The notes below the pieces were generated by a model. It had not been told where the DNA came from. It made no database searches and saw only the letters and a program-made list of their open reading frames with translations. The position numbers and the translations under genes were made by a program. From Affinundibacterium seohonense (GTDB taxonomy: Bacteria > Pseudomonadota > Gammaproteobacteria > Burkholderiales > Burkholderiaceae_D), in contig NZ_JACOFW010000019.1 in assembly GCF_014284305.1 (NCBI RefSeq), positions 1 through 64,000 on the forward strand: a stretch of 64,000 bases of DNA, read 5' to 3'. This document shows positions 1 to 64,000 of this stretch, piece after piece; positions within the stretch are counted from its first letter, which is position 1; each line of letters opens with the position of its first letter.

Positions 1-85
1 GATCTTATTCTTTTCTACTTAAACTCACCCAAAGGTTTTTGTTTTTGCTACGAAGCGTTGTGTTCGTCAGCAGCAGAGAAACGAG

Positions 86-114
86 ATTATGCAGCACTTC
101 TTTATTTCCGTCAA
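86..114 (-). promoter_or_regulatory. Strong sigma-70-type promoter P2, reading leftward
   Basis: On the minus strand TTGACG (114-109) and CATAAT (91-86) are spaced by exactly 17 bases. An A/T-rich tract lies just upstream (about 120-160), resembling an UP element. With P1 about 145 bp upstream it forms a tandem pair, the layout of rRNA operons. The transcribed gene would lie beyond position 1. Confidence 0.6.
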
Positions 115-231
115 CCCCCTGTTTTTTATTTCATTTAAATCGTTTTTACTTACTCGATTTAAACCTCAGGAACTCAACGACCAGCTACTTGCATTTCTCT
201 TTTTTCACACCAGCATTTCTGCGGGAGGCGA

Positions 232-261
232 ACTATAGCAAGCCTCACTCCGATTTGGCAA
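232..261 (-). promoter_or_regulatory. Strong sigma-70-type promoter P1, reading leftward
   Basis: On the minus strand TTGCCA (261-256) and TATAGT (237-232) are separated by 18 bases. The bases after the -10 are GC-rich (TCGCCTCCC), like the discriminator of stringently controlled stable-RNA promoters. No gene lies between it and the left edge, so its transcript leaves the window. That it is the distal promoter of an rRNA or tRNA operon is inference. Confidence 0.5.
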
Positions 262-379
262 GTCTTATTTGGATAAATTAAGTAAATTGTTTAGCTTTTT
301 AGTTCCAGGGCCGAAAAATATTAGGGAACAATTGAATCAAAGGACTTAAAAAAACTTCTTTGATCAGTGGGCTGCAATA

Positions 380-1588
380 TTAGTTAATGTAATTAAATAG
401 TGAAAGAGAAGAAACCTTAACGAAAGATTGCTGTGCCGCTTGCAGTACAACTTGACTCTGGTTCAACTCCGTAATTGCCTTGGCATAATCCAAATCTTGA
501 ATACTAGACAATTCCTGCTTATACAATACCCCTACGCTATCCCCTGAACTATCCAATTCATCCAACTCACGCAGAGACATTCCAAAATTGGTGCGCGCAA
601 GCAGTACATTCGACAATGATTTTTCTAGATTGCCATTTGCCTGATTCAGCGCCGCTTGCAAGTCCAATTTCCCAGCCGGCGAACTAGCAGGAGTTTGCAA
701 TGCGTTAATCAAATCGGTCAGTGTTTGAAAAATATCTTGATTGCCTGATTGAATTGAAAACTTATCGTTTGGGGCTGGCGCACCTGGAGAATTCGACAAA
801 TTGATATCTATGCCATCGATGGTGACAGTTTGCGGGCTAATATAGGCTGTGCTCGGCACAACCACAACACCTGTCGTCTTGTTCGTAACTGTAAAATTCA
901 GTCCCGAATTGTTAAACGCAACTTCATAATTATTACCAGTCAAATTCGCAGCATTGCTAATCGAAGCAGTCGCAACAGCTTGCCCTACATTTGAAGGGTT
1001 AGCACGCACATTAAATTGCGCGTTCGCTGTGCGCACATTACCAAAAATCATCGAGCCAACCTCGCTAATTGGCAATTGTCTCGACGTATCCACTTGCAAA
1101 AAGCGTCCACCTTGGTCGCCATTATATTGAGCACCACCTTGGGTCTTGGTATATGGCACTGATGTCGATGAAAAACCACCAAACAAGTACGAATCAACCC
1201 CATCCGTTGAGTTCGCAAAGCCTATAATCTGATCTAGGTATCCTTGCAACTCTTTCGCAATATACCCTCGATCCGTATCGGATAATACGCCGCTACCAGC
1301 ACTAACAATTAACGTTTTTACACTTTGCAATGACGTCGTAACATTGCCTAGGACATTCTCTGCCATACCCAAGCTGTTCATCGCGTTTTTACGATTTACC
1401 GCTAACTGATCATTCAAGGCAGAATTTTGAGAAATTACTAGGGCACGAGCAGAACCGATGGGATCATCAGCAGGAGTTAAGATTCTTCGCCCCGAGGACA
1501 ACTGCTGCATATTTCGATTTAAATTTGATTGCAGCTCGCTGATACGTGATCCACCAGATTCATAAATGGTATTAGTACTTATTCGCAT
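380..1588 (-). CDS. flgL: Flagellar hook-filament junction protein FlgL (HAP3)
   Basis: This 402-residue protein starts with a flagellin-like N-terminal coil (residues about 1-130, including the PADDPIGSARAL motif) and ends with a heptad-rich C-terminal helix that closes in a hydrophobic tail. These are the D0/D1 helices that polymerise at the hook-filament junction. It is longer than the enteric protein (about 317 residues) because of a glycine/asparagine-rich central domain. It lies 9 bp downstream of flgK and is probably co-transcribed from the sigma-28 promoter before flgK. It is the last gene of the cluster on this side; no clear terminator follows. Confidence 0.95.
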   Translation of the reverse strand: MRISTNTIYESGGSRISELQSNLNRNMQQLSSGRRILTPADDPIGSARALVISQNSALNDQLAVNRKNAMNSLGMAENVLGNVTTSLQSVKTLIVSAGSGVLSDTDRGYIAKELQGYLDQIIGFANSTDGVDSYLFGGFSSTSVPYTKTQGGAQYNGDQGGRFLQVDTSRQLPISEVGSMIFGNVRTANAQFNVRANPSNVGQAVATASISNAANLTGNNYEVAFNNSGLNFTVTNKTTGVVVVPSTAYISPQTVTIDGIDINLSNSPGAPAPNDKFSIQSGNQDIFQTLTDLINALQTPASSPAGKLDLQAALNQANGNLEKSLSNVLLARTNFGMSLRELDELDSSGDSVGVLYKQELSSIQDLDYAKAITELNQSQVVLQAAQQSFVKVSSLSLFNYIN

Positions 1589-1597
1589 GACTCCCCC

Positions 1598-3919
1598 CTA
1601 TCGCCCAACTGAAAGTATGATGTCAAATAATTGACTAGCAATTTGCATCAATTTGCCCGCCGCCTGATAGGCTTGCTGATATCGAAGTAAATTCGCAGCT
1701 TCCTCATCCAAATTCACCCCAGACTCAGATTGTTGTGCAGTAAGCGCTTGATTCAGTAAATTGGTTTCGGCAGCACTAGTAATTTCTAGCTCTCGCGACT
1801 TATTCCCCACCAAACTAACGAATTGTCCGTAGGCACCTTGGAAACTCGTAGTCCCAGAAATCATCGTATTCCGAGTTTGAAGATTTGCTAAATTAGTCGC
1901 ATTACGATTATCTCCTGTGCCAGTCGGATTGGCCGCGATATTCACAACATCGCCGTTTACATAGTTACCAGAGACCACAAAATTCAAGCCACTAAAACTG
2001 ATCGTTGACCCCTCGATATAAGGGACAGCCGCTCCCGCTAGATAAGTGGTACTTGAATTTCCATTTTTAACAGTAACGTTCGCACCTGCTGGGAAGCCGG
2101 TAAAATTATTCCCAACAGAGTTATAGGTCAACTGTGTTGGTGTAATCGGAATCGATTTAGCTAAAGTAAAAGTTTCGCCAGCAACCGGCGAACCAGGATT
2201 ATCAGTAATAGAGAAACTAACACCACCATAAGCGATCTGCGCGCCACTCGTGTATGGAACGTTTACCACTTGCGGCGGAGTCGCCGTTGGCAAATTTGCT
2301 GCTGCAACTTGATAATTCGAGGTTACACCACCTAGCGTTACAGAAACTAAAGCACCAATTGGAAAGCCCGACAATGAATCTGGTGCAGTTGCAAACGTCA
2401 AATTTAATGGGCTCGCCAATGTGTTAGCTTGATAAGAGTCACCTACTGTGACAGCACTAATACTAGCATTTGCTGAGGTACTCGTAGAAGCCACAAGAGA
2501 ATCAATCGCGCCCGAGGTAATTTTGCCTGTGCCTAAATTCGTCCTTGGGGTAGTCGTCGTCACCGCGACCGCTGCCGCTAGTTTTGAAGGATCGCTAACT
2601 AAAACCGAAATCGAGGAAGCAGCTAAGGCTGTGGGCCGGACTAAAAACTCATCATTGATATTCGGCTGTATTGGCGAAGGTGGCGCGCCGTTGTCCAATG
2701 TTAAGTTCAATGTAACACCGTCAACAGTGAATGGCAAAGTCTGTGAGCTCTGCGAAGTACCATCAGAAATTCGCGTTACCCTATAATAATTGGGAGCAGG
2801 ACCCACTCCTGCCAAGTACTGAACACGATAATCGCTAGTACTTAAAGAACTAACATCTGAAAACGAGGCCGCAATATTTGCTGAGCTAGTGTTTGCGGTA
2901 CTTGGAATGCTAACCGGCGAAGCAACTTGAAAGAAATCTCCGCCTTGCGCGCCATTTAAGTCTTGACCCATGCGGTGTTGCGCATTGAATTCCGTCGCGA
3001 TCGAAACCGCTAGACGACCAAGCGAGTTACGTGTCACGTCCAAGGTATTGGAACGAAACGCCAACAAGCCTCCCAACTCACCACCACCTAAGCTTTTTTC
3101 ATTGAGCGGAACAAAGCTACCATTATTCTCATAGGCAACCTGTGTGCGGCTAGGATCTGTTAAGGAATTAATCACCTGTAAATTACTGACCTGTGCACCA
3201 ACGATCAATGGCTGCCCGGTGCCAATAAAAATATTATATTTATTATCCTCCTTCACCACGGACACGTTCACATACTTGCTTAGTTCACGTACTGCGTTGT
3301 CACGTTGGTCTAACAGATCATTTGGGGCAGAACCATCCGAAGCACTCTGAGCTCGTCCAATTGCGGTATTTAAATCGGATATTTGTTGGGCATAAAGATT
3401 GATACTTGTAACAGACTGTCCAATTTTATTGTTGACATCATCCTCTATTTGCTTAACCCGAGAGCCCAGGCTTTGAATTCTTGAGCTCAAAGAGGCACCA
3501 GCAGACACCACCGATTGCCTTGCCGCGGCGCCAGCGGTGCCATTTGGTGAAGCAGCCAGATTTTGAACTGAACTAAAGAAGTCTTGAATTCCTGGCGACA
3601 CGCCTGTCGTTTGATCTCCAACCAGATTGTTAATCTGTTGAATTTGCATGGAATAAGTTTGAGCGTAACTCTTACTCGATTGAGTCGCAGTGACTTGTTG
3701 CCCAAGAAGCTCACTATAGACTCGGCGGATCTCACCAACCTTAACACCTTGACCGATGAAATTACCACCATCATTATTAGCTTGCGCGGCGCTTTGAAAT
3801 AAGACTTGGCGACTATAGCCAGGGGAATTAGCATTCGCGATATTATGACCTGCAGTCGCAATGCCGAGCTGCGCAGCTGCTAGCCCACTTTGCCCGATAC
3901 CTAAAATATTGGTCCCCAT
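1598..3919 (-). CDS. flgK: Flagellar hook-associated protein FlgK (HAP1)
   Basis: The 773-residue product has the conserved rod/hook-family N-terminus (GLAAAQLGIATAGHNIANAN) and a C-terminal coil ending in QAAGKLMQIASQLFDIIL, both typical of FlgK, which caps the hook before the filament. Enteric FlgK has about 547 residues. The extra 200 or so lie in the middle (about residues 340-680) and are Thr/Ser/Gly/Asn-rich, with several similar beta-rich segments (for example around residues 400, 575 and 650) resembling the hook 'IN' motif repeats. It starts with ATG at 3919. A sigma-28 promoter lies about 95-120 bp upstream, fitting late-class expression with flgL. Confidence 0.95.
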   Translation of the reverse strand: MGTNILGIGQSGLAAAQLGIATAGHNIANANSPGYSRQVLFQSAAQANNDGGNFIGQGVKVGEIRRVYSELLGQQVTATQSSKSYAQTYSMQIQQINNLVGDQTTGVSPGIQDFFSSVQNLAASPNGTAGAAARQSVVSAGASLSSRIQSLGSRVKQIEDDVNNKIGQSVTSINLYAQQISDLNTAIGRAQSASDGSAPNDLLDQRDNAVRELSKYVNVSVVKEDNKYNIFIGTGQPLIVGAQVSNLQVINSLTDPSRTQVAYENNGSFVPLNEKSLGGGELGGLLAFRSNTLDVTRNSLGRLAVSIATEFNAQHRMGQDLNGAQGGDFFQVASPVSIPSTANTSSANIAASFSDVSSLSTSDYRVQYLAGVGPAPNYYRVTRISDGTSQSSQTLPFTVDGVTLNLTLDNGAPPSPIQPNINDEFLVRPTALAASSISVLVSDPSKLAAAVAVTTTTPRTNLGTGKITSGAIDSLVASTSTSANASISAVTVGDSYQANTLASPLNLTFATAPDSLSGFPIGALVSVTLGGVTSNYQVAAANLPTATPPQVVNVPYTSGAQIAYGGVSFSITDNPGSPVAGETFTLAKSIPITPTQLTYNSVGNNFTGFPAGANVTVKNGNSSTTYLAGAAVPYIEGSTISFSGLNFVVSGNYVNGDVVNIAANPTGTGDNRNATNLANLQTRNTMISGTTSFQGAYGQFVSLVGNKSRELEITSAAETNLLNQALTAQQSESGVNLDEEAANLLRYQQAYQAAGKLMQIASQLFDIILSVGR

Positions 3920-4013
3920 AATTCAGCCTATTCACTTAAAACCAGCAAGATTACAAAACTTACATCTAATGCCAAAACCCATCCAGGCACACTAAGTGCT
4001 ACCGTCATCTAAC

Positions 4014-4040
4014 TTATCGGGTAATTGATGGAAAACTTTA
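4014..4040 (-). promoter_or_regulatory. Sigma-28 (FliA) promoter of flgK-flgL
   Basis: On the minus strand TAAAGTTT (4040-4033), 11 bases, then CCCGATAA (4021-4014). The enteric FliA consensus is TAAAGTTT-N11-GCCGATAA, so 15 of 16 consensus bases match with exact spacing. It sits 95 bp before the flgK start and fliA is encoded in this window. Confidence 0.85.
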
Positions 4041-4070
4041 ATAGTGGAAACGAGCGCGATACAAGACTTC

Positions 4071-4985
4071 CTACCCAGAAAATGACTGACGAATCACTTT
4101 ACTTAACTTTTGGGCATATTGTGGATCTGTTGCGTATCCTGCTTTTTGCAATGCATGTGCAAATTGAGATGCATCTCCCGTATTTTGCATTACATTTTGA
4201 TATCGAGGATTGTCGCTAATGAGTTTCGCATAGTCACGAAATGCCTCACTGTAATTACCATAAGCACGGAATTTCTCCACTTTTTGATAGGCAACACCAT
4301 TAATATACTCAGTAGTTAAAGCATCAACTGTCCTACCTTTCCAATTGGCGTTGGCTTTAATTCCAAACACATTATGGCTAGTCGAACCATCAAGCGCCTT
4401 GATTTCTTTTTTACCCCAGCCACTTTCCAAGGCAGCCTGGCCTAGCATGAACTTTGCGGGAATACCCGTAGATTGACTGGCTAATTCAGCATGAACACCC
4501 AACTTTTGAGTAAATTCTTGTACATGACGGGAAGATGAATTGGACTCTATCGAACCAGTCGATGCCAAGATTTGGTCTGCTTGCAAACTATTCTTTTGTT
4601 GCTGTACATATTGATTGATGGCGCCCATTCCCCCCAGCGGAACCGTTGGCGCCTCTTCGGTTTGCAATACCTGTGACATTGCATTATTAGTCAGTTGACG
4701 TACCATTGCGTCCGCAAGGCCAATTCCCCGACTGGCCATTTTCTGTGATATCTGCTGATCCATCATCGATGTGTACATGCGACTTTGCTCATTATCAAAC
4801 ATGCCGCCTTCGCCACCACCTGCCTGGCGCATTGACTTCAACATCATATTAACGAATAAAGCTTCAAACTGTGTCGCCGCAGCCTTGATCGACTCTGCAG
4901 AATTATCTTTAGAAGAATGTCGTAAAGCATTCAAACTCTTGCTGTCGAAAGCAAGTTGCTCCGACATGTCTGTACGACCTATCAT
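4071..4985 (-). CDS. flgJ: Peptidoglycan hydrolase / rod-cap protein FlgJ
   Basis: A 304-residue two-domain FlgJ. Residues about 25-100 form the rod-capping domain (FEALFVNMMLKSMRQAG, then MYTSMMDQQISQKMA). Residues about 150-304 form an N-acetylglucosaminidase domain of the FlgJ/LytG family with the catalytic-glutamate region AALESGWGKKEI and the later YQNVMQ and YATDPQYAQKL motifs. It acts in the periplasm, cutting the wall so the rod can cross. The ATG at 4985 has AGGAA six bases upstream. It lies 9 bp after flgI. Many bacteria have only the capping domain; this one has both, as in enterics. Confidence 0.95.
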   Translation of the reverse strand: MIGRTDMSEQLAFDSKSLNALRHSSKDNSAESIKAAATQFEALFVNMMLKSMRQAGGGEGGMFDNEQSRMYTSMMDQQISQKMASRGIGLADAMVRQLTNNAMSQVLQTEEAPTVPLGGMGAINQYVQQQKNSLQADQILASTGSIESNSSSRHVQEFTQKLGVHAELASQSTGIPAKFMLGQAALESGWGKKEIKALDGSTSHNVFGIKANANWKGRTVDALTTEYINGVAYQKVEKFRAYGNYSEAFRDYAKLISDNPRYQNVMQNTGDASQFAHALQKAGYATDPQYAQKLSKVIRQSFSG

Positions 4986-4994
4986 GTCAATTTC

Positions 4995-6143
4995 CTAGAT
5001 AATTTCCAAATCAGCACGTAATGCACCAGAAGCCTTCATTGCCTGCAAAATTGCTAGCAAATCTTGTGGGGTTGCGCCAATCGAGTTGAGAGCCTTTACC
5101 ACTTCAGAAAGCGATGCGCCCGCTTTCAACATAAGCAGCTGCCCCCCTTCTTTTGTAATGGATATATTGGAATTTCCAACACCTGCTGTCTGCCCATCAG
5201 TCAACGCATTTGGCTGGCTGACTGTATTGTCGGTACTTACGACAATACTCAAATTTCCATGTGCCACAGCACAATTTTCTAAACTTACCGATTGATTCAT
5301 GACGATAGAACCAGTGCGTGCGTTAAGTATCACTTTTGCCGCCATCTGTGCTGGGGTCACATCAAGACTTTCGAGAGCCCCCAAAAATGCCACACGCTGA
5401 TCATTGGCAAGTGGGGCTTTTACTTGAATTACACGCCCATCCACTGCCGCCGCCGTATTTGCCCCAAAACGAAGATTAATCGCCTCGACCACCCGGCTCG
5501 CAGTGGAGAAATCTGCCGTATTCAATTCCAACTGTATGCTATTGCCATATCCCAGTGCAGAGGGAACAGCGCGCTCCACTGTGGCTCCGGCAGAAATACG
5601 CCCAACACTCAAATGATTGACCTGCGCTTTACTACCATTGGACGAAGCACCAACACCACCAACCAATACATTTCCCTGTGACATTGCATAAATTTGATTA
5701 TCCGCACCTTTTAACGGGGTCATCAATAAAGTGCCACCTTTTAAGCTCTTCGCGTTACCCATGGAAGACACTGTGACATCGAGAGTTTGACCGGGCTGCG
5801 AAAAAGGAGGCAAAGAAGTCGTTACCATCACCGCCGCCACATTTTTTAATTGCAAACTTGTCCCAACCGGAATCGTTACCCCCATTTGCTGCATCATGCT
5901 AATAATACTTTGCACGGTAAATGGTGTCTGCGTGGTTTGATCGCCGCTACCATCGAGCCCAACGACTAGCCCATATCCCATCAATTGATTTTGCCGTACG
6001 CCCTGAATACCAGCCAAATCTTTCAATCGTTCCGCACAAACTGGAGAAGCAACAAATAGGCTCGCCAATACCAAGACGAAAATGCGTGAACACAACAACT
6101 TACTAACTCTGGCGAATCGGTTGAATTGATCGTTTTCCATCAT
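4995..6143 (-). CDS. flgI: Flagellar P-ring protein FlgI
   Basis: FlgI assembles into the periplasmic P-ring bushing around the rod. The 382-residue protein has an N-terminal signal peptide (hydrophobic stretch around residues 18-35, cleavage near SPVCA) followed directly by the family start ERLKDLAGIQGVRQNQL and GYGLVVGLDGSGD. The C-terminus ALKASGALRADLEII is typical. Two ATGs in tandem (6143 and 6140) are possible starts. It lies 11 bp after flgH and 9 bp before flgJ, so it is translated from one message with them. Confidence 0.97.
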   Translation of the reverse strand: MMENDQFNRFARVSKLLCSRIFVLVLASLFVASPVCAERLKDLAGIQGVRQNQLMGYGLVVGLDGSGDQTTQTPFTVQSIISMMQQMGVTIPVGTSLQLKNVAAVMVTTSLPPFSQPGQTLDVTVSSMGNAKSLKGGTLLMTPLKGADNQIYAMSQGNVLVGGVGASSNGSKAQVNHLSVGRISAGATVERAVPSALGYGNSIQLELNTADFSTASRVVEAINLRFGANTAAAVDGRVIQVKAPLANDQRVAFLGALESLDVTPAQMAAKVILNARTGSIVMNQSVSLENCAVAHGNLSIVVSTDNTVSQPNALTDGQTAGVGNSNISITKEGGQLLMLKAGASLSEVVKALNSIGATPQDLLAILQAMKASGALRADLEII

Positions 6144-6154
6144 ATTCTCTCTTA

Positions 6155-6829
6155 TTAAAATGGCAGAAAACTTAAAAAGAAGCGCGTTAATAATGAATTG
6201 GCTTCCGCCAAGTCGATCCTCGAAGTCGAACGATATTCAAAGCGTGCGTCAGCAACCTGCGTAGAGGACACCGTGTTTGCGGCATTGATTGCTTGCGGAC
6301 TGACGACACCTGAAAAGCGGACATATTCCGCCCCTTTATTAAACGCAATTTGCTTTTCACCACTGACAAGTAAATTTCCATTTGGCATCACATCAACAAC
6401 TGTTACAGCGATGGTGCCGGTGAAAGAATTACTCGCAGTCTCTGCGCCCTTTTCATCAAACTTGGTCGACGCACTAGTCGACAAGGATGCTTTAGCGGTG
6501 GTCGTGCCGGGTATTCCAAAAATCGTTGGCGCCTCAAAGGAAGCAGCCCCAGCTTTACTTCCTGAAGATGCTGCCGCCTTGCCGGCGGAAGTATTTTCAC
6601 TAATAGCGATTGTCAACACATCGCCAATGAGTCGCGCTTTGTAATCTTCAAACAGGGGACGATAGCTCGATGCTTGAAAGATTGCCCCATTTGCTTCGCG
6701 TTGCGCTTTTGCTGTCTGTGGATGCACCATTGTCGGTTGATGCACAATTGGTGCAGGAGTAATCGCGCATGCGGATGCCAACAAACCAGCAGCAACAAGG
6801 ATTAAAATTTTCCACACTGTCATTTTCAT
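6155..6829 (-). CDS. flgH: Flagellar L-ring lipoprotein FlgH
   Basis: FlgH forms the outer-membrane L-ring. The 224-residue protein has a lipoprotein signal peptide with lipobox LASAC near residue 20, and family motifs RLIGDVLTIAISENTSA, FNKGAEYVRFSGVVSP and IDLAEANSLLTRFF. Its length agrees with the enteric protein (232). The start is ATG at 6829, or the in-frame ATG six bases later. It sits between flgG (45 bp upstream) and flgI (11 bp downstream) in the usual rod-ring order. Confidence 0.97.
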   Translation of the reverse strand: MKMTVWKILILVAAGLLASACAITPAPIVHQPTMVHPQTAKAQREANGAIFQASSYRPLFEDYKARLIGDVLTIAISENTSAGKAAASSGSKAGAASFEAPTIFGIPGTTTAKASLSTSASTKFDEKGAETASNSFTGTIAVTVVDVMPNGNLLVSGEKQIAFNKGAEYVRFSGVVSPQAINAANTVSSTQVADARFEYRSTSRIDLAEANSLLTRFFLSFLPF

Positions 6830-6874
6830 ACCTCAACTCACACATTACGACTTAATTTAATTAAAACGGTATCG

Positions 6875-7657
6875 CTACAATTGTGACAAGCGTTGCAGCA
6901 TCTGATCGGAAGTCGTAATGGCTTTACTATTTATTTCATAGGCTCGCTGCGTCTGAATCATGCTGACAAGTTCTTCAGCGACATTCACATTCGAGGTCTC
7001 AACAAATGACTGCACAATCAATCCCGCACCATTTGTCCCTGGCGTGTTCGTACCAGGATTCCCAGATGCTGCAGTTTCGACATACAGATTTTCACCCAAA
7101 CTCATCAAGCCAGCCGGATTAATAAACGTCGCCAACTGAATGGAACCAACCTGCGTTGGGGCCGTTGACCCTGGCTGAGTGACGGAGACTGTGCCATCAC
7201 GACCCACAGTAATACTTTGCGCATTAGCTGGAATGGTAATCGCTGGCTGAATCACAAATCCACTTGACGTCACCATTTGTCCCTGACTATCCACCTGAAA
7301 AGAACCGTCACGGGTATAACCAGTACTACCATCTGGCATTAATACTTGAAAGAAGCCCTGTCCATTAATCGCCAAATCTTTATTGTTGCCAGTTTGCTGT
7401 AAATTGCCTTGCGTAAAAATACGTTCAGTAGCAACAGGCCGGACACCAACGCCCAACTGCAAACCCGAAGGTAATTGCGTTTGCTGTGAACTTTGAGCGC
7501 CAGGCTGACGAATATTTTGATACAACAGATCTTCAAAAACAGCGCGGGAACGCTTAAATCCTGTCGTACTTACGTTCGCCAGATTATTACTAATGACATC
7601 CATCTGCGTTTGCTGCGCATCAAGTCCCGTTTTCGCTATCCATAATGACCGTATCAT
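6875..7657 (-). CDS. flgG: Distal rod protein FlgG
   Basis: FlgG builds the distal rod. From the ATG at 7657 the protein is 260 residues and begins [20 protein letters not shown], nearly identical to enteric FlgG. This start has GGAG seven bases upstream; an in-frame TTG 12 bases earlier is less likely. The axial-protein motif [18 protein letters not shown] is at the N-terminus, and the C-terminal coil contains [17 protein letters not shown]. It lies between flgF and flgH. Confidence 0.97.
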
Positions 7658-7734
7658 TTTTTTCTCCAAATCAGCCTACAACGCCATCCATGATTCATGA
7701 CTGTAGCTTTGACTGTATTGTGCTACTAATTTTT

Positions 7735-8475
7735 CTAACTCAATGCCAAGATCTGACTGGCTTTTGTCGCATTGCTCTCGGCATTGGTCAACAATTTCAT
7801 TTGCAGTTCAAACTGTCTTGCGAGATTAATCATCGTCACCATAGATTCGACGACATTGACATTACTCCCCTCCAACATACCTCCAGCAACCGTAACCGCC
7901 GCATCAGCGTCTGGGGCATTACCGTCCGTAGTTTTAAATAGACCATCAACATCTCTAACTAAAGTTGCCTCTGGTGGATTAACGAGTTTTAAACGGCCGA
8001 TAACTTGGACGGCATTTGGCTTAGTCCCCATAGGAATGCTTGAGATAGTTCCATCCTTGGCTATTGCAATCGTCACCTCTGGTGGAATCGTAATTGGCCC
8101 ACCATCGCCAATCACATTTAACCCAGATTGCGTTTGCAAAATGCCGTTTTCACTGACCTTCAAACTGCCGTGGCGTGTCAATTTTTCAGTCCCATCCTCA
8201 GCCTGAACTACCAACCAACCCTTCCCCTGTATCGCCACATCTAAATCACGACCCGTCATTTGCATACTTCCAGTAGAAAAATCCGTGCCAACCGTCGCAT
8301 CAACAACAAATGCTCTGGTAGGCAAGCCTTCACTAATCACTGGCACAGCACGAAAAGAATCAAGCTGACTACGAAAGCCCGTCGTGGTTGAATTTGCGAG
8401 ATTATGCGAGGTCGTAGCCTGTTGTTCCAGGATATGTTTTGCCCCAGTCATGGCGGTATAAATTAATCGATCCAT
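7735..8475 (-). CDS. flgF: Proximal rod protein FlgF
   Basis: A 246-residue rod-family protein starting MDRLIYTAMTGAKHILEQQA with the axial motif TSHNLANSTTTGFRSQ. It has the mid-protein GKGWLVVQAEDG segment and the C-terminal VNVVESMVTMINLARQFE coil. These and its place between flgE and flgG identify FlgF, a minor rod protein. The length matches the enteric protein (251). Confidence 0.96.
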   Translation of the reverse strand: MDRLIYTAMTGAKHILEQQATTSHNLANSTTTGFRSQLDSFRAVPVISEGLPTRAFVVDATVGTDFSTGSMQMTGRDLDVAIQGKGWLVVQAEDGTEKLTRHGSLKVSENGILQTQSGLNVIGDGGPITIPPEVTIAIAKDGTISSIPMGTKPNAVQVIGRLKLVNPPEATLVRDVDGLFKTTDGNAPDADAAVTVAGGMLEGSNVNVVESMVTMINLARQFELQMKLLTNAESNATKASQILALS

Positions 8476-8517
8476 CGCATACTCCCGCTATCCTTCATCA
8501 CTAAAATCTACTTTTGC

Positions 8518-9864
8518 TTATCGCAAATTCACCAATGTTTGCAATACCTGATCCTGCGTCTTAATCGTTTGTGCGTTTGCTTGATAGACGCGCTGAGCCG
8601 TAATCATATTGACCAATTCGCCTGTCAGGTCGGTATTGGAATCCTCCGTTGCACTTGACGTTAAGACCCCTAAACTTCCCGAACCAGGAGTACCAATTAG
8701 TGCGGTGCCAGATGACGACGTTTCATTCCATTGATTGTCACCTAAAGATTGCAAGCCATTTGGATTTGTAAAATTCGCCATCGCCACTTGCCCCAATACA
8801 GCTGTTCGACCATTGGTATAACTGCCAACAATTGTGCCGTCCTTTGACGTATTGAATTTCGATAATTTTCCTGACGTATAGCCATCTTGCTTAACTGCAT
8901 TCACACTAAATTCGGAGCCGTATTGTGTCGTACCAGTCATGTCATACTTAATAGTGGGCGCTGAAATCGGTGACACAGCACCTGTCGATACTGGAATCTC
9001 AATTGCAATTGCACTTGGATCTGTTGCTGAAAAATTGGTCACCGCACCTATCAGCTTGCCAAATGCATCAAAATTAATTGTACCGACAGCGTTAGTCTGC
9101 GCTGGGGCAGCCTCTGTACCTAAGATCAACTGACCATCAACTGCCGCAAAGATATCCCATTGTGCTGCAGTTGGTGGCACCGTTACTGGAGGCGTGCGGC
9201 CTGTTGGAGAATTATCGACGCGCACAAAAAAAGTTTGAAGCACATGCGAATTACCCAAACTATCAAATACCGACACCGACGTTTGTCTGTTATAAGAATT
9301 CGGTTCCGTCATTGAAAAAGGAATAGGCGTGACACTCGGCGGAGATACCACTGTCCCTGGCGCCAAAAGCCGCGAATCCAAATTCAACTTAGCACTGACA
9401 GTATCCGTTTGTTTCGGCGCGATATCACTCGTATTGATATTTAATGGCACCGCAGCGCCGGTCGACAACGCACCGTTAACATCCGCCCCATAGCCAGTTA
9501 ATTGCGCCCCTTGCGCATTGACGATGAAGCCGTTTTTATCCAGAGAAAACTGACCGTTTCGACTGTAAGTAATCGCGCCATTCGTTGACATACGAAAGAA
9601 TCCAGCCCCGTTAATCGCTAAATCTAGGGGATTATTCGACGAACTAATATTCCCCTGAGTAAAAAGCTGCATCACACTCTGCACTTTCACACCGATACCG
9701 ACACTATTTCCGCCTGCACCACTGAGTGAATTCGCATACACATCCGCAAACTGTGCTTGCGCCATTTTAAAACCGACGGTACTCGCATTTGAAATGTTAT
9801 TCCCGATCACATCCAATTGTTTTGACGTCGCGTTCAAGCCGCTCAACCCTTGCTGAAAACTCAT
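8518..9864 (-). CDS. flgE: Flagellar hook protein FlgE
   Basis: FlgE polymerises into the flexible hook. The 448-residue protein begins MSFQQGLSGLNATSKQLD followed by GNNISNASTVGFK. The centre carries the hook-domain motifs GNSHVLQTFFVRV and LDLAINGAGFF, and the C-terminus has ELVNMITAQRVYQANAQTIK. It is moderately longer than enteric FlgE (402). It lies 121 bp after flgD and 42 bp before flgF. The hook-length control gene fliK is not in this window. Confidence 0.96.
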   Translation of the reverse strand: MSFQQGLSGLNATSKQLDVIGNNISNASTVGFKMAQAQFADVYANSLSGAGGNSVGIGVKVQSVMQLFTQGNISSSNNPLDLAINGAGFFRMSTNGAITYSRNGQFSLDKNGFIVNAQGAQLTGYGADVNGALSTGAAVPLNINTSDIAPKQTDTVSAKLNLDSRLLAPGTVVSPPSVTPIPFSMTEPNSYNRQTSVSVFDSLGNSHVLQTFFVRVDNSPTGRTPPVTVPPTAAQWDIFAAVDGQLILGTEAAPAQTNAVGTINFDAFGKLIGAVTNFSATDPSAIAIEIPVSTGAVSPISAPTIKYDMTGTTQYGSEFSVNAVKQDGYTSGKLSKFNTSKDGTIVGSYTNGRTAVLGQVAMANFTNPNGLQSLGDNQWNETSSSGTALIGTPGSGSLGVLTSSATEDSNTDLTGELVNMITAQRVYQANAQTIKTQDQVLQTLVNLR

Positions 9865-9985
9865 GACATTTCTCCTCTATTTTGCATGTAGCGCACACAC
9901 TTTGGATGCCAACATGACCAATGACCAACAAATTTTTTTCACAACACAACATGAAATCTCAAACTACAACCATCCGACAAACTCA

Positions 9986-10657
9986 TCAAAACACTTGCCT
10001 TACATCCGTCATAGCAACGTCACCCATATTCAAAATACTTAAGGTTGTTCCTTGACTACCAAAGGCCACACTCGAAACCAATCCAAAGGAAAATGGTGCA
10101 ACCTCAATTTTTTTACCGCCCGAAGTTGCCACTACTTCAAAAGAATAATTGCCATTCACAGCATTTGTTCCGGCATCCGTCTTGCCGTCCCACCCCAAAG
10201 AATTGAAGCCACTCGTCAAATAGCCGGGATCAAGCTTTCGCACGACGTTGCCGCTTGCATCTTTCACCAAAACCTCGACCTTGTCCGCGGATTGCGTAAG
10301 ATCGAATCCAAAAACTGACTTACCATCTTTCAATTCCAAAGTACTACCCGGCACCACCACACCATGACCAATCATGCTTGCTGCCTGCAAATTTTGACTT
10401 CCTTGAAAACTGGCAGCGATGGCGTTCATACTGTCGTTTAGTTTGTCAATTCCGGTGACAGTTGATAATTGCGCCAATTGACTAGTCACTTGCGCATTAT
10501 CCAGAGGATTCAAGGGATCTTGATTCTTCATTTGCGTCACGAGCAATGTCATGAAACGATCTTGCGCCTCTTGTGCAACAGATTTTGCGCCTTTATTTCC
10601 GTTCATTGTATTGAGCAAGCTAGGATCAACGGTTTGGGTATTAATCGTACTCATCAT
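9986..10657 (-). CDS. flgD: Hook-assembly scaffold protein FlgD
   Basis: FlgD caps the growing hook and is later replaced by FlgK. The 223-residue product has the N-terminal FlgD motif QDRFMTLLVTQMKNQDPLNP followed by DNAQVTSQLAQLSTVTGIDKLN, then the FlgD Ig-like/tudor region (SADKVEVLVKDASGNVV, LGWDGKTDAG). Two ATGs in tandem at 10657 and 10654 could start it. It is 36 bp downstream of flgC. Confidence 0.96.
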   Translation of the reverse strand: MMSTINTQTVDPSLLNTMNGNKGAKSVAQEAQDRFMTLLVTQMKNQDPLNPLDNAQVTSQLAQLSTVTGIDKLNDSMNAIAASFQGSQNLQAASMIGHGVVVPGSTLELKDGKSVFGFDLTQSADKVEVLVKDASGNVVRKLDPGYLTSGFNSLGWDGKTDAGTNAVNGNYSFEVVATSGGKKIEVAPFSFGLVSSVAFGSQGTTLSILNMGDVAMTDVRQVF

Positions 10658-10693
10658 TTTTTCCTTAAAAATTTAATTGCTGCGCAACGCGGA

Positions 10694-11101
10694 TTAAGAC
10701 TGACCAATCGCCAAGGTTTTCAAGAGCATGGTTTTCGCTGCATTCATGGTTTCGACATTGGTTTGGTATGAGCGCGAAGCAGAAATCATATTCACCATTT
10801 CTTCCACCACATTCACATTCGGCATCGACACATAACCTTTTTCATCAGCCAACGGATGCTTGGGGTCATACATTAATTTTGGTGGATTTGGATCTTCAAC
10901 GACCTGTGTCACTTTGACACCCGTCGTCGCGGGATCCTTCGTTTGTACAGCACTAAATATGACGTGCTTGGCCTTATAAGCCTGTCCATTTGAACTGGTA
11001 ACACTATCCGCATTTGCCAAGTTACTAGACACCACATTGAGCCGCTGCGCTTGCGCGCTCATTGCAGAACCAGATACATCAAAAATAGTAAATAGAGACA
11101 T
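10694..11101 (-). CDS. flgC: Proximal rod protein FlgC
   Basis: A 135-residue rod protein, the usual FlgC length. It carries the N-terminal motif [18 protein letters not shown], the central [20 protein letters not shown] motif that is highly characteristic of FlgC, and a C-terminal coil. It starts only 5 bp after flgB ends. Confidence 0.97.
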
Positions 11102-11106
11102 GATGG

Positions 11107-11514
11107 TTACCCTTGAATCGCTGACAATAAGCCTTTGATTTGCATGTTAATTAAAGTTAAGCTAGCTTCATATTTCAATGCATTTTCTGTGAACGCATTG
11201 CGCTCAACATCCATATCTACCGTATTGCCATCGATATTTCCTTGGACTTCTTTACGGTAAGCTGGCGGCAATCCAGCCACCGTCCCAGCTTGGCTAAAAT
11301 GTGCAGCAGCAGTTTTGCTCAAATCTCGCGCCGCACCAGTCTTACCCAAGGCTGCGCTCATCGCCGAACCAAAATCGATATCACGCGCTTTATAGTTTGG
11401 CGTGTCAGCATTGGCAATATTCGATGCTAACAATTGTTGGCGTTGACCACGCACGGACAATGCAAGCTGATGAAAGCGCATATAATCGTCTAGCTTATTC
11501 ACTGTATTCTCCAT
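11107..11514 (-). CDS. flgB: Proximal rod protein FlgB
   Basis: FlgB is the first rod protein above the export gate. From ATG at 11514 the product has 135 residues, with [20 protein letters not shown] near residue 30 and the C-terminal [12 protein letters not shown]. An in-frame GTG six bases earlier is the alternative start; the upstream AGGTGAG serves as ribosome binding site for either. It is the first gene of the flgBCDEFGHIJ operon and is divergent from flgA, with a shared 239-bp control region. Confidence 0.95.
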
Positions 11515-11662
11515 TCTCACCTGCTGTCATCACACCAATTACCGCCGCTACATAAGCCAACTATGCAATCAAACTGACGGTTTTCCTTAAGATGCATAAT
11601 AAAACTCCGAAGTCCAGTTTGATCTGCCGATAAAAGACAAAAAAACCCATCTATTCTCCCGA

Positions 11663-11684
11663 TAGGCTTTCGTGCCAAAGCCTA
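11663..11684. repeat. 8-bp inverted repeat between flgB and flgA
   Basis: TAGGCTTT (11663-11670) and AAAGCCTA (11677-11684) form a perfect 8-bp inverted repeat around a 6-base loop. It lies in the divergent flgB/flgA control region, about 70 bp before the flgA start. It has no T-tract on either strand, so an operator or leader hairpin is more likely than a terminator. FlhDC would be the expected regulator, but the enteric FlhDC box is not recognisable. Confidence 0.4.
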
Positions 11685-11753
11685 CAATCACTCTCTAGTA
11701 TTACTGCTCATGAAATCATGCACAGTCCATTACGCGAAATAAGCAGAGAATCT

Positions 11754-12467
11754 ATGAAAAATATCAGTCACATGCGCTTAGTATTAACATGCATCTTTCT
11801 GGGAATGACTGTCTTGCCGGTCGCACATGCACAACTCCCAGTTACTACAATTAAATTAAGTCAAATCACGCAAGAAGCAGAAAAATTCTTGCAACAACAA
11901 ACCCTTAATCTCAACCATCAGATTGAAATTAGTATTAAGCCGATTGATTCACGATTGAGATTACAAGCCTGTGAACAATTAACAAGTTTTCTCCCACCAG
12001 GTGCGAAAGCCTGGGGCAAAGTCACTGTGGGCATTCGTTGCAACAGCCCCAAACCGTGGACGATCTACGTGGCAGCACAGGTAAGAGTGTTTGGCGACTA
12101 CTTTGTCACCAAGAATGCTATTAGTTCTGGACAAATCATCACTGAACAAGACATCGTTAAAGTTCATGGGGAACTTAGCAGTCAAGCTCCAGGCGTCGTT
12201 ATGCAAACACAAGCGGCGGTTGGAAAAACCATGTTGGCCAGCGTTCCCGCCGGTGTCAGTGTCAGACTGGATATGTTCAAATCCTTGCCAGTGATTCAAC
12301 AAGGTCAGAACATTAAAGTCATTAGTCAAGGCGTTGGATTTCGCGTCTCAAATGATGCTATCGCTGTAAATAGTGCAAACGAAGGGCAAATTGCGAGAGC
12401 AAAGACGACAGCTGGACTACTCATTAGTGGAATTGCCCGCACCGGGGGAATTATCGAAGTGCAGTAA
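11754..12467 (+). CDS. flgA: P-ring assembly chaperone FlgA
   Basis: FlgA is a periplasmic chaperone for FlgI polymerisation. From the ATG at 11754 the product has 237 residues with a signal peptide (MKNISHMRLVLTC..., cleavage near VAHA). The SAF domain covers about residues 110-235 (TKNAISSGQIITEQDI, VSVRLDMFKSLPVI, GQNIKVISQGVGFRV). An upstream in-frame ATG at 11718 would place charged residues before the signal peptide, so it is disfavoured. It is divergent from flgB and 54 bp before the flgM promoter. Confidence 0.93.
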   Translation: MKNISHMRLVLTCIFLGMTVLPVAHAQLPVTTIKLSQITQEAEKFLQQQTLNLNHQIEISIKPIDSRLRLQACEQLTSFLPPGAKAWGKVTVGIRCNSPKPWTIYVAAQVRVFGDYFVTKNAISSGQIITEQDIVKVHGELSSQAPGVVMQTQAAVGKTMLASVPAGVSVRLDMFKSLPVIQQGQNIKVISQGVGFRVSNDAIAVNSANEGQIARAKTTAGLLISGIARTGGIIEVQ

Positions 12468-12521
12468 ACACCATACAAAAAGCTATTTAAACAATCGATC
12501 AGAGAATTATTTAAATAAGGT

Positions 12522-12548
12522 TAAAGTTTAAAAATAGCGAGCCGTTAT
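12522..12548 (+). promoter_or_regulatory. Sigma-28 (FliA) promoter of flgM-flgN
   Basis: TAAAGTTT (12522-12529), 11 bases, then GCCGTTAT (12541-12548). The first octamer matches the FliA consensus perfectly and the second keeps GCCG with one mismatch (T for A) and the spacing exact. It lies 44 bp before the GTG start of flgM, giving the autoregulatory late-class control of the anti-sigma factor. Confidence 0.85.
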
Positions 12549-12591
12549 AATGGTTGTAGATGTATGTAAATCCAACCTCAGAGGTAACATC

Positions 12592-12909
12592 GTGAAAATT
12601 AATGACTCCTTAAACTCAACCCAAGGACTACCAAGTAGTCCGGCAACACCAAGGGCTGACAAAGCTGGGGATAATAGTGCGAAGGTGACGACAACACCGT
12701 CAATTAATGTACAAATCTCCCCTATGTCTGTGCAGTTACAAACGATGCAACGCACGCAATCAAGCGGCGCCGTTTTTGAAGCAAAAAAAGTGGAAGAAAT
12801 TAAATTAGCCATAGCTGAAGGCCGCTTTCAAGTCGATGCTGAGAAAGTGGCAGATGGCTTATTAGAAACCGTTAAAGATTTACTCAACGCCAGAAGACAA
12901 CCGACATGA
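12592..12909 (+). CDS. flgM: Anti-sigma-28 factor FlgM
   Basis: FlgM binds FliA until it is exported through the finished hook. The 105-residue product starts with GTG at 12592, seven bases after GAGG. An in-frame ATG at 12550 abuts the sigma-28 -10 box and cannot be on the late transcript. The C-terminal FliA-binding region is clear (EAKKVEEIKLAIAEGRFQVD, then VADGLLETVKDLL), and the N-terminal half is Ser/Pro/Thr-rich and probably disordered. The stop overlaps the start of flgN by four bases. Confidence 0.92.
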   Translation: MKINDSLNSTQGLPSSPATPRADKAGDNSAKVTTTPSINVQISPMSVQLQTMQRTQSSGAVFEAKKVEEIKLAIAEGRFQVDAEKVADGLLETVKDLLNARRQPT

Positions 12910-13400
12910 ACGATTTTTTGACAAATACCGCGCGACTACAGGAAATTATGGATCTAGAGATTCATGCGATGCAATCGTTGATTCAAATCCTGGAACAAGA
13001 GCAATTGGTATTAGTCAATAATGAAGCTGAGAAATTAGAGTCAATTACGCCAATTAAAAGTCAGTTGTTAGCCAAGCTTGTTGAGTTAGAGAAAAACCGC
13101 GCCTCGACTTTATCGCAACTTGGCGTCAATAATGATGCGGCAGGTATACACGGACTATTCAGTGACAGCAGGATCAATAGTCAACTGAAAGAATCATGGC
13201 ATCAGCTCTTAAAAGTCTCAGCTGATGCGCAGGAACAAAACCGGACAAATGGTTTACTCATCAATCGCCAACTCAACAAAAATCAAGCTACCCTCAACGT
13301 TCTCCAATCTGGAAATAGCCATCAAGCAGGTTCCATGTATGGCGCTGACGGCCAATCTAAATTAAAACCAAGTACTGGTCGAGGTATTGTGGCCGGATAA
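12906..13400 (+). CDS. flgN: Flagellar export chaperone FlgN
   Basis: A 164-residue, mostly helical protein with the FlgN-family heptads (LQEIMDLEIHAMQSLIQILE, ALVNN-like acid/hydrophobic helix, then LLINRQLNKNQATLNVLQ). FlgN chaperones FlgK and FlgL to the export gate. Its start overlaps the flgM stop, so translation is coupled. Position directly after flgM supports the call, as FlgN sequences diverge strongly. It converges on motD. Confidence 0.88.
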   Translation: MNDFLTNTARLQEIMDLEIHAMQSLIQILEQEQLVLVNNEAEKLESITPIKSQLLAKLVELEKNRASTLSQLGVNNDAAGIHGLFSDSRINSQLKESWHQLLKVSADAQEQNRTNGLLINRQLNKNQATLNVLQSGNSHQAGSMYGADGQSKLKPSTGRGIVAG

Positions 13401-13475
13401 TTTTTTGGCGATCACAGGTATTTTTCTATACTAAAATAATCATGTAGCATCTAGCTCAAACTTGAGCCAGTACGC

Positions 13476-14258
13476 TCAATTTGATTTAACACCAACCGCA
13501 ACAGGTACATCGACCGGCATTTCTGGCAAAACAGAAAGTATAGTGATGGTCACGCGACGGTTTCTTGCCCGACCTTCAGCCGTCTCGTTAGGGCCAACCG
13601 GAAATTTGGGACCCTGCCCCACCGCCGTGATTCGATTTTCATCGACGCCATTCTCCATAAATAAACGTGCTACCGTACTTGCACGCGTTGCAGACAACTC
13701 CCAATTGGATGGAAAAGTCGAATTTTTAATTGGAAGATTATCGGTAAATCCCTCAACTTGAATGGCATGCGTATCGATTTTCAAAACCTCAGCAATCGCT
13801 TTGAGGGCTTGTATAGAATCGCCATTTAATTTTGCCTCCCCCTGTCCAAACAGTAAGCTAGCATTAATCTCGATGGAAACACCGCGGCTAGTTTGCGTAA
13901 CCCGAACCTTTCCTTCCCGCACCAAAGGTTCGAGCACACTCATGATATCTCGAGCCACATGCGTCATTTTTTCACGCTCCTTTTTGAGTGGCTCGCTATT
14001 TTTTGGTTTGATAATCGGAAAAGTTTCGATGAGCGCCGTTTGTTGCTTTTTCAAATCTGGAATTTCACCACCAGGAACCATCGCAGTCCCAAAGGCGCCA
14101 TTTAAGGCATTAGACAAGACACGATATTTTCCTTCATTCAAAGAGGAGATCGCATACATCACAACAAAAAAGGCAAACAATAGCGTCATGAAGTCGGCAT
14201 AAGAGACTAGCCAACGTTCATGATTATCTGGTTCTTCCTGATATTTTTTGCGTGCCAT
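13476..14258 (-). CDS. motD: Flagellar stator protein MotD (MotB family)
   Basis: A 260-residue MotB-like protein. One transmembrane segment near residues 18-38 carries the proton-binding aspartate in SYADFMTLLFAFFVVMYA. The C-terminal OmpA-like peptidoglycan-binding domain (about 130-250) has VEGFTDNLPI, NWELSATRAS and GRARNRRVTI. It lies 16 bp downstream of motC. This is the Pseudomonas-type MotCD stator, separate from motAB at 29970-31761. The name motB would also be defensible, but the fliA-flhF neighbourhood points to MotD. Confidence 0.88.
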   Translation of the reverse strand: MARKKYQEEPDNHERWLVSYADFMTLLFAFFVVMYAISSLNEGKYRVLSNALNGAFGTAMVPGGEIPDLKKQQTALIETFPIIKPKNSEPLKKEREKMTHVARDIMSVLEPLVREGKVRVTQTSRGVSIEINASLLFGQGEAKLNGDSIQALKAIAEVLKIDTHAIQVEGFTDNLPIKNSTFPSNWELSATRASTVARLFMENGVDENRITAVGQGPKFPVGPNETAEGRARNRRVTITILSVLPEMPVDVPVAVGVKSN

Positions 14259-14274
14259 AAGATCGTAAATCGGA

Positions 14275-15021
14275 CTATGATTTATCTCGGTGATTGGAGA
14301 GGCGCTCTTCTACAATCCTTGGACTATCACCTTGCGCAATACTAAAAAATATATCGGCTAACATTTCTCGCCTAACGACTTCGGTCCCCACAATTTCCTT
14401 GAGTTTGTTCGCGACTGGCAGGAAAAACAGATTTGCCAAACCAACACCATAAATCGTCGCAACAAATGCAACTGCAATGCCGCCACCTAGCTTATTTGGA
14501 TCCGTCAAGTTCTCCATCACATGGATTAAACCTAATACAGCGCCCAAAATACCAATGGTCGGCGAATATCCACCAGCAGCGTCCCAGATTTTAATGGCTT
14601 GTCGTTGTTCCATTTCATAAAAAGAAATATCAACATCTAAGACTTCTTTGATGCGCTCTGGGTCGATCCCGTCAATCACTAGCTTCAGGCCTTTTTCAAT
14701 GAAAGGGTCTTTGGCGGTATTAATATAACGTTCTAAACTTAAAAAGCCTTCGCGCCTGGCAACGACACTCCAAACTAACGCCTCTTGCACGTTTTTACGG
14801 CTTTTGTCTTCCGGCATCATGACGATCCACTTCAGCATTTGGATACCTCGAATGAAGGTCGGCATACGACTTTGCAGTAATACAGCACCTATCGTACTCA
14901 CGACAACAATCACAAATGCAGCGGGCTGCAATAAAGACGAGAGGTGGCCACCTTCAAGGATCTGACCCGAAAGTATACCGACAACAACAAGAACAATTCC
15001 TATTAAGCTAGCCCTGTCCAC
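14275..15021 (-). CDS. motC: Flagellar stator protein MotC (MotA family)
   Basis: A 248-residue MotA/TolQ/ExbB-family proton channel subunit with four predicted membrane segments (N-terminal pair about 5-50; later pair about 145-200 with GGYSPTIGILGAVLGLIHVM and GIAVAFVATIYGVGLANLF). The cytoplasmic loop holds the charged residues of the torque site (SVVARREGFLSLERY). It overlaps the 3' end of fliA by 19 bases and is followed by motD. Confidence 0.9.
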   Translation of the reverse strand: MDRASLIGIVLVVVGILSGQILEGGHLSSLLQPAAFVIVVVSTIGAVLLQSRMPTFIRGIQMLKWIVMMPEDKSRKNVQEALVWSVVARREGFLSLERYINTAKDPFIEKGLKLVIDGIDPERIKEVLDVDISFYEMEQRQAIKIWDAAGGYSPTIGILGAVLGLIHVMENLTDPNKLGGGIAVAFVATIYGVGLANLFFLPVANKLKEIVGTEVVRREMLADIFFSIAQGDSPRIVEERLSNHRDKS

Positions 15022-15737
15022 GCCCGCTCCCTCAAAGATGCACGTAACCTAGCGACAGCCTGGCTATGTAATTGTGATACACGAGATTCCGAAACCCCCA
15101 TCACGGCCCCGATCTCCTTTAAATTTAATTCTTGCTCGTAGTACAAACCCATCAATAACTTTTCGCGTTCAGGCAGACTATTAATGGCGTGCACTACAGC
15201 GTCACGAAAATCTCCATGCAATAGATCTTGTAAGGGATCACCAGAGCGTTCGTCATTGCAAAAATGATCTAAAAAATGCTCTTTAGTATCCGCATCATGA
15301 AAATCTTCGTAATACAGCAATTGATGGCCACCGCTCTCCCCTAGGAGTTCCTGATAGTCAGCCAAAGTTAATTTGAGATGTTTAGCTAATTCGGTCTCCA
15401 TCGGAGGACGACCTAGCTTCTGCTGCATTTCATTCATGGCGTTTTCAATCTTACGCATATTTTGGCGCACGCCACGCGGCAACCAATCACTACTGCGCAG
15501 TTCATCAAGCATGGCACCGCGTATTCTTTGTATTGCGTAGGTTTCAAACTGCGCGCCATGATTGTCTTCATAACGATTAACTGCATCGAGCAAACCGATC
15601 ATCCCGGCCTGCACCAAATCGTCCACTTCAACACTGGGGGGTAATCTAGCTTTCAATTGATAAGCCAAACGCTTCACCAAAGGCGCATGCTCGGTGAGTA
15701 TTGAGTTCTTATCTGACTTGCCACTTGCTGTGTACAT
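15003..15737 (-). CDS. fliA: RNA polymerase sigma factor FliA (sigma-28)
   Basis: FliA directs late flagellar transcription. The 244-residue protein has sigma region 2 (LVKRLAYQLKARLPPSVEVD, DDLVQAGMIGLLDAVNRYED), region 3 and the region 4 helix-turn-helix (NLKEIGAVMGVSESRVSQLH). Length matches enteric FliA (239). It lies 7 bp after flhG. Its predicted targets here include the promoters before flgM and flgK. Confidence 0.97.
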   Translation of the reverse strand: MYTASGKSDKNSILTEHAPLVKRLAYQLKARLPPSVEVDDLVQAGMIGLLDAVNRYEDNHGAQFETYAIQRIRGAMLDELRSSDWLPRGVRQNMRKIENAMNEMQQKLGRPPMETELAKHLKLTLADYQELLGESGGHQLLYYEDFHDADTKEHFLDHFCNDERSGDPLQDLLHGDFRDAVVHAINSLPEREKLLMGLYYEQELNLKEIGAVMGVSESRVSQLHSQAVARLRASLRERAWTGLA

Positions 15738-15744
15738 AGATTAT

Positions 15745-16587
15745 TTAATATTCAAATTGAACGCCTAGTGGTGACATGGCATCAAAACGCAAGCTTTGAC
15801 TGGCACTCGTGACCAGTTTTTCGGCCATACGTACAAACGCATTAGCCGCTTTTGACAAAGGAAACGCATCGATCACGGTTCGTCCCGATTCTGTGGCGCG
15901 AGTCAAATGTACATCAGCTGGAACATACCCGACAAAATTTAATTCTACCGCCAAATAGCGTCGGGCTGTCATTGCTAAATTCGAGAAAACCCTTTGTGCC
16001 TGCTCAGCATCAACGCCAGATACAACAACGCCATAAGTCCGTCTGCCCAGGCGATTATTCAATCGCTTAATAAGTGAATATGCATTCGTAATCGTAGCCG
16101 GATCTGCCGATACTTGTATCAACATTTCACTGTCCTCAAATGAAGAGAGTATGAAGCCACCATCGTCATTTAGCTCACCATCCACCACCACTACATCTGA
16201 ACGATTCACTGCTAAGTCAAAGACTTTCGATAACTCTCGATATCCAGCGGGTGGCAGCCCCAAATCATTCGACAAACCATGCGCGACTTTGGTAATGCAT
16301 AAGCCTGGCGAAACGAGCTTTATCACCGCGTCCATTGTACGCTGTTGTCGTGCTACCTCCAACAATGTCTGATCTGATTTCAAATTTAGCCATGCACTCA
16401 AACTTGATGCACTCGACTTCGCATCGACCATCAGAGTATTTTTTCCTTGTCGTGCAAAACTGGCGGACAAATTAATCAGCATGCCGTTTCGATCCACATC
16501 TGGTAGCGCAGAAAGGAAGGTTAACACCCTTAATTTAGGCAACTCCAGCATACGACGCAAGCCTTCTGCCTGATCATAATTAGCCAA
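15745..16587 (-). CDS. flhG: FlhG/FleN-like flagellar number regulator, degenerate P-loop
   Basis: Position between flhF and fliA, and the MinD/ParA-like layout (DQAEGLRRM start, VVVDGELNDDGGF at about 125, VSADPATITNAYSLIKRLN at about 155, VVSGVDAEQAQRVF at about 185), identify FlhG, which limits flagellar number with FlhF. Family members normally carry the deviant Walker A KGGxGK[TS]. Here the equivalent stretch is LTFLSALPDVDRNGMLINLS, with neither lysine nor the glycine pair, so ATP binding is doubtful. The 280 residues are otherwise full length. It overlaps flhF by 8 bases. Confidence 0.82.
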   Translation of the reverse strand: MANYDQAEGLRRMLELPKLRVLTFLSALPDVDRNGMLINLSASFARQGKNTLMVDAKSSASSLSAWLNLKSDQTLLEVARQQRTMDAVIKLVSPGLCITKVAHGLSNDLGLPPAGYRELSKVFDLAVNRSDVVVVDGELNDDGGFILSSFEDSEMLIQVSADPATITNAYSLIKRLNNRLGRRTYGVVVSGVDAEQAQRVFSNLAMTARRYLAVELNFVGYVPADVHLTRATESGRTVIDAFPLSKAANAFVRMAEKLVTSASQSLRFDAMSPLGVQFEY

Positions 16588-17836
16588 AGAGTTCCTCCGA
16601 TTTTCCTGCCTCAGCCACTTGCGGTGTGCTCGACATTGTCGACATCAATAAAGGCAATTCATCGTTTTGAAATTTAAATGATGATGTCTCACGCTTCAAC
16701 CTAAAAGCACGATCAACCAGATACTGCTTGTTCGCGATATGTAAATCTTCAGGCACGCGTTGTCCGCTAGCCACATAGTAAAGATTGAGTTTTTGTCTTA
16801 TCACGATATCTAATGCTCCACCTATCGTCGCTGCTTCGTCGAGCTTTGTTAGAATACAACCAGAAAGCCCACTGCCCTGATATGCGCGAACCACCTCACT
16901 TAAGGTTTCACCCGTTGATGTCGCGTTCAAACACAATAATCGTTTTACATTCACACCAGAGCCCGATAACATCGCCACTTGCTGAGTGACCATCTTATCG
17001 CGTTGACTCACACCGACAGTGTCGATCAACACCGTATGTTTATTTTTCAGTTCGGCCAGAGCGATTTTCAAATCCGCTTCATCTTTCACCGAATGCACCA
17101 TGACACCAAGAATTTTTCCGTAAATACGTAGTTGCTCATAGCCACCGATACGATAGCCATCGGTAGTAATCAAAGCCAACTTCGAAGGGCCGTGGCGCAT
17201 GACACAGCGAGCTGCTAATTTTGCAGTCGTGGTGGTCTTTCCAACGCCTGTCGGTCCAACTAGAGCATACACACCACCCTGCTCCAAAATCTCGTTTTCA
17301 TTACTGATCGAAGTCAAATTTCTCAACAAGATCGACTTGACCCAATCAAGTCCGGCTTCCACCCCTGCGCCCTCTGGCATTTTGTCAATTAATTGACGTG
17401 ACAAACTAGCGCTCAAACCGGTGGCCAACATCTCTCGTAAAACATCTGCCTTATGGGGAGATTTTTGCTGTGTATTCATCCATGACATTTCTGACATTTT
17501 ATTTTCGAGCATACCGCGCATCGAACGAATTTCATTCATCATCAAGGCTATCTCGGCCTGACTTGAGTTGACGTCGTCACGTGCAACAAGATCAATTGGT
17601 GATGCAGGCGTAACACTTGATTTTGCACGGGGATTAAATTGTGTGGTTAAACTAGTCTTTTGTACTAGATCAGCCTCTGGCGCAATATCAGTGAGAGCTT
17701 GATCATTCATAGCGAGAATCTCTACTTGCCCATCGACATTACGATTCGACAAAATGACTGCATTCTCACCCAGCATTAACCTCACTTTTTTTAAAGCTTC
17801 TCGTGAACTAGGTGCGATAAATTTTTTGACGTTCAT
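16580..17836 (-). CDS. flhF: SRP-type GTPase FlhF
   Basis: FlhF sets the site of flagellar assembly. The 418-residue protein has the N-terminal basic motif MNVKKFIAPSSREALKKVR, a helical N domain, and an SRP-GTPase G domain from about residue 190 with P-loop VGPTGVGKTTTTAKLAA, LITTDGYRIGGYEQL, VLIDTVGVSQRDK and the TKLDEA base-recognition motif. The start overlaps the flhA stop by four bases, so the two are translationally coupled. Confidence 0.96.
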   Translation of the reverse strand: MNVKKFIAPSSREALKKVRLMLGENAVILSNRNVDGQVEILAMNDQALTDIAPEADLVQKTSLTTQFNPRAKSSVTPASPIDLVARDDVNSSQAEIALMMNEIRSMRGMLENKMSEMSWMNTQQKSPHKADVLREMLATGLSASLSRQLIDKMPEGAGVEAGLDWVKSILLRNLTSISNENEILEQGGVYALVGPTGVGKTTTTAKLAARCVMRHGPSKLALITTDGYRIGGYEQLRIYGKILGVMVHSVKDEADLKIALAELKNKHTVLIDTVGVSQRDKMVTQQVAMLSGSGVNVKRLLCLNATSTGETLSEVVRAYQGSGLSGCILTKLDEAATIGGALDIVIRQKLNLYYVASGQRVPEDLHIANKQYLVDRAFRLKRETSSFKFQNDELPLLMSTMSSTPQVAEAGKSEELFG

Positions 17837-19923
17837 ATTTGCCCTCCAACTAGGCTAGTAACTCGTATAGTCTTATTCTCTGGTAGTTCTGCGTGCGATA
17901 ACACTTTGACTTGCGGTAAAGTGCGCCTTAAGAAACGTGCCAGCAATGCGCGCAGCGGTCCTGGCACCAACAAGACTGGTGTCAATCCCAACTGTTGTTG
18001 ATGTTGTGCTGCAACCTCTGTCTGCAATGCCAAGGTATCTGCCAAACCAGGTTCCATACTGGCGCCATCTGCACCATGTCCTTGTAAGGTCTGCATCAAG
18101 AGGCGTTCTAATTTATTGTCTAGTGTCATCACCGCCAACTCATTCCCATTTGGGAAAATTTGTTGAACGATCGCACGGCCCAAAGCAACTCTAACCTGTG
18201 CGGTTAACTCATTCGCATCTTGTGTTTGCGTTGCGAATTCAGTCAGTGTCTCGACGATAGTGCGCATGTCACGGATATGCACTCCTTCGACTAGTAGGTT
18301 CTGTAGCACTTTTTGAATGACGGACAAGGACAACAAGCGGGGCGTCAAATCTTCCACCAATTTCGGCGACTCTTTACCCACATGATCCAGCAACTGCTGT
18401 ACTTCATGGCGTCCGAGTAATTCGGTCGCATTCGATGTAATTAGATGATTTAAATGCGTTGCAATTACGGTGCCCGCGTCAACTACGGTATATCCCATCG
18501 ATTGTGCTTGCTCACGCATTGAAGCATCGATCCAAACCGCAGGTAACCCAAAAGCCGGATCGGTTGTAGGAATACCTGGCAATGTGCCGGAAACCATACC
18601 TGGATCAATCGCTAAGTACTGCCCCATGTTCGCATCACCACTACCAATTTCCACGCCTTTCAACGCAATACGATACGAGCTTGGCTTTAATTCCAAGTTA
18701 TCGCGAATGTGCACTGGTGGGGATAGGAAACCAATATCCTGCGCAAATTTCTTTCGAATGCCTTTAATACGACGCAGTAGTTCGCCACCTTGATTTTTAT
18801 CGACTAAAGGAATTAAGCGATATCCCACCTCTAGTCCCAAAGTATCCACCGGCAAAATATCTTGCCAAGTAGCCTCTTCCATCTCTGGCGCTGGGGGTAC
18901 TGCGCTGGCAGCTGCAACCCCCTCCTGCGAGGGTGCAGTTTGGCTGCGTTTCTTAAGCATATAACCAGCGCCAGCCAAACTTCCGGCCAACAAAATAAAC
19001 GCGACATGTGGCATGCCGGGAATCACACCCAAACCACCAATGATTGCTGCCGTGATGTACATGACCTCTGGCTTAGTAAACAATTGGTTAATGAATTGAT
19101 TACCGATGTCCTCTTCGCTTGCAACACGAGAAACAACAATACCTGCTGCAGTGGAAATAATTAACGATGGAATTTGCGCGACTAAACCATCACCAATTGC
19201 CAACAAGGTATAAATTTTTGACGCTTCAGCAAATCCTAAATCATGCTGCACCATGCCGACAATTAAGCCACCGACGACATTGATGACTGTCACTAAAATA
19301 CCAGCAACCGCATCACCTTTAACATATTTACTGGCACCATCCATCGCACCATAGAACTCTGCTTCTTGCGCCACTTCGGTACGGCGACGTCGTGCTTCTT
19401 CTTCCGCAATCAAGCCCGCGTTCAAATCGGCATCAATCGCCATTTGCTTACCTGGCATAGCATCCAAGGCGAAACGTGCGCCGACCTCGGCAATACGCCC
19501 AGCGCCTTTCGTCACCACTGAAAAGTTAATAATCGTAATGATGATAAACACCACGATTCCGACTGCATAATTCCCGCCAATCAAAAAATGTCCAAAAGCC
19601 TCAATTACCTTCCCCGCAGCATCAGGTCCAGTATGCCCCTCAGTCAACACCACGCGCGTAGACGCGACATTCAAAGACAAGCGCAGCATCGTACTTACCA
19701 ACAGAACGGTAGGAAACACCATGAAATCCAACGGTTTCACTGTATAGAAACTAGTTAACAAAATGATGATGGCGAGGGCAATATTGAAACTGAAGAAAAT
19801 ATCTAATGCAAAACCTGGCAATGGCAGAATCATCATGGCCAACATCATGATAATCATGATAGGACCAGCAAGAGCTTTCCCGCCTTTTCCATTCAACCAT
19901 GCTGGAAAAATAAATGAGTTCAT
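17833..19923 (-). CDS. flhA: Flagellar export gate protein FlhA
   Basis: FlhA is the nonameric export-gate ring of the flagellar type III system. The 696-residue product has eight predicted membrane segments in the first 330 residues, the FHIPEP-family signature around RIAEVGARFALDAMPGKQMA and DLNAGLIAEEEARRRR, and a large cytoplasmic domain. Length equals enteric FlhA (692). It overlaps flhB upstream (four bases) and flhF downstream (four bases). Confidence 0.98.
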   Translation of the reverse strand: MNSFIFPAWLNGKGGKALAGPIMIIMMLAMMILPLPGFALDIFFSFNIALAIIILLTSFYTVKPLDFMVFPTVLLVSTMLRLSLNVASTRVVLTEGHTGPDAAGKVIEAFGHFLIGGNYAVGIVVFIIITIINFSVVTKGAGRIAEVGARFALDAMPGKQMAIDADLNAGLIAEEEARRRRTEVAQEAEFYGAMDGASKYVKGDAVAGILVTVINVVGGLIVGMVQHDLGFAEASKIYTLLAIGDGLVAQIPSLIISTAAGIVVSRVASEEDIGNQFINQLFTKPEVMYITAAIIGGLGVIPGMPHVAFILLAGSLAGAGYMLKKRSQTAPSQEGVAAASAVPPAPEMEEATWQDILPVDTLGLEVGYRLIPLVDKNQGGELLRRIKGIRKKFAQDIGFLSPPVHIRDNLELKPSSYRIALKGVEIGSGDANMGQYLAIDPGMVSGTLPGIPTTDPAFGLPAVWIDASMREQAQSMGYTVVDAGTVIATHLNHLITSNATELLGRHEVQQLLDHVGKESPKLVEDLTPRLLSLSVIQKVLQNLLVEGVHIRDMRTIVETLTEFATQTQDANELTAQVRVALGRAIVQQIFPNGNELAVMTLDNKLERLLMQTLQGHGADGASMEPGLADTLALQTEVAAQHQQQLGLTPVLLVPGPLRALLARFLRRTLPQVKVLSHAELPENKTIRVTSLVGGQI

Positions 19924-21074
19924 GTTTGTGCTCCTGCGTCTTTAGATAGCGGATCAAGTCCCGTTGGAACTTGAATATGTTTAGGTTCTATCGGTGGAAG
20001 GCCACCACTCTTACGATAGGTGCGCAATTGAAAGACATAAGCAAGAATTTCCGCAACCGCGGCATATAGACCTTCTGGAATTTCATCCCCTAATTCAGTG
20101 TGTTTATACAAAGCACGTGCGAGTGGTGGCGCTTCTAGGATGGGAACATTATTCTCTTTCGCCAGCTCACGAATTTTTGCGGCGACCGCATCTGCACCTT
20201 TAGCCACCACACGCGGCGCACCATTGCTACCATCGGCATACTTCAAAGCGACAGAAAAATGCGTAGGATTTGTCACTACCACATCTGCAGTTGGCACTTC
20301 CGCCATCATCCTACGGCGCGCCATTTCACGTTGTTGCTGACGAATTTTAGCTTTAATCTGTGGATTACCATTGGCTTCCTTTGACTCTTGAACGACTTCC
20401 TGATGTGTCATTTTTAGTTTGTCCGCATATGCCCACATTTGATAAGGCGCATCAATCGCTGCAATCAAAACTAGTCCGCCAACGATCACCAAAAAACAAA
20501 CGCCGAGCATATGTCCAAGATGGGCGCTGGCCTGATCTAATGGCTCATAAATTAAACCAAAAATCGCCTCTTTTTGGCGCGAAACGACCATCCAAGCGAT
20601 CACACCAACCAAAATCGTTTTTAAGATCGCCTTCACTAATTCTACGCCAGCTCTTGAGGACACTAAATTACCAATACCAGCAAACGGATCAAGGCGAGAA
20701 AATTTTGGTTCCAAGGCTTTGAAGCTAAATAGCCAACCACCAATCAACAAAGGGGAACCCAGTGCAGCGATCAGAAAGAGACCCGCAATAGGAAGAAAAG
20801 CGAGCATGACATCGATCACGGAATCGAGCACCTGCATTACTAGAAAATTGGCATCAAACGCTGTATTGCGTTCGAAGGACAAGCCACGAGAGAAATTTTT
20901 TGCCAGATTATTGAACAAGGTTTCGCCGTAGAAGTACAAACCACCACCTGCAGCCAATAAAACGGTGCAAGTTGATAGCTCTTTGGAACGAGGAACATCG
21001 CCCTCCTCGCGCGCTTTTTCAAGTCGCTGGGGCGATGCCGGTTCGGTCCGTTCTAATCCGCTGTCGTCAGCCAT
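19920..21074 (-). CDS. flhB: Flagellar export switch protein FlhB
   Basis: FlhB switches substrate class from rod/hook to filament. The 384-residue protein starts ADDSGLERTEPASPQRLEKA, has four membrane segments (about residues 30-210) and a cytoplasmic domain with the self-cleavage site in VVVTNPTHFSVALKY (Asn-Pro-Thr-His) at about residue 269. It is the first gene of flhB-flhA-flhF-flhG-fliA-motC-motD, all with overlaps or gaps under 20 bp. No clear promoter was found in the 226 bp upstream. Confidence 0.98.
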   Translation of the reverse strand: MADDSGLERTEPASPQRLEKAREEGDVPRSKELSTCTVLLAAGGGLYFYGETLFNNLAKNFSRGLSFERNTAFDANFLVMQVLDSVIDVMLAFLPIAGLFLIAALGSPLLIGGWLFSFKALEPKFSRLDPFAGIGNLVSSRAGVELVKAILKTILVGVIAWMVVSRQKEAIFGLIYEPLDQASAHLGHMLGVCFLVIVGGLVLIAAIDAPYQMWAYADKLKMTHQEVVQESKEANGNPQIKAKIRQQQREMARRRMMAEVPTADVVVTNPTHFSVALKYADGSNGAPRVVAKGADAVAAKIRELAKENNVPILEAPPLARALYKHTELGDEIPEGLYAAVAEILAYVFQLRTYRKSGGLPPIEPKHIQVPTGLDPLSKDAGAQT

Positions 21075-21152
21075 TGTTCATCCAATTTCGATGGAAATAT
21101 AATTTAATTTCCCTAGGACAAATTATTCACGAAATCAGGTCAAGGAGATCGG

Positions 21153-21272
21153 ATGAATAGAATGGGATTCCACCCTCTTTTCCAAGAGAATAAGAGAGCG
21201 ATTGAGAAGAAAACGATTGAAGACAAACTGCGCGCTAACGACTCAAACATCAGAGAAAAATCTGAGGATTGA
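21153..21272 (+). CDS. Possible small charged protein (39 residues), unrecognised
   Basis: Between flhB and the EAL/HDOD gene, both on the other strand, an ATG at 21153 is preceded by AAGGAG with five to six bases spacing. It opens a 39-codon frame ending in TGA at 21270-21272. The product begins MNRMGFHPLFQENKRAIEKK and is strongly charged, with no signal or membrane segment. I do not recognise it. The good ribosome binding site is the only support, and a frame this short can arise by chance. Confidence 0.25.
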   Translation: MNRMGFHPLFQENKRAIEKKTIEDKLRANDSNIREKSED

Positions 21273-21300
21273 ATCGATAGGCAAAAACAGGGGGAATTAC

Positions 21301-22518
21301 TTAGGCGGCTGCAGAAATATTTTTAGCCCAAACCAATGCAGATAAATGCGCCTTATTCACATCAATAGGAGACACTTTGAGCGTTTCTGCAATCGAAGAC
21401 ACTAACATGCTATTTAATTCACAGGCTTCAGCCAGTGCAAGATAAGGGCCATAAACGCCGCTTCTTGATACCAAGGCCTCTACCACAGGTTCAGGCAGCT
21501 GAATCGTTGACAAGACTTCTTCCATCGGAATTCCCAACAAGCGATCCAATAAAGAAAACATACCCGCAACAAATAAATTTTCCGCTTCACTCTTAGACAT
21601 AAACGGCTGCCCAAGGATCTCAGCAAAGCGACCACGCACAATTGCCGTTTCTAAAAGCACTGGAGAATTACCACTCGTACTAGCGGTTGCCAACAACAAA
21701 GAGAGCCAACGATACAAGGGGCTATAGCCCAAAATGGTGACAGCATGCTTTAGTGACTGCACCTCAGTTCGCAAACCAAAGCCTGCAGAATTAATATATC
21801 TCAATAATTTATAGGCCAAAGCAGCATCACGTTTGACGACGGTTTCTAATTGTTGGATATCCGCATTTTTGCGGATCATTTCCATTAGCTGCAGAATCGT
21901 TGTTTGAGTCGTATTTAAGCCTTTTTGCGCAACATTTGGCCTCGGCGTCAAATGTAGTTTTCCAACAAAACTAGATAGCCCTAACGCGGCACACGCATCG
22001 AAATCTTGCCAACTTCCGACATTGCGGGCGACCATCTGCACATTGGATTGTTTTAGTGCAGCATACATTTTCGCTTGCGCCGCCAAGTTACTAGCGTCCA
22101 ACTGCACTTCAAAGTGCGTAATCAATGAAAAGAACGAGCGTTCCAATGCAGAAATATCCGCATTTTTAAGGCAAATACCAAAGCCTAAAGCCCGCAGCTC
22201 TTTGATAGCTGAAAGCGCAACTTCATCACCGAAATAGCGCTTAGAAAAAATTAGGACAGTGTTTTTGGGGGACAGTTGACGTAAACCTTCGGCTTGTAAT
22301 AAGCCTGGGACAGCTTCCAAAAAAATGAGGCTATCACCTAGCAAGAAACCTTTTTCATCGTCATTAAACTCATCTGCAACAAAAGACATTAACGAACTTA
22401 ACGCAGCAGTATCAAGCTCAGCGGTCTTTGCATTATCTTGCCACGACAATTGAAAACCAATCACACGTTGTGAAGGGTCAAGCAATGGCTCCCGAACAAT
22501 GAACTTTACATCACTCAT
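21301..22518 (-). CDS. EAL/HDOD domain signalling protein (YuxH-like)
   Basis: A 405-residue protein of the type with a degenerate EAL domain at the N-terminus (REPLLDPSQRVIGFQLSW, then ELRALGFGICLKNADISALE) and a C-terminal HDOD domain (about 200-400: QLMEMIRKNADIQQLETVVK, LLRYINSAGFGLRTEVQSLK, AVTILGYSPLYRWLSLLL). The EAL signature itself and the metal-binding residues are not seen, so c-di-GMP hydrolysis is unlikely. Such proteins are usually regulatory scaffolds. It follows the dead cheZ and precedes flhB by 226 bp, so a link to motility is suggested by position only. Confidence 0.85.
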   Translation of the reverse strand: MSDVKFIVREPLLDPSQRVIGFQLSWQDNAKTAELDTAALSSLMSFVADEFNDDEKGFLLGDSLIFLEAVPGLLQAEGLRQLSPKNTVLIFSKRYFGDEVALSAIKELRALGFGICLKNADISALERSFFSLITHFEVQLDASNLAAQAKMYAALKQSNVQMVARNVGSWQDFDACAALGLSSFVGKLHLTPRPNVAQKGLNTTQTTILQLMEMIRKNADIQQLETVVKRDAALAYKLLRYINSAGFGLRTEVQSLKHAVTILGYSPLYRWLSLLLATASTSGNSPVLLETAIVRGRFAEILGQPFMSKSEAENLFVAGMFSLLDRLLGIPMEEVLSTIQLPEPVVEALVSRSGVYGPYLALAEACELNSMLVSSIAETLKVSPIDVNKAHLSALVWAKNISAAA

Positions 22519-22538
22519 AAATTTTAATTATTAAATTA

Positions 22539-23090
22539 TTAGAAACTAAGGCTGCCTAACCGATCATCAACCTGCCCGCATAAGTGACAACGTCAAACTT
22601 GCCTCTGAGTTATTTGTGCCCCATTAGAAGGCCAACCATACGAGAACGCTCTACTTTGCCGGAAGAATACTCAATCAATAACTGAACAAATTGTTGTTCG
22701 ACATTCTGAATCAGCTCAGTGATTTTTCTAACAATTTGCTTAGTCAATCCCTGAAAACATTACACAATCACAACATCAATCAAGTGTGCTTTCGTTTTAC
22801 GAAAGTGATCAGTTGCTAAGACTGAGCAGTAAGGATCGCACATCAACATCCATTGCTTAGTGAAAAATCGCAGCAACGGTCGCATTTAATGCCCCACGTA
22901 CCGCCTTCACTGACGCTCTCACAACGAAATCGAGTCGATCACGCGCATCCGAAACATCCTAAGTAGCACGCTCAAATAACTTATCCAATCCCAACCCGCG
23001 AAAGCTATCATGAAGCACTCTAGTGAAGTGACCTACACGTCTTTACAATTCGTCGTGTTGAGAATGAACGCCAAGATCGATTTCCACTTT
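22539..23090 (-). pseudogene. cheZ: Decayed cheZ (CheY-P phosphatase) remnant
   Basis: The 604-bp gap after cheY has no intact frame, but minus-strand translation gives CheZ block by block. ERAT*DVSDARDRLDFVV matches the enteric AEAIPDARDRLYYVV region. KAHLIDVVIV*CFQGLTKQI matches AQLLEIMMAQDFQDLTGQV with identical spacing. QNVEQQFVQLLIEYS follows, and VDDRLGSLSF at the end matches the CheY-binding tail VDDLLDSLGF. In-frame stops are at 23043-23045 (TAA), 22959-22961 (TAG), 22760-22762 (TAA) and 22610-22612 (TAA). At least one single-base frameshift lies just before the VDD tail. No start codon was found. The catalytic Asp and Gln of the phosphatase motif are changed or lost. Confidence 0.92.
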
Positions 23091-23113
23091 CGCTCCGAAA
23101 CTCTATCTCAGCG

Positions 23114-23509
23114 CTATGCAGGCTTGCCTAATTTTTCAAAGATTTTGGAAAGTTTTTCATCTAACGTTGCTGCGGTAAATGGTTTTACAACATAGCCATT
23201 TGCTCCCGCTTGCGCGGCTGCAATAATGTTTTCTTTCTTCGCTTCTGCCGTCACCATCAATACCGGCAATTTGGCTAAAGCTGGATCCGCGCGGATATGT
23301 TGCAACATAGTGAGGCCATCCATGTTGGGCATATTCCAATCTGAAATCACAAAATCAAAATCACCACTCTTTAACTTTGCCAAACCAAGCGCGCCGTCTT
23401 CCGCTTCATCGACGTTCGAATACCCAAGTTCCTTCAACAGATTACGTACGATACGACGCATCGTCGAAAAATCGTCAACTACTAAAAATTTGAGGTTTTG
23501 ATCAGCCAT
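23114..23509 (-). CDS. cheY: Chemotaxis response regulator CheY
   Basis: CheY-P binds the flagellar switch. The 131-residue single-domain receiver has the acidic pocket ([11 protein letters not shown]), phosphoacceptor Asp in [17 protein letters not shown], Thr in [12 protein letters not shown] and Lys in [12 protein letters not shown]. It lies directly upstream of the dead cheZ, the classic cheY-cheZ arrangement, and 95 bp after cheB. A weak sigma-28-like -10 (ACCGATAA) lies at 23554-23547. Confidence 0.97.
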
Positions 23510-23604
23510 AACTTACTCCATAAAATCACAAGGACCGTAGACCATATTATCGGTTATATAAACATCTTTGGGTACTTCTTTACATCCATAACTACATTTT
23601 TTAC

Positions 23605-24681
23605 TTAAACCCTCAGTGCACGACTGCCATGCTGATCTAAATACTGCAAAACACGATGTGGCAGCTCATTTAATGGCGCGATATCATTGACGGCACCAAC
23701 AGCAATTGCTTCCCTTGGCATGCCAAAGACCACACAACTCGCTTCATCTTGCGCAAAATTGTACGCCCCAGAATTCTTCATTTCTAACATTCCTTCGGCA
23801 CCATCTTTTCCCATCCCAGTTAAAATAACACCGACAGCATTTTTACCGGCGTACTTGGCCGCGGAGCGAAACAAAACATCGACAGATGGACGATGTCGAT
23901 TTACTGGCGCGTCGTCACTCAATTCAGTAACATAATTCGCACCACTACGAGCAAGCAACAGATGCGAATGACCAGGTGCAATATAGGCATGTCCTGGCAA
24001 AATACGCTCACCACCGACGGCTTCAGAAACCGAAATTTTACACAAACCGTCTAAACGCTTAGCAAACGACTTGGTGAACCCCTCTGGCATATGTTGCGTG
24101 ATCAAAATACCCGGACAATCCGAAGGCATTTGACTTAGAAAATTTTTGATGGCCTCGGTTCCACCAGTTGAAGCACCGACAATGATTAACTTTTCACTAC
24201 TAACTAATGGGTTCCTTACTGAGGGAAGCACTGCATGTGCCTGCGACGTTGCAGCACTTGTACTAACCGCTCTCGACCGAATTTTTGCTTTCGATGCTGC
24301 ACGAATTTTGTCAGTGATGACTTGAGCATATTCCAACATGCCGCTTTGAATCGAAAGCTTGGGTTTAGTCACAAAGTCAACTGCCCCCAACTCTAATGCA
24401 CGCATCGTAATTTCGGACCCACGTTCAGTTAAGGACGACACCATAATCACAGGCATTGGACGCAATCGCATTAACTTCTCTAAAAAATCGAGGCCGTCCA
24501 TTTTTGGCATTTCAACATCTAAGGTCAGCACATCGGGATTACATTGTTTAATTAATTCCCTTGCAACCAAAGGATCAGGCGCCACGCCAACTACTTCCAT
24601 ATCGTTCTGTGAGCGAATGATTTCACTCAAGATACTTCGTATCAGCGCAGAATCATCGATGATCAATACTTTAATTTTCAT
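23605..24681 (-). CDS. cheB: Chemoreceptor methylesterase/deamidase CheB
   Basis: CheB demethylates and deamidates chemoreceptors when phosphorylated by CheA. The 358-residue protein has an N-terminal receiver ([17 protein letters not shown], Asp in [17 protein letters not shown]) and a C-terminal esterase domain with the serine in [12 protein letters not shown], the histidine in [13 protein letters not shown] and the aspartate in [11 protein letters not shown]. It follows cheD by 72 bp. Confidence 0.97.
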
Positions 24682-24753
24682 TCTGCCCTCACGGTACGCA
24701 ACTGTCTGGTTTCAGAATAACTCTGATGGCGCTAATTTCACGAATAAATTGGA

Positions 24754-25362
24754 TCAAAATAAATCAATATCACCACCAACTGGCGCACTTTTCAATCGAC
24801 TTGCATAATCGAGTTCACGTTTTTTCAAAGTATCGTTATGCTCAACTTTTAACTTTTTCACCAAAACTTTACCGGTCCTCGGAAAGAAGTACACTTTACG
24901 CGGATAAATATCATTTAAATCTTCCGCAATCACTCGCATTCTTTCCATCCGCAGATAGTCCAATACAAATTTCGCATTTCTTTCACCCACATTAATGGCA
25001 GTGAAACCACGCAATACATTACCACCACCAAAAACCTTCGCCTCCATATTTTCTCGGCGAGCTCCAGCTTTCAGCAATTCGTTAATCAATACTTCCATGG
25101 CGTAAGTTCCATAGCGCATCGAAGCCGACACCGGGTTTTCGGAGTTCTCACCACCATCAGGTAGCATAAAATGATTCATGCCACCGACACCGGAAACACG
25201 ATCACGAATACAAGCTGATACGCACGATCCTAAAACCGTCACAATCAACATGTCTTTCCCGGTAAAATAAAATTCCCCAGGTAAAATCTTAGCCGCATCA
25301 CAATCAAAAGTGCGATCATAATAAACGTTAGTGGCAAAGTGTTCTTCACTAAACTGACTCAT
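24754..25362 (-). CDS. cheD: Chemoreceptor glutamine deamidase CheD
   Basis: A 202-residue CheD with the catalytic cysteine in VTVLGSCVSACIRD and histidine in GGMNHFMLPDG. It deamidates receptor glutamines. The C-terminus extends past the usual core and ends VGGDIDLF, closely similar to the end of the QDLT protein at 29361-29909. No cheC is seen in the window. It lies 3 bp after cheR and is part of the che operon. Confidence 0.95.
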   Translation of the reverse strand: MSQFSEEHFATNVYYDRTFDCDAAKILPGEFYFTGKDMLIVTVLGSCVSACIRDRVSGVGGMNHFMLPDGGENSENPVSASMRYGTYAMEVLINELLKAGARRENMEAKVFGGGNVLRGFTAINVGERNAKFVLDYLRMERMRVIAEDLNDIYPRKVYFFPRTGKVLVKKLKVEHNDTLKKRELDYASRLKSAPVGGDIDLF

Positions 25363-25365
25363 GGA

Positions 25366-26253
25366 TCACCCTTTATTTAAATCATAAGAATTCGACTTCT
25401 TACGTTTATCTTCTTGACTCGCCAACACATAAACCGTTTTGCCGCGCAATTTAAAATCATCAGAAACATATAAGAAATTCTCTGAATGACCTGCAAACAA
25501 TAAACCATCGGACTTCAACAGCGGTACAAATTTCTTTAAGATGCTAGATTGAGTTGGCTTGTCAAAATAAATCATGACATTTCTGCAGAAAATTGCATCA
25601 AACTCACCACTTAAGCTCCAACGATCTTCCAACAAATTTAGTGACTCAAAACTAATTAGCTGTCTTAGCTCCGGCCTTACCAGAACAGTACCTTCATTTT
25701 TCCCTCTGCCTTTCAAAAAATACTTTCGAACAATATCGTTCGGCAATTTTTCGATTCTATCCGCGTTGTAAACACCTCGTGCCGCAACGCTAAGTACATT
25801 GGTATCAATGTCGGTCGCAATTATTTCTACATTGGGCTTAATAGTTCCCAATGCTTCACAAATACAAATCGCAATCGAATATGGCTCCTCTCCCGTCGAA
25901 CTAGCGGAACACCAAACTCTTAAATGTCCGGATTTCTTCTTTACATGTTCAGCCAAAATCGGGAAATGGTGTTCTTCACGAAAAAATGAAGTTAAATTCG
26001 TCGTCAACGCATTCGTAAATGACTCCCATTCATTGCTATTAATCTCTCGTTCCAGCATATCTAGATAAATAGAAAACGAGTTTATTCCCGTGGCACGCAG
26101 TCTTCTCGCAAGCCTGCTGTACACCATTTCCTGCTTACTATCCGACAAAGAGATTCCAGCACGTTGATAAATCAAACTACGTACACGATCAAAATCGCGA
26201 TTGTTGAATGTAAACTCTTTCTCACCGTCGGATCGATCTGCTGGCTTTGCCAT
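25366..26253 (-). CDS. cheR: Chemoreceptor methyltransferase CheR
   Basis: CheR methylates receptor glutamates with S-adenosylmethionine. The product is 295 residues from the ATG at 26253; a TTG 33 bases earlier opens the same frame but is less likely. The N-terminal helical domain (DRVRSLIYQRAGISLSDSK) is followed by the methyltransferase domain with VWCSASSTGEEPYSIAI, EIIATDIDTNVLSVA, FDAIFCRNVMIYF and LFAGHSENF. It sits between cheW and cheD. Confidence 0.96.
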   Translation of the reverse strand: MAKPADRSDGEKEFTFNNRDFDRVRSLIYQRAGISLSDSKQEMVYSRLARRLRATGINSFSIYLDMLEREINSNEWESFTNALTTNLTSFFREEHHFPILAEHVKKKSGHLRVWCSASSTGEEPYSIAICICEALGTIKPNVEIIATDIDTNVLSVAARGVYNADRIEKLPNDIVRKYFLKGRGKNEGTVLVRPELRQLISFESLNLLEDRWSLSGEFDAIFCRNVMIYFDKPTQSSILKKFVPLLKSDGLLFAGHSENFLYVSDDFKLRGKTVYVLASQEDKRKKSNSYDLNKG

Positions 26254-26302
26254 TCGTTTTTTCCACTTCCCAAAAATTTCCTGCAATTCAGAGCAGTTAT
26301 AC

Positions 26303-26809
26303 TCAATCCGCGTGATCCATTAGACCCATCTCAGGACTAGACATCAATTTTTCGATATCAACCAATATCAACATACGCTCTTCTAATGTACCAAGGCCAA
26401 TCAAGAAATCATTGTTAAATGTCGTATTCATCTCTGGAGCAGGACGAACCTGTGCAGGAAGCAGTGTCATCACGTCTGACACGCTATCGACCACCATACC
26501 AACCACTCGAGTACCAATATTGAGAATAATCACCACGGTCAATTGATCATAGGTCGGCGTACCTAAATTAAACTTAATACGCATATCAACAATTGGTACG
26601 ATAATTCCGCGCAAGTTAATGACACCCTTTAAAAACTCGGGTGCATTGGCGATCCTGGTCACAGCCTCGTATCCACGAATTTCCTGAACCTTTAAAATAT
26701 CAATCCCATACTCTTCATTTCCGAGAGTAAAAGCTAAGAACTCATGCGTAGTAAGGTCGCCATTCTCGGATTGTATTTTCTTACCTAAGCCATCTGAGTT
26801 TTGTATCAT
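26303..26809 (-). CDS. cheW: Chemotaxis coupling protein CheW
   Basis: CheW links receptors to CheA. From ATG at 26809 (AGGA seven bases upstream) the product has 168 residues, forming a single CheW SH3-like domain: [54 protein letters not shown]. An earlier in-frame TTG is the alternative start. It lies 37 bp after cheA. Confidence 0.97.
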
Positions 26810-26846
26810 GATCAATTCCTCTTAAAACTTATTAATCTCAAAAAAT

Positions 26847-28898
26847 TTAACGTACCGAGCGCAATATTGCTGCCACATCCAAAATAAAGGAAACACCGCC
26901 ATCACCTAAAATTGTGGCGCCCGAAATGCCAGGAATCTTGCGATAGTTTGACTCGATATTTTTTACAACAACTTGTTGTTGACCTACCAGATCATCGACA
27001 AATAGAGCCGCTTTTTTTCCATCGACCTCGACAATGACGGTAATGCCATCAGCAGGATCTGTGTGTTTTGGAACTATATTGAAAGTTTCAAACAATGGTA
27101 TTAAAGGAAGATATTCGTGACGAATTTTGATTACCCGCCCTTTGCCGTTAATTTCTTTAATATCTTCAATTTGAGGTTGTAAAGACTCTACAACAAAACC
27201 TAATGGCAATATATAAATCTCTTCACCAACTTTGATAGACATACCGTCCAAAATAGCCAAAGTTAAAGGCAAGGAAATTGTGATCGTGGTTCCAAAACCT
27301 TTCGCCGAACGAATATCAACGACACCGCCCATTTGCGTGATATTCCGTTTAACGACGTCCATACCGACGCCACGCCCAGAAACATCCGTCACAACTTCTG
27401 CAGTCGAAAATCCTGGCGCAAAAATCAACTGCCACACGTCTGAATCCGACATGGAATCAGAAACGGCAAGCCCACTTTGCTTTGCTTTTGCTAGAATTTT
27501 GTCACGATGCAATCCACCACCGTCATCACACACTTCAATTACGATATTTCCACCTTGATGCACAGCGGACAGTGACAACTTACCAGCTTCACTTTTTCCA
27601 CTTTCTAAGCGGGTCGCTGGCATTTCGATTCCATGATCAATACTATTACGTACTAGGTGCGTCAAAGGGTCAACAATTCTTTCAATCAAGCCCTTATCTA
27701 ACTCAGTTGAAGCACCATAAGTCACAAATTCGACTTTTTTGCCTAGTTTAGAAGCAAGATCTCTCACCATACGTGGAAATCTAGAAAAAACGTAATCCAT
27801 AGGCATCATCCGTATGGACATCACCGCTTCTTGCAAATCTCGAGTATTGCGCGTGAGATGCGCAACGCTGCTCAGCAAACGCTCATTCGAAACCGGATCA
27901 AGATCCTGAGTACGCTGCGTCAACATAGCTTGGGTAATAACCAACTCACCTATAAGATTAATGATCTGGTCAACCTTTTCAATACCCACACGAATCGTCG
28001 TAGATTCCTGCGCACCATGACTCTTCTCAGATTCTTTTTTGTGATGATTCTTTGCTTGAATCGCAGCGAGCTCTTGCTGAGCGACTTTTTCTGCTTCTAA
28101 TTTGGCTTTGTCAGAAGCATCTTGATTTTCTAAAGGTGGGAACATCGACTCTATCGGTTCAAAGAAACCGTAGCCCAACTCATCTTCAGTAAGTTGTTTT
28201 TCTACACCTATTGCTTGAGCTGACTGTTCACTCTGAATGCTCATTTTGTCGGCATCTACAATAAATGAACAGACAGCAAAAATATCGTCTTCCGTACCAT
28301 TGGTATTGAGCAAAATAGAATCAAGACCTTGCTCAGTTTTTTCGCTTCGCGCAAGTCCTAAAAGACTCAATTCAGAAGTTAGGAGATCCAGATCTGCTAC
28401 TTTTACATCATTAAAGCTCACTCTGAAACAGTGATGATATGTCTCATGCTCTTTTGAGGATAGGCTAATATGTGCCAGACTTAAAGCAGGAACCGCCTTG
28501 GGCGCAAGATCGTCCTGCACAAAGGACTGCAATAACATTCTCACGTCAGCAACAGCATCAAGATCAACCGCAGTCCCCAATCGATGTCCATCTAGCTGCA
28601 TTTTAAGTATGTCTTTTGCAGCTAAAAACGCATCAACATGTTCTGCAGTTAAATGCATTTCACCTTTGCGAATCTTGTCCAGCAAATTTTCTAAAATATG
28701 CGTAACTTCCGTCATATCGGACAGACCGAAAGTCGATGCGCCGCCTTTGATTGAATGGGCAGCACGAAAAATCGCGTTCAAATCTTCAGGATCTGGAGAT
28801 AAAATTTCAACGCCTAATAATAACTTCTCCATCTCGGCGAGAAGTTCTTCAGCCTCATCAAAAAAAACCTGGAAGAACTGACTCATGTCAATCGTCAT
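26847..28898 (-). CDS. cheA: Chemotaxis histidine kinase CheA
   Basis: The 683-residue kinase has an N-terminal HPt domain with the phosphorylated histidine in FRAAHSIKGGASTFG (about residue 49), a linker/P2 region, the dimerisation helices with LIGELVITQAMLTQR, the HATPase domain with N box LVRNSIDHGIEM (about 415), G1 VCDDGGGL and G2 SGRGVGMDVV, and a C-terminal CheW-like domain ending LDVAAILRSVR. The ATG at 28898 is preceded by GGTGAG; an upstream in-frame codon at 28922 would only add MCEQWGEI. Confidence 0.97.
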   Translation of the reverse strand: MTIDMSQFFQVFFDEAEELLAEMEKLLLGVEILSPDPEDLNAIFRAAHSIKGGASTFGLSDMTEVTHILENLLDKIRKGEMHLTAEHVDAFLAAKDILKMQLDGHRLGTAVDLDAVADVRMLLQSFVQDDLAPKAVPALSLAHISLSSKEHETYHHCFRVSFNDVKVADLDLLTSELSLLGLARSEKTEQGLDSILLNTNGTEDDIFAVCSFIVDADKMSIQSEQSAQAIGVEKQLTEDELGYGFFEPIESMFPPLENQDASDKAKLEAEKVAQQELAAIQAKNHHKKESEKSHGAQESTTIRVGIEKVDQIINLIGELVITQAMLTQRTQDLDPVSNERLLSSVAHLTRNTRDLQEAVMSIRMMPMDYVFSRFPRMVRDLASKLGKKVEFVTYGASTELDKGLIERIVDPLTHLVRNSIDHGIEMPATRLESGKSEAGKLSLSAVHQGGNIVIEVCDDGGGLHRDKILAKAKQSGLAVSDSMSDSDVWQLIFAPGFSTAEVVTDVSGRGVGMDVVKRNITQMGGVVDIRSAKGFGTTITISLPLTLAILDGMSIKVGEEIYILPLGFVVESLQPQIEDIKEINGKGRVIKIRHEYLPLIPLFETFNIVPKHTDPADGITVIVEVDGKKAALFVDDLVGQQQVVVKNIESNYRKIPGISGATILGDGGVSFILDVAAILRSVR

Positions 28899-28946
28899 TA
28901 TCTCACCCCATTGTTCACACAAATATTTGGCAAATATCTCTTCGTA

Positions 28947-29312
28947 TCAACCAATAACTTTCTTTACCACTTCAGTCAGCTTTTGTGGATCAAATGGTTT
29001 TACCAACCAACCATTGGCCCCTGCTGCTCGACCTTTTGCTTTCATATCGTCGCTAGATTCCGTCGTTAGCATCAAAATCGGAACCCGCTGATATGTTGGC
29101 AAAGCGCGCAACGACTTAATCAAAGTCAGGCCATCCATACGTGGCATATTTTGGTCAGTGAGTACTAAGTCGACGACTTGATTCTTGGCTTTTTCAAGTC
29201 CATCTTGACCATCGATGGCTTCGATTACTTGATATCCGGCAGCCTTCAAACTAAATGCCACCATTTGACGCAGAGATCCAGAATCGTCAACCGCTAAAAT
29301 TGTTTTGGCCAT
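28947..29312 (-). CDS. CheY-like response regulator (second single-domain receiver)
   Basis: A 121-residue receiver beginning MAKTILAVDDSGSLRQMV, with phosphoacceptor Asp in LVLTDQNMPRMDGLTLI, Thr in LMLTTESSDDMK and Lys in GWLVKPFDPQKL. It lies 48 bp before cheA. It is distinct from cheY at 23114-23509 and could be a phosphate sink or a second motor regulator. Two further in-frame start codons lie immediately upstream (29315 and 29318); 29312 gives the best spacing from GGAG. Confidence 0.92.
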   Translation of the reverse strand: MAKTILAVDDSGSLRQMVAFSLKAAGYQVIEAIDGQDGLEKAKNQVVDLVLTDQNMPRMDGLTLIKSLRALPTYQRVPILMLTTESSDDMKAKGRAAGANGWLVKPFDPQKLTEVVKKVIG

Positions 29313-29360
29313 CATCACTCCATTGAGAAAAATCGTGAAAACTCACACTTTAATTAGTAC

Positions 29361-29909
29361 TTAAAACAATTCGATATCACCGCTGTTTAAATGTTGTTGA
29401 TTTACTGTTTTACGCAACAAGCTCTTAAGCTCGATACTTTGCTGTTCGAGTTTGTCAGTGATTTCCGTCAATACCTGAGAAATTTCATCCATGCCACCAT
29501 CACTAGGAATAACATTACCAACGACGTCCAAAGTCGAAAGCAGTTCACGCAATCCCGCGCTTCTCTGCACCGTCCTAGAAATTAATTGGCTTGTCAAATC
29601 TTGAAATTGCAGGCTAGTTACAGCACGATTGATATGCACCGCAATATCTGTTTGAATCTTCGCCAATTTATCAACATTATCTTTAGGAATTAAGCCAGTA
29701 TTGACCAGCTCAAGTATTTGCGCTTCCTGAGAAGTAATTGAAGAGTGCAAATCTAAAAAATTTTCACCCAACTTCTCAATAGCTTCTGCCAACAGAATTG
29801 TGGTTTGAACCAGGTCCGTTTCCACCTCTAACAGATGCGCAACACCGTGGTCAGAAACCCCTGACAACAGTTGCTTAACTTGCGAGCCCAAGTTTTTTTT
29901 CTTCGACAT
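29361..29909 (-). CDS. CheZ-like 'QDLT' chemotaxis protein
   Basis: A 182-residue, almost all-helical protein. Around residue 110 it has AVTSLQFQDLTSQLISRTVQ, which matches the CheZ phosphatase helix (enteric DFQDLTGQVIKRM) including the catalytic glutamine position, though the aspartate one residue before Phe-Gln is Gln here. The C-terminus ends NSGDIELF, an acidic-LF tail comparable with the CheZ CheY-binding tail. It sits between motB and the CheY-like/cheA genes. I infer a CheY-P phosphatase or CheY-binding role; nothing in the sequence proves activity. The ATG at 29909 is chosen over an upstream in-frame codon at 29933. Confidence 0.75.
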   Translation of the reverse strand: MSKKKNLGSQVKQLLSGVSDHGVAHLLEVETDLVQTTILLAEAIEKLGENFLDLHSSITSQEAQILELVNTGLIPKDNVDKLAKIQTDIAVHINRAVTSLQFQDLTSQLISRTVQRSAGLRELLSTLDVVGNVIPSDGGMDEISQVLTEITDKLEQQSIELKSLLRKTVNQQHLNSGDIELF

Positions 29910-29969
29910 CTTCAGCGTCCCATTCTGCAACATGATCGTTGCAATTTATGATGCGTTTAATGAGCCATT

Positions 29970-30884
29970 TCACTTTTTAGTTTCGAGTGGGACATCAATT
30001 TTACCTAAATCGACTTCCCCTCCATCTTGCGATGCTGAAATTTCAGCCTTTTTATTCATCACAATAATGCTAATGCGTCGATTAATTGGATTTAGTGGAT
30101 CTTCCTTATCAAACAAAACAGACGATGACAGGCCAACGATACGTAGTACTTTCGTTTCATCCATGCCGCCGTAAATTAATTCACGACGAGAAGCATTGGC
30201 ACGATCAGCTGACAATTCCCAATTGCTGTAACCCTTTTCACCACTGCCATACGGCGCTGCATCGGTATGACCAGAGAGACTGATTCTGTTAGGAACCTCA
30301 TTCAATGCAAGCCCAATCTCACGAAGAATTTCTCTGGTATAAGGTTGAAGTTCCGCCTTAGCAGAGGCGAACATAGGACGATTTTTTTCATCGACCATCT
30401 GTATGCGTAATCCTTCAGAAGTAAGATCAAGTAACAATTGTTTTTTGAATTGCTTCAGTATTGGATTTGATTCTATCGCCGCCTCAATTTTACTCTTCAG
30501 ACCTTTCAGCCGTTCCGCATCAATTTTCGCCAGAGCGGCTTCAGCAGCCTGCAAGTTGTATGTTTTCTTTGCGGCTTCGATATCGCCTTTTTTTGTTTGG
30601 CCATCTTTTAGTGACAGATCTTTTCCGCCGCCTTTGATCACGCTTGAACTATCACCACTGCCATCACCACCAGACATTGCAACCTTGAGTGGCGTTTGAA
30701 AATATTCGGCGATCCCTTGTAAATTACCTTTCGCTGTTGACCCCAATAACCACATCAACAAGAAAAAAGCCATCATCGCGGTAACAAAGTCGGCATAAGC
30801 AATTTTCCAAGCGCCACCATGATGACCACCTGCAACCTTCTTGATTCGCTTTACGATAATCGGACGTAATTCTTCGTTTGCCAT
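29970..30884 (-). CDS. motB: Flagellar stator protein MotB
   Basis: MotB anchors the stator to peptidoglycan and carries the proton path. The 304-residue protein has a basic N-terminus, one transmembrane segment with the essential aspartate in KIAYADFVTAMMAFFLLM (about residue 33), a long linker and an OmpA-like domain (about 150-285) with RISLSGHTDAAPYG, NWELSADRANASRREL and NPINRRISIIV. It lies 16 bp after motA and 60 bp before the QDLT gene. Confidence 0.97.
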   Translation of the reverse strand: MANEELRPIIVKRIKKVAGGHHGGAWKIAYADFVTAMMAFFLLMWLLGSTAKGNLQGIAEYFQTPLKVAMSGGDGSGDSSSVIKGGGKDLSLKDGQTKKGDIEAAKKTYNLQAAEAALAKIDAERLKGLKSKIEAAIESNPILKQFKKQLLLDLTSEGLRIQMVDEKNRPMFASAKAELQPYTREILREIGLALNEVPNRISLSGHTDAAPYGSGEKGYSNWELSADRANASRRELIYGGMDETKVLRIVGLSSSVLFDKEDPLNPINRRISIIVMNKKAEISASQDGGEVDLGKIDVPLETKK

Positions 30885-30900
30885 ATCTATTCGCTAGCTA

Positions 30901-31761
30901 TTACTTTGATTTTGACTGCTTAATGTGTTCTTCCAACTCGGAAAACGTTGGTCGCTCAGTGGAGTAAAGTACCTTGCGTCCAAATTCAACCGAAAGTGCT
31001 GGAGCGTAGCCATTCAAACTCGCCAAAAGTGTGACCTTCACACATTGAAAAGCTTTCGAGGACTCCTCCAATTTTTGCTCCATTAAGCTGGCGATCGGTG
31101 CTACAAAACCATACGCCAATAGAATACCTAAAAATGTCCCAACTAGCGCCTTAGCAATTAAAATCCCTAATTCAGCAGGCGGAATACCAACCGACTCCAT
31201 TGTATGTACAACACCCATCACCGCAGCAACAATCCCGAAAGCCGGCAAACCATCACCAAGTTTCGCCATAAAATGTGCAGGCATCGCGCCTTCATGGTGA
31301 TGCGTTTCCAACTCATTATCCATTAGATTCTCAATTTGAAACGCGTCCATATTTCCAGACACCATTAATCGTAGATAATCACTCAAAAACTCCATTAAAT
31401 GATGATCTGACACGACCAACGAATACTTACTAAACAATGGACTGTCTTCCGGCTTCTCAATATCCCCTTCAATCGACATCAACCCCTCTTTTCGAATTTT
31501 TGTCAAAACGTCAAAAAGCATCGTCATGAGCTCCATATACATCGCCTTGTTGTAACTAGAACCCTTGAAAATTCCCGGCAATGCCTTCAATGATGCTTTT
31601 AATGTTTTCGAATTATTTCCAACTAGAGATGCTCCAACAGCAGCGCCACCAATCATCAAGAGTTCAATCGGCTGAAATAGAATAGCCATGTGTCCACCGG
31701 CTAAAACAAAACCACCGAATACGGAACCACAAACAACGATATAACCCACAATCACTAACAC
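30901..31761 (-). CDS. motA: Flagellar stator protein MotA
   Basis: The 286-residue MotA has four membrane segments (N-terminal pair about 1-50; later pair about 155-215 with LPAFGIVAAVMGVVHTM and GTFLGILLAYGFVAPIA) and the cytoplasmic torque loop with the charged residues in RKEGLMSIEGDIEKPEDS. It starts at GTG (31761) with AAGGAG eight bases upstream. It is the first gene of motA-motB-QDLT-regulator-cheA-W-R-D-B-Y. Confidence 0.97.
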   Translation of the reverse strand: MLVIVGYIVVCGSVFGGFVLAGGHMAILFQPIELLMIGGAAVGASLVGNNSKTLKASLKALPGIFKGSSYNKAMYMELMTMLFDVLTKIRKEGLMSIEGDIEKPEDSPLFSKYSLVVSDHHLMEFLSDYLRLMVSGNMDAFQIENLMDNELETHHHEGAMPAHFMAKLGDGLPAFGIVAAVMGVVHTMESVGIPPAELGILIAKALVGTFLGILLAYGFVAPIASLMEQKLEESSKAFQCVKVTLLASLNGYAPALSVEFGRKVLYSTERPTFSELEEHIKQSKSK

Positions 31762-31846
31762 GAGTTAAACTCCTTAAACAGGTTGATCCAGAATTGACAT
31801 GGTTTTCGAGCTACGACTTAAGAATACCAGCGATCACATAACATTA

Positions 31847-31870
31847 GGCAACATTTTCCAAAATATTGCC
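31847..31870. repeat. 24-bp near-perfect palindrome upstream of motA
   Basis: GGCAA (31847-31851) and TTGCC (31866-31870) flank ATTTT and AAAAT, giving a palindrome with 10 of 12 base pairs. It lies 86-109 bp before the motA GTG start and just after the methyltransferase gene ends. No T-tract follows on the minus strand close enough for a standard terminator. It may be an operator for the motA/che operon; the enteric FlhDC box has a different spacing. Confidence 0.4.
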
Positions 31871-31895
31871 CAAAAAATATATTTTTGTTGTTTCA

Positions 31896-32648
31896 TTATA
31901 TCCGCCATCCATACAAATACCTTCCATCGCTTTCGATTTGCAAAGAAAAATCAGGATCGACAAAGGGAACAATGAACTCATAACTCAAAAAAATAGAACC
32001 TGGCGCCATTTCGGATTCAACTTTCGCCCAAATCGACGGCATTGCGGCCGGTGAGAGGTAACAAAAAATAACATCAAAGTCTGAAAAGTCTAAATCATAA
32101 AAATCACCAAATTCAAAACTGACACTTGACTTCAATAGACGCCCCCTGAGATGACTTAGCAACCATGGAAGGGGCGCAATCTCAATTCCAAAAAAACTTG
32201 CATCCTTTCGGCTATCAGCGAGCTTAATCAACAAGCCACCCAAGCCACTACCGACATCGATAAATCTTGGGCTCTTCATTCCCTCCATCAATTCCAAGAT
32301 AGGTATCAGCAACGCTGACCGCGATGGATAATATGGAACCTGCGTTCGATATGTCGACCAAAACAACATAGTGAACATCAGCAATATGGAGAAGTAGATG
32401 TACGGCGGGATCGTGAATGCCGACAAAAAATAGGCAAACAATGGAAAGAGAAACTGAATCGGCACCCACCACCAGTCAAATCTCAATAAAAATGCCGCGA
32501 GGGCGGCACACAAGGCATGGCAAATAAGGAGGTGTAAAACAGAGAAAGAGATTTGAAGTGTTGAAGATAAAAAACTTAACAGTACAAAAATCAAAAAAAA
32601 TGAACTTAACTGCAAAAATAGCGCCTTGACAGCAACCAATGATTTCAA
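31896..32648 (-). CDS. Membrane-anchored class I SAM methyltransferase-like protein
   Basis: The first 115 residues contain about four hydrophobic membrane segments, followed by a soluble domain whose motif I is RFIDVGSGLGGLLIKLA, then ASFFGIEIAPLPWLLS and FDVIFCYLSPAAMPSIW. This is the class I S-adenosylmethionine-binding fold; the substrate is not predictable. The start is taken as TTG at 32648, eight bases after a perfect GGAGG, giving 250 residues; a TTG at 32663 overlaps that site. It lies between flhC and motA on the same strand, so a role in motility or envelope modification is suggested by position only. Confidence 0.75.
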   Translation of the reverse strand: MKSLVAVKALFLQLSSFFLIFVLLSFLSSTLQISFSVLHLLICHALCAALAAFLLRFDWWWVPIQFLFPLFAYFLSAFTIPPYIYFSILLMFTMLFWSTYRTQVPYYPSRSALLIPILELMEGMKSPRFIDVGSGLGGLLIKLADSRKDASFFGIEIAPLPWLLSHLRGRLLKSSVSFEFGDFYDLDFSDFDVIFCYLSPAAMPSIWAKVESEMAPGSIFLSYEFIVPFVDPDFSLQIESDGRYLYGWRI

Positions 32649-32714
32649 AGCTTTTACCTCCAAGATATATTTCTGAAAATCATAGCATCAGAAACCAGGA
32701 GGAAATCAAAAAAA

Positions 32715-33266
32715 CTAATTTAATACGCGCTCGGCCTCCGCCGCACGATGTTTTTTTGTTTTACCAGCACGAGAAGGTACGTGACACAAACCACATGCAT
32801 AGTGATCATGCAAGTCCAAGGTATGCCCGACAAATTGGCCGCCACATTGTTTACATTTAACAAACGACAACATATTGCCTTCAAAAAAACGCACCAGAGT
32901 CCATGCCCTAGTTAAAGATAGGACAGGCTCATCACCTTCTGGAGTTGGCAACTGCTCTTGATAGAGTTTATAAGCCTTCACAACCGCATGAATGCCATCA
33001 ACTCCAGCATGATCACGCAGATATTTAAATATATTCATAAATAAAGAAGAATGAATATTTGGTTGCCAGGTAACAAACCAGTCGGTAGAAAATGGCAACA
33101 TCCCTTTTGGTGGAGAAACCCCTTTGAGCTCTTTGTAAATTTTTAACAGGCGCTCTCTAGATAATGAGGTTTCAGACTCAAGTAACTGTAGGCGCGCGCC
33201 CAAATTCACCAAATCAACCGCTAATTGAATTTCATTAGCTTCATTTACGATACTCTTCGTAGCCAT
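32715..33266 (-). CDS. flhC: Flagellar master regulator subunit FlhC
   Basis: FlhC with FlhD forms the FlhD4C2 activator of class II flagellar promoters. From ATG at 33266 the protein has 183 residues and closely follows enteric FlhC: IQLAVDLVNLGARLQLLESE, LKGVSPPKGMLPFSTDWF, LTRAWTLVRFFEGNML. The zinc-binding cysteines are present in CKQCGG and CGLC. The start follows GGGGGTGG. It begins 35 bp after flhD. Confidence 0.96.
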   Translation of the reverse strand: MATKSIVNEANEIQLAVDLVNLGARLQLLESETSLSRERLLKIYKELKGVSPPKGMLPFSTDWFVTWQPNIHSSLFMNIFKYLRDHAGVDGIHAVVKAYKLYQEQLPTPEGDEPVLSLTRAWTLVRFFEGNMLSFVKCKQCGGQFVGHTLDLHDHYACGLCHVPSRAGKTKKHRAAEAERVLN

Positions 33267-33301
33267 ATTCCACCCCCGACTAAAATCTGATAACAAAACA
33301 A

Positions 33302-33619
33302 TCAAGCAATTTCTTCGACTTTTTGGCCCGCCATTAAAATCGCGGCGTGCGAATGGGCGAGGCTTCGTTCTTTATTGTAATTTGTCAGCATGCAAAGAAT
33401 TGAACTATCTTCAAAGCGGAAACGTGCAAGCATCATGTTAGAACCGGCCAACTTTAAGATCTGAGCATTATTCATACCTTCGATTAAATCAGCGATTTCT
33501 TTACTGATACCCAGACGAAAGATCGCGGTCGCCTTATCGGCGCGGATCATTTGTTGAGCCAACATAAGATAACTTAAGTTTGCGTCGCGAATTTCAGCCA
33601 TCATATCATTTGGTGTCAT
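33302..33619 (-). CDS. flhD: Flagellar master regulator subunit FlhD
   Basis: From ATG at 33619 the product has 105 residues and aligns with enteric FlhD: MAEIRDANLSYLMLAQQMIR, DKATAIFRLGISKEIADLI, LAGSNMMLARFRFEDSSIL. The start follows GGGAG. The frame stays open to 33745, but those upstream residues do not resemble FlhD. The 556-bp stretch before it is a long AT-rich leader with inverted repeats, consistent with a heavily regulated master operon. Confidence 0.95.
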   Translation of the reverse strand: MTPNDMMAEIRDANLSYLMLAQQMIRADKATAIFRLGISKEIADLIEGMNNAQILKLAGSNMMLARFRFEDSSILCMLTNYNKERSLAHSHAAILMAGQKVEEIA

Positions 33620-33993
33620 TTTAGCACTCCCACTTATTTGCCCTAGCGAAATGTGTTGCCAGTGAGACAGATTGTGGTACCTGACGAAAAATGGGTGTAT
33701 CAGCAGAACAATGGAATTTACTGAAGAAAAACAAGAAAAATCCAATAGGAATTCATCCTACATTGGATTATTTAGAACAAATCACTTTTTTATGAAGTGA
33801 TTTTTAATTGACGTCTAGATTTAACAAAATGAAGCACTTAAAAATTAAATCTAATGAAAACAAGACCTTACAAAATAAAATCAATACGTAAACTTTACCT
33901 ACAACATATTAACGGCAAGCTTTAGAAAAACTTTAGGCCAAACTCAAAATATTTTTAAGACTTTTTTCTTACTCCTGCTTTTCTTATTAACGG
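33620..33993. promoter_or_regulatory. Long AT-rich flhDC control region with inverted repeats
   Basis: No gene is supportable here. Two inverted repeats are clear. AATCACTT (33780-33787) pairs with AAGTGATT (33795-33802) around a 7-base loop. TAGATTTAA (33816-33824) pairs with TTAAATCTA (33845-33853), separated by 21 bases. No convincing -35/-10 pair or sigma-28 site was found. The region most probably holds the flhD promoter, operators and untranslated leader. Confidence 0.5.
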
Positions 33994-34023
33994 CAAAAAA
34001 AATCGCCACTTTAGGGTGGCGAT
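33994..34023 (-). terminator. Rho-independent terminator after dnaQ
   Basis: On the minus strand ATCGCCAC (34023-34016), a 6-base loop and GTGGCGAT (34009-34002) form a perfect 8-bp stem, followed by a run of eight T (from 34001). It lies about 150 bp past the dnaQ stop and separates the alkA-accA-tilS-dnaQ operon from flhDC. The 150 bp between contain nothing recognised. Confidence 0.88.
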
Positions 34024-34175
34024 GAAATTTATTTCAATTATTTCTGTTGGTTTTCTGTCGAAACTTTCAAATAAACAAAAATATTTCTCAACGAAAATTA
34101 AATTCAGATAAAACACCTTACTTAAAAACTATTGTACGAACGCCCATGAATCAAGTTATATAAATCATGCCAACA

Positions 34176-34895
34176 TTAATTTTCATTATTTATACCAAGT
34201 TGCCAGATACATGCTCCTTGGGAGGCTTTACCTATATCTTGCAGCAGCGCCCCATGTTCACTTTGCTCATGGGGATCAGCATATTGAACCAAAACATCAC
34301 GATCCGTCTCATCTAGTTCTATCGTTTCTACAATAACGATACTTGGCTCTTCATTGATCTCGATACTAAAACTGTTTTGCCCTCGCGACATAGCCAAGAA
34401 AACATCTGCCAACAATTCAGCATCAAGTAAGGCTCCATGCAACTTGCGATGTGAATTTGACACTTCGTAACGATCGCAAAGTGCATCCAGAGAATTGCGT
34501 TTACCGGGATGCAATTCTTTGGCCTGGACCAAAGTATCAATAACGCCATCTACGTAAACCTCGAGCTTCGATAAACCTAAGCGCTCAAACTCCGCATTCA
34601 AAAAACCCATATCAAACGGAGCATTGTGAATAACTAACTCAGCGCCACGAACAAACTCTAAAAACTCATCAACTATTTGAGGGAATGTGGGCTTATCACT
34701 CAAAAACTCTGTGGTTAATCCATGAACTGCTAATGCGCCTTCTTCAGAATCGCGCTCAGGATTGATATATCGATGAAAATTATTTCCAGTAAGTTTACGA
34801 TTAGATAGTTCAACGCAACCAATTTCAATCACCCTATTACCCAACCGAGGATTTAAGCCAGTTGTTTCTGTATCAAGAACAATTTGCCTTTTCAT
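34176..34895 (-). CDS. dnaQ: DNA polymerase III epsilon subunit (3'-5' exonuclease)
   Basis: The proofreading subunit of the replicase. From ATG at 34895, one base after the tilS stop codon, it has 239 residues. The DEDDh exonuclease motifs are complete: Exo I LDTETTGL, Exo II HNAPFDMGFLNAEF (about 95), Exo III HRKLHGALLDAELLADVFLAM. The C-terminal tail (about 180-239) should bind the alpha subunit. The other ATG at 34907 would overlap tilS. Confidence 0.94.
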   Translation of the reverse strand: MKRQIVLDTETTGLNPRLGNRVIEIGCVELSNRKLTGNNFHRYINPERDSEEGALAVHGLTTEFLSDKPTFPQIVDEFLEFVRGAELVIHNAPFDMGFLNAEFERLGLSKLEVYVDGVIDTLVQAKELHPGKRNSLDALCDRYEVSNSHRKLHGALLDAELLADVFLAMSRGQNSFSIEINEEPSIVIVETIELDETDRDVLVQYADPHEQSEHGALLQDIGKASQGACIWQLGINNEN

Positions 34896-34896
34896 T

Positions 34897-36342
34897 TTAA
34901 AACCCATCTTTCAAATTAACTTTATTTGCACAATGATCAGGTTCCCAAATCAATTGTAATTTCACTCTGTTCATGTCCGAATTAATCATGTTCTCCGACA
35001 AAAATGCGGCGTCAATACCAAGCAATCCGACAAAAAATAACTGCTCCTCAATATATATATATGGCAATTTCTCACGTTGCCAAAATGGGATACGCTGACT
35101 TTGAAAGTGGCTTTTCAAATCCCGAGATGGACGATTTTTCGCTAATCTTAAACGCGCCCCCTGCTGACGCTGACGCACCGTCATCACTGATTGTTTGAGT
35201 AAATCCTCATCAATGCCAACCGCACTTTCTTGAAATATGAGCGTTCCCCTTAGCTCTGGAAAATATTTCATATGCTCTCCATTCCAAGTAAAACTGATTT
35301 CCCCATGGTGCAGACTCACATCAGGATGCTCTTCCAAATAGATTTTATGATCATGACGACAAATCGAAAAATTGCCATGTCGAATGGCGACACGAGCGTC
35401 ATTACGTGCATTTAGAAGCTGAAACTGAATTTCCGTAATTTTCGAGGTTGATGGGAGTTGTACTCGATTGATGGTTAACCAATGTCGAAACACATTTGTA
35501 AAACGATCTTGTGTAAGTTCACGAAGAAAACCCAAATTCAACGTATTATCTTGCTCACATTCCCGTAAATCACTAATCGCAACTTCATCCAAAAGACCTT
35601 GTGCGGCACGTACATGGCTGGATGTACGTAATAACCGTTCTGAAAAACCAGGATAAAATTCTTCTATCTTTGGCATTAATAGGTGACGAACTGCATTACG
35701 TGTGAAACAAATATCAAAATTTGATTCGTCATCGACATTTGACAATTTATTTGCATTGGCATAACTTTGAATCGTATTTTTGGATTCAAATAACAATGGA
35801 CGCGCTAGTAAAATATGAGGAGAACCCAATAAATCAGGCGCAAAATTGTATTCATCCATACCAGCAAGTCCACGCAAGCCTGTACCACGAAATAACTGCA
35901 TCAGCATTGTTTCGGCTTGATCATCAAGGTGATGTCCAGTCAGCAGAAAGTTGACTTGATCGCGTTGACACATTCGGCCCAAAGCTAGATAACGTTCGCT
36001 TCTGGCGACAGCTTCAATGCCTTGTCCTTGATTCTCAAGTACAACTTGCTCGGCTCTAAACGGTATTTTCAAAGAATCACAAATGGCGCGACAATGCTCC
36101 AACCACCGAGCTGCATTAGGACTCAATCCATGGTTGACATGGTAAGCGAAAAGAGGAACTTGCTCCCGCTTGGCAAAAAGAGTGGATAAAACCAAGAGGA
36201 CAGTGGAATCAAGACCACCACTGTAGGCAATCGCGATCCCCGATTGCCTACAATTAAGAGCTTGAGATTGAATAATGCTAGAGAGTTTAGCAAAAAAACT
36301 TTGTTCTAATTCCTTGACACTATGACAGAGCAGATCGCTCAT
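34897..36342 (-). CDS. tilS: tRNA(Ile)-lysidine synthase TilS
   Basis: TilS makes lysidine at C34 of tRNA-Ile(CAU), an essential step for reading AUA. The 481-residue protein has the N-type ATP pyrophosphatase P-loop [16 protein letters not shown] near residue 40, [21 protein letters not shown], and the C-terminal TilS domain with [20 protein letters not shown] and RQKLPYIY-like segment. It overlaps accA by four bases upstream and abuts dnaQ downstream. Confidence 0.95.
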
Positions 36343-37313
36343 TCAGAAACTCGGGTTTCCTTAAATTTACCGTAGCTCATCAATTTCTCATGGCGATTCG
36401 CAAGCAATTCTTTTGTTTTCATGCCTTGGAACTGACGTAATGTATCTGCCAAGGCACGCTTAACTAAAGCACACATTTGCTTTGGATCCCGATGCGCCCC
36501 GCCAAGTGGCTCATTAATAATTTTATCGATCAAACCCATGGCTTTCAAACGATTGGCGGTCAAACCCAACGCTTCCGCTGCATCCGAAGCACGTTCCGAA
36601 GTCTTCCACAAGATCGAAGCACACCCTTCAGGTGAAATGACCGAATACGTTGCGTATTGCAGCATTAGCACCGCGTCACCTACAGCGAGTGCTAATGCGC
36701 CACCAGAACCACCCTCTCCTATAATGGTTGCAATCAATGGCACTTTCAACTCAGCCATCACATAAAGGTTATGTCCAATCGCTTCAGATTGTCCGCGTTC
36801 TTCGGCGTCAATGCCAGGCCATGCACCGGTCGTATCAACAAAGGTAAAAACTGGAATATCAAATTTCTCAGCTAACTTCATCAAGCGCATCGCTTTACGG
36901 TAGCCTTCTGGTTTCGGCATACCAAAATTACGCATAGCACGTTCTTTCGTGTCGCGTCCTTTTTGATGGCCAATTACCATACACGCTTGGCCATTAAAAC
37001 GAGCTAAACCACCGACAATCGCTAAATCATCAGCAAATGCCCGATCACCATGCAACTCATGGAAATCAGTAAAAATTTGAGAGATATAGTCCAAAGTGTA
37101 TGGACGTTGCGGATGGCGCGAAATTTGTGATACCTGCCATGGCGTCAACTTCGCATAGATGTCCTTTGTCAGCATCTGACTCTTTTGTGAGAGACGATCA
37201 ATTTCCTCTGAGATATCTACCGCCGAATCATCCTGCACAAAACGTAATTCTTCAATTTTTGTTTCTAGTTCAGCAATTGATTGCTCAAATCCCAGAAATG
37301 TCGTTTTAGTCAT
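36339..37313 (-). CDS. accA: Acetyl-CoA carboxylase carboxyltransferase alpha subunit
   Basis: AccA with AccD transfers carboxyl from biotin to acetyl-CoA, the first step of fatty acid synthesis. The 324-residue protein carries family motifs [59 protein letters not shown] and [16 protein letters not shown]. Length equals the enteric protein (319). It follows alkA by 55 bp and overlaps tilS, a gene order common in betaproteobacteria. Confidence 0.97.
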
Positions 37314-37368
37314 CGTGCCTCCTTAAAAATTCCACACGAGTTAAAGAAATAAGCTTGATCGAGTCAAG

Positions 37369-38016
37369 TTAAGCTATTTTTTCGTCCAAGCTACGCCACA
37401 TATACCATGTAGCCACAGTTCGCCAAGGCTCCCAATTGGCAGCAACTTCGCGAATATCGATACGTGAAACTGGTTCCCCAGAAAAATAATTCTTACTAAT
37501 CCCGCTAACTAGGCCAGCATCATCTAACGGCAAGATATTAGGACGCAGCAAATTAAAAATCAAAAACATCTCAGCAGTCCATCGGCTAATTCCACGAATC
37601 TGAATTAACTCAGCAATCACCGCTTCATCTGTCATATCGGCCCAATTGTCGACATGCACACTACCATCTTTAAAATGCCCAGCTAGGTCAAGGATATAGT
37701 CAGTTTTACGTTTAGACAAGCCACAAGACAACAGCCGATCCTTACCTGCGGCCAACACTTCATTCGGTGTTGGCTTCGGACAAACACCCAAAAATTTTTC
37801 CCATAAAACATTTGCAGAAACACCAGAAATTTGCTGCGCGATAATTGATCTCGTCAAAGTCGTGAATGGATCATCACGCCCAAGCAAATACAAATCACCG
37901 AACTGCGGAATTAGTTTTCGTAAAATACGATCACGCTTCATTAACTCTGACTTCGCGTTCTCCCAATATTCTGGAACGTGCAACAGTTCATTACGGACAC
38001 CACTATTTTTATTCAT
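37369..38016 (-). CDS. DNA-3-methyladenine glycosylase, AlkA/HhH-GPD type
   Basis: A 215-residue base-excision repair glycosylase. The HhH-GPD motif is at about residue 130-165: IQIRGISRWTAEMFLIFNLL followed by the catalytic aspartate in LPLDDAGL. The upstream LTRSIIAQQISGVSANVLW helix is also typical. It lacks the extra N-terminal domain of enteric AlkA (282 residues). It is the first gene of the alkA-accA-tilS-dnaQ unit, with GGAAG eight bases before its ATG. Confidence 0.88.
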   Translation of the reverse strand: MNKNSGVRNELLHVPEYWENAKSELMKRDRILRKLIPQFGDLYLLGRDDPFTTLTRSIIAQQISGVSANVLWEKFLGVCPKPTPNEVLAAGKDRLLSCGLSKRKTDYILDLAGHFKDGSVHVDNWADMTDEAVIAELIQIRGISRWTAEMFLIFNLLRPNILPLDDAGLVSGISKNYFSGEPVSRIDIREVAANWEPWRTVATWYMWRSLDEKIA

Positions 38017-38487
38017 TTATTATCTTCCGTAATACAAAAGAGAGCCATGCAACACATCATCAAAGCCTGACTTGAGCAACTTTAGTCGCTGGAACGATTA
38101 AAGAAAACCGTTAATTTTACATGATAATGATGCGGAAAGAACTAAAATCGACACGAGGAGAACCAGAGAATGGCAGCGAATTCCTATTTTTATAAGAGGC
38201 GAACGGTACTTTTCGTCGGAAAAAGAGCGATAAAACCTTAACATCCAACTCCAAGAACCATTCCCAAATGAACGACAGGTTACCTACTATTATTTTGTCA
38301 TTGTGGCGACAATTTAGTTATGAACGAAGCCAACACACTACTTTTTCACGGCGATATGCAATCAGTACAACGCGACACCAAGTTTATTTGTTAAGATTGC
38401 GCCTGATAAATTTCATCAAGAAAAATACAACTGCGGCGATCGGCCTCGATCGAAGCACCATCATTTGGAAAAACTTCACGTTAAATT
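38017..38487. other. Divergent intergenic region, no gene seen
   Basis: This 471-bp stretch separates the leftward alkA and the rightward TPR gene and must hold promoters for both. Neither strand has a recognisable gene, tRNA or terminator. In related betaproteobacteria as I remember them, cysS often sits beside alkA; no cysS remnant is recognisable here. No convincing -35/-10 pair could be assigned by eye. Confidence 0.5.
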
Positions 38488-39486
38488 ATGCGAAACTCAA
38501 TAAAAAGCGTATTTGCTGCCATTGTCCTTAGCATTGGATTATTTCCACTTGCGCACGCTGACGATGCACTAGACGCCAGCAAACTGTATAAAGCTGGGCA
38601 ATTGAATGAAGCCATCAAGAAAATTGATGCGGTACTAGCTCAACGTCCGAAAGATGCTCAAATGCGCTTTTTAAAGGGCATTATTTTGACGGAACAGAAC
38701 AAGCCAGCTGAAGCTATTACGATTTTCAGCAAGCTCACAGATGACTATCCGGAATTGCCTGAGCCTTATAACAATTTGGCAGTGTTATATGCGTCGAATG
38801 GACAATATTTGAAAGCAAGTGCGGCTTTAGAAATGGCAATTCGTACAAACCCAACTTATGGTACTGCACACGAAAATTTAGGTGATGTCTATGCAAAATT
38901 GGCTAGTCAATCCTATGACAAGGCTCTCCAACTAGACTCTGCTAATTCGACCGCCAAGCTCAAACTCAATTTAGTTAAAAACTTGATTGGCAATACTACA
39001 GGTGGTACAAATCCTAAAACCAACACCAGCAATCCAGCGCCCATTGCCAGTATTCCAAATACAGCGATGGTAGCAACACCACCAGCAAAAGTTATTGAAC
39101 CAAAGCCTGTAACACCTACAGTAACGAAATCAACAGCTGCAATCAATGAAAAAGACAATGTCTTGGATGTCGTTGAGTCTTGGGCAAAAGCATGGAGCAA
39201 TCAAAACGTTTCCAAATATTTGGCTTTCTATGCCAAAGATTTTCAAACGCCAAATGGAGAATCCAGAAATACCTGGTCTGAAGATAGGCGCTCAAGAATT
39301 GAAGGAAAAGGAAAGATTAACGTGCGTATCGATGCACCGAACATCAGCATAGATAGTAATGTTGCGACTGTTAAATTTAAGCAATTTTACACGTCTGATC
39401 GTCTGTCTTCGACCAGCCGCAAAACTTTAGTGCTGTCAAAACAAGATGGCAAATGGCTTATCAAGCAGGAGCGTTCGGGCAACTGA
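38488..39486 (+). CDS. Exported TPR protein with NTF2-like C-terminal domain
   Basis: The 332-residue product has a signal peptide (MRNSIKSVFAAIVLSIGLFP, cleavage near AHA). TPR repeats follow (about 30-160, e.g. PEPYNNLAVLYASNGQYLKA and YGTAHENLGDVYAKLA), then a Thr/Pro-rich linker and a C-terminal NTF2/SnoaL-like domain from about residue 228 (WAKAWSNQNVSKYLAFYAKD). That domain is nearly duplicated at the end of the next gene. The stop overlaps the next start (TGATG). A periplasmic role with the adjacent L,D-transpeptidase is inferred. No good ribosome binding site is seen before the ATG. Confidence 0.85.
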   Translation: MRNSIKSVFAAIVLSIGLFPLAHADDALDASKLYKAGQLNEAIKKIDAVLAQRPKDAQMRFLKGIILTEQNKPAEAITIFSKLTDDYPELPEPYNNLAVLYASNGQYLKASAALEMAIRTNPTYGTAHENLGDVYAKLASQSYDKALQLDSANSTAKLKLNLVKNLIGNTTGGTNPKTNTSNPAPIASIPNTAMVATPPAKVIEPKPVTPTVTKSTAAINEKDNVLDVVESWAKAWSNQNVSKYLAFYAKDFQTPNGESRNTWSEDRRSRIEGKGKINVRIDAPNISIDSNVATVKFKQFYTSDRLSSTSRKTLVLSKQDGKWLIKQERSGN

Positions 39487-41246
39487 TGTATTTATTATCT
39501 CGTAGTAATGCTCCAGCACTACGGCCTGCTGGAGCCCTTTTCTCATCAATCTCATTTGCCGCATTTTTATTTGTTGGACAAGGCAATCTCGCTTCCGCAA
39601 ATAATAATCCTCCACAAAAAATTCAGGTACAAACAGACAAATCAGGCCCAAATCCTGATCTACTCTTGATCGAAGCCTATAAGTACTTAGCGAACAATGA
39701 GTTGGGAAAAGCACAAACTAAAGTTGATGAGCTCTTACTCGCCTACCCTAATTTTCACTTGGCGCATTTAATTCGCGGCGATTTGATCGCCATGCGAACC
39801 CGTCCTGTGACACGCTTCGGTGCCGCTACAAATGCACCGACTGACAAACTAAAAGATTTAAATGAAGAGGCCGTTGCGCGACTTCGGGCAATTACGGAAA
39901 AACCAAATAAAGACCTCGTGCCTAGCGTCTTATTGCAAATGAGTGACGAACAACGTTACTCTCTTGTGATGGATGCCAAGCGTGCGAGGATTTATTTGTA
40001 TGAAAATAAAGGCGGCATTCCCACCTTATTGAGCGATTATTATGTCAGCCAGGGAAAACTGGGCATGGACAAGTTCAAGGAAGGCGACCAACGCACACCT
40101 CTCGGTGTGTATTACATCACCAACCGCCTTCCTGGAGCAAAATTACCGGACTTCTATGGACCTGGAGCTCTGCCATTAAACTATCCGAACGAGTGGGACA
40201 AGCTAAAGGGGCGCGGCGGGTCCGGCATTTGGTTACACGGAGTTCCATCTACCAATTACAGTCGTGCACCACTTGCGTCGGATGGCTGCATAGTGCTTTC
40301 CAATCCAGATTTCCTGAAAATCTCTAGCACGGTTGATATCGCTAAAACGCCAGTGATCATTAGTGACAAGTTAGAATTTATCTCGCGCGCGAATTGGATG
40401 AGCGAACGACAAAGTGCTCGCAAGTTGATTGAAACATGGCAGCAAAATTTAGCGTCATCGAATCCCAACCAAACACTATCTCTATACAGCCAGAAATTCA
40501 AAAGTGCAGCCAACGACACCGCTCCAGCATGGCTTGCCAAGCAAACCCAGAGTATTGGCAAACTTGGTGGCATTTTTACTTTGCGTGACGTATCTCAGTT
40601 TAAATATCCTGGACGCGACGAGATTATTGTCAGCAATTTCGCCTTAGATATTCAAACAAACCGGGGACTTAGCACAATTAAACGACGTCAATATTGGGGC
40701 AAAGAAGCAGGACAATGGCGAATTCTTTATGAAGAGGCAAACCAAGTTGCTGGCACACGAATTGAACCAGAGCCGATGCGTGACATCGTAAAAAACACAC
40801 CGAAAGAATCAACTAAGACAGAGGCACTTGTTAAAGAATCCTCAAAAAGTGAAAGTAAAGTATCAACTGCAACGTCAACGTCGAGATCAACATCTTCAAA
40901 TACTGTTGCACAAGCTGAGATTGCGCAAGCCATCAAACGTTGGATCAATGTCTGGAGTGCAAAAAATACTAAGGCTTATCTCTCTCATTATGCGAAAGAT
41001 TTTCAGACTCCCAACGGCGAATCTCGCAAATCTTGGATGGAAGAACGTCGCTCAAGAATTGAAGGTAAAGGAAAAATTGCAATCAACATTGATTCACCAA
41101 GCATCACTGTTGATGGCAATACTGCTACAGTCAAATTCAGACAAAATTATCAATCTGGTGCTTTAGTCGCGAGTAGTAGAAAAACACTAATCATGGTCAA
41201 GCAAGATGGTAAATGGTTGATCAAACAAGAACGTACAGGTAGTTAA
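39486..41246 (+). CDS. L,D-transpeptidase (YkuD) with two NTF2-like domains
   Basis: From the ATG at 39486, which overlaps the previous stop, the product has 586 residues. It has a hydrophobic N-terminal export segment (about 12-35), a short TPR-like part, and a YkuD catalytic domain (about 150-290) with GIWLHGVPSTNYSRAP and the nucleophile in LASDGCIVLSN. Two NTF2-like domains follow: about 315-415 (divergent) and about 475-586, which repeats the C-terminus of the preceding protein. L,D-transpeptidases crosslink peptidoglycan or attach proteins to it; which applies here is unknown. Confidence 0.9.
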   Translation: MYLLSRSNAPALRPAGALFSSISFAAFLFVGQGNLASANNNPPQKIQVQTDKSGPNPDLLLIEAYKYLANNELGKAQTKVDELLLAYPNFHLAHLIRGDLIAMRTRPVTRFGAATNAPTDKLKDLNEEAVARLRAITEKPNKDLVPSVLLQMSDEQRYSLVMDAKRARIYLYENKGGIPTLLSDYYVSQGKLGMDKFKEGDQRTPLGVYYITNRLPGAKLPDFYGPGALPLNYPNEWDKLKGRGGSGIWLHGVPSTNYSRAPLASDGCIVLSNPDFLKISSTVDIAKTPVIISDKLEFISRANWMSERQSARKLIETWQQNLASSNPNQTLSLYSQKFKSAANDTAPAWLAKQTQSIGKLGGIFTLRDVSQFKYPGRDEIIVSNFALDIQTNRGLSTIKRRQYWGKEAGQWRILYEEANQVAGTRIEPEPMRDIVKNTPKESTKTEALVKESSKSESKVSTATSTSRSTSSNTVAQAEIAQAIKRWINVWSAKNTKAYLSHYAKDFQTPNGESRKSWMEERRSRIEGKGKIAINIDSPSITVDGNTATVKFRQNYQSGALVASSRKTLIMVKQDGKWLIKQERTGS

Positions 41247-41297
41247 TTTAACTGAAAACTAAACTAAGTTTTTGAATCACTTAAAGAGGAGTCAAAC

Positions 41298-41963
41298 ATG
41301 TTCATGCATATTCGCCGTCACTTTTTACAAATTGGTGCTGCCAGCTTTCTGACTTTATTTGCCACTCTCTCACCCGCCCAAGAACTACCTAAAGTCATCA
41401 TCAAAACATCGATGGGTAATATCGTATTGGAACTGTATCCTGAGAAGGCACCGAAAACAGTAGAAAATTTTTTACGCTACGTAAAAAAAGGACACTACGA
41501 CAAAACAATATTTCATCGCGTGATCGACAACTTCATGATCCAAGGCGGGGGCATGGATGCAGCGATGCGCGAAAAACCGACCGATAAACCCGTCATATCG
41601 GAAGCCAAGATCGCTTATGAACAGGAACTAAAAAATGATATCGGAACGATCGCCATGGCTCGCACAAGTGATCCTAATTCAGCGCGGGCGCAGTTCTACA
41701 TCAATGTCAACAATAATGATTTTCTCAACTATCAACCAGTGCCTGATGGCGATCCCGTCCAACTCGTGAAAAACGGAGAACCTGTATCAATGTCGCGTTC
41801 ACGCGCTTTGGTTGCTGCCGCTGGATACACCCCTTTCGGCAAGGTCATTGAAGGTTGGGAAGTTGTCGAGAAAATTAAAGCTGCACCAACCACAGAGCTC
41901 AGCGTCCATAAAAATGTTCCCGTAACAATGATCAAGATTATTTCGGTTAAATTAATCAAATAA
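41298..41963 (+). CDS. Exported cyclophilin-type peptidyl-prolyl isomerase
   Basis: A 221-residue cyclophilin with a signal peptide (RRHFLQIGAASFLTLFATLS, cleavage near SPAQA-like site) and the cyclophilin core: VIIKTSMGNIVLELYPEKAP, FHRVIDNFMIQGGGMD, MARTSDPNSARAQFYINV. It should fold periplasmic proteins, like PpiA. GAGGAG lies seven bases before the ATG at 41298. A cytoplasmic paralogue follows 89 bp downstream. Confidence 0.93.
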   Translation: MFMHIRRHFLQIGAASFLTLFATLSPAQELPKVIIKTSMGNIVLELYPEKAPKTVENFLRYVKKGHYDKTIFHRVIDNFMIQGGGMDAAMREKPTDKPVISEAKIAYEQELKNDIGTIAMARTSDPNSARAQFYINVNNNDFLNYQPVPDGDPVQLVKNGEPVSMSRSRALVAAAGYTPFGKVIEGWEVVEKIKAAPTTELSVHKNVPVTMIKIISVKLIK

Positions 41964-42052
41964 CTCCAATGTTAAATTTCGACATTTCGCTCTTCTAAAA
42001 TTAACAGCCGAATCAATTACAATACGAATTACTTCTAAAAAAAGGGGACATT

Positions 42053-42541
42053 ATGGCAGTGCTACTTACCACGAATTTAGGTGCAATTAAAATTGAACTC
42101 AATCCGGAGAAAGCACCAAAGACGGTCAAAAATTTCTTAGCTTATGTTGAGTCCGGTCATTATGTAGGAACAATTTTCCACCGCGTGATCCCTGGTTTTA
42201 TGGTGCAAGGTGGAGGATTTGAAGTCGGTATGAAGCAAAAACCAACGAATGGTCACGTCGAAAATGAAGCGAACAACGGCTTAAAGAACGTGCGTTACGC
42301 GTTGGCGATGGCACGCACCAGCGATCCTCACTCTGCGTCTGCGCAATTCTTCATCAATACTAGCAAGAACGACTTCTTAGATTACCCCGGCCAAGATGGA
42401 TGGGGCTATTGCGTGTTTGGTGAAGTGGTTGAGGGCAAAGACGTTGTCGACAAAATTTCAGCATCAAAAACAACACGATCTGCTTTGTTTGCTGACGTTC
42501 CAGTCGAGAATATTCTAATTGAAAAGGCGGAAATTGTTTAA
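42053..42541 (+). CDS. ppiB: Cytoplasmic cyclophilin-type peptidyl-prolyl isomerase B
   Basis: The 162-residue protein has no signal peptide and matches PpiB in length (164). It shows MAVLLTTNLGAIKIELNPEK, FHRVIPGFMVQGGGFEVG, MARTSDPHSASAQFFIN and WGYCVFGEVVEGKDVVDKI. It begins with ATG after AAGGGG. It lies between its exported paralogue and lpxH on the plus strand. Confidence 0.95.
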   Translation: MAVLLTTNLGAIKIELNPEKAPKTVKNFLAYVESGHYVGTIFHRVIPGFMVQGGGFEVGMKQKPTNGHVENEANNGLKNVRYALAMARTSDPHSASAQFFINTSKNDFLDYPGQDGWGYCVFGEVVEGKDVVDKISASKTTRSALFADVPVENILIEKAEIV

Positions 42542-42602
42542 ACTAAATTCAGTTCACTTTATTACGCGGTTAACTTAAACAATTACAATAGACGACTCTT
42601 TA

Positions 42603-43376
42603 ATGTCCGAATCCAGTCCCATCTCAACAAATATCGCGCAAAAGAAGTTTCACGCTCTATTCGTTTCAGACATACATTTATCAGACTCTCTGCCACAAAC
42701 CACCAGTGTATTCCTTGGATTCCTAAGTGAGATCGCAGTCAACGCCGAGCGCTTATACCTGCTCGGCGATTTGTTCGAGTATTGGGCTGGAGACGATGAT
42801 TGTAGCGATCGTTACAACCGTCAAATCATCAATGCGTTACGTGAGCTCAGCGATAGCGGCGTTAAGATTTTTTGGCTTGCTGGGAACAGGGACTTTTTAG
42901 TCGGGCATATGTTTGCACAGCAATCAGGCGTTCAGCTATTAGAAGACCCAACCCAAGTTCACATCGACCAACACCACTTCATCATTTCCCATGGCGATGC
43001 GCTTTGTACCGATGACCTCGATTACATAAAATTTCGTGGAATGGTACGTCAAGCTGGATGGCAATCTGCATTCCTCGCCAAACCTTTAGCAGAACGCAAG
43101 GCGATCATACTTAGCATGCGTCAGGCCAGCAACGCAGAACAGCAAAACAAAAGTATGCAAATCATGGATGTTAATCAAGATGATGTGAAAACACTCTTAC
43201 AAGAATTTCCCGGTGCCACACTGATTCACGGACATACCCACCGGAATGCGATACATCAAGAGAACTATGGCTTACGTTACGTATTACCCGACTGGGATTA
43301 CGATCATGGCGCGAACAGGCGTGGCGGCTTCTTAGGCTTGGATTCTACTGGCAACTTAGAATTCACTTACCTCTGA
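42603..43376 (+). CDS. lpxH: UDP-2,3-diacylglucosamine diphosphatase LpxH
   Basis: LpxH cleaves UDP-2,3-diacylglucosamine to lipid X in lipid A synthesis at the inner membrane face. The 257-residue calcineurin-like phosphoesterase has the metal-ligand motifs HALFVSDIHLSDS, YLLGDLFEYWAGDD, WLAGNRDFLVG, HFIISHGDALCTDD and LIHGHTHRN. Length is close to the enteric protein (240). It converges with cysE with a gap of 38 bp, in which no terminator was found. Confidence 0.95.
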   Translation: MSESSPISTNIAQKKFHALFVSDIHLSDSLPQTTSVFLGFLSEIAVNAERLYLLGDLFEYWAGDDDCSDRYNRQIINALRELSDSGVKIFWLAGNRDFLVGHMFAQQSGVQLLEDPTQVHIDQHHFIISHGDALCTDDLDYIKFRGMVRQAGWQSAFLAKPLAERKAIILSMRQASNAEQQNKSMQIMDVNQDDVKTLLQEFPGATLIHGHTHRNAIHQENYGLRYVLPDWDYDHGANRRGGFLGLDSTGNLEFTYL

Positions 43377-43414
43377 GTTACCAGACGCTCAGTACAAGTA
43401 AAGCCTCGTCTTAC

Positions 43415-44161
43415 TCAATCAACCAATTGCGAAATTTCCTTAGCATCAATGCGCTTTTCATTCAAAGATTTCTCGCATACGATACCTGCGACTTGAACTG
43501 CAGCACGCAATTTTTCAATTTGTTCTTGTTGTGAACAGACATGCTCAGTCAACTGACGGAAGGCTTTTGAAATCGGATCATCACCGCTAGTGCTAAGCCC
43601 ATATGCACTAAAGCTCAATGGGGTATTGGCCGCATCTTTATCTTTGCTCGATTGGACAATATGCGCAGGATTCCCTACCGCAGTTGCGCCTGCAGGAACT
43701 GGTTTGATAACGACAGAATTCGATCCTATTTTTGCACCGGCACCAACCGTAAAGCCCCCCAAAACCTTTGCACCAGCACCAACAATCACGCCCTGCTCCA
43801 ATGTTGGATGACGCTTAGCACCTTTTGTGAGCGACGTTCCCCCTAGCGTTACGCCTTGATAGATGGTGCAATCATCTCCAACGATCGCTGTCTCGCCAAT
43901 CACCACACCAAATCCATGATCAATAAAAACGCGTTTTCCAATCGTCGCACCTGGATGAATCTCGATACCAGTAAAAATACGTGCAAGATGCGCGATAAAG
44001 CGTCCCAACCACTTCATGCCATGAGTCCAGCACCATTGCGCCCAAGTGTGCATCACAATTGCTTGTAGTCCCGGATAGCAGGTAATGACCTCCCAAGTAT
44101 TGCGAGCGGCGGGGTCACGTTGAATGATGCTAGCGATATCTTCGCGTAATTGCTTAAACAT
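43415..44161 (-). CDS. cysE: Serine O-acetyltransferase CysE
   Basis: CysE makes O-acetylserine for cysteine synthesis. From ATG at 44161 it has 248 residues beginning [20 protein letters not shown]. The left-handed beta-helix hexapeptide repeats are clear ([40 protein letters not shown]). A frame extension upstream to 44218 does not resemble the family. It follows rlmB, with a nested hairpin between them. Confidence 0.95.
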
Positions 44162-44247
44162 GATGATGAAATGAATGCATAGAAATTGTGCAGAACTGAA
44201 CTTCGGGCAAAAAGACAAAACAGGAGTGTAATGTTTTTTGAGAATTG

Positions 44248-44307
44248 TCGCTGAACGCTGTTAAATTTTTGCTTCTATTAAAGCAAAATATTCACGGCAT
44301 TCAGCGA
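44248..44307 (-). terminator. Nested inverted repeat, probable terminator of rlmB
   Basis: An inner perfect 8-bp stem TTTTGCTT/AAGCAAAA (44267-44274 and 44281-44288, 6-base loop) is followed on the minus strand by AAAAATTTAA sequence. An outer 8-bp stem TCGCTGAA/TTCAGCGA (44248-44255 and 44300-44307) encloses it. It lies between the rlmB stop and the cysE start, so attenuation before cysE is as likely as termination. Confidence 0.5.
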
Positions 44308-44317
44308 AATAGTTGAC

Positions 44318-45058
44318 TTACTGAGCTGCAATGCGTTGACGACGTGCCTCATATAAACAAACGCCAGAAGCAACGGACACGTTTAAGCTTTCAACTGAAC
44401 CCATCATTGGAATTTGCACCAGCATATCGCAATTCTCACGCGTCAAACGGCGCATACCCTCACCTTCATTCCCCATTACGATCGCAATACCACCTTTAAA
44501 ATCGACATCATAAATCGTTTTTTCGACATCATCAGAAGTACCAATAATCCAAATATCGCGTTCTTTCAAATCACGAATCGTACGCGCCAAATTGGTCACT
44601 GTAATGTACGGTACTGTTTCAGCCGCGCCGCTTGCGACTTTTTCGGCAGTGGCATTTAAACCCACCGCTCGATCTTTTGGTGCAATCACCGCATGCGCAC
44701 CGACACCATCAGCTACGCGCAAACATGCACCGAGGTTATGCGGGTCGGTAATACCATCCAAAATCAGCAGCAATGGTGGGCCTTCAATCGCATCAAGCAA
44801 TTCATCGAGATTGCGAGCGAGAGATAGCTCACCAGCTTTTGCCACGACACCTTGATGGCGACGGGTTCCGACAATATTTGACAGGCGCTGATCATCGGCT
44901 TGAATAATCCGAATACCTGCGGATTTGGCAGCGTGAATGAGCTCTTGCATACGACGATCAGAACGATCATTGTCGACATAAATTTCTTCTACCGATGATG
45001 CTTCATGACGAAGACGGGAAGTGACGGCATGAAAGCCGAAAATCATTTTACTTTTCAT
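44318..45058 (-). CDS. rlmB: 23S rRNA (guanosine-2'-O-)-methyltransferase RlmB
   Basis: RlmB 2'-O-methylates G2251 of 23S rRNA. The 246-residue SPOUT protein has an N-terminal substrate-binding domain ([20 protein letters not shown]) and the SpoU motifs [40 protein letters not shown] and [19 protein letters not shown]. Length matches the enteric protein (243). It is 186 bp downstream of rnr, the usual rnr-rlmB order. Confidence 0.96.
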
Positions 45059-45087
45059 TGTGTATTTCTCTAACGGGTTTAATTCTT

Positions 45088-45151
45088 GGGTTCATGAAAA
45101 TGAAAACAGCTCATATTTCTATAGCACGTCTAAGTGAATCTTCATGAACCC
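45088..45151. repeat. 11-bp perfect inverted repeat upstream of rlmB
   Basis: GGGTTCATGAA (45088-45098) and TTCATGAACCC (45141-45151) are perfect inverse complements 42 bases apart, and each arm contains the palindrome TTCATGAA. It lies 30-93 bp before the rlmB start, in the rnr-rlmB gap. It could be a pair of operator sites or a long leader hairpin. Confidence 0.45.
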
Positions 45152-45198
45152 TATATTCATTACTTGTACTATTTAATGCACTGAACTTGCATCGACTA

Positions 45199-45233
45199 TT
45201 TTTCGACTTGAATCACGTCAACAAATCGAAAAA
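45199..45233 (-). terminator. Candidate terminator after rnr
   Basis: TTTTTCGA (45199-45206) and TCGAAAAA (45226-45233) form an 8-bp stem with a 19-base loop 12 bp past the rnr stop. On the minus strand the stem ends without a long T-run, so it is a weak intrinsic terminator at best. Confidence 0.35.
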
Positions 45234-45244
45234 GCGATCAAGAT

Positions 45245-47704
45245 TCAACGCTTTTTGCGACTACTCTGAACCGTCTTTACTTTGCGTTCGCTACGGCTTG
45301 GGGCAACGCCAACTTTTTTGCCTTTAAGTCTATTCACTGGCGTCTCGGCGTAGGTGCTCATGTCCTTTTGCACTTTACCTGGGATAGACTTAGCTATCTT
45401 GCTCGCAGCACTACGTTTAGTCTGGCGTGGCTCAACAACTTCTTCCAACTCGCGTGTTTTGGGGAATCTATTGGGCACCGCACTGGTCGCTAAGGACAAG
45501 TCAATTTTTCGCGCATCAATATCAACTCGGCTCACCACGACTTTAACCTTATCCGTCAATTGATAACGCTTACCGCTGCGTTCACCTCGCAGTTCATGAC
45601 GCGCTTCATCGAATTGAAAATAATCTGCGCCAAGCTCAGTGATATGCACTAAGCCCTCTACGAACATTTCATCCAATTGCACAAACAAACCAAATTGCGT
45701 GACGCCTGAAATTGTGCCGGTAAATTCCTCGCCCAATTTACTCTTCATGTAATAACACTTGAGCCAAGCTTCAACATCCCGTGACGCCTCGTCAGCACGC
45801 CGCTCATTGGCAGAGCAATGAGTTCCAAGCATATCCCAAATAGTTTGCTCTTTCTGTTGGCGCTCTTTGCCAGCAGCTCTGTCGACGGCCATTTGTTTGC
45901 GAGCTGCGTTCGAGATGGTGGTATTTAAAATACTAGTATCGATTCCTTTAGGCTCGTACTTTTTACCCAGCAGAATCGCCTTAATCGCACGATGTGTCAG
46001 CAAATCAGGATAGCGACGAATCGGACTTGTAAAATGCGCGTAAGCATCATAAGACAAACCAAAGTGACCAATATTATCTGGGCTATACACCGCTTGCTGC
46101 ATCGAACGCAGCAACATGGTTTGCAATAACTGTGAGTCTGGGCGACTTTTAATCTTATCCATCAATTGCGCATAGTCCGAAGCTGAAGGTTTATCTCCTC
46201 CCATCAGATTTAATCCAACTTGGCGCAAGAAATTACGCACTTGAGTAAGTTTTTCTTTGGTCGGCCCAGCATGAATACGATACACGCCGAGGTGTTCAAA
46301 TTCCTGCAATAAACTTGCTGCACAAACGTTTGCAGCCAACATGCACTCTTCGATCAAGCGATGTGCGTCATTCCGTGTGCGCGGTAGAATCTTTTCAATT
46401 TTGCCCGCGGCATTGGCGACGATATAGGTTTCGGTCGATTCAAAATCAATTGCACCACGGCGGTGACGCGCTTTCAATAACACTTGGAATACTTCATACA
46501 GATGCAACAAATGCGGCACCAAAGGCAGGCGCTTATGCGCTTCCGGTCCTTTGGTGTTACCCAAAATTGCGGCAACTTCGGTGTAAGTGAAACGTGCAGC
46601 TGAATGAATGACAGCAGGATAGAACTGATAGGCTGTCACTTCACCGTCAAGCGAGATTACCATATCGCAAACCAGCGTTAAACGATCGACGTTCGGGTTC
46701 AAAGAACACAAACCATTCGACAGTTTTTCCGGCAACATCGGGATCACGCGTCGTGGAAAATAAACAGACGTACTGCGCAATAAGGCATCTTGATCAATCG
46801 CATCATTCGGTTTCACATAATGACTAACATCCGCGATTGCCACCAACAAACGATAGCCCTTCTCACGGCCAATTTTGCATGGCTCACAATACACGGCATC
46901 ATCAAAATCACGCGCGTCTTCACCATCAATCGTCACCAGTGCGATATCGCGCAGATCAACTCTATCCTCTAAATCTTTAGGACCAACATCGAATGGTAAT
47001 TTACTTGCGGCTTTTTGCGCAGCATCGGAAAATTCATGTGGCACGCCAAACTTACGCACAGCAATTTCTATCTCAATTCCTGGATCATCAATCTCACCAA
47101 GAATCTCAACGACTTTGCCAATCGCTTGTGAATATTTGGTTGGCTGCTCGATCAACTCCACGCTGACAACCTGCCCCGCTTTTGCCTTTCCTGGTGAGCC
47201 TGCTAGCAAGATGTCTTGATTAATTCGATTGTCTTCGGGGGCAATGAGCCAGATACCATTTTCTTGAATCAAACGACCAATGATGTGGGTATTAGCGCGT
47301 TCAAGAATTTCTAACACGCTTCCTTCTAATCGACCTTTTCGATCAGTGCCGACGACACGTGCACTGACCCGATCGCCATTAAGAATACGCCCCATCTCAC
47401 GCTCAGATAAAAACAAATCTGGGCTACCGTCATCTGGTGTCAAGAACCCATAGCCATCACGATGACTGCTGACACGACCAACGATTAAATTATCTTGCGC
47501 CAGTGCAGAAAAATTTCCTAACTTATCCTGCGCGACCTGACCTTCGCGCTCCATTGCTTTCAGTCTTTTTGCCATGCCGTCGATCTCCTCAGGTTTGACG
47601 CCTAATTTTTTTGCAATCGATGCTGCCTTCAAACTTGTTTTTGAAGCACGCAAGACGCCGAGAATATCTTCACGGCTTGGTATAGGATAAAGATGTTTGT
47701 TCAA
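45245..47704 (-). CDS. rnr: Ribonuclease R
   Basis: RNase R is a processive 3'-5' exoribonuclease of structured RNA. The 819-residue protein has an N-terminal winged-helix region, two cold-shock domains (VGRVSSHRDGYGFLTPDDG), the RNB domain with the catalytic aspartates in LVTIDGEDARDFDDAVYCEP, a C-terminal S1 domain (FTGTISGVTQFGLFVQLDEM) and a lysine/arginine-rich tail ending SSRKKR. The start appears to be TTG at 47704; the next in-frame ATG would remove conserved sequence. Confidence 0.96.
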   Translation of the reverse strand: MNKHLYPIPSREDILGVLRASKTSLKAASIAKKLGVKPEEIDGMAKRLKAMEREGQVAQDKLGNFSALAQDNLIVGRVSSHRDGYGFLTPDDGSPDLFLSEREMGRILNGDRVSARVVGTDRKGRLEGSVLEILERANTHIIGRLIQENGIWLIAPEDNRINQDILLAGSPGKAKAGQVVSVELIEQPTKYSQAIGKVVEILGEIDDPGIEIEIAVRKFGVPHEFSDAAQKAASKLPFDVGPKDLEDRVDLRDIALVTIDGEDARDFDDAVYCEPCKIGREKGYRLLVAIADVSHYVKPNDAIDQDALLRSTSVYFPRRVIPMLPEKLSNGLCSLNPNVDRLTLVCDMVISLDGEVTAYQFYPAVIHSAARFTYTEVAAILGNTKGPEAHKRLPLVPHLLHLYEVFQVLLKARHRRGAIDFESTETYIVANAAGKIEKILPRTRNDAHRLIEECMLAANVCAASLLQEFEHLGVYRIHAGPTKEKLTQVRNFLRQVGLNLMGGDKPSASDYAQLMDKIKSRPDSQLLQTMLLRSMQQAVYSPDNIGHFGLSYDAYAHFTSPIRRYPDLLTHRAIKAILLGKKYEPKGIDTSILNTTISNAARKQMAVDRAAGKERQQKEQTIWDMLGTHCSANERRADEASRDVEAWLKCYYMKSKLGEEFTGTISGVTQFGLFVQLDEMFVEGLVHITELGADYFQFDEARHELRGERSGKRYQLTDKVKVVVSRVDIDARKIDLSLATSAVPNRFPKTRELEEVVEPRQTKRSAASKIAKSIPGKVQKDMSTYAETPVNRLKGKKVGVAPSRSERKVKTVQSSRKKR

Positions 47705-47891
47705 AACGATGAAGTCTCTTCTAAATTAAATATGATCATAAAAATGATGACCAAAAATGGATAAACATAGTTTATCGGGTAAAACAAAAAATACCTAGTC
47801 TTTGCCAGAATCGACAATCACGACCCGACAAATCAATGCTGACAGGCGCTGTATATTCTAAAAACTAAAGTGCCGCGCCATTTTAAATACA

Positions 47892-47919
47892 TTGACTTTA
47901 TAAGGCTTTACTTTATAAT
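47892..47919 (+). promoter_or_regulatory. Sigma-70 promoter of tRNA-Leu
   Basis: TTGACT (47892-47897), a 16-base spacer and TATAAT (47914-47919). The -10 is a perfect consensus and ends 13 bp before the tRNA 5' end, with TCGG following as a GC-rich discriminator. Confidence 0.88.
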
Positions 47920-47932
47920 CTCGGTCTCCGTT

Positions 47933-48017
47933 GCCCACGTGGCGGAATTGGTAGACGCGCATGGTTCAGGTCCATGTGCCTTCGGGTGTGGGGGTTCGAG
48001 TCCCTCCGTGGGCACCA
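47933..48017 (+). tRNA. tRNA-Leu, anticodon CAG
   Basis: The 85-base gene includes the encoded CCA (48015-48017). The acceptor GCCCACG (47933-47939) pairs with CGTGGGC (48007-48013). The D arm GGCGGAATTGGTAGACGC is that of leucine tRNAs. The anticodon stem CATGG/CCATG encloses loop TTCAGGT, giving anticodon CAG for CUG codons. A long variable arm (around TGCCTTCGGGTGT) and the TTCGAGT T-loop complete a class II tRNA. It has its own promoter and terminator. Confidence 0.97.
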
Positions 48018-48030
48018 GCATTACTTAGAA

Positions 48031-48058
48031 AAGCCGTTGATTCGTCAACGGCTTTTTT
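48031..48058 (+). terminator. Rho-independent terminator after tRNA-Leu
   Basis: AAGCCGTTGA (48031-48040) and TCAACGGCTT (48045-48054) form a perfect 10-bp stem closed by a TTCG tetraloop, followed by further T bases to 48058. It starts 14 bp after the tRNA 3' end. Confidence 0.95.
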
Positions 48059-48171
48059 ATTTTCAAAGAGCATCTCACTCAACGTCACTCGCTTTTGGCG
48101 TAATCAAACTGCCTGGTAACAATTCACTCAATTTGGTCGATGAATCAAGTGGCAACACCTCAGCAAAAGAA

Positions 48172-48208
48172 AAAAGACGGATATACAAATAAATGAAATC
48201 CGTCTTTT
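48172..48208. terminator. Bidirectional terminator between tRNA-Leu and phosphoribosyltransferase
   Basis: AAAAGACGGAT (48172-48182) and ATCCGTCTTTT (48198-48208) form a perfect 11-bp stem with a 15-base loop. The A-rich and T-rich ends give short T-runs in both directions. It lies 27 bp past the stop of the leftward phosphoribosyltransferase gene and should end the long rlmN-to-phosphoribosyltransferase run. Confidence 0.75.
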
Positions 48209-48234
48209 AGAATTAAATTCAATTCACGATGAAC

Positions 48235-50099
<1,865 letters not shown>

Positions 50100-50102
50100 T
50101 CA

Positions 50103-51254
50103 TCAACCTACAGTTTTTAAAATCCATTGACTACCATCGAATTCGACCATGCGCGTGCATTCAAATTCGTCCTGTTCATTCTCGTGGCCAGGCAGATTTT
50201 GTATCACTACTTCACCTGCTTGGCGCAATTCATTTATTTTATGACGCAATGCCGGATCTGGGCTCCACGGTGCCAAAATCGCGTTCTTTCGCTCCGCAGA
50301 AGGCATCAAACGCGCCAGCTCACGCAAATCTAATGAGAAGCCAGTTGCTGGTCGCGCCCGTCCAAATGCTTCCCCCACGTGATCATAACGACCACCGCGT
50401 GCAACTGCGTTTGGCAATCCAGGAACAAAGGCATTAAACATGACACCACTATGGTAGTGGTAACCACGTAAATCAGCCAAATCAACCGTGACTTTGGCAC
50501 TACCTGCCAAATCAACCAAATAGCTCAACTCGTCCAATGCTATCGCAATCCCATCGAGTTTGGGCAAAATTTCACGGGCTTTTTGAATAATCGCCTTGTC
50601 GCCATATAAAATTGGCAAATCCAATAGAGCTTGACGAACTTCTGGCTGAAAGTCTTTCGTCAACTCTTTTAATGCTGGCAAATCTTTTGCCTCTAACAAA
50701 GCAAATAACTGAGACTCATGGTGTTTGGCTGCAGCATCACTATTCAACAAGGCGCGCAACACTCCCACATGGCAGAGATCTAAACGCACTTCTGAAATAT
50801 TCGCTAATGCCAAAGATGCCAGCATCAGCTCTTGAATTTCAGCATCAGCTTCGAGACCAGCATGTCCATAAATCTCACCACCGATTTGCAAGGGTTCACG
50901 CGTTGCATGCAAACCAGATGGACGTGTATGTAAAACACTACCGGCATAGCACAAACGTGTCACTGATCGGCGATTCAACAAATGCGCATCAATCCGTGCC
51001 ACCTGCGTCGTCATATCAGCGCGCACACCCATAGTTCGACCAGAAATTTGATCAACTAATTTAAAGGTGCGTAAATCCATATCCTGACCAGCACCGGTCA
51101 ATAAAGACTCAATGTATTCAAGTAACGGTGGCATGACTAATTCATAGCCATAGCAACGGAAATTATCTAATAAAACACGGCGCAGCTCTTCAATCTTGCG
51201 CGCTTCTGATGGCAAGACGTCGGCGATGTTTTCTGGGAGTAGCCAATTTGGCAT
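50103..51254 (-). CDS. hisZ: ATP phosphoribosyltransferase regulatory subunit HisZ
   Basis: HisZ is a catalytically inactive HisS paralogue that activates the short HisG. From ATG at 51254 the product has 383 residues starting [20 protein letters not shown], with the class II synthetase-like motifs [20 protein letters not shown] and the [19 protein letters not shown] segment. It is much shorter in the C-terminus than true HisS (58326-59687) and lacks an anticodon-binding domain. HisG is not in this window. Confidence 0.95.
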
Positions 51255-51371
51255 AGGGAACAATCTTCAGCAATAGCAATACTACAAACATTAATGGATC
51301 GGGCAAAAACTAGAAAGACTGCAGTTCAAAATGAAATGCAGTCTATCTAACGTCACCCACTTTTAGTACAT

Positions 51372-52268
51372 TTATTTTTTCGGTGCAGCTCCGGCAGCTC
51401 CTGCCCCTGGCGCTTTAAAATATTTAAAGAATTCTGAGCCCTGATCAACTACCATCATATCGCTCTTACTCTTAAAGCTAGCACGATAGGCCTCCAAACT
51501 GCGATAGAACTTGTAAAACTCTGCGTTCTGGCTAAAGGCTTGAGAATAGATTTTCGCTGCTTCTGCATCGCCTGCACCACTGACGGTCTGCGCTTCTTTA
51601 TAAGCCTCAGCCAAAATGACTATACGTTGACGATCCGCATCTGCACGAATTTTTTCTGAATCAGCAAAGCCTGTTGAGCGCAATTCATTTGCCACACGAC
51701 TACGCTCAGCTTTCATACGTTCGTAGACAGAGTTATTAATCTGTTCAACGTAGTCCACACGCTGTAAGCGTACATCGACTATTTCGACACCAATTTGCTT
51801 CGCTTCATCCGTGACTTTTTTACGAATCGCTTGCATCACTTTATCTCGTTCACCAGAAATTACATCACGTACTGAACGCTTAGTAATTTCTTCGTTTAAA
51901 GCAGCTTTCACGATTTGCGATAAACGATCACGGGCACGACCTTCCTCACCACCAAAACTAACAAAGTATAGTTTTGGTTCTGTAATGTGCCATTTCACAT
52001 AAGTATCAACCAAAATGTTTTTCTTCTCAGCAGTAATGAAACGATCTGCTTCTGGGGATTCGATCGTCAAAATACGCTTATCCAAAAACATCACATTTTG
52101 AAATGGTGGCGGCAATTTGAAATGCAGACCAGGCTCACTAATCACAGCCTTAACTTCACCAAGAGCAAACACGATAGCATGCGATCTTTGATCGACGACA
52201 AAAATAGTCGAGTAAAAAACCACGCCAGCAATAGCTAGGGCGATTAAAGAAGAAATAAACTTATTCAT
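51372..52268 (-). CDS. hflC: HflC, membrane modulator of FtsH protease
   Basis: The 298-residue band-7/SPFH protein has one N-terminal membrane anchor (about residues 5-25) and the motifs VVDQRSHAIVFALGEVKAVI, VKWHITEPKLYFVSFGG and VDVRLQRVDYVEQINNSVYERM. With HflK it forms the periplasmic-facing complex around FtsH. The C-terminus is Gly/Ala/Pro-rich and ends in PKK. Its ATG shares one base with the hflK stop. Confidence 0.96.
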   Translation of the reverse strand: MNKFISSLIALAIAGVVFYSTIFVVDQRSHAIVFALGEVKAVISEPGLHFKLPPPFQNVMFLDKRILTIESPEADRFITAEKKNILVDTYVKWHITEPKLYFVSFGGEEGRARDRLSQIVKAALNEEITKRSVRDVISGERDKVMQAIRKKVTDEAKQIGVEIVDVRLQRVDYVEQINNSVYERMKAERSRVANELRSTGFADSEKIRADADRQRIVILAEAYKEAQTVSGAGDAEAAKIYSQAFSQNAEFYKFYRSLEAYRASFKSKSDMMVVDQGSEFFKYFKAPGAGAAGAAPKK

Positions 52269-53524
52269 TAACGTGACTCCCTATCGCGAGAATCGCGAAC
52301 TCGACCATCTTTATTTCCTCTGACTTCGACAGTGCTCATGGTGTCTGTTGGTGCACTATTTGACACTGCAGGCGCATTTGTACGAGCACCGTTTTCACCT
52401 TGCGAATTGAGCTTATCCAAAGGCAAATAAATCATATTGTTGGCGTTTTTTGTATCCATCATCAACTTGGTGGTGCTGGAGAAAATTTGCTGCATGGTTT
52501 CCAAATACATACGGTCACGTGTCACTGCTGGTGCCTTTTGATATTCGACCAAAACTTGCTTAAACCGTGCCGCATTACCCTCGGCGTTTGCGATTACTTT
52601 TGAACGATAACCTTCAGCGTCCTGCAACATACGAGAGGCTTCACCACGGGCCTTTGGAATCACATCGTTCGCGTAGGCCTGGCCTTCATTTTTCTGACGC
52701 TCTTTATCCTGACCCGCTTTTACCGCATCATCGAATGCCGCCTGTACTTGCTCTGGTGGCTGCACTGCCTGCATTGTAACGTTGGTGATTTGCGCGCCCG
52801 AATCATAGCGATCCAAGACTTGCTGCATCAACATGTTCACGTCAAGCGCAACTTTTTCACGACCTTCATAAAGAACAAAGTCCATCTTGCTACGACCAAC
52901 GATTTCACGAATCGCTGTTTCCGCAACCTGACGAATCATTTCTTCTTGATCGCGATTACTATAAAGCCACTTCGCCGCATCTTTCAATTTATATTGAACT
53001 GCAAATTGAATATCAATAATGTTTTCATCGTCAGTCAACATCAAAGCTTCTTTAGCCTGTTTGTTTTTAACGTTATTACGATAGCCAACTTCCACGGTAC
53101 GTACTTGCTGCACATTCACAATCTCGTGCGCCTGAATTGGTGCTGGCCAGCGCCAGTTAAAACCAGGGCTGGTTTGGTAGCTATATTTACCAAAAGTCGT
53201 AACGACACCAGTTTGACCTTCCTGAACGATGAAAAAGCCGCTGATCATCCAGAAGAAAGCTAGCACGGCAACAATCACACCAAAGCCAATTTTTGCGAAC
53301 AAAGAATCCGCAGGCGACCCACCAGCATTACCACCATCACCGCCACCATTTTTACCAAACATGCGAGCGATAGATTGATTGAAATCACGCCACAACTGAT
53401 CCAGATCTGGAGGGCCGTCTTCTGGCTTCTTACCATCTTGCTTATCACCCTTTGACCCACGACCCCATTGAGGATCATTCAAAGAGAGCAATGGCCTTAA
53501 GCGATTTAAAAAAGGAATTCGCAT
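52268..53524 (-). CDS. hflK: HflK, membrane modulator of FtsH protease
   Basis: From ATG at 53524 the product has 418 residues. It has a Gly/Asp-rich N-terminus (NDPQWGRG; DLDQLWRDFNQSIARMFG), one membrane segment (about 80-100), and the SPFH domain with IVQEGQTGVVTTFGKYSYQT, FNWRWPAPIQAHEIVNVQQV and EGQAYANDVIPKARGEASRM. The upstream in-frame extension to 53584 is a hydrophobic stretch not seen in the family. It is co-transcribed with hflX and hflC. Confidence 0.95.
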   Translation of the reverse strand: MRIPFLNRLRPLLSLNDPQWGRGSKGDKQDGKKPEDGPPDLDQLWRDFNQSIARMFGKNGGGDGGNAGGSPADSLFAKIGFGVIVAVLAFFWMISGFFIVQEGQTGVVTTFGKYSYQTSPGFNWRWPAPIQAHEIVNVQQVRTVEVGYRNNVKNKQAKEALMLTDDENIIDIQFAVQYKLKDAAKWLYSNRDQEEMIRQVAETAIREIVGRSKMDFVLYEGREKVALDVNMLMQQVLDRYDSGAQITNVTMQAVQPPEQVQAAFDDAVKAGQDKERQKNEGQAYANDVIPKARGEASRMLQDAEGYRSKVIANAEGNAARFKQVLVEYQKAPAVTRDRMYLETMQQIFSSTTKLMMDTKNANNMIYLPLDKLNSQGENGARTNAPAVSNSAPTDTMSTVEVRGNKDGRVRDSRDRESR

Positions 53525-53595
53525 TCGTTGATTACCCGATAAATTGTTGAATTTAATAACCAAAATAAAACAAAAGAAATACAAACCAAAACATG

Positions 53596-54705
53596 CTATT
53601 CATCAAATACAGCTTCGGTATTGGACTCAAAACTGACGGCTTCTTTTTGCATCAGTTCAACTATTGCGTCACGCAACAAATCAATACCCTGACCATTTTT
53701 TGCGCTTAAAAATACTCTGCTAATTTTACCATACTCATCCCGTTCGATTGCGGGAAGCAAATCAGCCTGATCGATCTTATTCCACACTAACAACTGCGGA
53801 ATGTGATCAGCCCCTATCTCTTTAAGAACATGATTTACTTGCTCAATTTGGTCATTTCTGACCGCACTTCCACCATCCACGACATGCAGTAACAAATCCG
53901 CATGTATCGTTTCTTCCAACGTCGCCCTAAACGACGCAACCAACTGATGTGGCAAATCGCGGATAAAGCCAACGGTATCAGACACAACAATGTTACCAGC
54001 ACCCTCCAAATACAAACGCCGTGATGTTGTATCTAAAGTCGCAAACAATTGATTGGCCGCATACGTGCCAGCCTTCGTTAAGGTATTGAATAAGGTTGAC
54101 TTACCAGCATTCGTATACCCAACCAAAGACACAGTAAAAGTATTACTTCTGCCCCTAGAACGTCGCTGTGTTTCACGTTGCTTATGCAACTTCTCCATCT
54201 TTGCCTTGAGCATTTTCACACGCTCACCTAACAGACGACGATCGGTCTCTAACTGCGTCTCACCAGGCCCGCGCAAGCCAATACCACCTTTTTGCCGCTC
54301 AAGGTGAGTCCAACCGCGAACTAGGCGCGTCGCTAAATGCTGCAACTGTGCCAGCTCAACTTGCACCTTACCTTCATGACTCTTGGCACGCTGAGCAAAA
54401 ATATCCAGAATTAAGCTAGTACGATCAACTACACGTATCTTCAAGTGACGCTCTAGATTTCTCTGTTGCGCTGGCGATAGTGCGTGATTAAAAATGACGA
54501 GATCCAGACTAAGATCAATGACAGCATGAGCGACCTCATCGGCCTTACCTGAACCTATAAACAAGGCCGCATCAGGACTCGATCGCTTACATGCAATGCT
54601 TGTGATAGTCTCAGCCCCTGCCGAAAGCGCGAGCTGAGAAAGTTCATCTAAACTTGCCGCAAAGTCTCCTTTGCCGAAGTCCACGCCAACTAGTGCAGCG
54701 CGCAT
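53596..54705 (-). CDS. hflX: Ribosome-associated GTPase HflX
   Basis: HflX splits stalled or heat-damaged ribosomes. The 369-residue protein has the HflX N-terminal domain (LFIGSGKADEVAHAVIDL; GETQLETDRRLLGERVKML) and a GTPase domain with P-loop VSLVGYTNAGKSTLFNTL, VSDTVGFIRDLPHQLVASF and VWNKIDQADLLP. It lies between hfq (44 bp upstream) and hflK, so it would share a heat-inducible promoter before hfq. Confidence 0.96.
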   Translation of the reverse strand: MRAALVGVDFGKGDFAASLDELSQLALSAGAETITSIACKRSSPDAALFIGSGKADEVAHAVIDLSLDLVIFNHALSPAQQRNLERHLKIRVVDRTSLILDIFAQRAKSHEGKVQVELAQLQHLATRLVRGWTHLERQKGGIGLRGPGETQLETDRRLLGERVKMLKAKMEKLHKQRETQRRSRGRSNTFTVSLVGYTNAGKSTLFNTLTKAGTYAANQLFATLDTTSRRLYLEGAGNIVVSDTVGFIRDLPHQLVASFRATLEETIHADLLLHVVDGGSAVRNDQIEQVNHVLKEIGADHIPQLLVWNKIDQADLLPAIERDEYGKISRVFLSAKNGQGIDLLRDAIVELMQKEAVSFESNTEAVFDE

Positions 54706-54749
54706 ATAAACCTAAAATAAATACAATTACTTAAAAGATTCAACAATAA

Positions 54750-54986
54750 TTACTCTGCTTCAGAATCAGAATTAATACTCACCGCACGAGCTGGAACCAC
54801 GGTAGAGATGGCGTGTTTATAAACCATCTGCGTCACGGTATTACGTAACAACACGACATACTGATCAAATGATTCAACATGACCTTGCAACTTAATCCCG
54901 TTGACCAGATAAATTGAAACAGGAATGTGTTCTTTTCTTAACGCATTCAAAAATGGGTCTTGTAACAGTTGCCCTTTATTACTCAT
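54750..54986 (-). CDS. hfq: RNA chaperone Hfq
   Basis: The 78-residue Sm-like protein has the Sm1 motif [20 protein letters not shown] and Sm2 motif [16 protein letters not shown], with GQLLQ at the N-terminus. It forms a hexamer that pairs small RNAs with mRNAs. The short acidic C-terminus (SINSDSEAE) is typical of betaproteobacteria. GGAG lies six bases before the ATG. A sigma-32-like promoter lies just upstream. Confidence 0.98.
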
Positions 54987-55015
54987 AACAGCTCCATTGT
55001 GTTGTTGTGATTAGG

Positions 55016-55043
55016 AGTTGGGGACACCTTTTATTATTTCAAG
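55016..55043 (-). promoter_or_regulatory. Sigma-32-like heat-shock promoter upstream of hfq
   Basis: On the minus strand CTTGAAA (55043-55037), 13 bases, then CCCCAACT (55023-55016). The enteric RpoH consensus is CTTGAAA-N11-16-CCCCATNT. The -35 half is perfect and the -10 keeps CCCCA. The predicted start lies about 23 bp before the hfq ATG. In E. coli, hfq and hflX are partly driven by sigma-32. Confidence 0.7.
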
Positions 55044-55106
55044 TGTCCAAAAGATAATTAAGATACCACGAGAAATTAATTTTTAAAATACTTCCAAGAA
55101 ATTTAA

Positions 55107-55142
55107 CGAAGTAAAGTTTGTATCTACCGTTTTTTTACTTCG
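55107..55142 (-). terminator. Hairpin at the end of der
   Basis: CGAAGTAAA (55107-55115) and TTTACTTCG (55134-55142) form a perfect 9-bp stem with an 18-base loop. The der stop codon lies inside the right arm. On the minus strand moderately T-rich sequence follows, so it may be a weak terminator that separates der from the hfq promoter. Confidence 0.4.
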
Positions 55143-56478
55143 AATCTTTGGTAAAAGGATTTTTTCCCGAACGCATTTCTATCCGCAAAGGCGTTCCGGT
55201 TAAATTAAAAGTTTCTCTGAAATGTTTTTCTAGATAGCGTTTATAGACATCGCCAATCGCATCCAACGCGTTACCATGAATCACAATAATAGGAGGATTT
55301 TGTCCGCCTTGATGCGCATAACGCATCTTAGGACGAATCGAACCTTTACGTTTAGGCTGTTGATGTTCGACAGCCTCAATCAGTGCACGAGTCAACTTTG
55401 GCGTCGACAAATTCGCCATCGCCGCTTCATAAGCAGAATCAATCGACTTCATCAAAGGTGCAATACCAGTGGACTTCAACGCCGAAATAAAGTGGAACTT
55501 CGCAAACGTTAGGAAATTTAATTTGCGTTCAATATCCATCTTAATTTCATCACGGCGATCGCTTTGCAATCCATCCCACTTATTCACACCAACGACCAAG
55601 GCTCGACCAGATTCCAGAATGAATCCGGCGATATGAGCATCTTGCTCAGAAATATCTTGTTGTGCATCCAGTAGCAGCAACACCACGTTCGCTTCAGAAA
55701 CAGATTGGAGCGTTTTCACGACCGAAAACTTTTCGATGGCTTCAAATACTTTGCCACGACGACGAATACCGGCAGTGTCAATTAAGGTGTATTGTTGCCC
55801 ATCGCGTTCAAACGGAATTTCAATCGAATCGCGAGTAGTTCCCGGCATATCAAATGCGATTACACGCTCTTCACCCAACAAAGTATTCACTAGGGTCGAT
55901 TTACCGACATTTGGACGACCAACAATTGCGATCTTGATACCCTTTGCAGCATCCAGATTTTCTTCCGGCTCATCTGGACGTGAAGCGTAAGCGATGTTTA
56001 ATGCCTCCTCCACCAAGTCGGTAACACCGTCACCATGCGCAGACGAAATCACATACGGGTCACCCAACCCAAGTTCGTAGAAGTCTGCCGCAACGCTGGT
56101 GTAGCGCATGCCCTCAGCCTTATTCACAACCAACATGACCGATCGACCTGACTTACGCAAAAAATCAGTAATCGTCTTATCGTGCGGCGTCAATCCCTGC
56201 CGACCATCAACAAGAAAAATAATCACATCAGCTTCGGCCACGGCTTGCTTGGTTTGCTTGGCCATTTCGTGCATGATGCCTTCTTTTGCAACTGGCTCGA
56301 AACCACCTGTATCAATCACTAAAAATGGACGTTCACCAACTCGACCTTCACCGTAGTGACGATCACGAGTCAGTCCTGGCAAATCAGCGACTAACGCGTC
56401 ACGAGTACGCGTCAGGCGATTAAACAGTGTGGATTTGCCGACGTTTGGTCGACCGATTAAAGCGATAACTGGTTTCAT
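55135..56478 (-). CDS. der: Ribosome-biogenesis GTPase Der (EngA)
   Basis: Der has two tandem GTPase domains and acts in 50S assembly. From ATG at 56478 the 447-residue protein has P-loops [17 protein letters not shown] near residue 10 and [20 protein letters not shown] near residue 185. Each has its DxxG and NKxD motifs (VNKAEG, VNKWDG), followed by a C-terminal KH-like domain ([16 protein letters not shown]). It lies 4 bp after bamB ends. The sequence upstream of 56478 in the same frame belongs to bamB. Confidence 0.97.
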
Positions 56479-56482
56479 TAAT

Positions 56483-57649
56483 TTATTCCGTCGCAAATGC
56501 GACAACAACACCTGATTTCGTTTGCACAATCAGGTTATTACCGACAATCGCCGGCGCAGACATAATCTTGCTTCCATCCGTCGGCATACGCGCCAGGAAA
56601 GAACCATCTTCTCTCGATAAAAAATGCAGGAAACCCAAACGATCACCGATCACCACCGCACGACCAAACGAGGTTGGCGTTGCCAATCCTCGATTCGTCA
56701 ATTTATCATTTTTCCATACGGTAGCACCACCATTGATATCGTAAGCAAACACACCACCGGTATTATCCACGGCGAATGCAAAACGTTCATCGGCGGCAAC
56801 GCCAACTTCACTTGAAATATTTTTCGCCCATTTTGCCGTGCCATTTACCGCATCAAAACAAGCAACACGCCCCTGATAACTAGCAGCGCAAGTGGTATTA
56901 CCAACCAAGGCAGGCGCACCAGACATGTCAACGATACGTTCTAACTCAGTAGCCCCTTTTGCTTCTGCAGCCGTGGCTTCCCAACGTAAACCGCCATTTT
57001 GCAGTGCTAATGCAATTAATTTACCACCTGGCGTAGAAATGATAGCCATTTGATCTTTGATCGTAATTCCTGTCGCCATACGCAAAGTTAAAATTGGCAA
57101 TGGACGTTCGACAGCCCACTTCATTGCACCGGTTTCGAGATCAAACGCCGTAATGCGATTATCAATACTGTGAACCAAAACCAGGCTCTCGGTCACTGCT
57201 GGAGCCGACAATATTTCACTACTTGCCTGCGCTTTCCAACGCAACTTACCAAGATCATCAAATGCAAATAACACACCTTTCTGACCAGCCACCGCAACTG
57301 CTTTTGCATTAGCGCCAACGCCTGCAGTTAAAGGGAGCTCTGCTTTGATTTTCCAAACGACTTGACCGCTAGAGCTATTAATCTTTGCAACAGTCCCATC
57401 AGCGCTCGCTGCGTAGACATCCACACCGACCACTGCTGGGCTGAAAAAATAATCACCAGCGGATCCCAAACTGACGGTCCAAGCATTTTTTACAGACATG
57501 CTGGTAGTAAAATTTTGCAATACCGCTGGAGCAGTCTTAGGATCTTCCTTAGCAAATGGATTGAGCCAAGACAAACTTGAACAAGCACTCAACAAGCCTA
57601 TGCTGAACAAAGATACCAATATGCCACGTGGAAACATATTTAATTTCAT
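56483..57649 (-). CDS. bamB: Outer membrane assembly lipoprotein BamB
   Basis: BamB is the beta-propeller lipoprotein of the BAM complex that inserts outer-membrane proteins. The 388-residue product has a lipoprotein signal peptide with lipobox LLSACSS near residue 23. PQQ-like propeller repeats follow, with recurring segments such as [54 protein letters not shown] and [17 protein letters not shown]. Its genomic place between yfgM and der is conserved. Confidence 0.95.
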
Positions 57650-57650
57650 A

Positions 57651-58319
57651 TTATTTCTTGTCTGTAGTTACAGCAACTTTCGTATCAGGCGCTCCACCTA
57701 ATGCATCTAACTTTATTTGCACCAGTTGCTTACCAACGTGTTTTTCACCCATTTTATCCAAGGCGCTCTTATAGGTTTCTCGAGCTTCCTTCAGCTTGTC
57801 CTGGGCAACCAAAACATCGGCCTTACGATCCAAAACATCGGCATCAAACTCAGCGGGGAACTCTCCGCCGAGGACTTTTAATGCTTCATCATAATTTTTC
57901 TCATCCAAGAGAATTGATGTAAGACGCAATTTTGCCAATGCTTTAAATTCCTTGGTATAACCATGCTCCACAACCCAATTTAATTGCACTTTTGCAGTTT
58001 TTAAGTCACTTGCGTCAAATGCCGTCTTTGCTGCCGCTAAAGCCGCCATACTTGCATAGGAGGTGCCTGCAAATTTTGTTACTAAATTGGCTGTCGCACC
58101 TTGCACCTTTGCGTTGTCTTTCAATCCTGCGGCACGTTGTACCTCATCATAAATTGCCGAAGCCTGAGAGGACTGACCATGCTGATAATTTGTCCACGCA
58201 GTCCAACCAGCGAAGCTAGATAATGCCGCGATAAGCAACCACGTTACCAAGTTACCGTATTGTTTCCACCACGCTTTGAGGGTGTCTATTTGTTCTTGCT
58301 CTTCGAGATCGTATGCCAT
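57651..58319 (-). CDS. yfgM: YfgM-like membrane-anchored TPR protein
   Basis: The 222-residue protein has a short cytoplasmic N-terminus (YDLEEQEQIDTLKAWWKQYG), one membrane segment (about 22-44, LVTWLLIAALSSFAGWTAW) and a periplasmic TPR-like region. The N-terminal motif is characteristic of YfgM/Tol-Pal-type TPR proteins associated with the SecYEG exit site in E. coli. It lies 6 bp after hisS and one base before bamB. The precise function is uncertain. Confidence 0.9.
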   Translation of the reverse strand: MAYDLEEQEQIDTLKAWWKQYGNLVTWLLIAALSSFAGWTAWTNYQHGQSSQASAIYDEVQRAAGLKDNAKVQGATANLVTKFAGTSYASMAALAAAKTAFDASDLKTAKVQLNWVVEHGYTKEFKALAKLRLTSILLDEKNYDEALKVLGGEFPAEFDADVLDRKADVLVAQDKLKEARETYKSALDKMGEKHVGKQLVQIKLDALGGAPDTKVAVTTDKK

Positions 58320-58325
58320 TTTTTA

Positions 58326-59687
58326 TTAATGATGAATGTGAATATGATTAGGATTATCGCACTGGGATTCGTCGTGATCAGTACCTACGATTTGATCGAC
58401 CAAATAATCAACGGCGGTATCGAAAGGAACGCTGATTTGATTATTCGCAAAATCGTCTGAACGCATGGACTTGACGGTGACTGTCTCAGCTGCAGCTTCA
58501 TCTTCGCCAATAATGACAGCAAATGCAGCTCCGCTAGCATCCGCCTTCTTCATTTGCGATTTAAAACTACCGATTCCCGTAGCAGATGCGCAATGTAACA
58601 CAACATCTAAGCCTGCATCACGTAAACGCTCTCCCAAAACGAAAGATTGCATCTGTGCTTGCTCGCCTTGATGTACTAAATAAACATCGCAACCATTCGC
58701 AAACTCAGCGTCGCCATTAAGTTTCATTAACTCCAGCAAGCGCTCAACGCCCATTGCGAATCCACAAGCCGGCGTCGACTTACCGCCAAAAATCGTAAAC
58801 AAAGCATCGTAGCGACCACCAGCACAAACCGTGCCTTGCGCCCCCAACTCGTCGGTAACCCACTCAAACACCGTACGATTATAGTAATCCATACCGCGCA
58901 CCAATCTTGGATTGATCGTGAATGGGATACTATTGTGACGCAATATTTTTTGCACGCCTTCAAAATGTGCCTTGGATTCTTCACCCAAGAAATCCAATAA
59001 CTTTGGTGCATTATTCACTAAGTCTTGCATCGCAGGGTTTTTCGTATCAAGAATACGCAAAGGATTTGAATACAAGCGACGCTGCGCTTCTGCGTCTAAT
59101 TGCTCTTTGTGCCGCTCAAAATACGCGATTAATTCTGCGCGATGTTGATTGCGTTCCACAGCATCACCAATCGAATTCAATTCCAAACGCACATTGGAAA
59201 GACCAAGATCATCCCACAAGCGCTGACACATGGCGATTAATTCGGCATCAATATCAGGTCCCGAAAAACCTAGAGCCTCCGCGCCAACTTGGTGGAATTG
59301 ACGATAACGACCACGTTGCGGTTTTTCATGACGGAACATAGGGCCGTTATACCAAACGCGCTTTGGTCCTTCATAGGTGATATTGTGCTCTATAGCAGCA
59401 CGTACAATTCCCGCTGTATTCTCGGGTCGCAAAGTAAGTTTGTCGCCGTTCATAGCGTCTTCAAAAGAATACATTTCTTTTTCAACGATGTCGGTCACAG
59501 CACCCAAACCCCGCGCAAACAATGGTGTCGCCTCGACAATGGGCGTACGCATTTGCTGAAAGCCGTAGCTCTTCAATACTGACTGAACAGTATTTTCAAA
59601 CAATTCCCAAAGCGCAGCTTGCTCAGGAAGAATGTCATTCATCCCCTTGATACCGCTGATCTTTTCTATTTTTTTATCTTCGGACAT
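58326..59687 (-). CDS. hisS: Histidyl-tRNA synthetase HisS
   Basis: HisS charges tRNA-His. The 453-residue class II synthetase has [20 protein letters not shown], motif 2 [20 protein letters not shown], the histidine-specific GLVRG-type [16 protein letters not shown] and [13 protein letters not shown], and a C-terminal anticodon domain. The last residues are rich in histidine ([12 protein letters not shown]), which I do not know as a family feature and which extends past the usual end. It lies 65 bp after ispG. Confidence 0.97.
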
Positions 59688-59752
59688 GCACTTGATTCCA
59701 CTTTATTTTCAACTAAATTACAATTAAATTTCTATTACTCTTCGTTAAAGTC

Positions 59753-61021
59753 TCAAACGGTTGGCGAGTAGTGCGTCTGCACATAATCAAGCACAATTTT
59801 TTGAAAATCTTGCGCGATATTCTCACCACGTAAAGTCATTGCCTTCACACCGTCAATGAAGACAGGTGCCGCTGGTGACTCACCTGTACCTGGCAAACTA
59901 ATACCTATGTGTGCATGTTTTGATTCACCTGGACCATTCACAATACAGCCCATCACCGCAACATTCATACCCTCAACCCCTGGATATTCTGTTTTCCAAA
60001 CAGGCATCTGCTCACGCAAAAACGATTGAATATCGTCCGCCAATTCTTGAAATACGGTCGAAGTGGTACGCCCACAACCCGGACAAGCAATCACCATAGG
60101 CATAAATTTGCGCAAACCCATCGTCTGCAATATTTCTTGGGCTACAAACACTTCCTTACAACGATCACCACCTGGTTCTGGTGTTAGAGAAATACGAATC
60201 GTATCGCCAATTCCCTCTTGCAATAACACAGACAATGCCGCTGTTGATGCAACAATGCCTTTACTGCCCATACCAGCCTCAGTCAAACCCAAATGCAAGG
60301 GATAATCACAATGTTTACTGATTTCACGGTACACAGAAATCAAATCCTGCACCCCAGACACTTTGCACGACAAAATAATCTGATCTCCAGGCAAGCCCAA
60401 TTCTTCCGCTCGGCGCGCACTCTCTATTGCCGAAGTAATCAAGGCCTGATACATGACTGTTTGGGCACTCAATGGAACAGAACGTTGAGAATTCTCATCC
60501 ATAATCCGTGCTAATAAAGCTTGATCCAAGCTGCCCCAATTTACACCTATTCGTACCGGCTTCTGATGTAAACACGCCATCTCGATCATCTGTGCAAATT
60601 GCGTGTCGCGCTTTGCGCCTTGACCAACATTGCCAGGATTAATTCTGTATTTCGACAAGGCTTGCGCACACTCGGGGAAATCTTTCAACAAAGTGTGCCC
60701 GTTGTAATGAAAATCGCCAACCAAAGGCACATCAATCCCCATACGATCCAGTTGCTCGCGAATTACTGGTACGGCCTGTGCCGCTTCCGCGTTATTTACG
60801 GTGATACGCACCAACTCTGAACCAGCTCGAGCTAACTCTTTAATTTGAATCGCAGTACCGATGGCATCAGCCGTATCCGTATTTGTCATTGATTGAATCA
60901 CGACAGGCGCGCTACCACCAACCACGACGACCCGATCTTGGTAGCGAATCTGCACTGCACGCGACTCTCGTCGTACACCAGCACCACAGGAAATTTCTTT
61001 GAGATCAACCAGCATAGTCAT
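59753..61021 (-). CDS. ispG: 4-hydroxy-3-methylbut-2-enyl diphosphate synthase IspG
   Basis: IspG converts MEcPP to HMBPP in the non-mevalonate isoprenoid pathway with a [4Fe-4S] cluster. The 422-residue protein has [33 protein letters not shown] and the cluster cysteines in [14 protein letters not shown] and [12 protein letters not shown]. It is the longer betaproteobacterial form with an insertion before the second cysteine motif. The start overlaps the rodZ stop by four bases. Confidence 0.96.
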
Positions 61022-62043
61022 TTCACGACAAGATTAGCGACATTATTTCCGCGCTCTGACGCCAATGTCATTGGCGTTCCACGCAAAATTGCGTCAACAC
61101 CTGCGGCATTTCCAAGCTTCACATAAAGAGCTTGCTTCACACTGAATGATTCTTCACTGCCTGCTTTCGCCAGATGCGAGCTCAGGATCGTGCCAGACTC
61201 AGTCTTCACCTGCACCCAAGAATCTTGGCGAAATTTCAGCACAAATAATTCGCTCAATGGCGGCAAATTCACTGGCGCTGCTGTATTACCTTTAGGCTCT
61301 ACTGCTGCGACTGTTGAAATCACGCTTGAATCAACCACGGGCGGAGTCGCCTCTACCGGCTTTGAAGTTGCAACTTCACTTACTGCGGGCATTGACGGCA
61401 AGACTTCAGCCACTGGCGACGAAACAGGCACAGCACTCAAAGAGACCGCCGGCTGACTCGATGACACCGTAGTATGTTGTGCGTCATTGTCTGGCGTATT
61501 TAATACCGCAGCAGATTCAGCCACAACAACATCTTTTTTATCAAAGATCGCTCGAAAATTTTTACCAAACTCACTAGTCTGTAAAACCAAAAAAATCAAA
61601 ACGACAACAACCAAAAACACCGCGCCAATAATGTAGCGTCGATTATTATCATGCTGACCAAGTAATGACAGTCGAGACTCGACAAATGGCGTAGACAAAG
61701 CTGGACGCAATGAGCTTTCCAATTGCACCGGCATCACATCTTGCGGAAGTGATGAAACCAAACTATCGGAATCAATTTTCAATAATTTCGCATAGGCACG
61801 AACAAAACCGCGGACAATCACCATCTTTGGCAAAGCAGCGAAATTATCCGATTCCAATGCCACAATTTGCGCTTGCGAAAGCTTCAACTGATCAGCCACA
61901 AACTGCACAGTCCACTTCTTACTCTGACGACTCGCTGATAGTTGCTCACCCGCCGTCTTTACCCCAAGCACATCTTTGACATTATTCAATTCTTGATTAC
62001 CGTCAATTGGATCTGCTACAGAAGTTTGCATCACATCATTCAT
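61018..62043 (-). CDS. rodZ: Cell-shape protein RodZ
   Basis: RodZ links MreB to the wall machinery. From ATG at 62043, inside the last codons of pilF, the 341-residue protein has a cytoplasmic helix-turn-helix domain ([36 protein letters not shown]). It continues with one membrane segment (about 130-155, [17 protein letters not shown]), a Pro/Val/Ser-rich linker and a C-terminal beta-domain ([19 protein letters not shown]). The overlap of ATGAATGA with the pilF stop suggests translational coupling; a further upstream extension is not family-like. Confidence 0.93.
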
Positions 62044-62833
62044 TAAAAGCACCTTTTTGAAACAAAGCAAACTCCCTCGAATTTGGGTGTCGGCGACGCA
62101 ACTGAGTCCCGAGGCCATTCACCGAAGCTTGATCACCTAACTTATGGTCAATTTTTATTGCTATCCACAACACATCGGCAGCAAAGATTTCTTCTTTCAA
62201 CACACGTTGAATATATGGCCTCGCTTTTTCAAACTGCGCCTTGTCGTAATACACTTTAGCCAAATTGGCGTTAACAGACGGATTATTCGGCTGCTCCTGA
62301 AATCCCATCAAGAAGTACTTCTCGGCGTTTGCAATATCTTTCATGCGCAGGCTACAAACACCAGCACTCAACATTGCCTTGATCGGCGTTGGATAACTAC
62401 GATCAGAAAGAATACGATCATAAAGTGGCAAGGCCTGTTTTTCACGGCCGTTCTGACACAAAAACCAAGCGTAATTATTTCTAATCTCGGAGTTACTTGA
62501 ATCCAATTTCAAGGCATGCAAGAAATTTTCTTCTGCACGCTGTGGATCACTCATTTCCATTTGTATCAATGCACGAAGGCTATATGCATCAGCAAATTGT
62601 GGCGACAAAGAAATGACGTTTCTGATCTCTTCCAAGGCCAATTTAAACTGTCCCTCTTTGAAGTAATCAACAGCGAGCTGCATACGAATTGAAACACGGC
62701 GTTGAATATCTGGATTTCCAGCAACCGTCTTTTCATCATCCATCGAATTGGAAGATTTTAAGCTAGAGCAAGCCGACAATAACATCGCACAAAAAGTAAT
62801 AATCAGTACAAAAGTCGACTTGTAAAATCGCAT
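62036..62833 (-). CDS. pilW: Type IV pilus assembly lipoprotein PilF/PilW
   Basis: A 265-residue TPR lipoprotein with lipobox LLSACSS near residue 22. TPR repeats follow: AVDYFKEGQFKLALEEIRNV, ADAYSLRALIQMEMSDPQ, SEIRNNYAWFLCQNGREKQA and NPSVNANLAKVYYDKAQFEK. It is the pilotin needed for PilQ secretin assembly. It sits between rlmN and rodZ, its usual betaproteobacterial place, and overlaps both. Other pil genes are not in the window. Confidence 0.93.
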   Translation of the reverse strand: MRFYKSTFVLIITFCAMLLSACSSLKSSNSMDDEKTVAGNPDIQRRVSIRMQLAVDYFKEGQFKLALEEIRNVISLSPQFADAYSLRALIQMEMSDPQRAEENFLHALKLDSSNSEIRNNYAWFLCQNGREKQALPLYDRILSDRSYPTPIKAMLSAGVCSLRMKDIANAEKYFLMGFQEQPNNPSVNANLAKVYYDKAQFEKARPYIQRVLKEEIFAADVLWIAIKIDHKLGDQASVNGLGTQLRRRHPNSREFALFQKGAFNE

Positions 62834-63987
62834 TATTTTATCTCCGTAATTTTGCCAAAATTGGGACCAAATTTCTTCTGATACTCCGACATTTGCTGCA
62901 TACGCTCCTGCACCCGCGTTCTATCTTGCACCTCACCAGCCAATTGACCGCAGGCCGCATCAATATCATCACCGCGCGTTTTACGCACAGTCGTGACAAT
63001 ACCAGCGTCCATTAAAATTTGTGCGAACAATTTAATTCGTACGTTGGATGATCGTTTTAATCCAGACTCTGGAAATGGATTAAACGGAATCAAATTAAAT
63101 TTGCACGGAACCGTTTTCACCAAAGCGACCAGTTCTCGTGCATGCTGATCGGTGTCATTGACACCATCCAACATACAATATTCGAAGGTGATGAAGTCGC
63201 GTGGAGCGAACTCCAAATAACGACGACAGGCATCCATCAATTCATGCAAAGGATATTTTTTATTCAGGGGAACTAGGCCATCGCGCAATTGATCGTTCGA
63301 CGCATGCAGCGAAACTGCCATCGCCACGGGACATTCTTTAGACAACTTATCAATCATCGGCACGACGCCACTGGTTGACAAAGTCACACGACGACGTGAC
63401 AAGCCATAGGCATTATCATCCAGCATCAATTTCAATGCGGTGACAGTTGGCTCAAAATTCAATAGCGGCTCACCCATCCCCATCATCACAACGTTGGTGA
63501 TTTGGCGCTCACCTTTGGGGCCAGGCTCTATACCCTTGGTACGGCGCAGTTCAAATTCAGCCATCCACAATTGGCCGATGATTTCACCTACGCTTAAATT
63601 ACGATTAAATCCTTGTTTGCCGGTAGAACAAAAACGGCAATTGACTGCGCAGCCCGCTTGCGTAGAAATACACAAGGTGCCACGATTTTCTTCTGGAATG
63701 AATACGGTTTCAACCGCATTTCCATTGCCGACATCGACGAGCCACTTACGGGTTCCATCAGTCGACGTGTGATCGCTTATCACTGCTGGCGCGGAAATAT
63801 GCGCACGACCAGCTAACTTCTCTCGCAAAGATTTTGCCAGATCGGTCATTTCATCAAAATTGCTAGCGCCGAATTGATGTATCCAGCGCTGCAATTGTTT
63901 TGCGCGAAACGGCTTCTCACCCAGCTCGCCGCAATATGCCACGAGCTGTGCAGGATCAAAATCCAATAAGTTGGTGAGTGCCGTCAT
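62833..63987 (-). CDS. rlmN: Dual-specificity rRNA/tRNA adenine-C2 methyltransferase RlmN
   Basis: RlmN methylates A2503 of 23S rRNA and A37 of some tRNAs using radical SAM chemistry. The 384-residue protein has the CxxxCxxC cluster motif in [38 protein letters not shown], and the C-terminal cysteine in [14 protein letters not shown]. Length matches the enteric protein (384). Its stop overlaps the pilF start by three bases. The upstream neighbour lies outside the window. Confidence 0.97.
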
Positions 63988-64000
63988 TTAAATCTTCTCA

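Follow-up and report, generated by a model that had tools for sequence, protein, structure and literature searches.

Gene loss buffered by a paralogue is a general notion, and the event described here, the loss of a cheZ gene from a flagellar chemotaxis operon in the genus Undibacterium, is of an already known kind; in the titles and abstract openings of the literature, nothing on this particular cheZ loss was found. The likeness to paralogue-buffered loss lies in one copy having been lost repeatedly with another intact nearly everywhere, whereas the copies here are old and divergent and sit in different operons, the survivor beside a second cheA. For the proteins concerned, we take the catalytic CheZ residues in E. 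coli to be D143 and Q147, and N59 and E89 of CheY have a meaning for its slow self-dephosphorylation. In the flagellar che cluster of Comamonas testosteroni, CheA, CheW, CheR, CheB and CheD are accompanied by two CheY proteins, one of which adjoins cheA by locus tag (PMC6391922). That protein, CheY1 of Comamonas testosteroni, accepts phosphate from CheA and rapidly gives it up again; according to the authors, it might be a phosphate sink (PMC6391922). The arrangement in the Undibacterium window (the whole stretch of 64,000 nucleotides that was analysed) is alike, and its cheY2 would by position be the counterpart of Comamonas testosteroni CheY1; class F7 is the assignment made for the Comamonas testosteroni cluster (PMC6391922). 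A CheZ is described for the che cluster of Comamonas testosteroni (PMC6391922), whereas in the window this gene is dead.

The operon on the minus strand of the window runs flhD-flhC-methyltransferase-motA-motB-190 aa protein-cheY2-cheA-cheW-cheR-cheD-cheB-cheY1, followed by the cheZ relic and then HDOD protein-flhB-flhA-flhF-flhG-fliA (Table 1). Names rest on Pfam for ten of the proteins and on a reading of the sequences for the others, including cheR and cheW, which are named also by their place. The relic adjoins the intact cheY1 directly downstream, and CheY1 scores 242 bits against the NCBIfam CheY equivalog, well over the cut-off of 189. A consensus terminator scan returned none inside the relic, and at the gathering score Rfam matched nothing in the window except a tRNA gene at 47933-48014 on the plus strand.

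Table 1. Coordinates of the operon cheZ relic, its stops, its operon neighbours and the other CheZ genes of the same genome.
Feature	Position	Strand	Remarks
cheZ pseudogene, operon copy ("class C")	22539..23087	-	PF04344 pieces, orthologue alignment, decay test
TAA	23043..23045	-	old reading frame, 5' block; sequence and codon alignment
TAG	22959..22961	-	old reading frame, 5' block; sequence and codon alignment
TAA (fifth stop)	22857..22859	-	old reading frame, 5' block; sequence and codon alignment
TAA	22760..22762	-	old reading frame, middle block, just before catalytic helix
TAA	22610..22612	-	running frame of middle block, past small deletion; outside old frame of alignment
HDOD-domain protein, weak EAL match	21301..22518	-	HDOD 6.2e-14; downstream of relic; synteny marker
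cheY1, intact, E. coli-type	23114..23509	-	Response_reg 1.6e-31; NCBIfam CheY 242 bits; D57, N59, T87, E89, Y106, K109 present
cheB, intact	23605..24681	-	
cheD, intact	24754..25362	-	
cheR, intact	25366..26286	-	named by its place
cheW, intact	26303..26815	-	named by its place
cheA with CheY-binding (P2) domain, intact	26847..28922	-	
cheY2, second response regulator adjoining cheA	28947..29318	-	
190 aa conserved protein, LQFQDLTSQ and C-terminal GDIELF	29361..29933	-	between motB and cheY2
CheZ_A, 268 aa	C1:476313-477119		directly before 598 aa CheA
CheZ_B, 212 aa, orphan	C1:352991-353629		
cheZ-cheA pair	L034:8773-11376 (G000:C1)		no cheY beside pair
orphan cheZ (CheZ_B)	L035:8947-9585 (G000:C1)		

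The stretch between cheY1 and the HDOD gene is almost certainly the decayed remains of cheZ. By comparison with Pfam PF04344 (cut-off 30.7 bits), its 5' block (22866-23051) and middle block (22658-22810) scored 46.9 and 39.7 bits, each above the cut-off alone. A genus CheZ profile made from 16 same-spot cheZ genes of other species, one of them truncated, matched the 5' block at E 1e-30 and the middle block at 7e-23, values that belong to a small database. No protein-profile match at E<=1 occurred among 480 shuffled gap sequences (20 for each of 24 broken gaps); on the same set, a DNA profile matched twice at E<=10. An earlier sequence-only reading had proposed a cheZ pseudogene directly after an intact cheY and had traced the DARDRL helix, the phosphatase helix, QQFVQLLIEY and the tail VDDRLGSLSF on the minus strand, and both proposals agree with what we found; the comparison with PF04344 was among the checks it had suggested. 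The relic can be aligned with intact CheZ of the same locus in related species across three regions, namely the 5' domain, the helix with QDLTGQ and the tail that binds CheY; unlike intact CheZ, the relic carries stops, frame changes, an internal deletion and a glycine in place of the catalytic aspartate (QDLTGQ to QGLTKQ, with the glutamine kept).

Its old start was probably the GTG at 23085-23087, judging by its alignment with the ATG of orthologues including that of U. fentianense, and its old stop is the TAA at 22539-22541 that ends the tail. Four of the five stops fall in the old reading frame, at codons 24, 52, 86 and 148 of the codon alignment to intact orthologues. The sequence-only reading had counted four in-frame stops, all of which are where it placed them; the one at 22610-22612 is in frame only by its way of counting, and its total was one short, as the TAA at 22857-22859 in the 5' frame had been overlooked. 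It had also put a frameshift before the tail. As observed, one frame is common to the 5' block, with DARDRL, and to the tail, with VDDRLGSLSF, and the middle block (CFQGLTKQI...QQFVQLLIEY) lies in another. Relative to U. fentianense, the relic has an internal loss of 80 bp in two pieces (41 and 39) and further deletions of 1, 2 and 1 bp, counted in an alignment from which columns inserted in the relic had been dropped. With no frame through the whole CheZ and a longest open stretch of 49 aa, the relic is unable to make a whole CheZ.

The same spot was then compared across 43 Undibacterium genomes, including U. amnicola (G041), U. fentianense (G045), U. flavidum (G023), U. macrobrachii (G002), U. 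baiyunense (G043), U. pigrum (G047) and U. terreum (G058). The HDOD marker and cheY1 occurred together in 40, and G007, G017 and G052 (65, 89 and 56% complete), with weak HDOD matches only, were left out. Between the two markers, the operon cheZ was open in 15 of the 40 genomes, truncated in one and broken or gone in 24 (window included). Besides the window, relic pieces at E<0.001 with the protein profile were found in G056, G047, G014, G054, G008 and G041; some of the remaining broken gaps gave weaker pieces or none, and U. nitidum has a full-length cheZ match in place. In the truncated case, G006, cheZ is cut by a TAG before the CheY-binding tail, which is perhaps the start of another loss. 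That gene (L044:7013-7591) has a single TAG and a changed tail, and its assembly is 9% contaminated.

On a tree built from the operon proteins without cheZ, with G006 scored as broken and after removal of G009, which is a long row, and of six far outgroups, the presence of cheZ needs at least 8 changes, and 8 losses on a losses-only reading; the tree comes from a quick search, with some rows covering less than half of the columns and some weak inner branches. The window belongs to a clade made up of six genomes that all lack the operon cheZ, among which its relic is by far the most complete, and the sister of this clade, U. fentianense, keeps the gene intact at the same place, a comparison for which the sequence-only reading had called. 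At 13 landmark positions (presumably meaningful at Y106 and F111), CheY1 was identical in 16 of 16 sequences with an intact operon cheZ and in 25 of 25 in which it is lost, broken or truncated (41 genus sequences). A shift of CheY1 to faster self-dephosphorylation was rejected, there being no change at these 13 positions. Across the genus, the operon cheZ has been lost repeatedly, with next to no change in the CheY that is its likely target.

The substitution pattern of the relic agrees with the earlier suggestion that it had decayed for some time. In a relative-rate test with U. fentianense as sister and G016 as outgroup, codon positions 1 and 2 together showed 72 changes on the relic branch versus 17 in the sister (p=3e-9), and three other outgroups gave results in agreement. 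By codon position, the relic branch had 35/185, 37/186 and 46/184 changes and the sister 10, 7 and 35. The similar size of the relic changes at all three positions is expected under little or no selection. For 11 neighbouring genes of the operon region, the ratio at positions 1 and 2 was at most about 1.8-fold (cheD, 7 vs 4; motB, 22 vs 13). The position ratio of the relic was 0.43-0.54 (7 pairs), and that of the intact operon copies among themselves 0.21-0.37 (8 pairs).

Besides the relic, the genome to which the window belongs has two intact CheZ genes, CheZ_A and CheZ_B. They score 214 and 186 bits against PF04344, with intact frame, catalytic motif and CheY-binding tail; on the NCBIfam CheZ equivalog they reach 223 and 186 bits, both below its cut-off of 257. 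Since both have retained motif and tail, a CheZ made from another locus most likely still terminates the signal. The sequence-only reading had concluded that termination must use another route, which holds in so far as the operon copy is dead and fails in that it overlooked these two intact genes; as the cell still has CheZ proteins, the surprise is smaller than it had stated. The CheZ copies are about 40-46% identical among the matches listed. Within the genome, CheY1 stands alone as a close E. coli-type CheY; the match that comes after it, at 43% identity, is the window's own CheY2.

By score band, CheZ_A is present in 42 of the 43 genus genomes and CheZ_B in 16. The only genome missing CheZ_A is G008 (73% complete), which has CheY1 and in which only CheZ_B was found, and in 15 genus genomes with an intact cheY1 but no operon copy CheZ_A is the sole CheZ. 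All 16 CheZ_A genes that were read have the motif MMAQDFQDLTGQ and the tail DNLLDSLGF. In the aligned stretch of nine of these 16 there is one stop, taken to lie upstream of the true start, and the CheZ domain itself is stop-free. The position ratio of CheZ_A (0.09-0.24, 9 pairs) is a normal coding pattern, and CheZ_B evolves less tightly (0.26-0.43, 5 pairs). In all 16 loci compared, of which 13 belong to other genera and 3 to Undibacterium, cheZ_A and cheA lay side by side, the neighbouring CheA of G061, G064 and G084 being matched in two pieces; within the genus, the pairing was examined in 4 of the 42 genomes with CheZ_A. The cheZ-cheA pair is present in many genera of the family, and, among the matches listed, those to CheZ_A at 50-70% identity are spread widely over the family, on which ground a late acquisition of CheZ_A by Undibacterium was rejected. 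No chemotaxis gene was seen beside CheZ_B. CheZ_B occurs in 9 of the 24 genomes that lost the operon copy versus 7 of the 15 that kept it; given no association, CheZ_B as a prerequisite for the loss was rejected.

Outside the genus, a near-full-length cheZ match lies between cheY1 and HDOD in 17 of 17 named loci, counted as matches and apart from their reading frames. These 17 (Solimicrobium, Sapientia, Massilia, Telluria, Herbaspirillum, Herminiimonas, Sulfuriferula and further bacteria) are the loci with both markers in the stretch among 22 compared of 23 named, which were picked by likeness to the window's HDOD protein and are therefore no fair sample. Among family genomes picked for having one CheZ, cheZ is missing from between cheY1 and HDOD in G137, G085 and G114, in G064 cheY1 is followed by flhB with no cheZ between, and G063, G105 and G128 have cheY1 but no operon-type cheZ in the genome. 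In five other genera (seven genomes), CheY1 is present, the operon cheZ is absent and the one CheZ belongs to class A. CheY1 was found at E<=1e-30 in 0 of 20 listed family genomes without a CheZ_A match versus 9 of 9 chosen for one CheZ; for 5 of the 20, Pfam confirmed that no CheZ is present. This co-occurrence fits a need for some CheZ, and it could also be expected if both genes simply accompany flagella. G074 was rejected as a CheY1 genome without any CheZ, because neither CheY1 nor any CheZ was found in this assembly, which is 6% contaminated. The che cluster of G074 (L261, L272) consists of the 190 aa protein, cheY2, cheA, cheW, cheR, cheD and cheB.

The relic decayed near-neutrally, and the account that we consider probable is that its loss was buffered by CheZ_A, and by CheZ_B where present, elsewhere in the genome. 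Once its lineage had separated from that of U. fentianense, the operon cheZ lost its function and then drifted almost without selection, with cheY and the rest of the operon remaining under selection. The operon copy would have been dispensable because CheZ was redundant, with CheZ_A in a separate cheZ-cheA pair and CheZ_B as an orphan. CheZ_A would bind phosphorylated CheY1 through its conserved tail, and its conserved Asp and Gln would remove the phosphate, so that the signal would still be ended by a CheZ made at another locus, with help from CheZ_B in genomes that have it. On balance, we favour CheZ_A as the main substitute for the operon CheZ, on the strength of its sequence and distribution, and gene presence and conservation suggest that it most likely acts on CheY1 in the cell. 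Several observations count against this account. CheZ_A sits with its own CheA, in which Pfam shows no P2 domain, and may serve another partner; CheZ_B does not track the loss of the operon copy; and many family genomes have more than one CheZ (among the matches listed), so that redundancy alone leaves the frequent loss in Undibacterium without an explanation.

A bolder extension, which we regard as rather improbable, is that the ending of the motor signal in the genus and parts of the family has moved from the operon CheZ to the cheZ-cheA pair, that the CheA of the pair is a tether or control of the phosphatase more than a CheY1 kinase, and that the 190 aa QDLTSQ protein is a second phosphatase, hitherto undescribed, that made the operon cheZ dispensable. 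The 598 aa CheA beside CheZ_A showed no CheY-binding P2 domain among its Pfam matches, and for this reason it may act less as a CheY1 kinase than as a tether. The genus offers a natural series of one operon, with cheZ intact, truncated, decayed or deleted and cheY1 nearly unchanged, which permits asking which protein ends the motor signal without the operon CheZ. It also draws attention to the cheZ-cheA pair common to many genera of the family, and it cautions that having no cheZ in the operon does not equal having no CheZ in the cell.

Among other ways of ending the signal, a phosphate sink, in which CheA would drain phosphate from CheY1 backwards into CheY2 and CheY2 would quickly dephosphorylate itself, is unlikely. 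The gene for CheY2 lies next to cheA in all 36 genus clusters reaching this position (4 of 40 do not reach it), and a precedent is suggested for a CheY of Comamonas testosteroni (PMC6391922). However, cheY2 is equally present where cheZ is intact and is no marker of the loss. A CheY2 sink may well act together with CheZ_A.

It is less likely still that the 190 aa protein, as a distant relative or mimic of CheZ, is the phosphatase of the operon. Its Q111, D112, T114 and Q116 are invariant in 24 of 24 aligned sequences, with Asp and Gln at CheZ spacing, and the protein is encoded in 36 of 36 genus clusters covering its position; at E<=0.001 it is matched in 69 of 97 family genomes, with six weak matches (E 1e-14 to 1e-8). 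Against this, its profile resembles that of CheZ weakly (probability 53%, pairwise E 1e-4), the likeness resting on the motif; it ends in GDIELF, unlike the tail of CheZ, and it is present irrespective of cheZ status. The protein had no CheZ match in Pfam (E<=0.1) or NCBIfam (E<=0.01), and no family above the cut-off in Pfam and none in NCBIfam. Going by its motif, it may be a candidate second CheY phosphatase, and both it and the phosphate sink can act alongside CheZ_A. Its C-terminal GDIELF resembles the C-terminal GGDIDLF of CheD from the same operon.

That CheC/CheX-type phosphatases encoded elsewhere act on CheY1 in place of the operon CheZ is very unlikely. A 218 aa protein matches both CheC and CheX (C131:134317-134703) and a further CheX match lies at C76:56768-56998, all above Pfam cut-offs, but these genes are on contigs other than that of the window, and two intact CheZ proteins make them unnecessary. 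The CheC/CheX-like proteins (G000:C131, G000:C76) coexist with CheZ in the same genome. A sequencing or assembly error in an intact gene is hardly credible and was rejected on the substitution pattern of the relic: the genome is a draft of 163 contigs, but the relic has five stops and several indels, it alone of the 12 tested genes has a fourfold excess at codon positions 1 and 2, and the gene is also lost in the five closest relatives on the tree.
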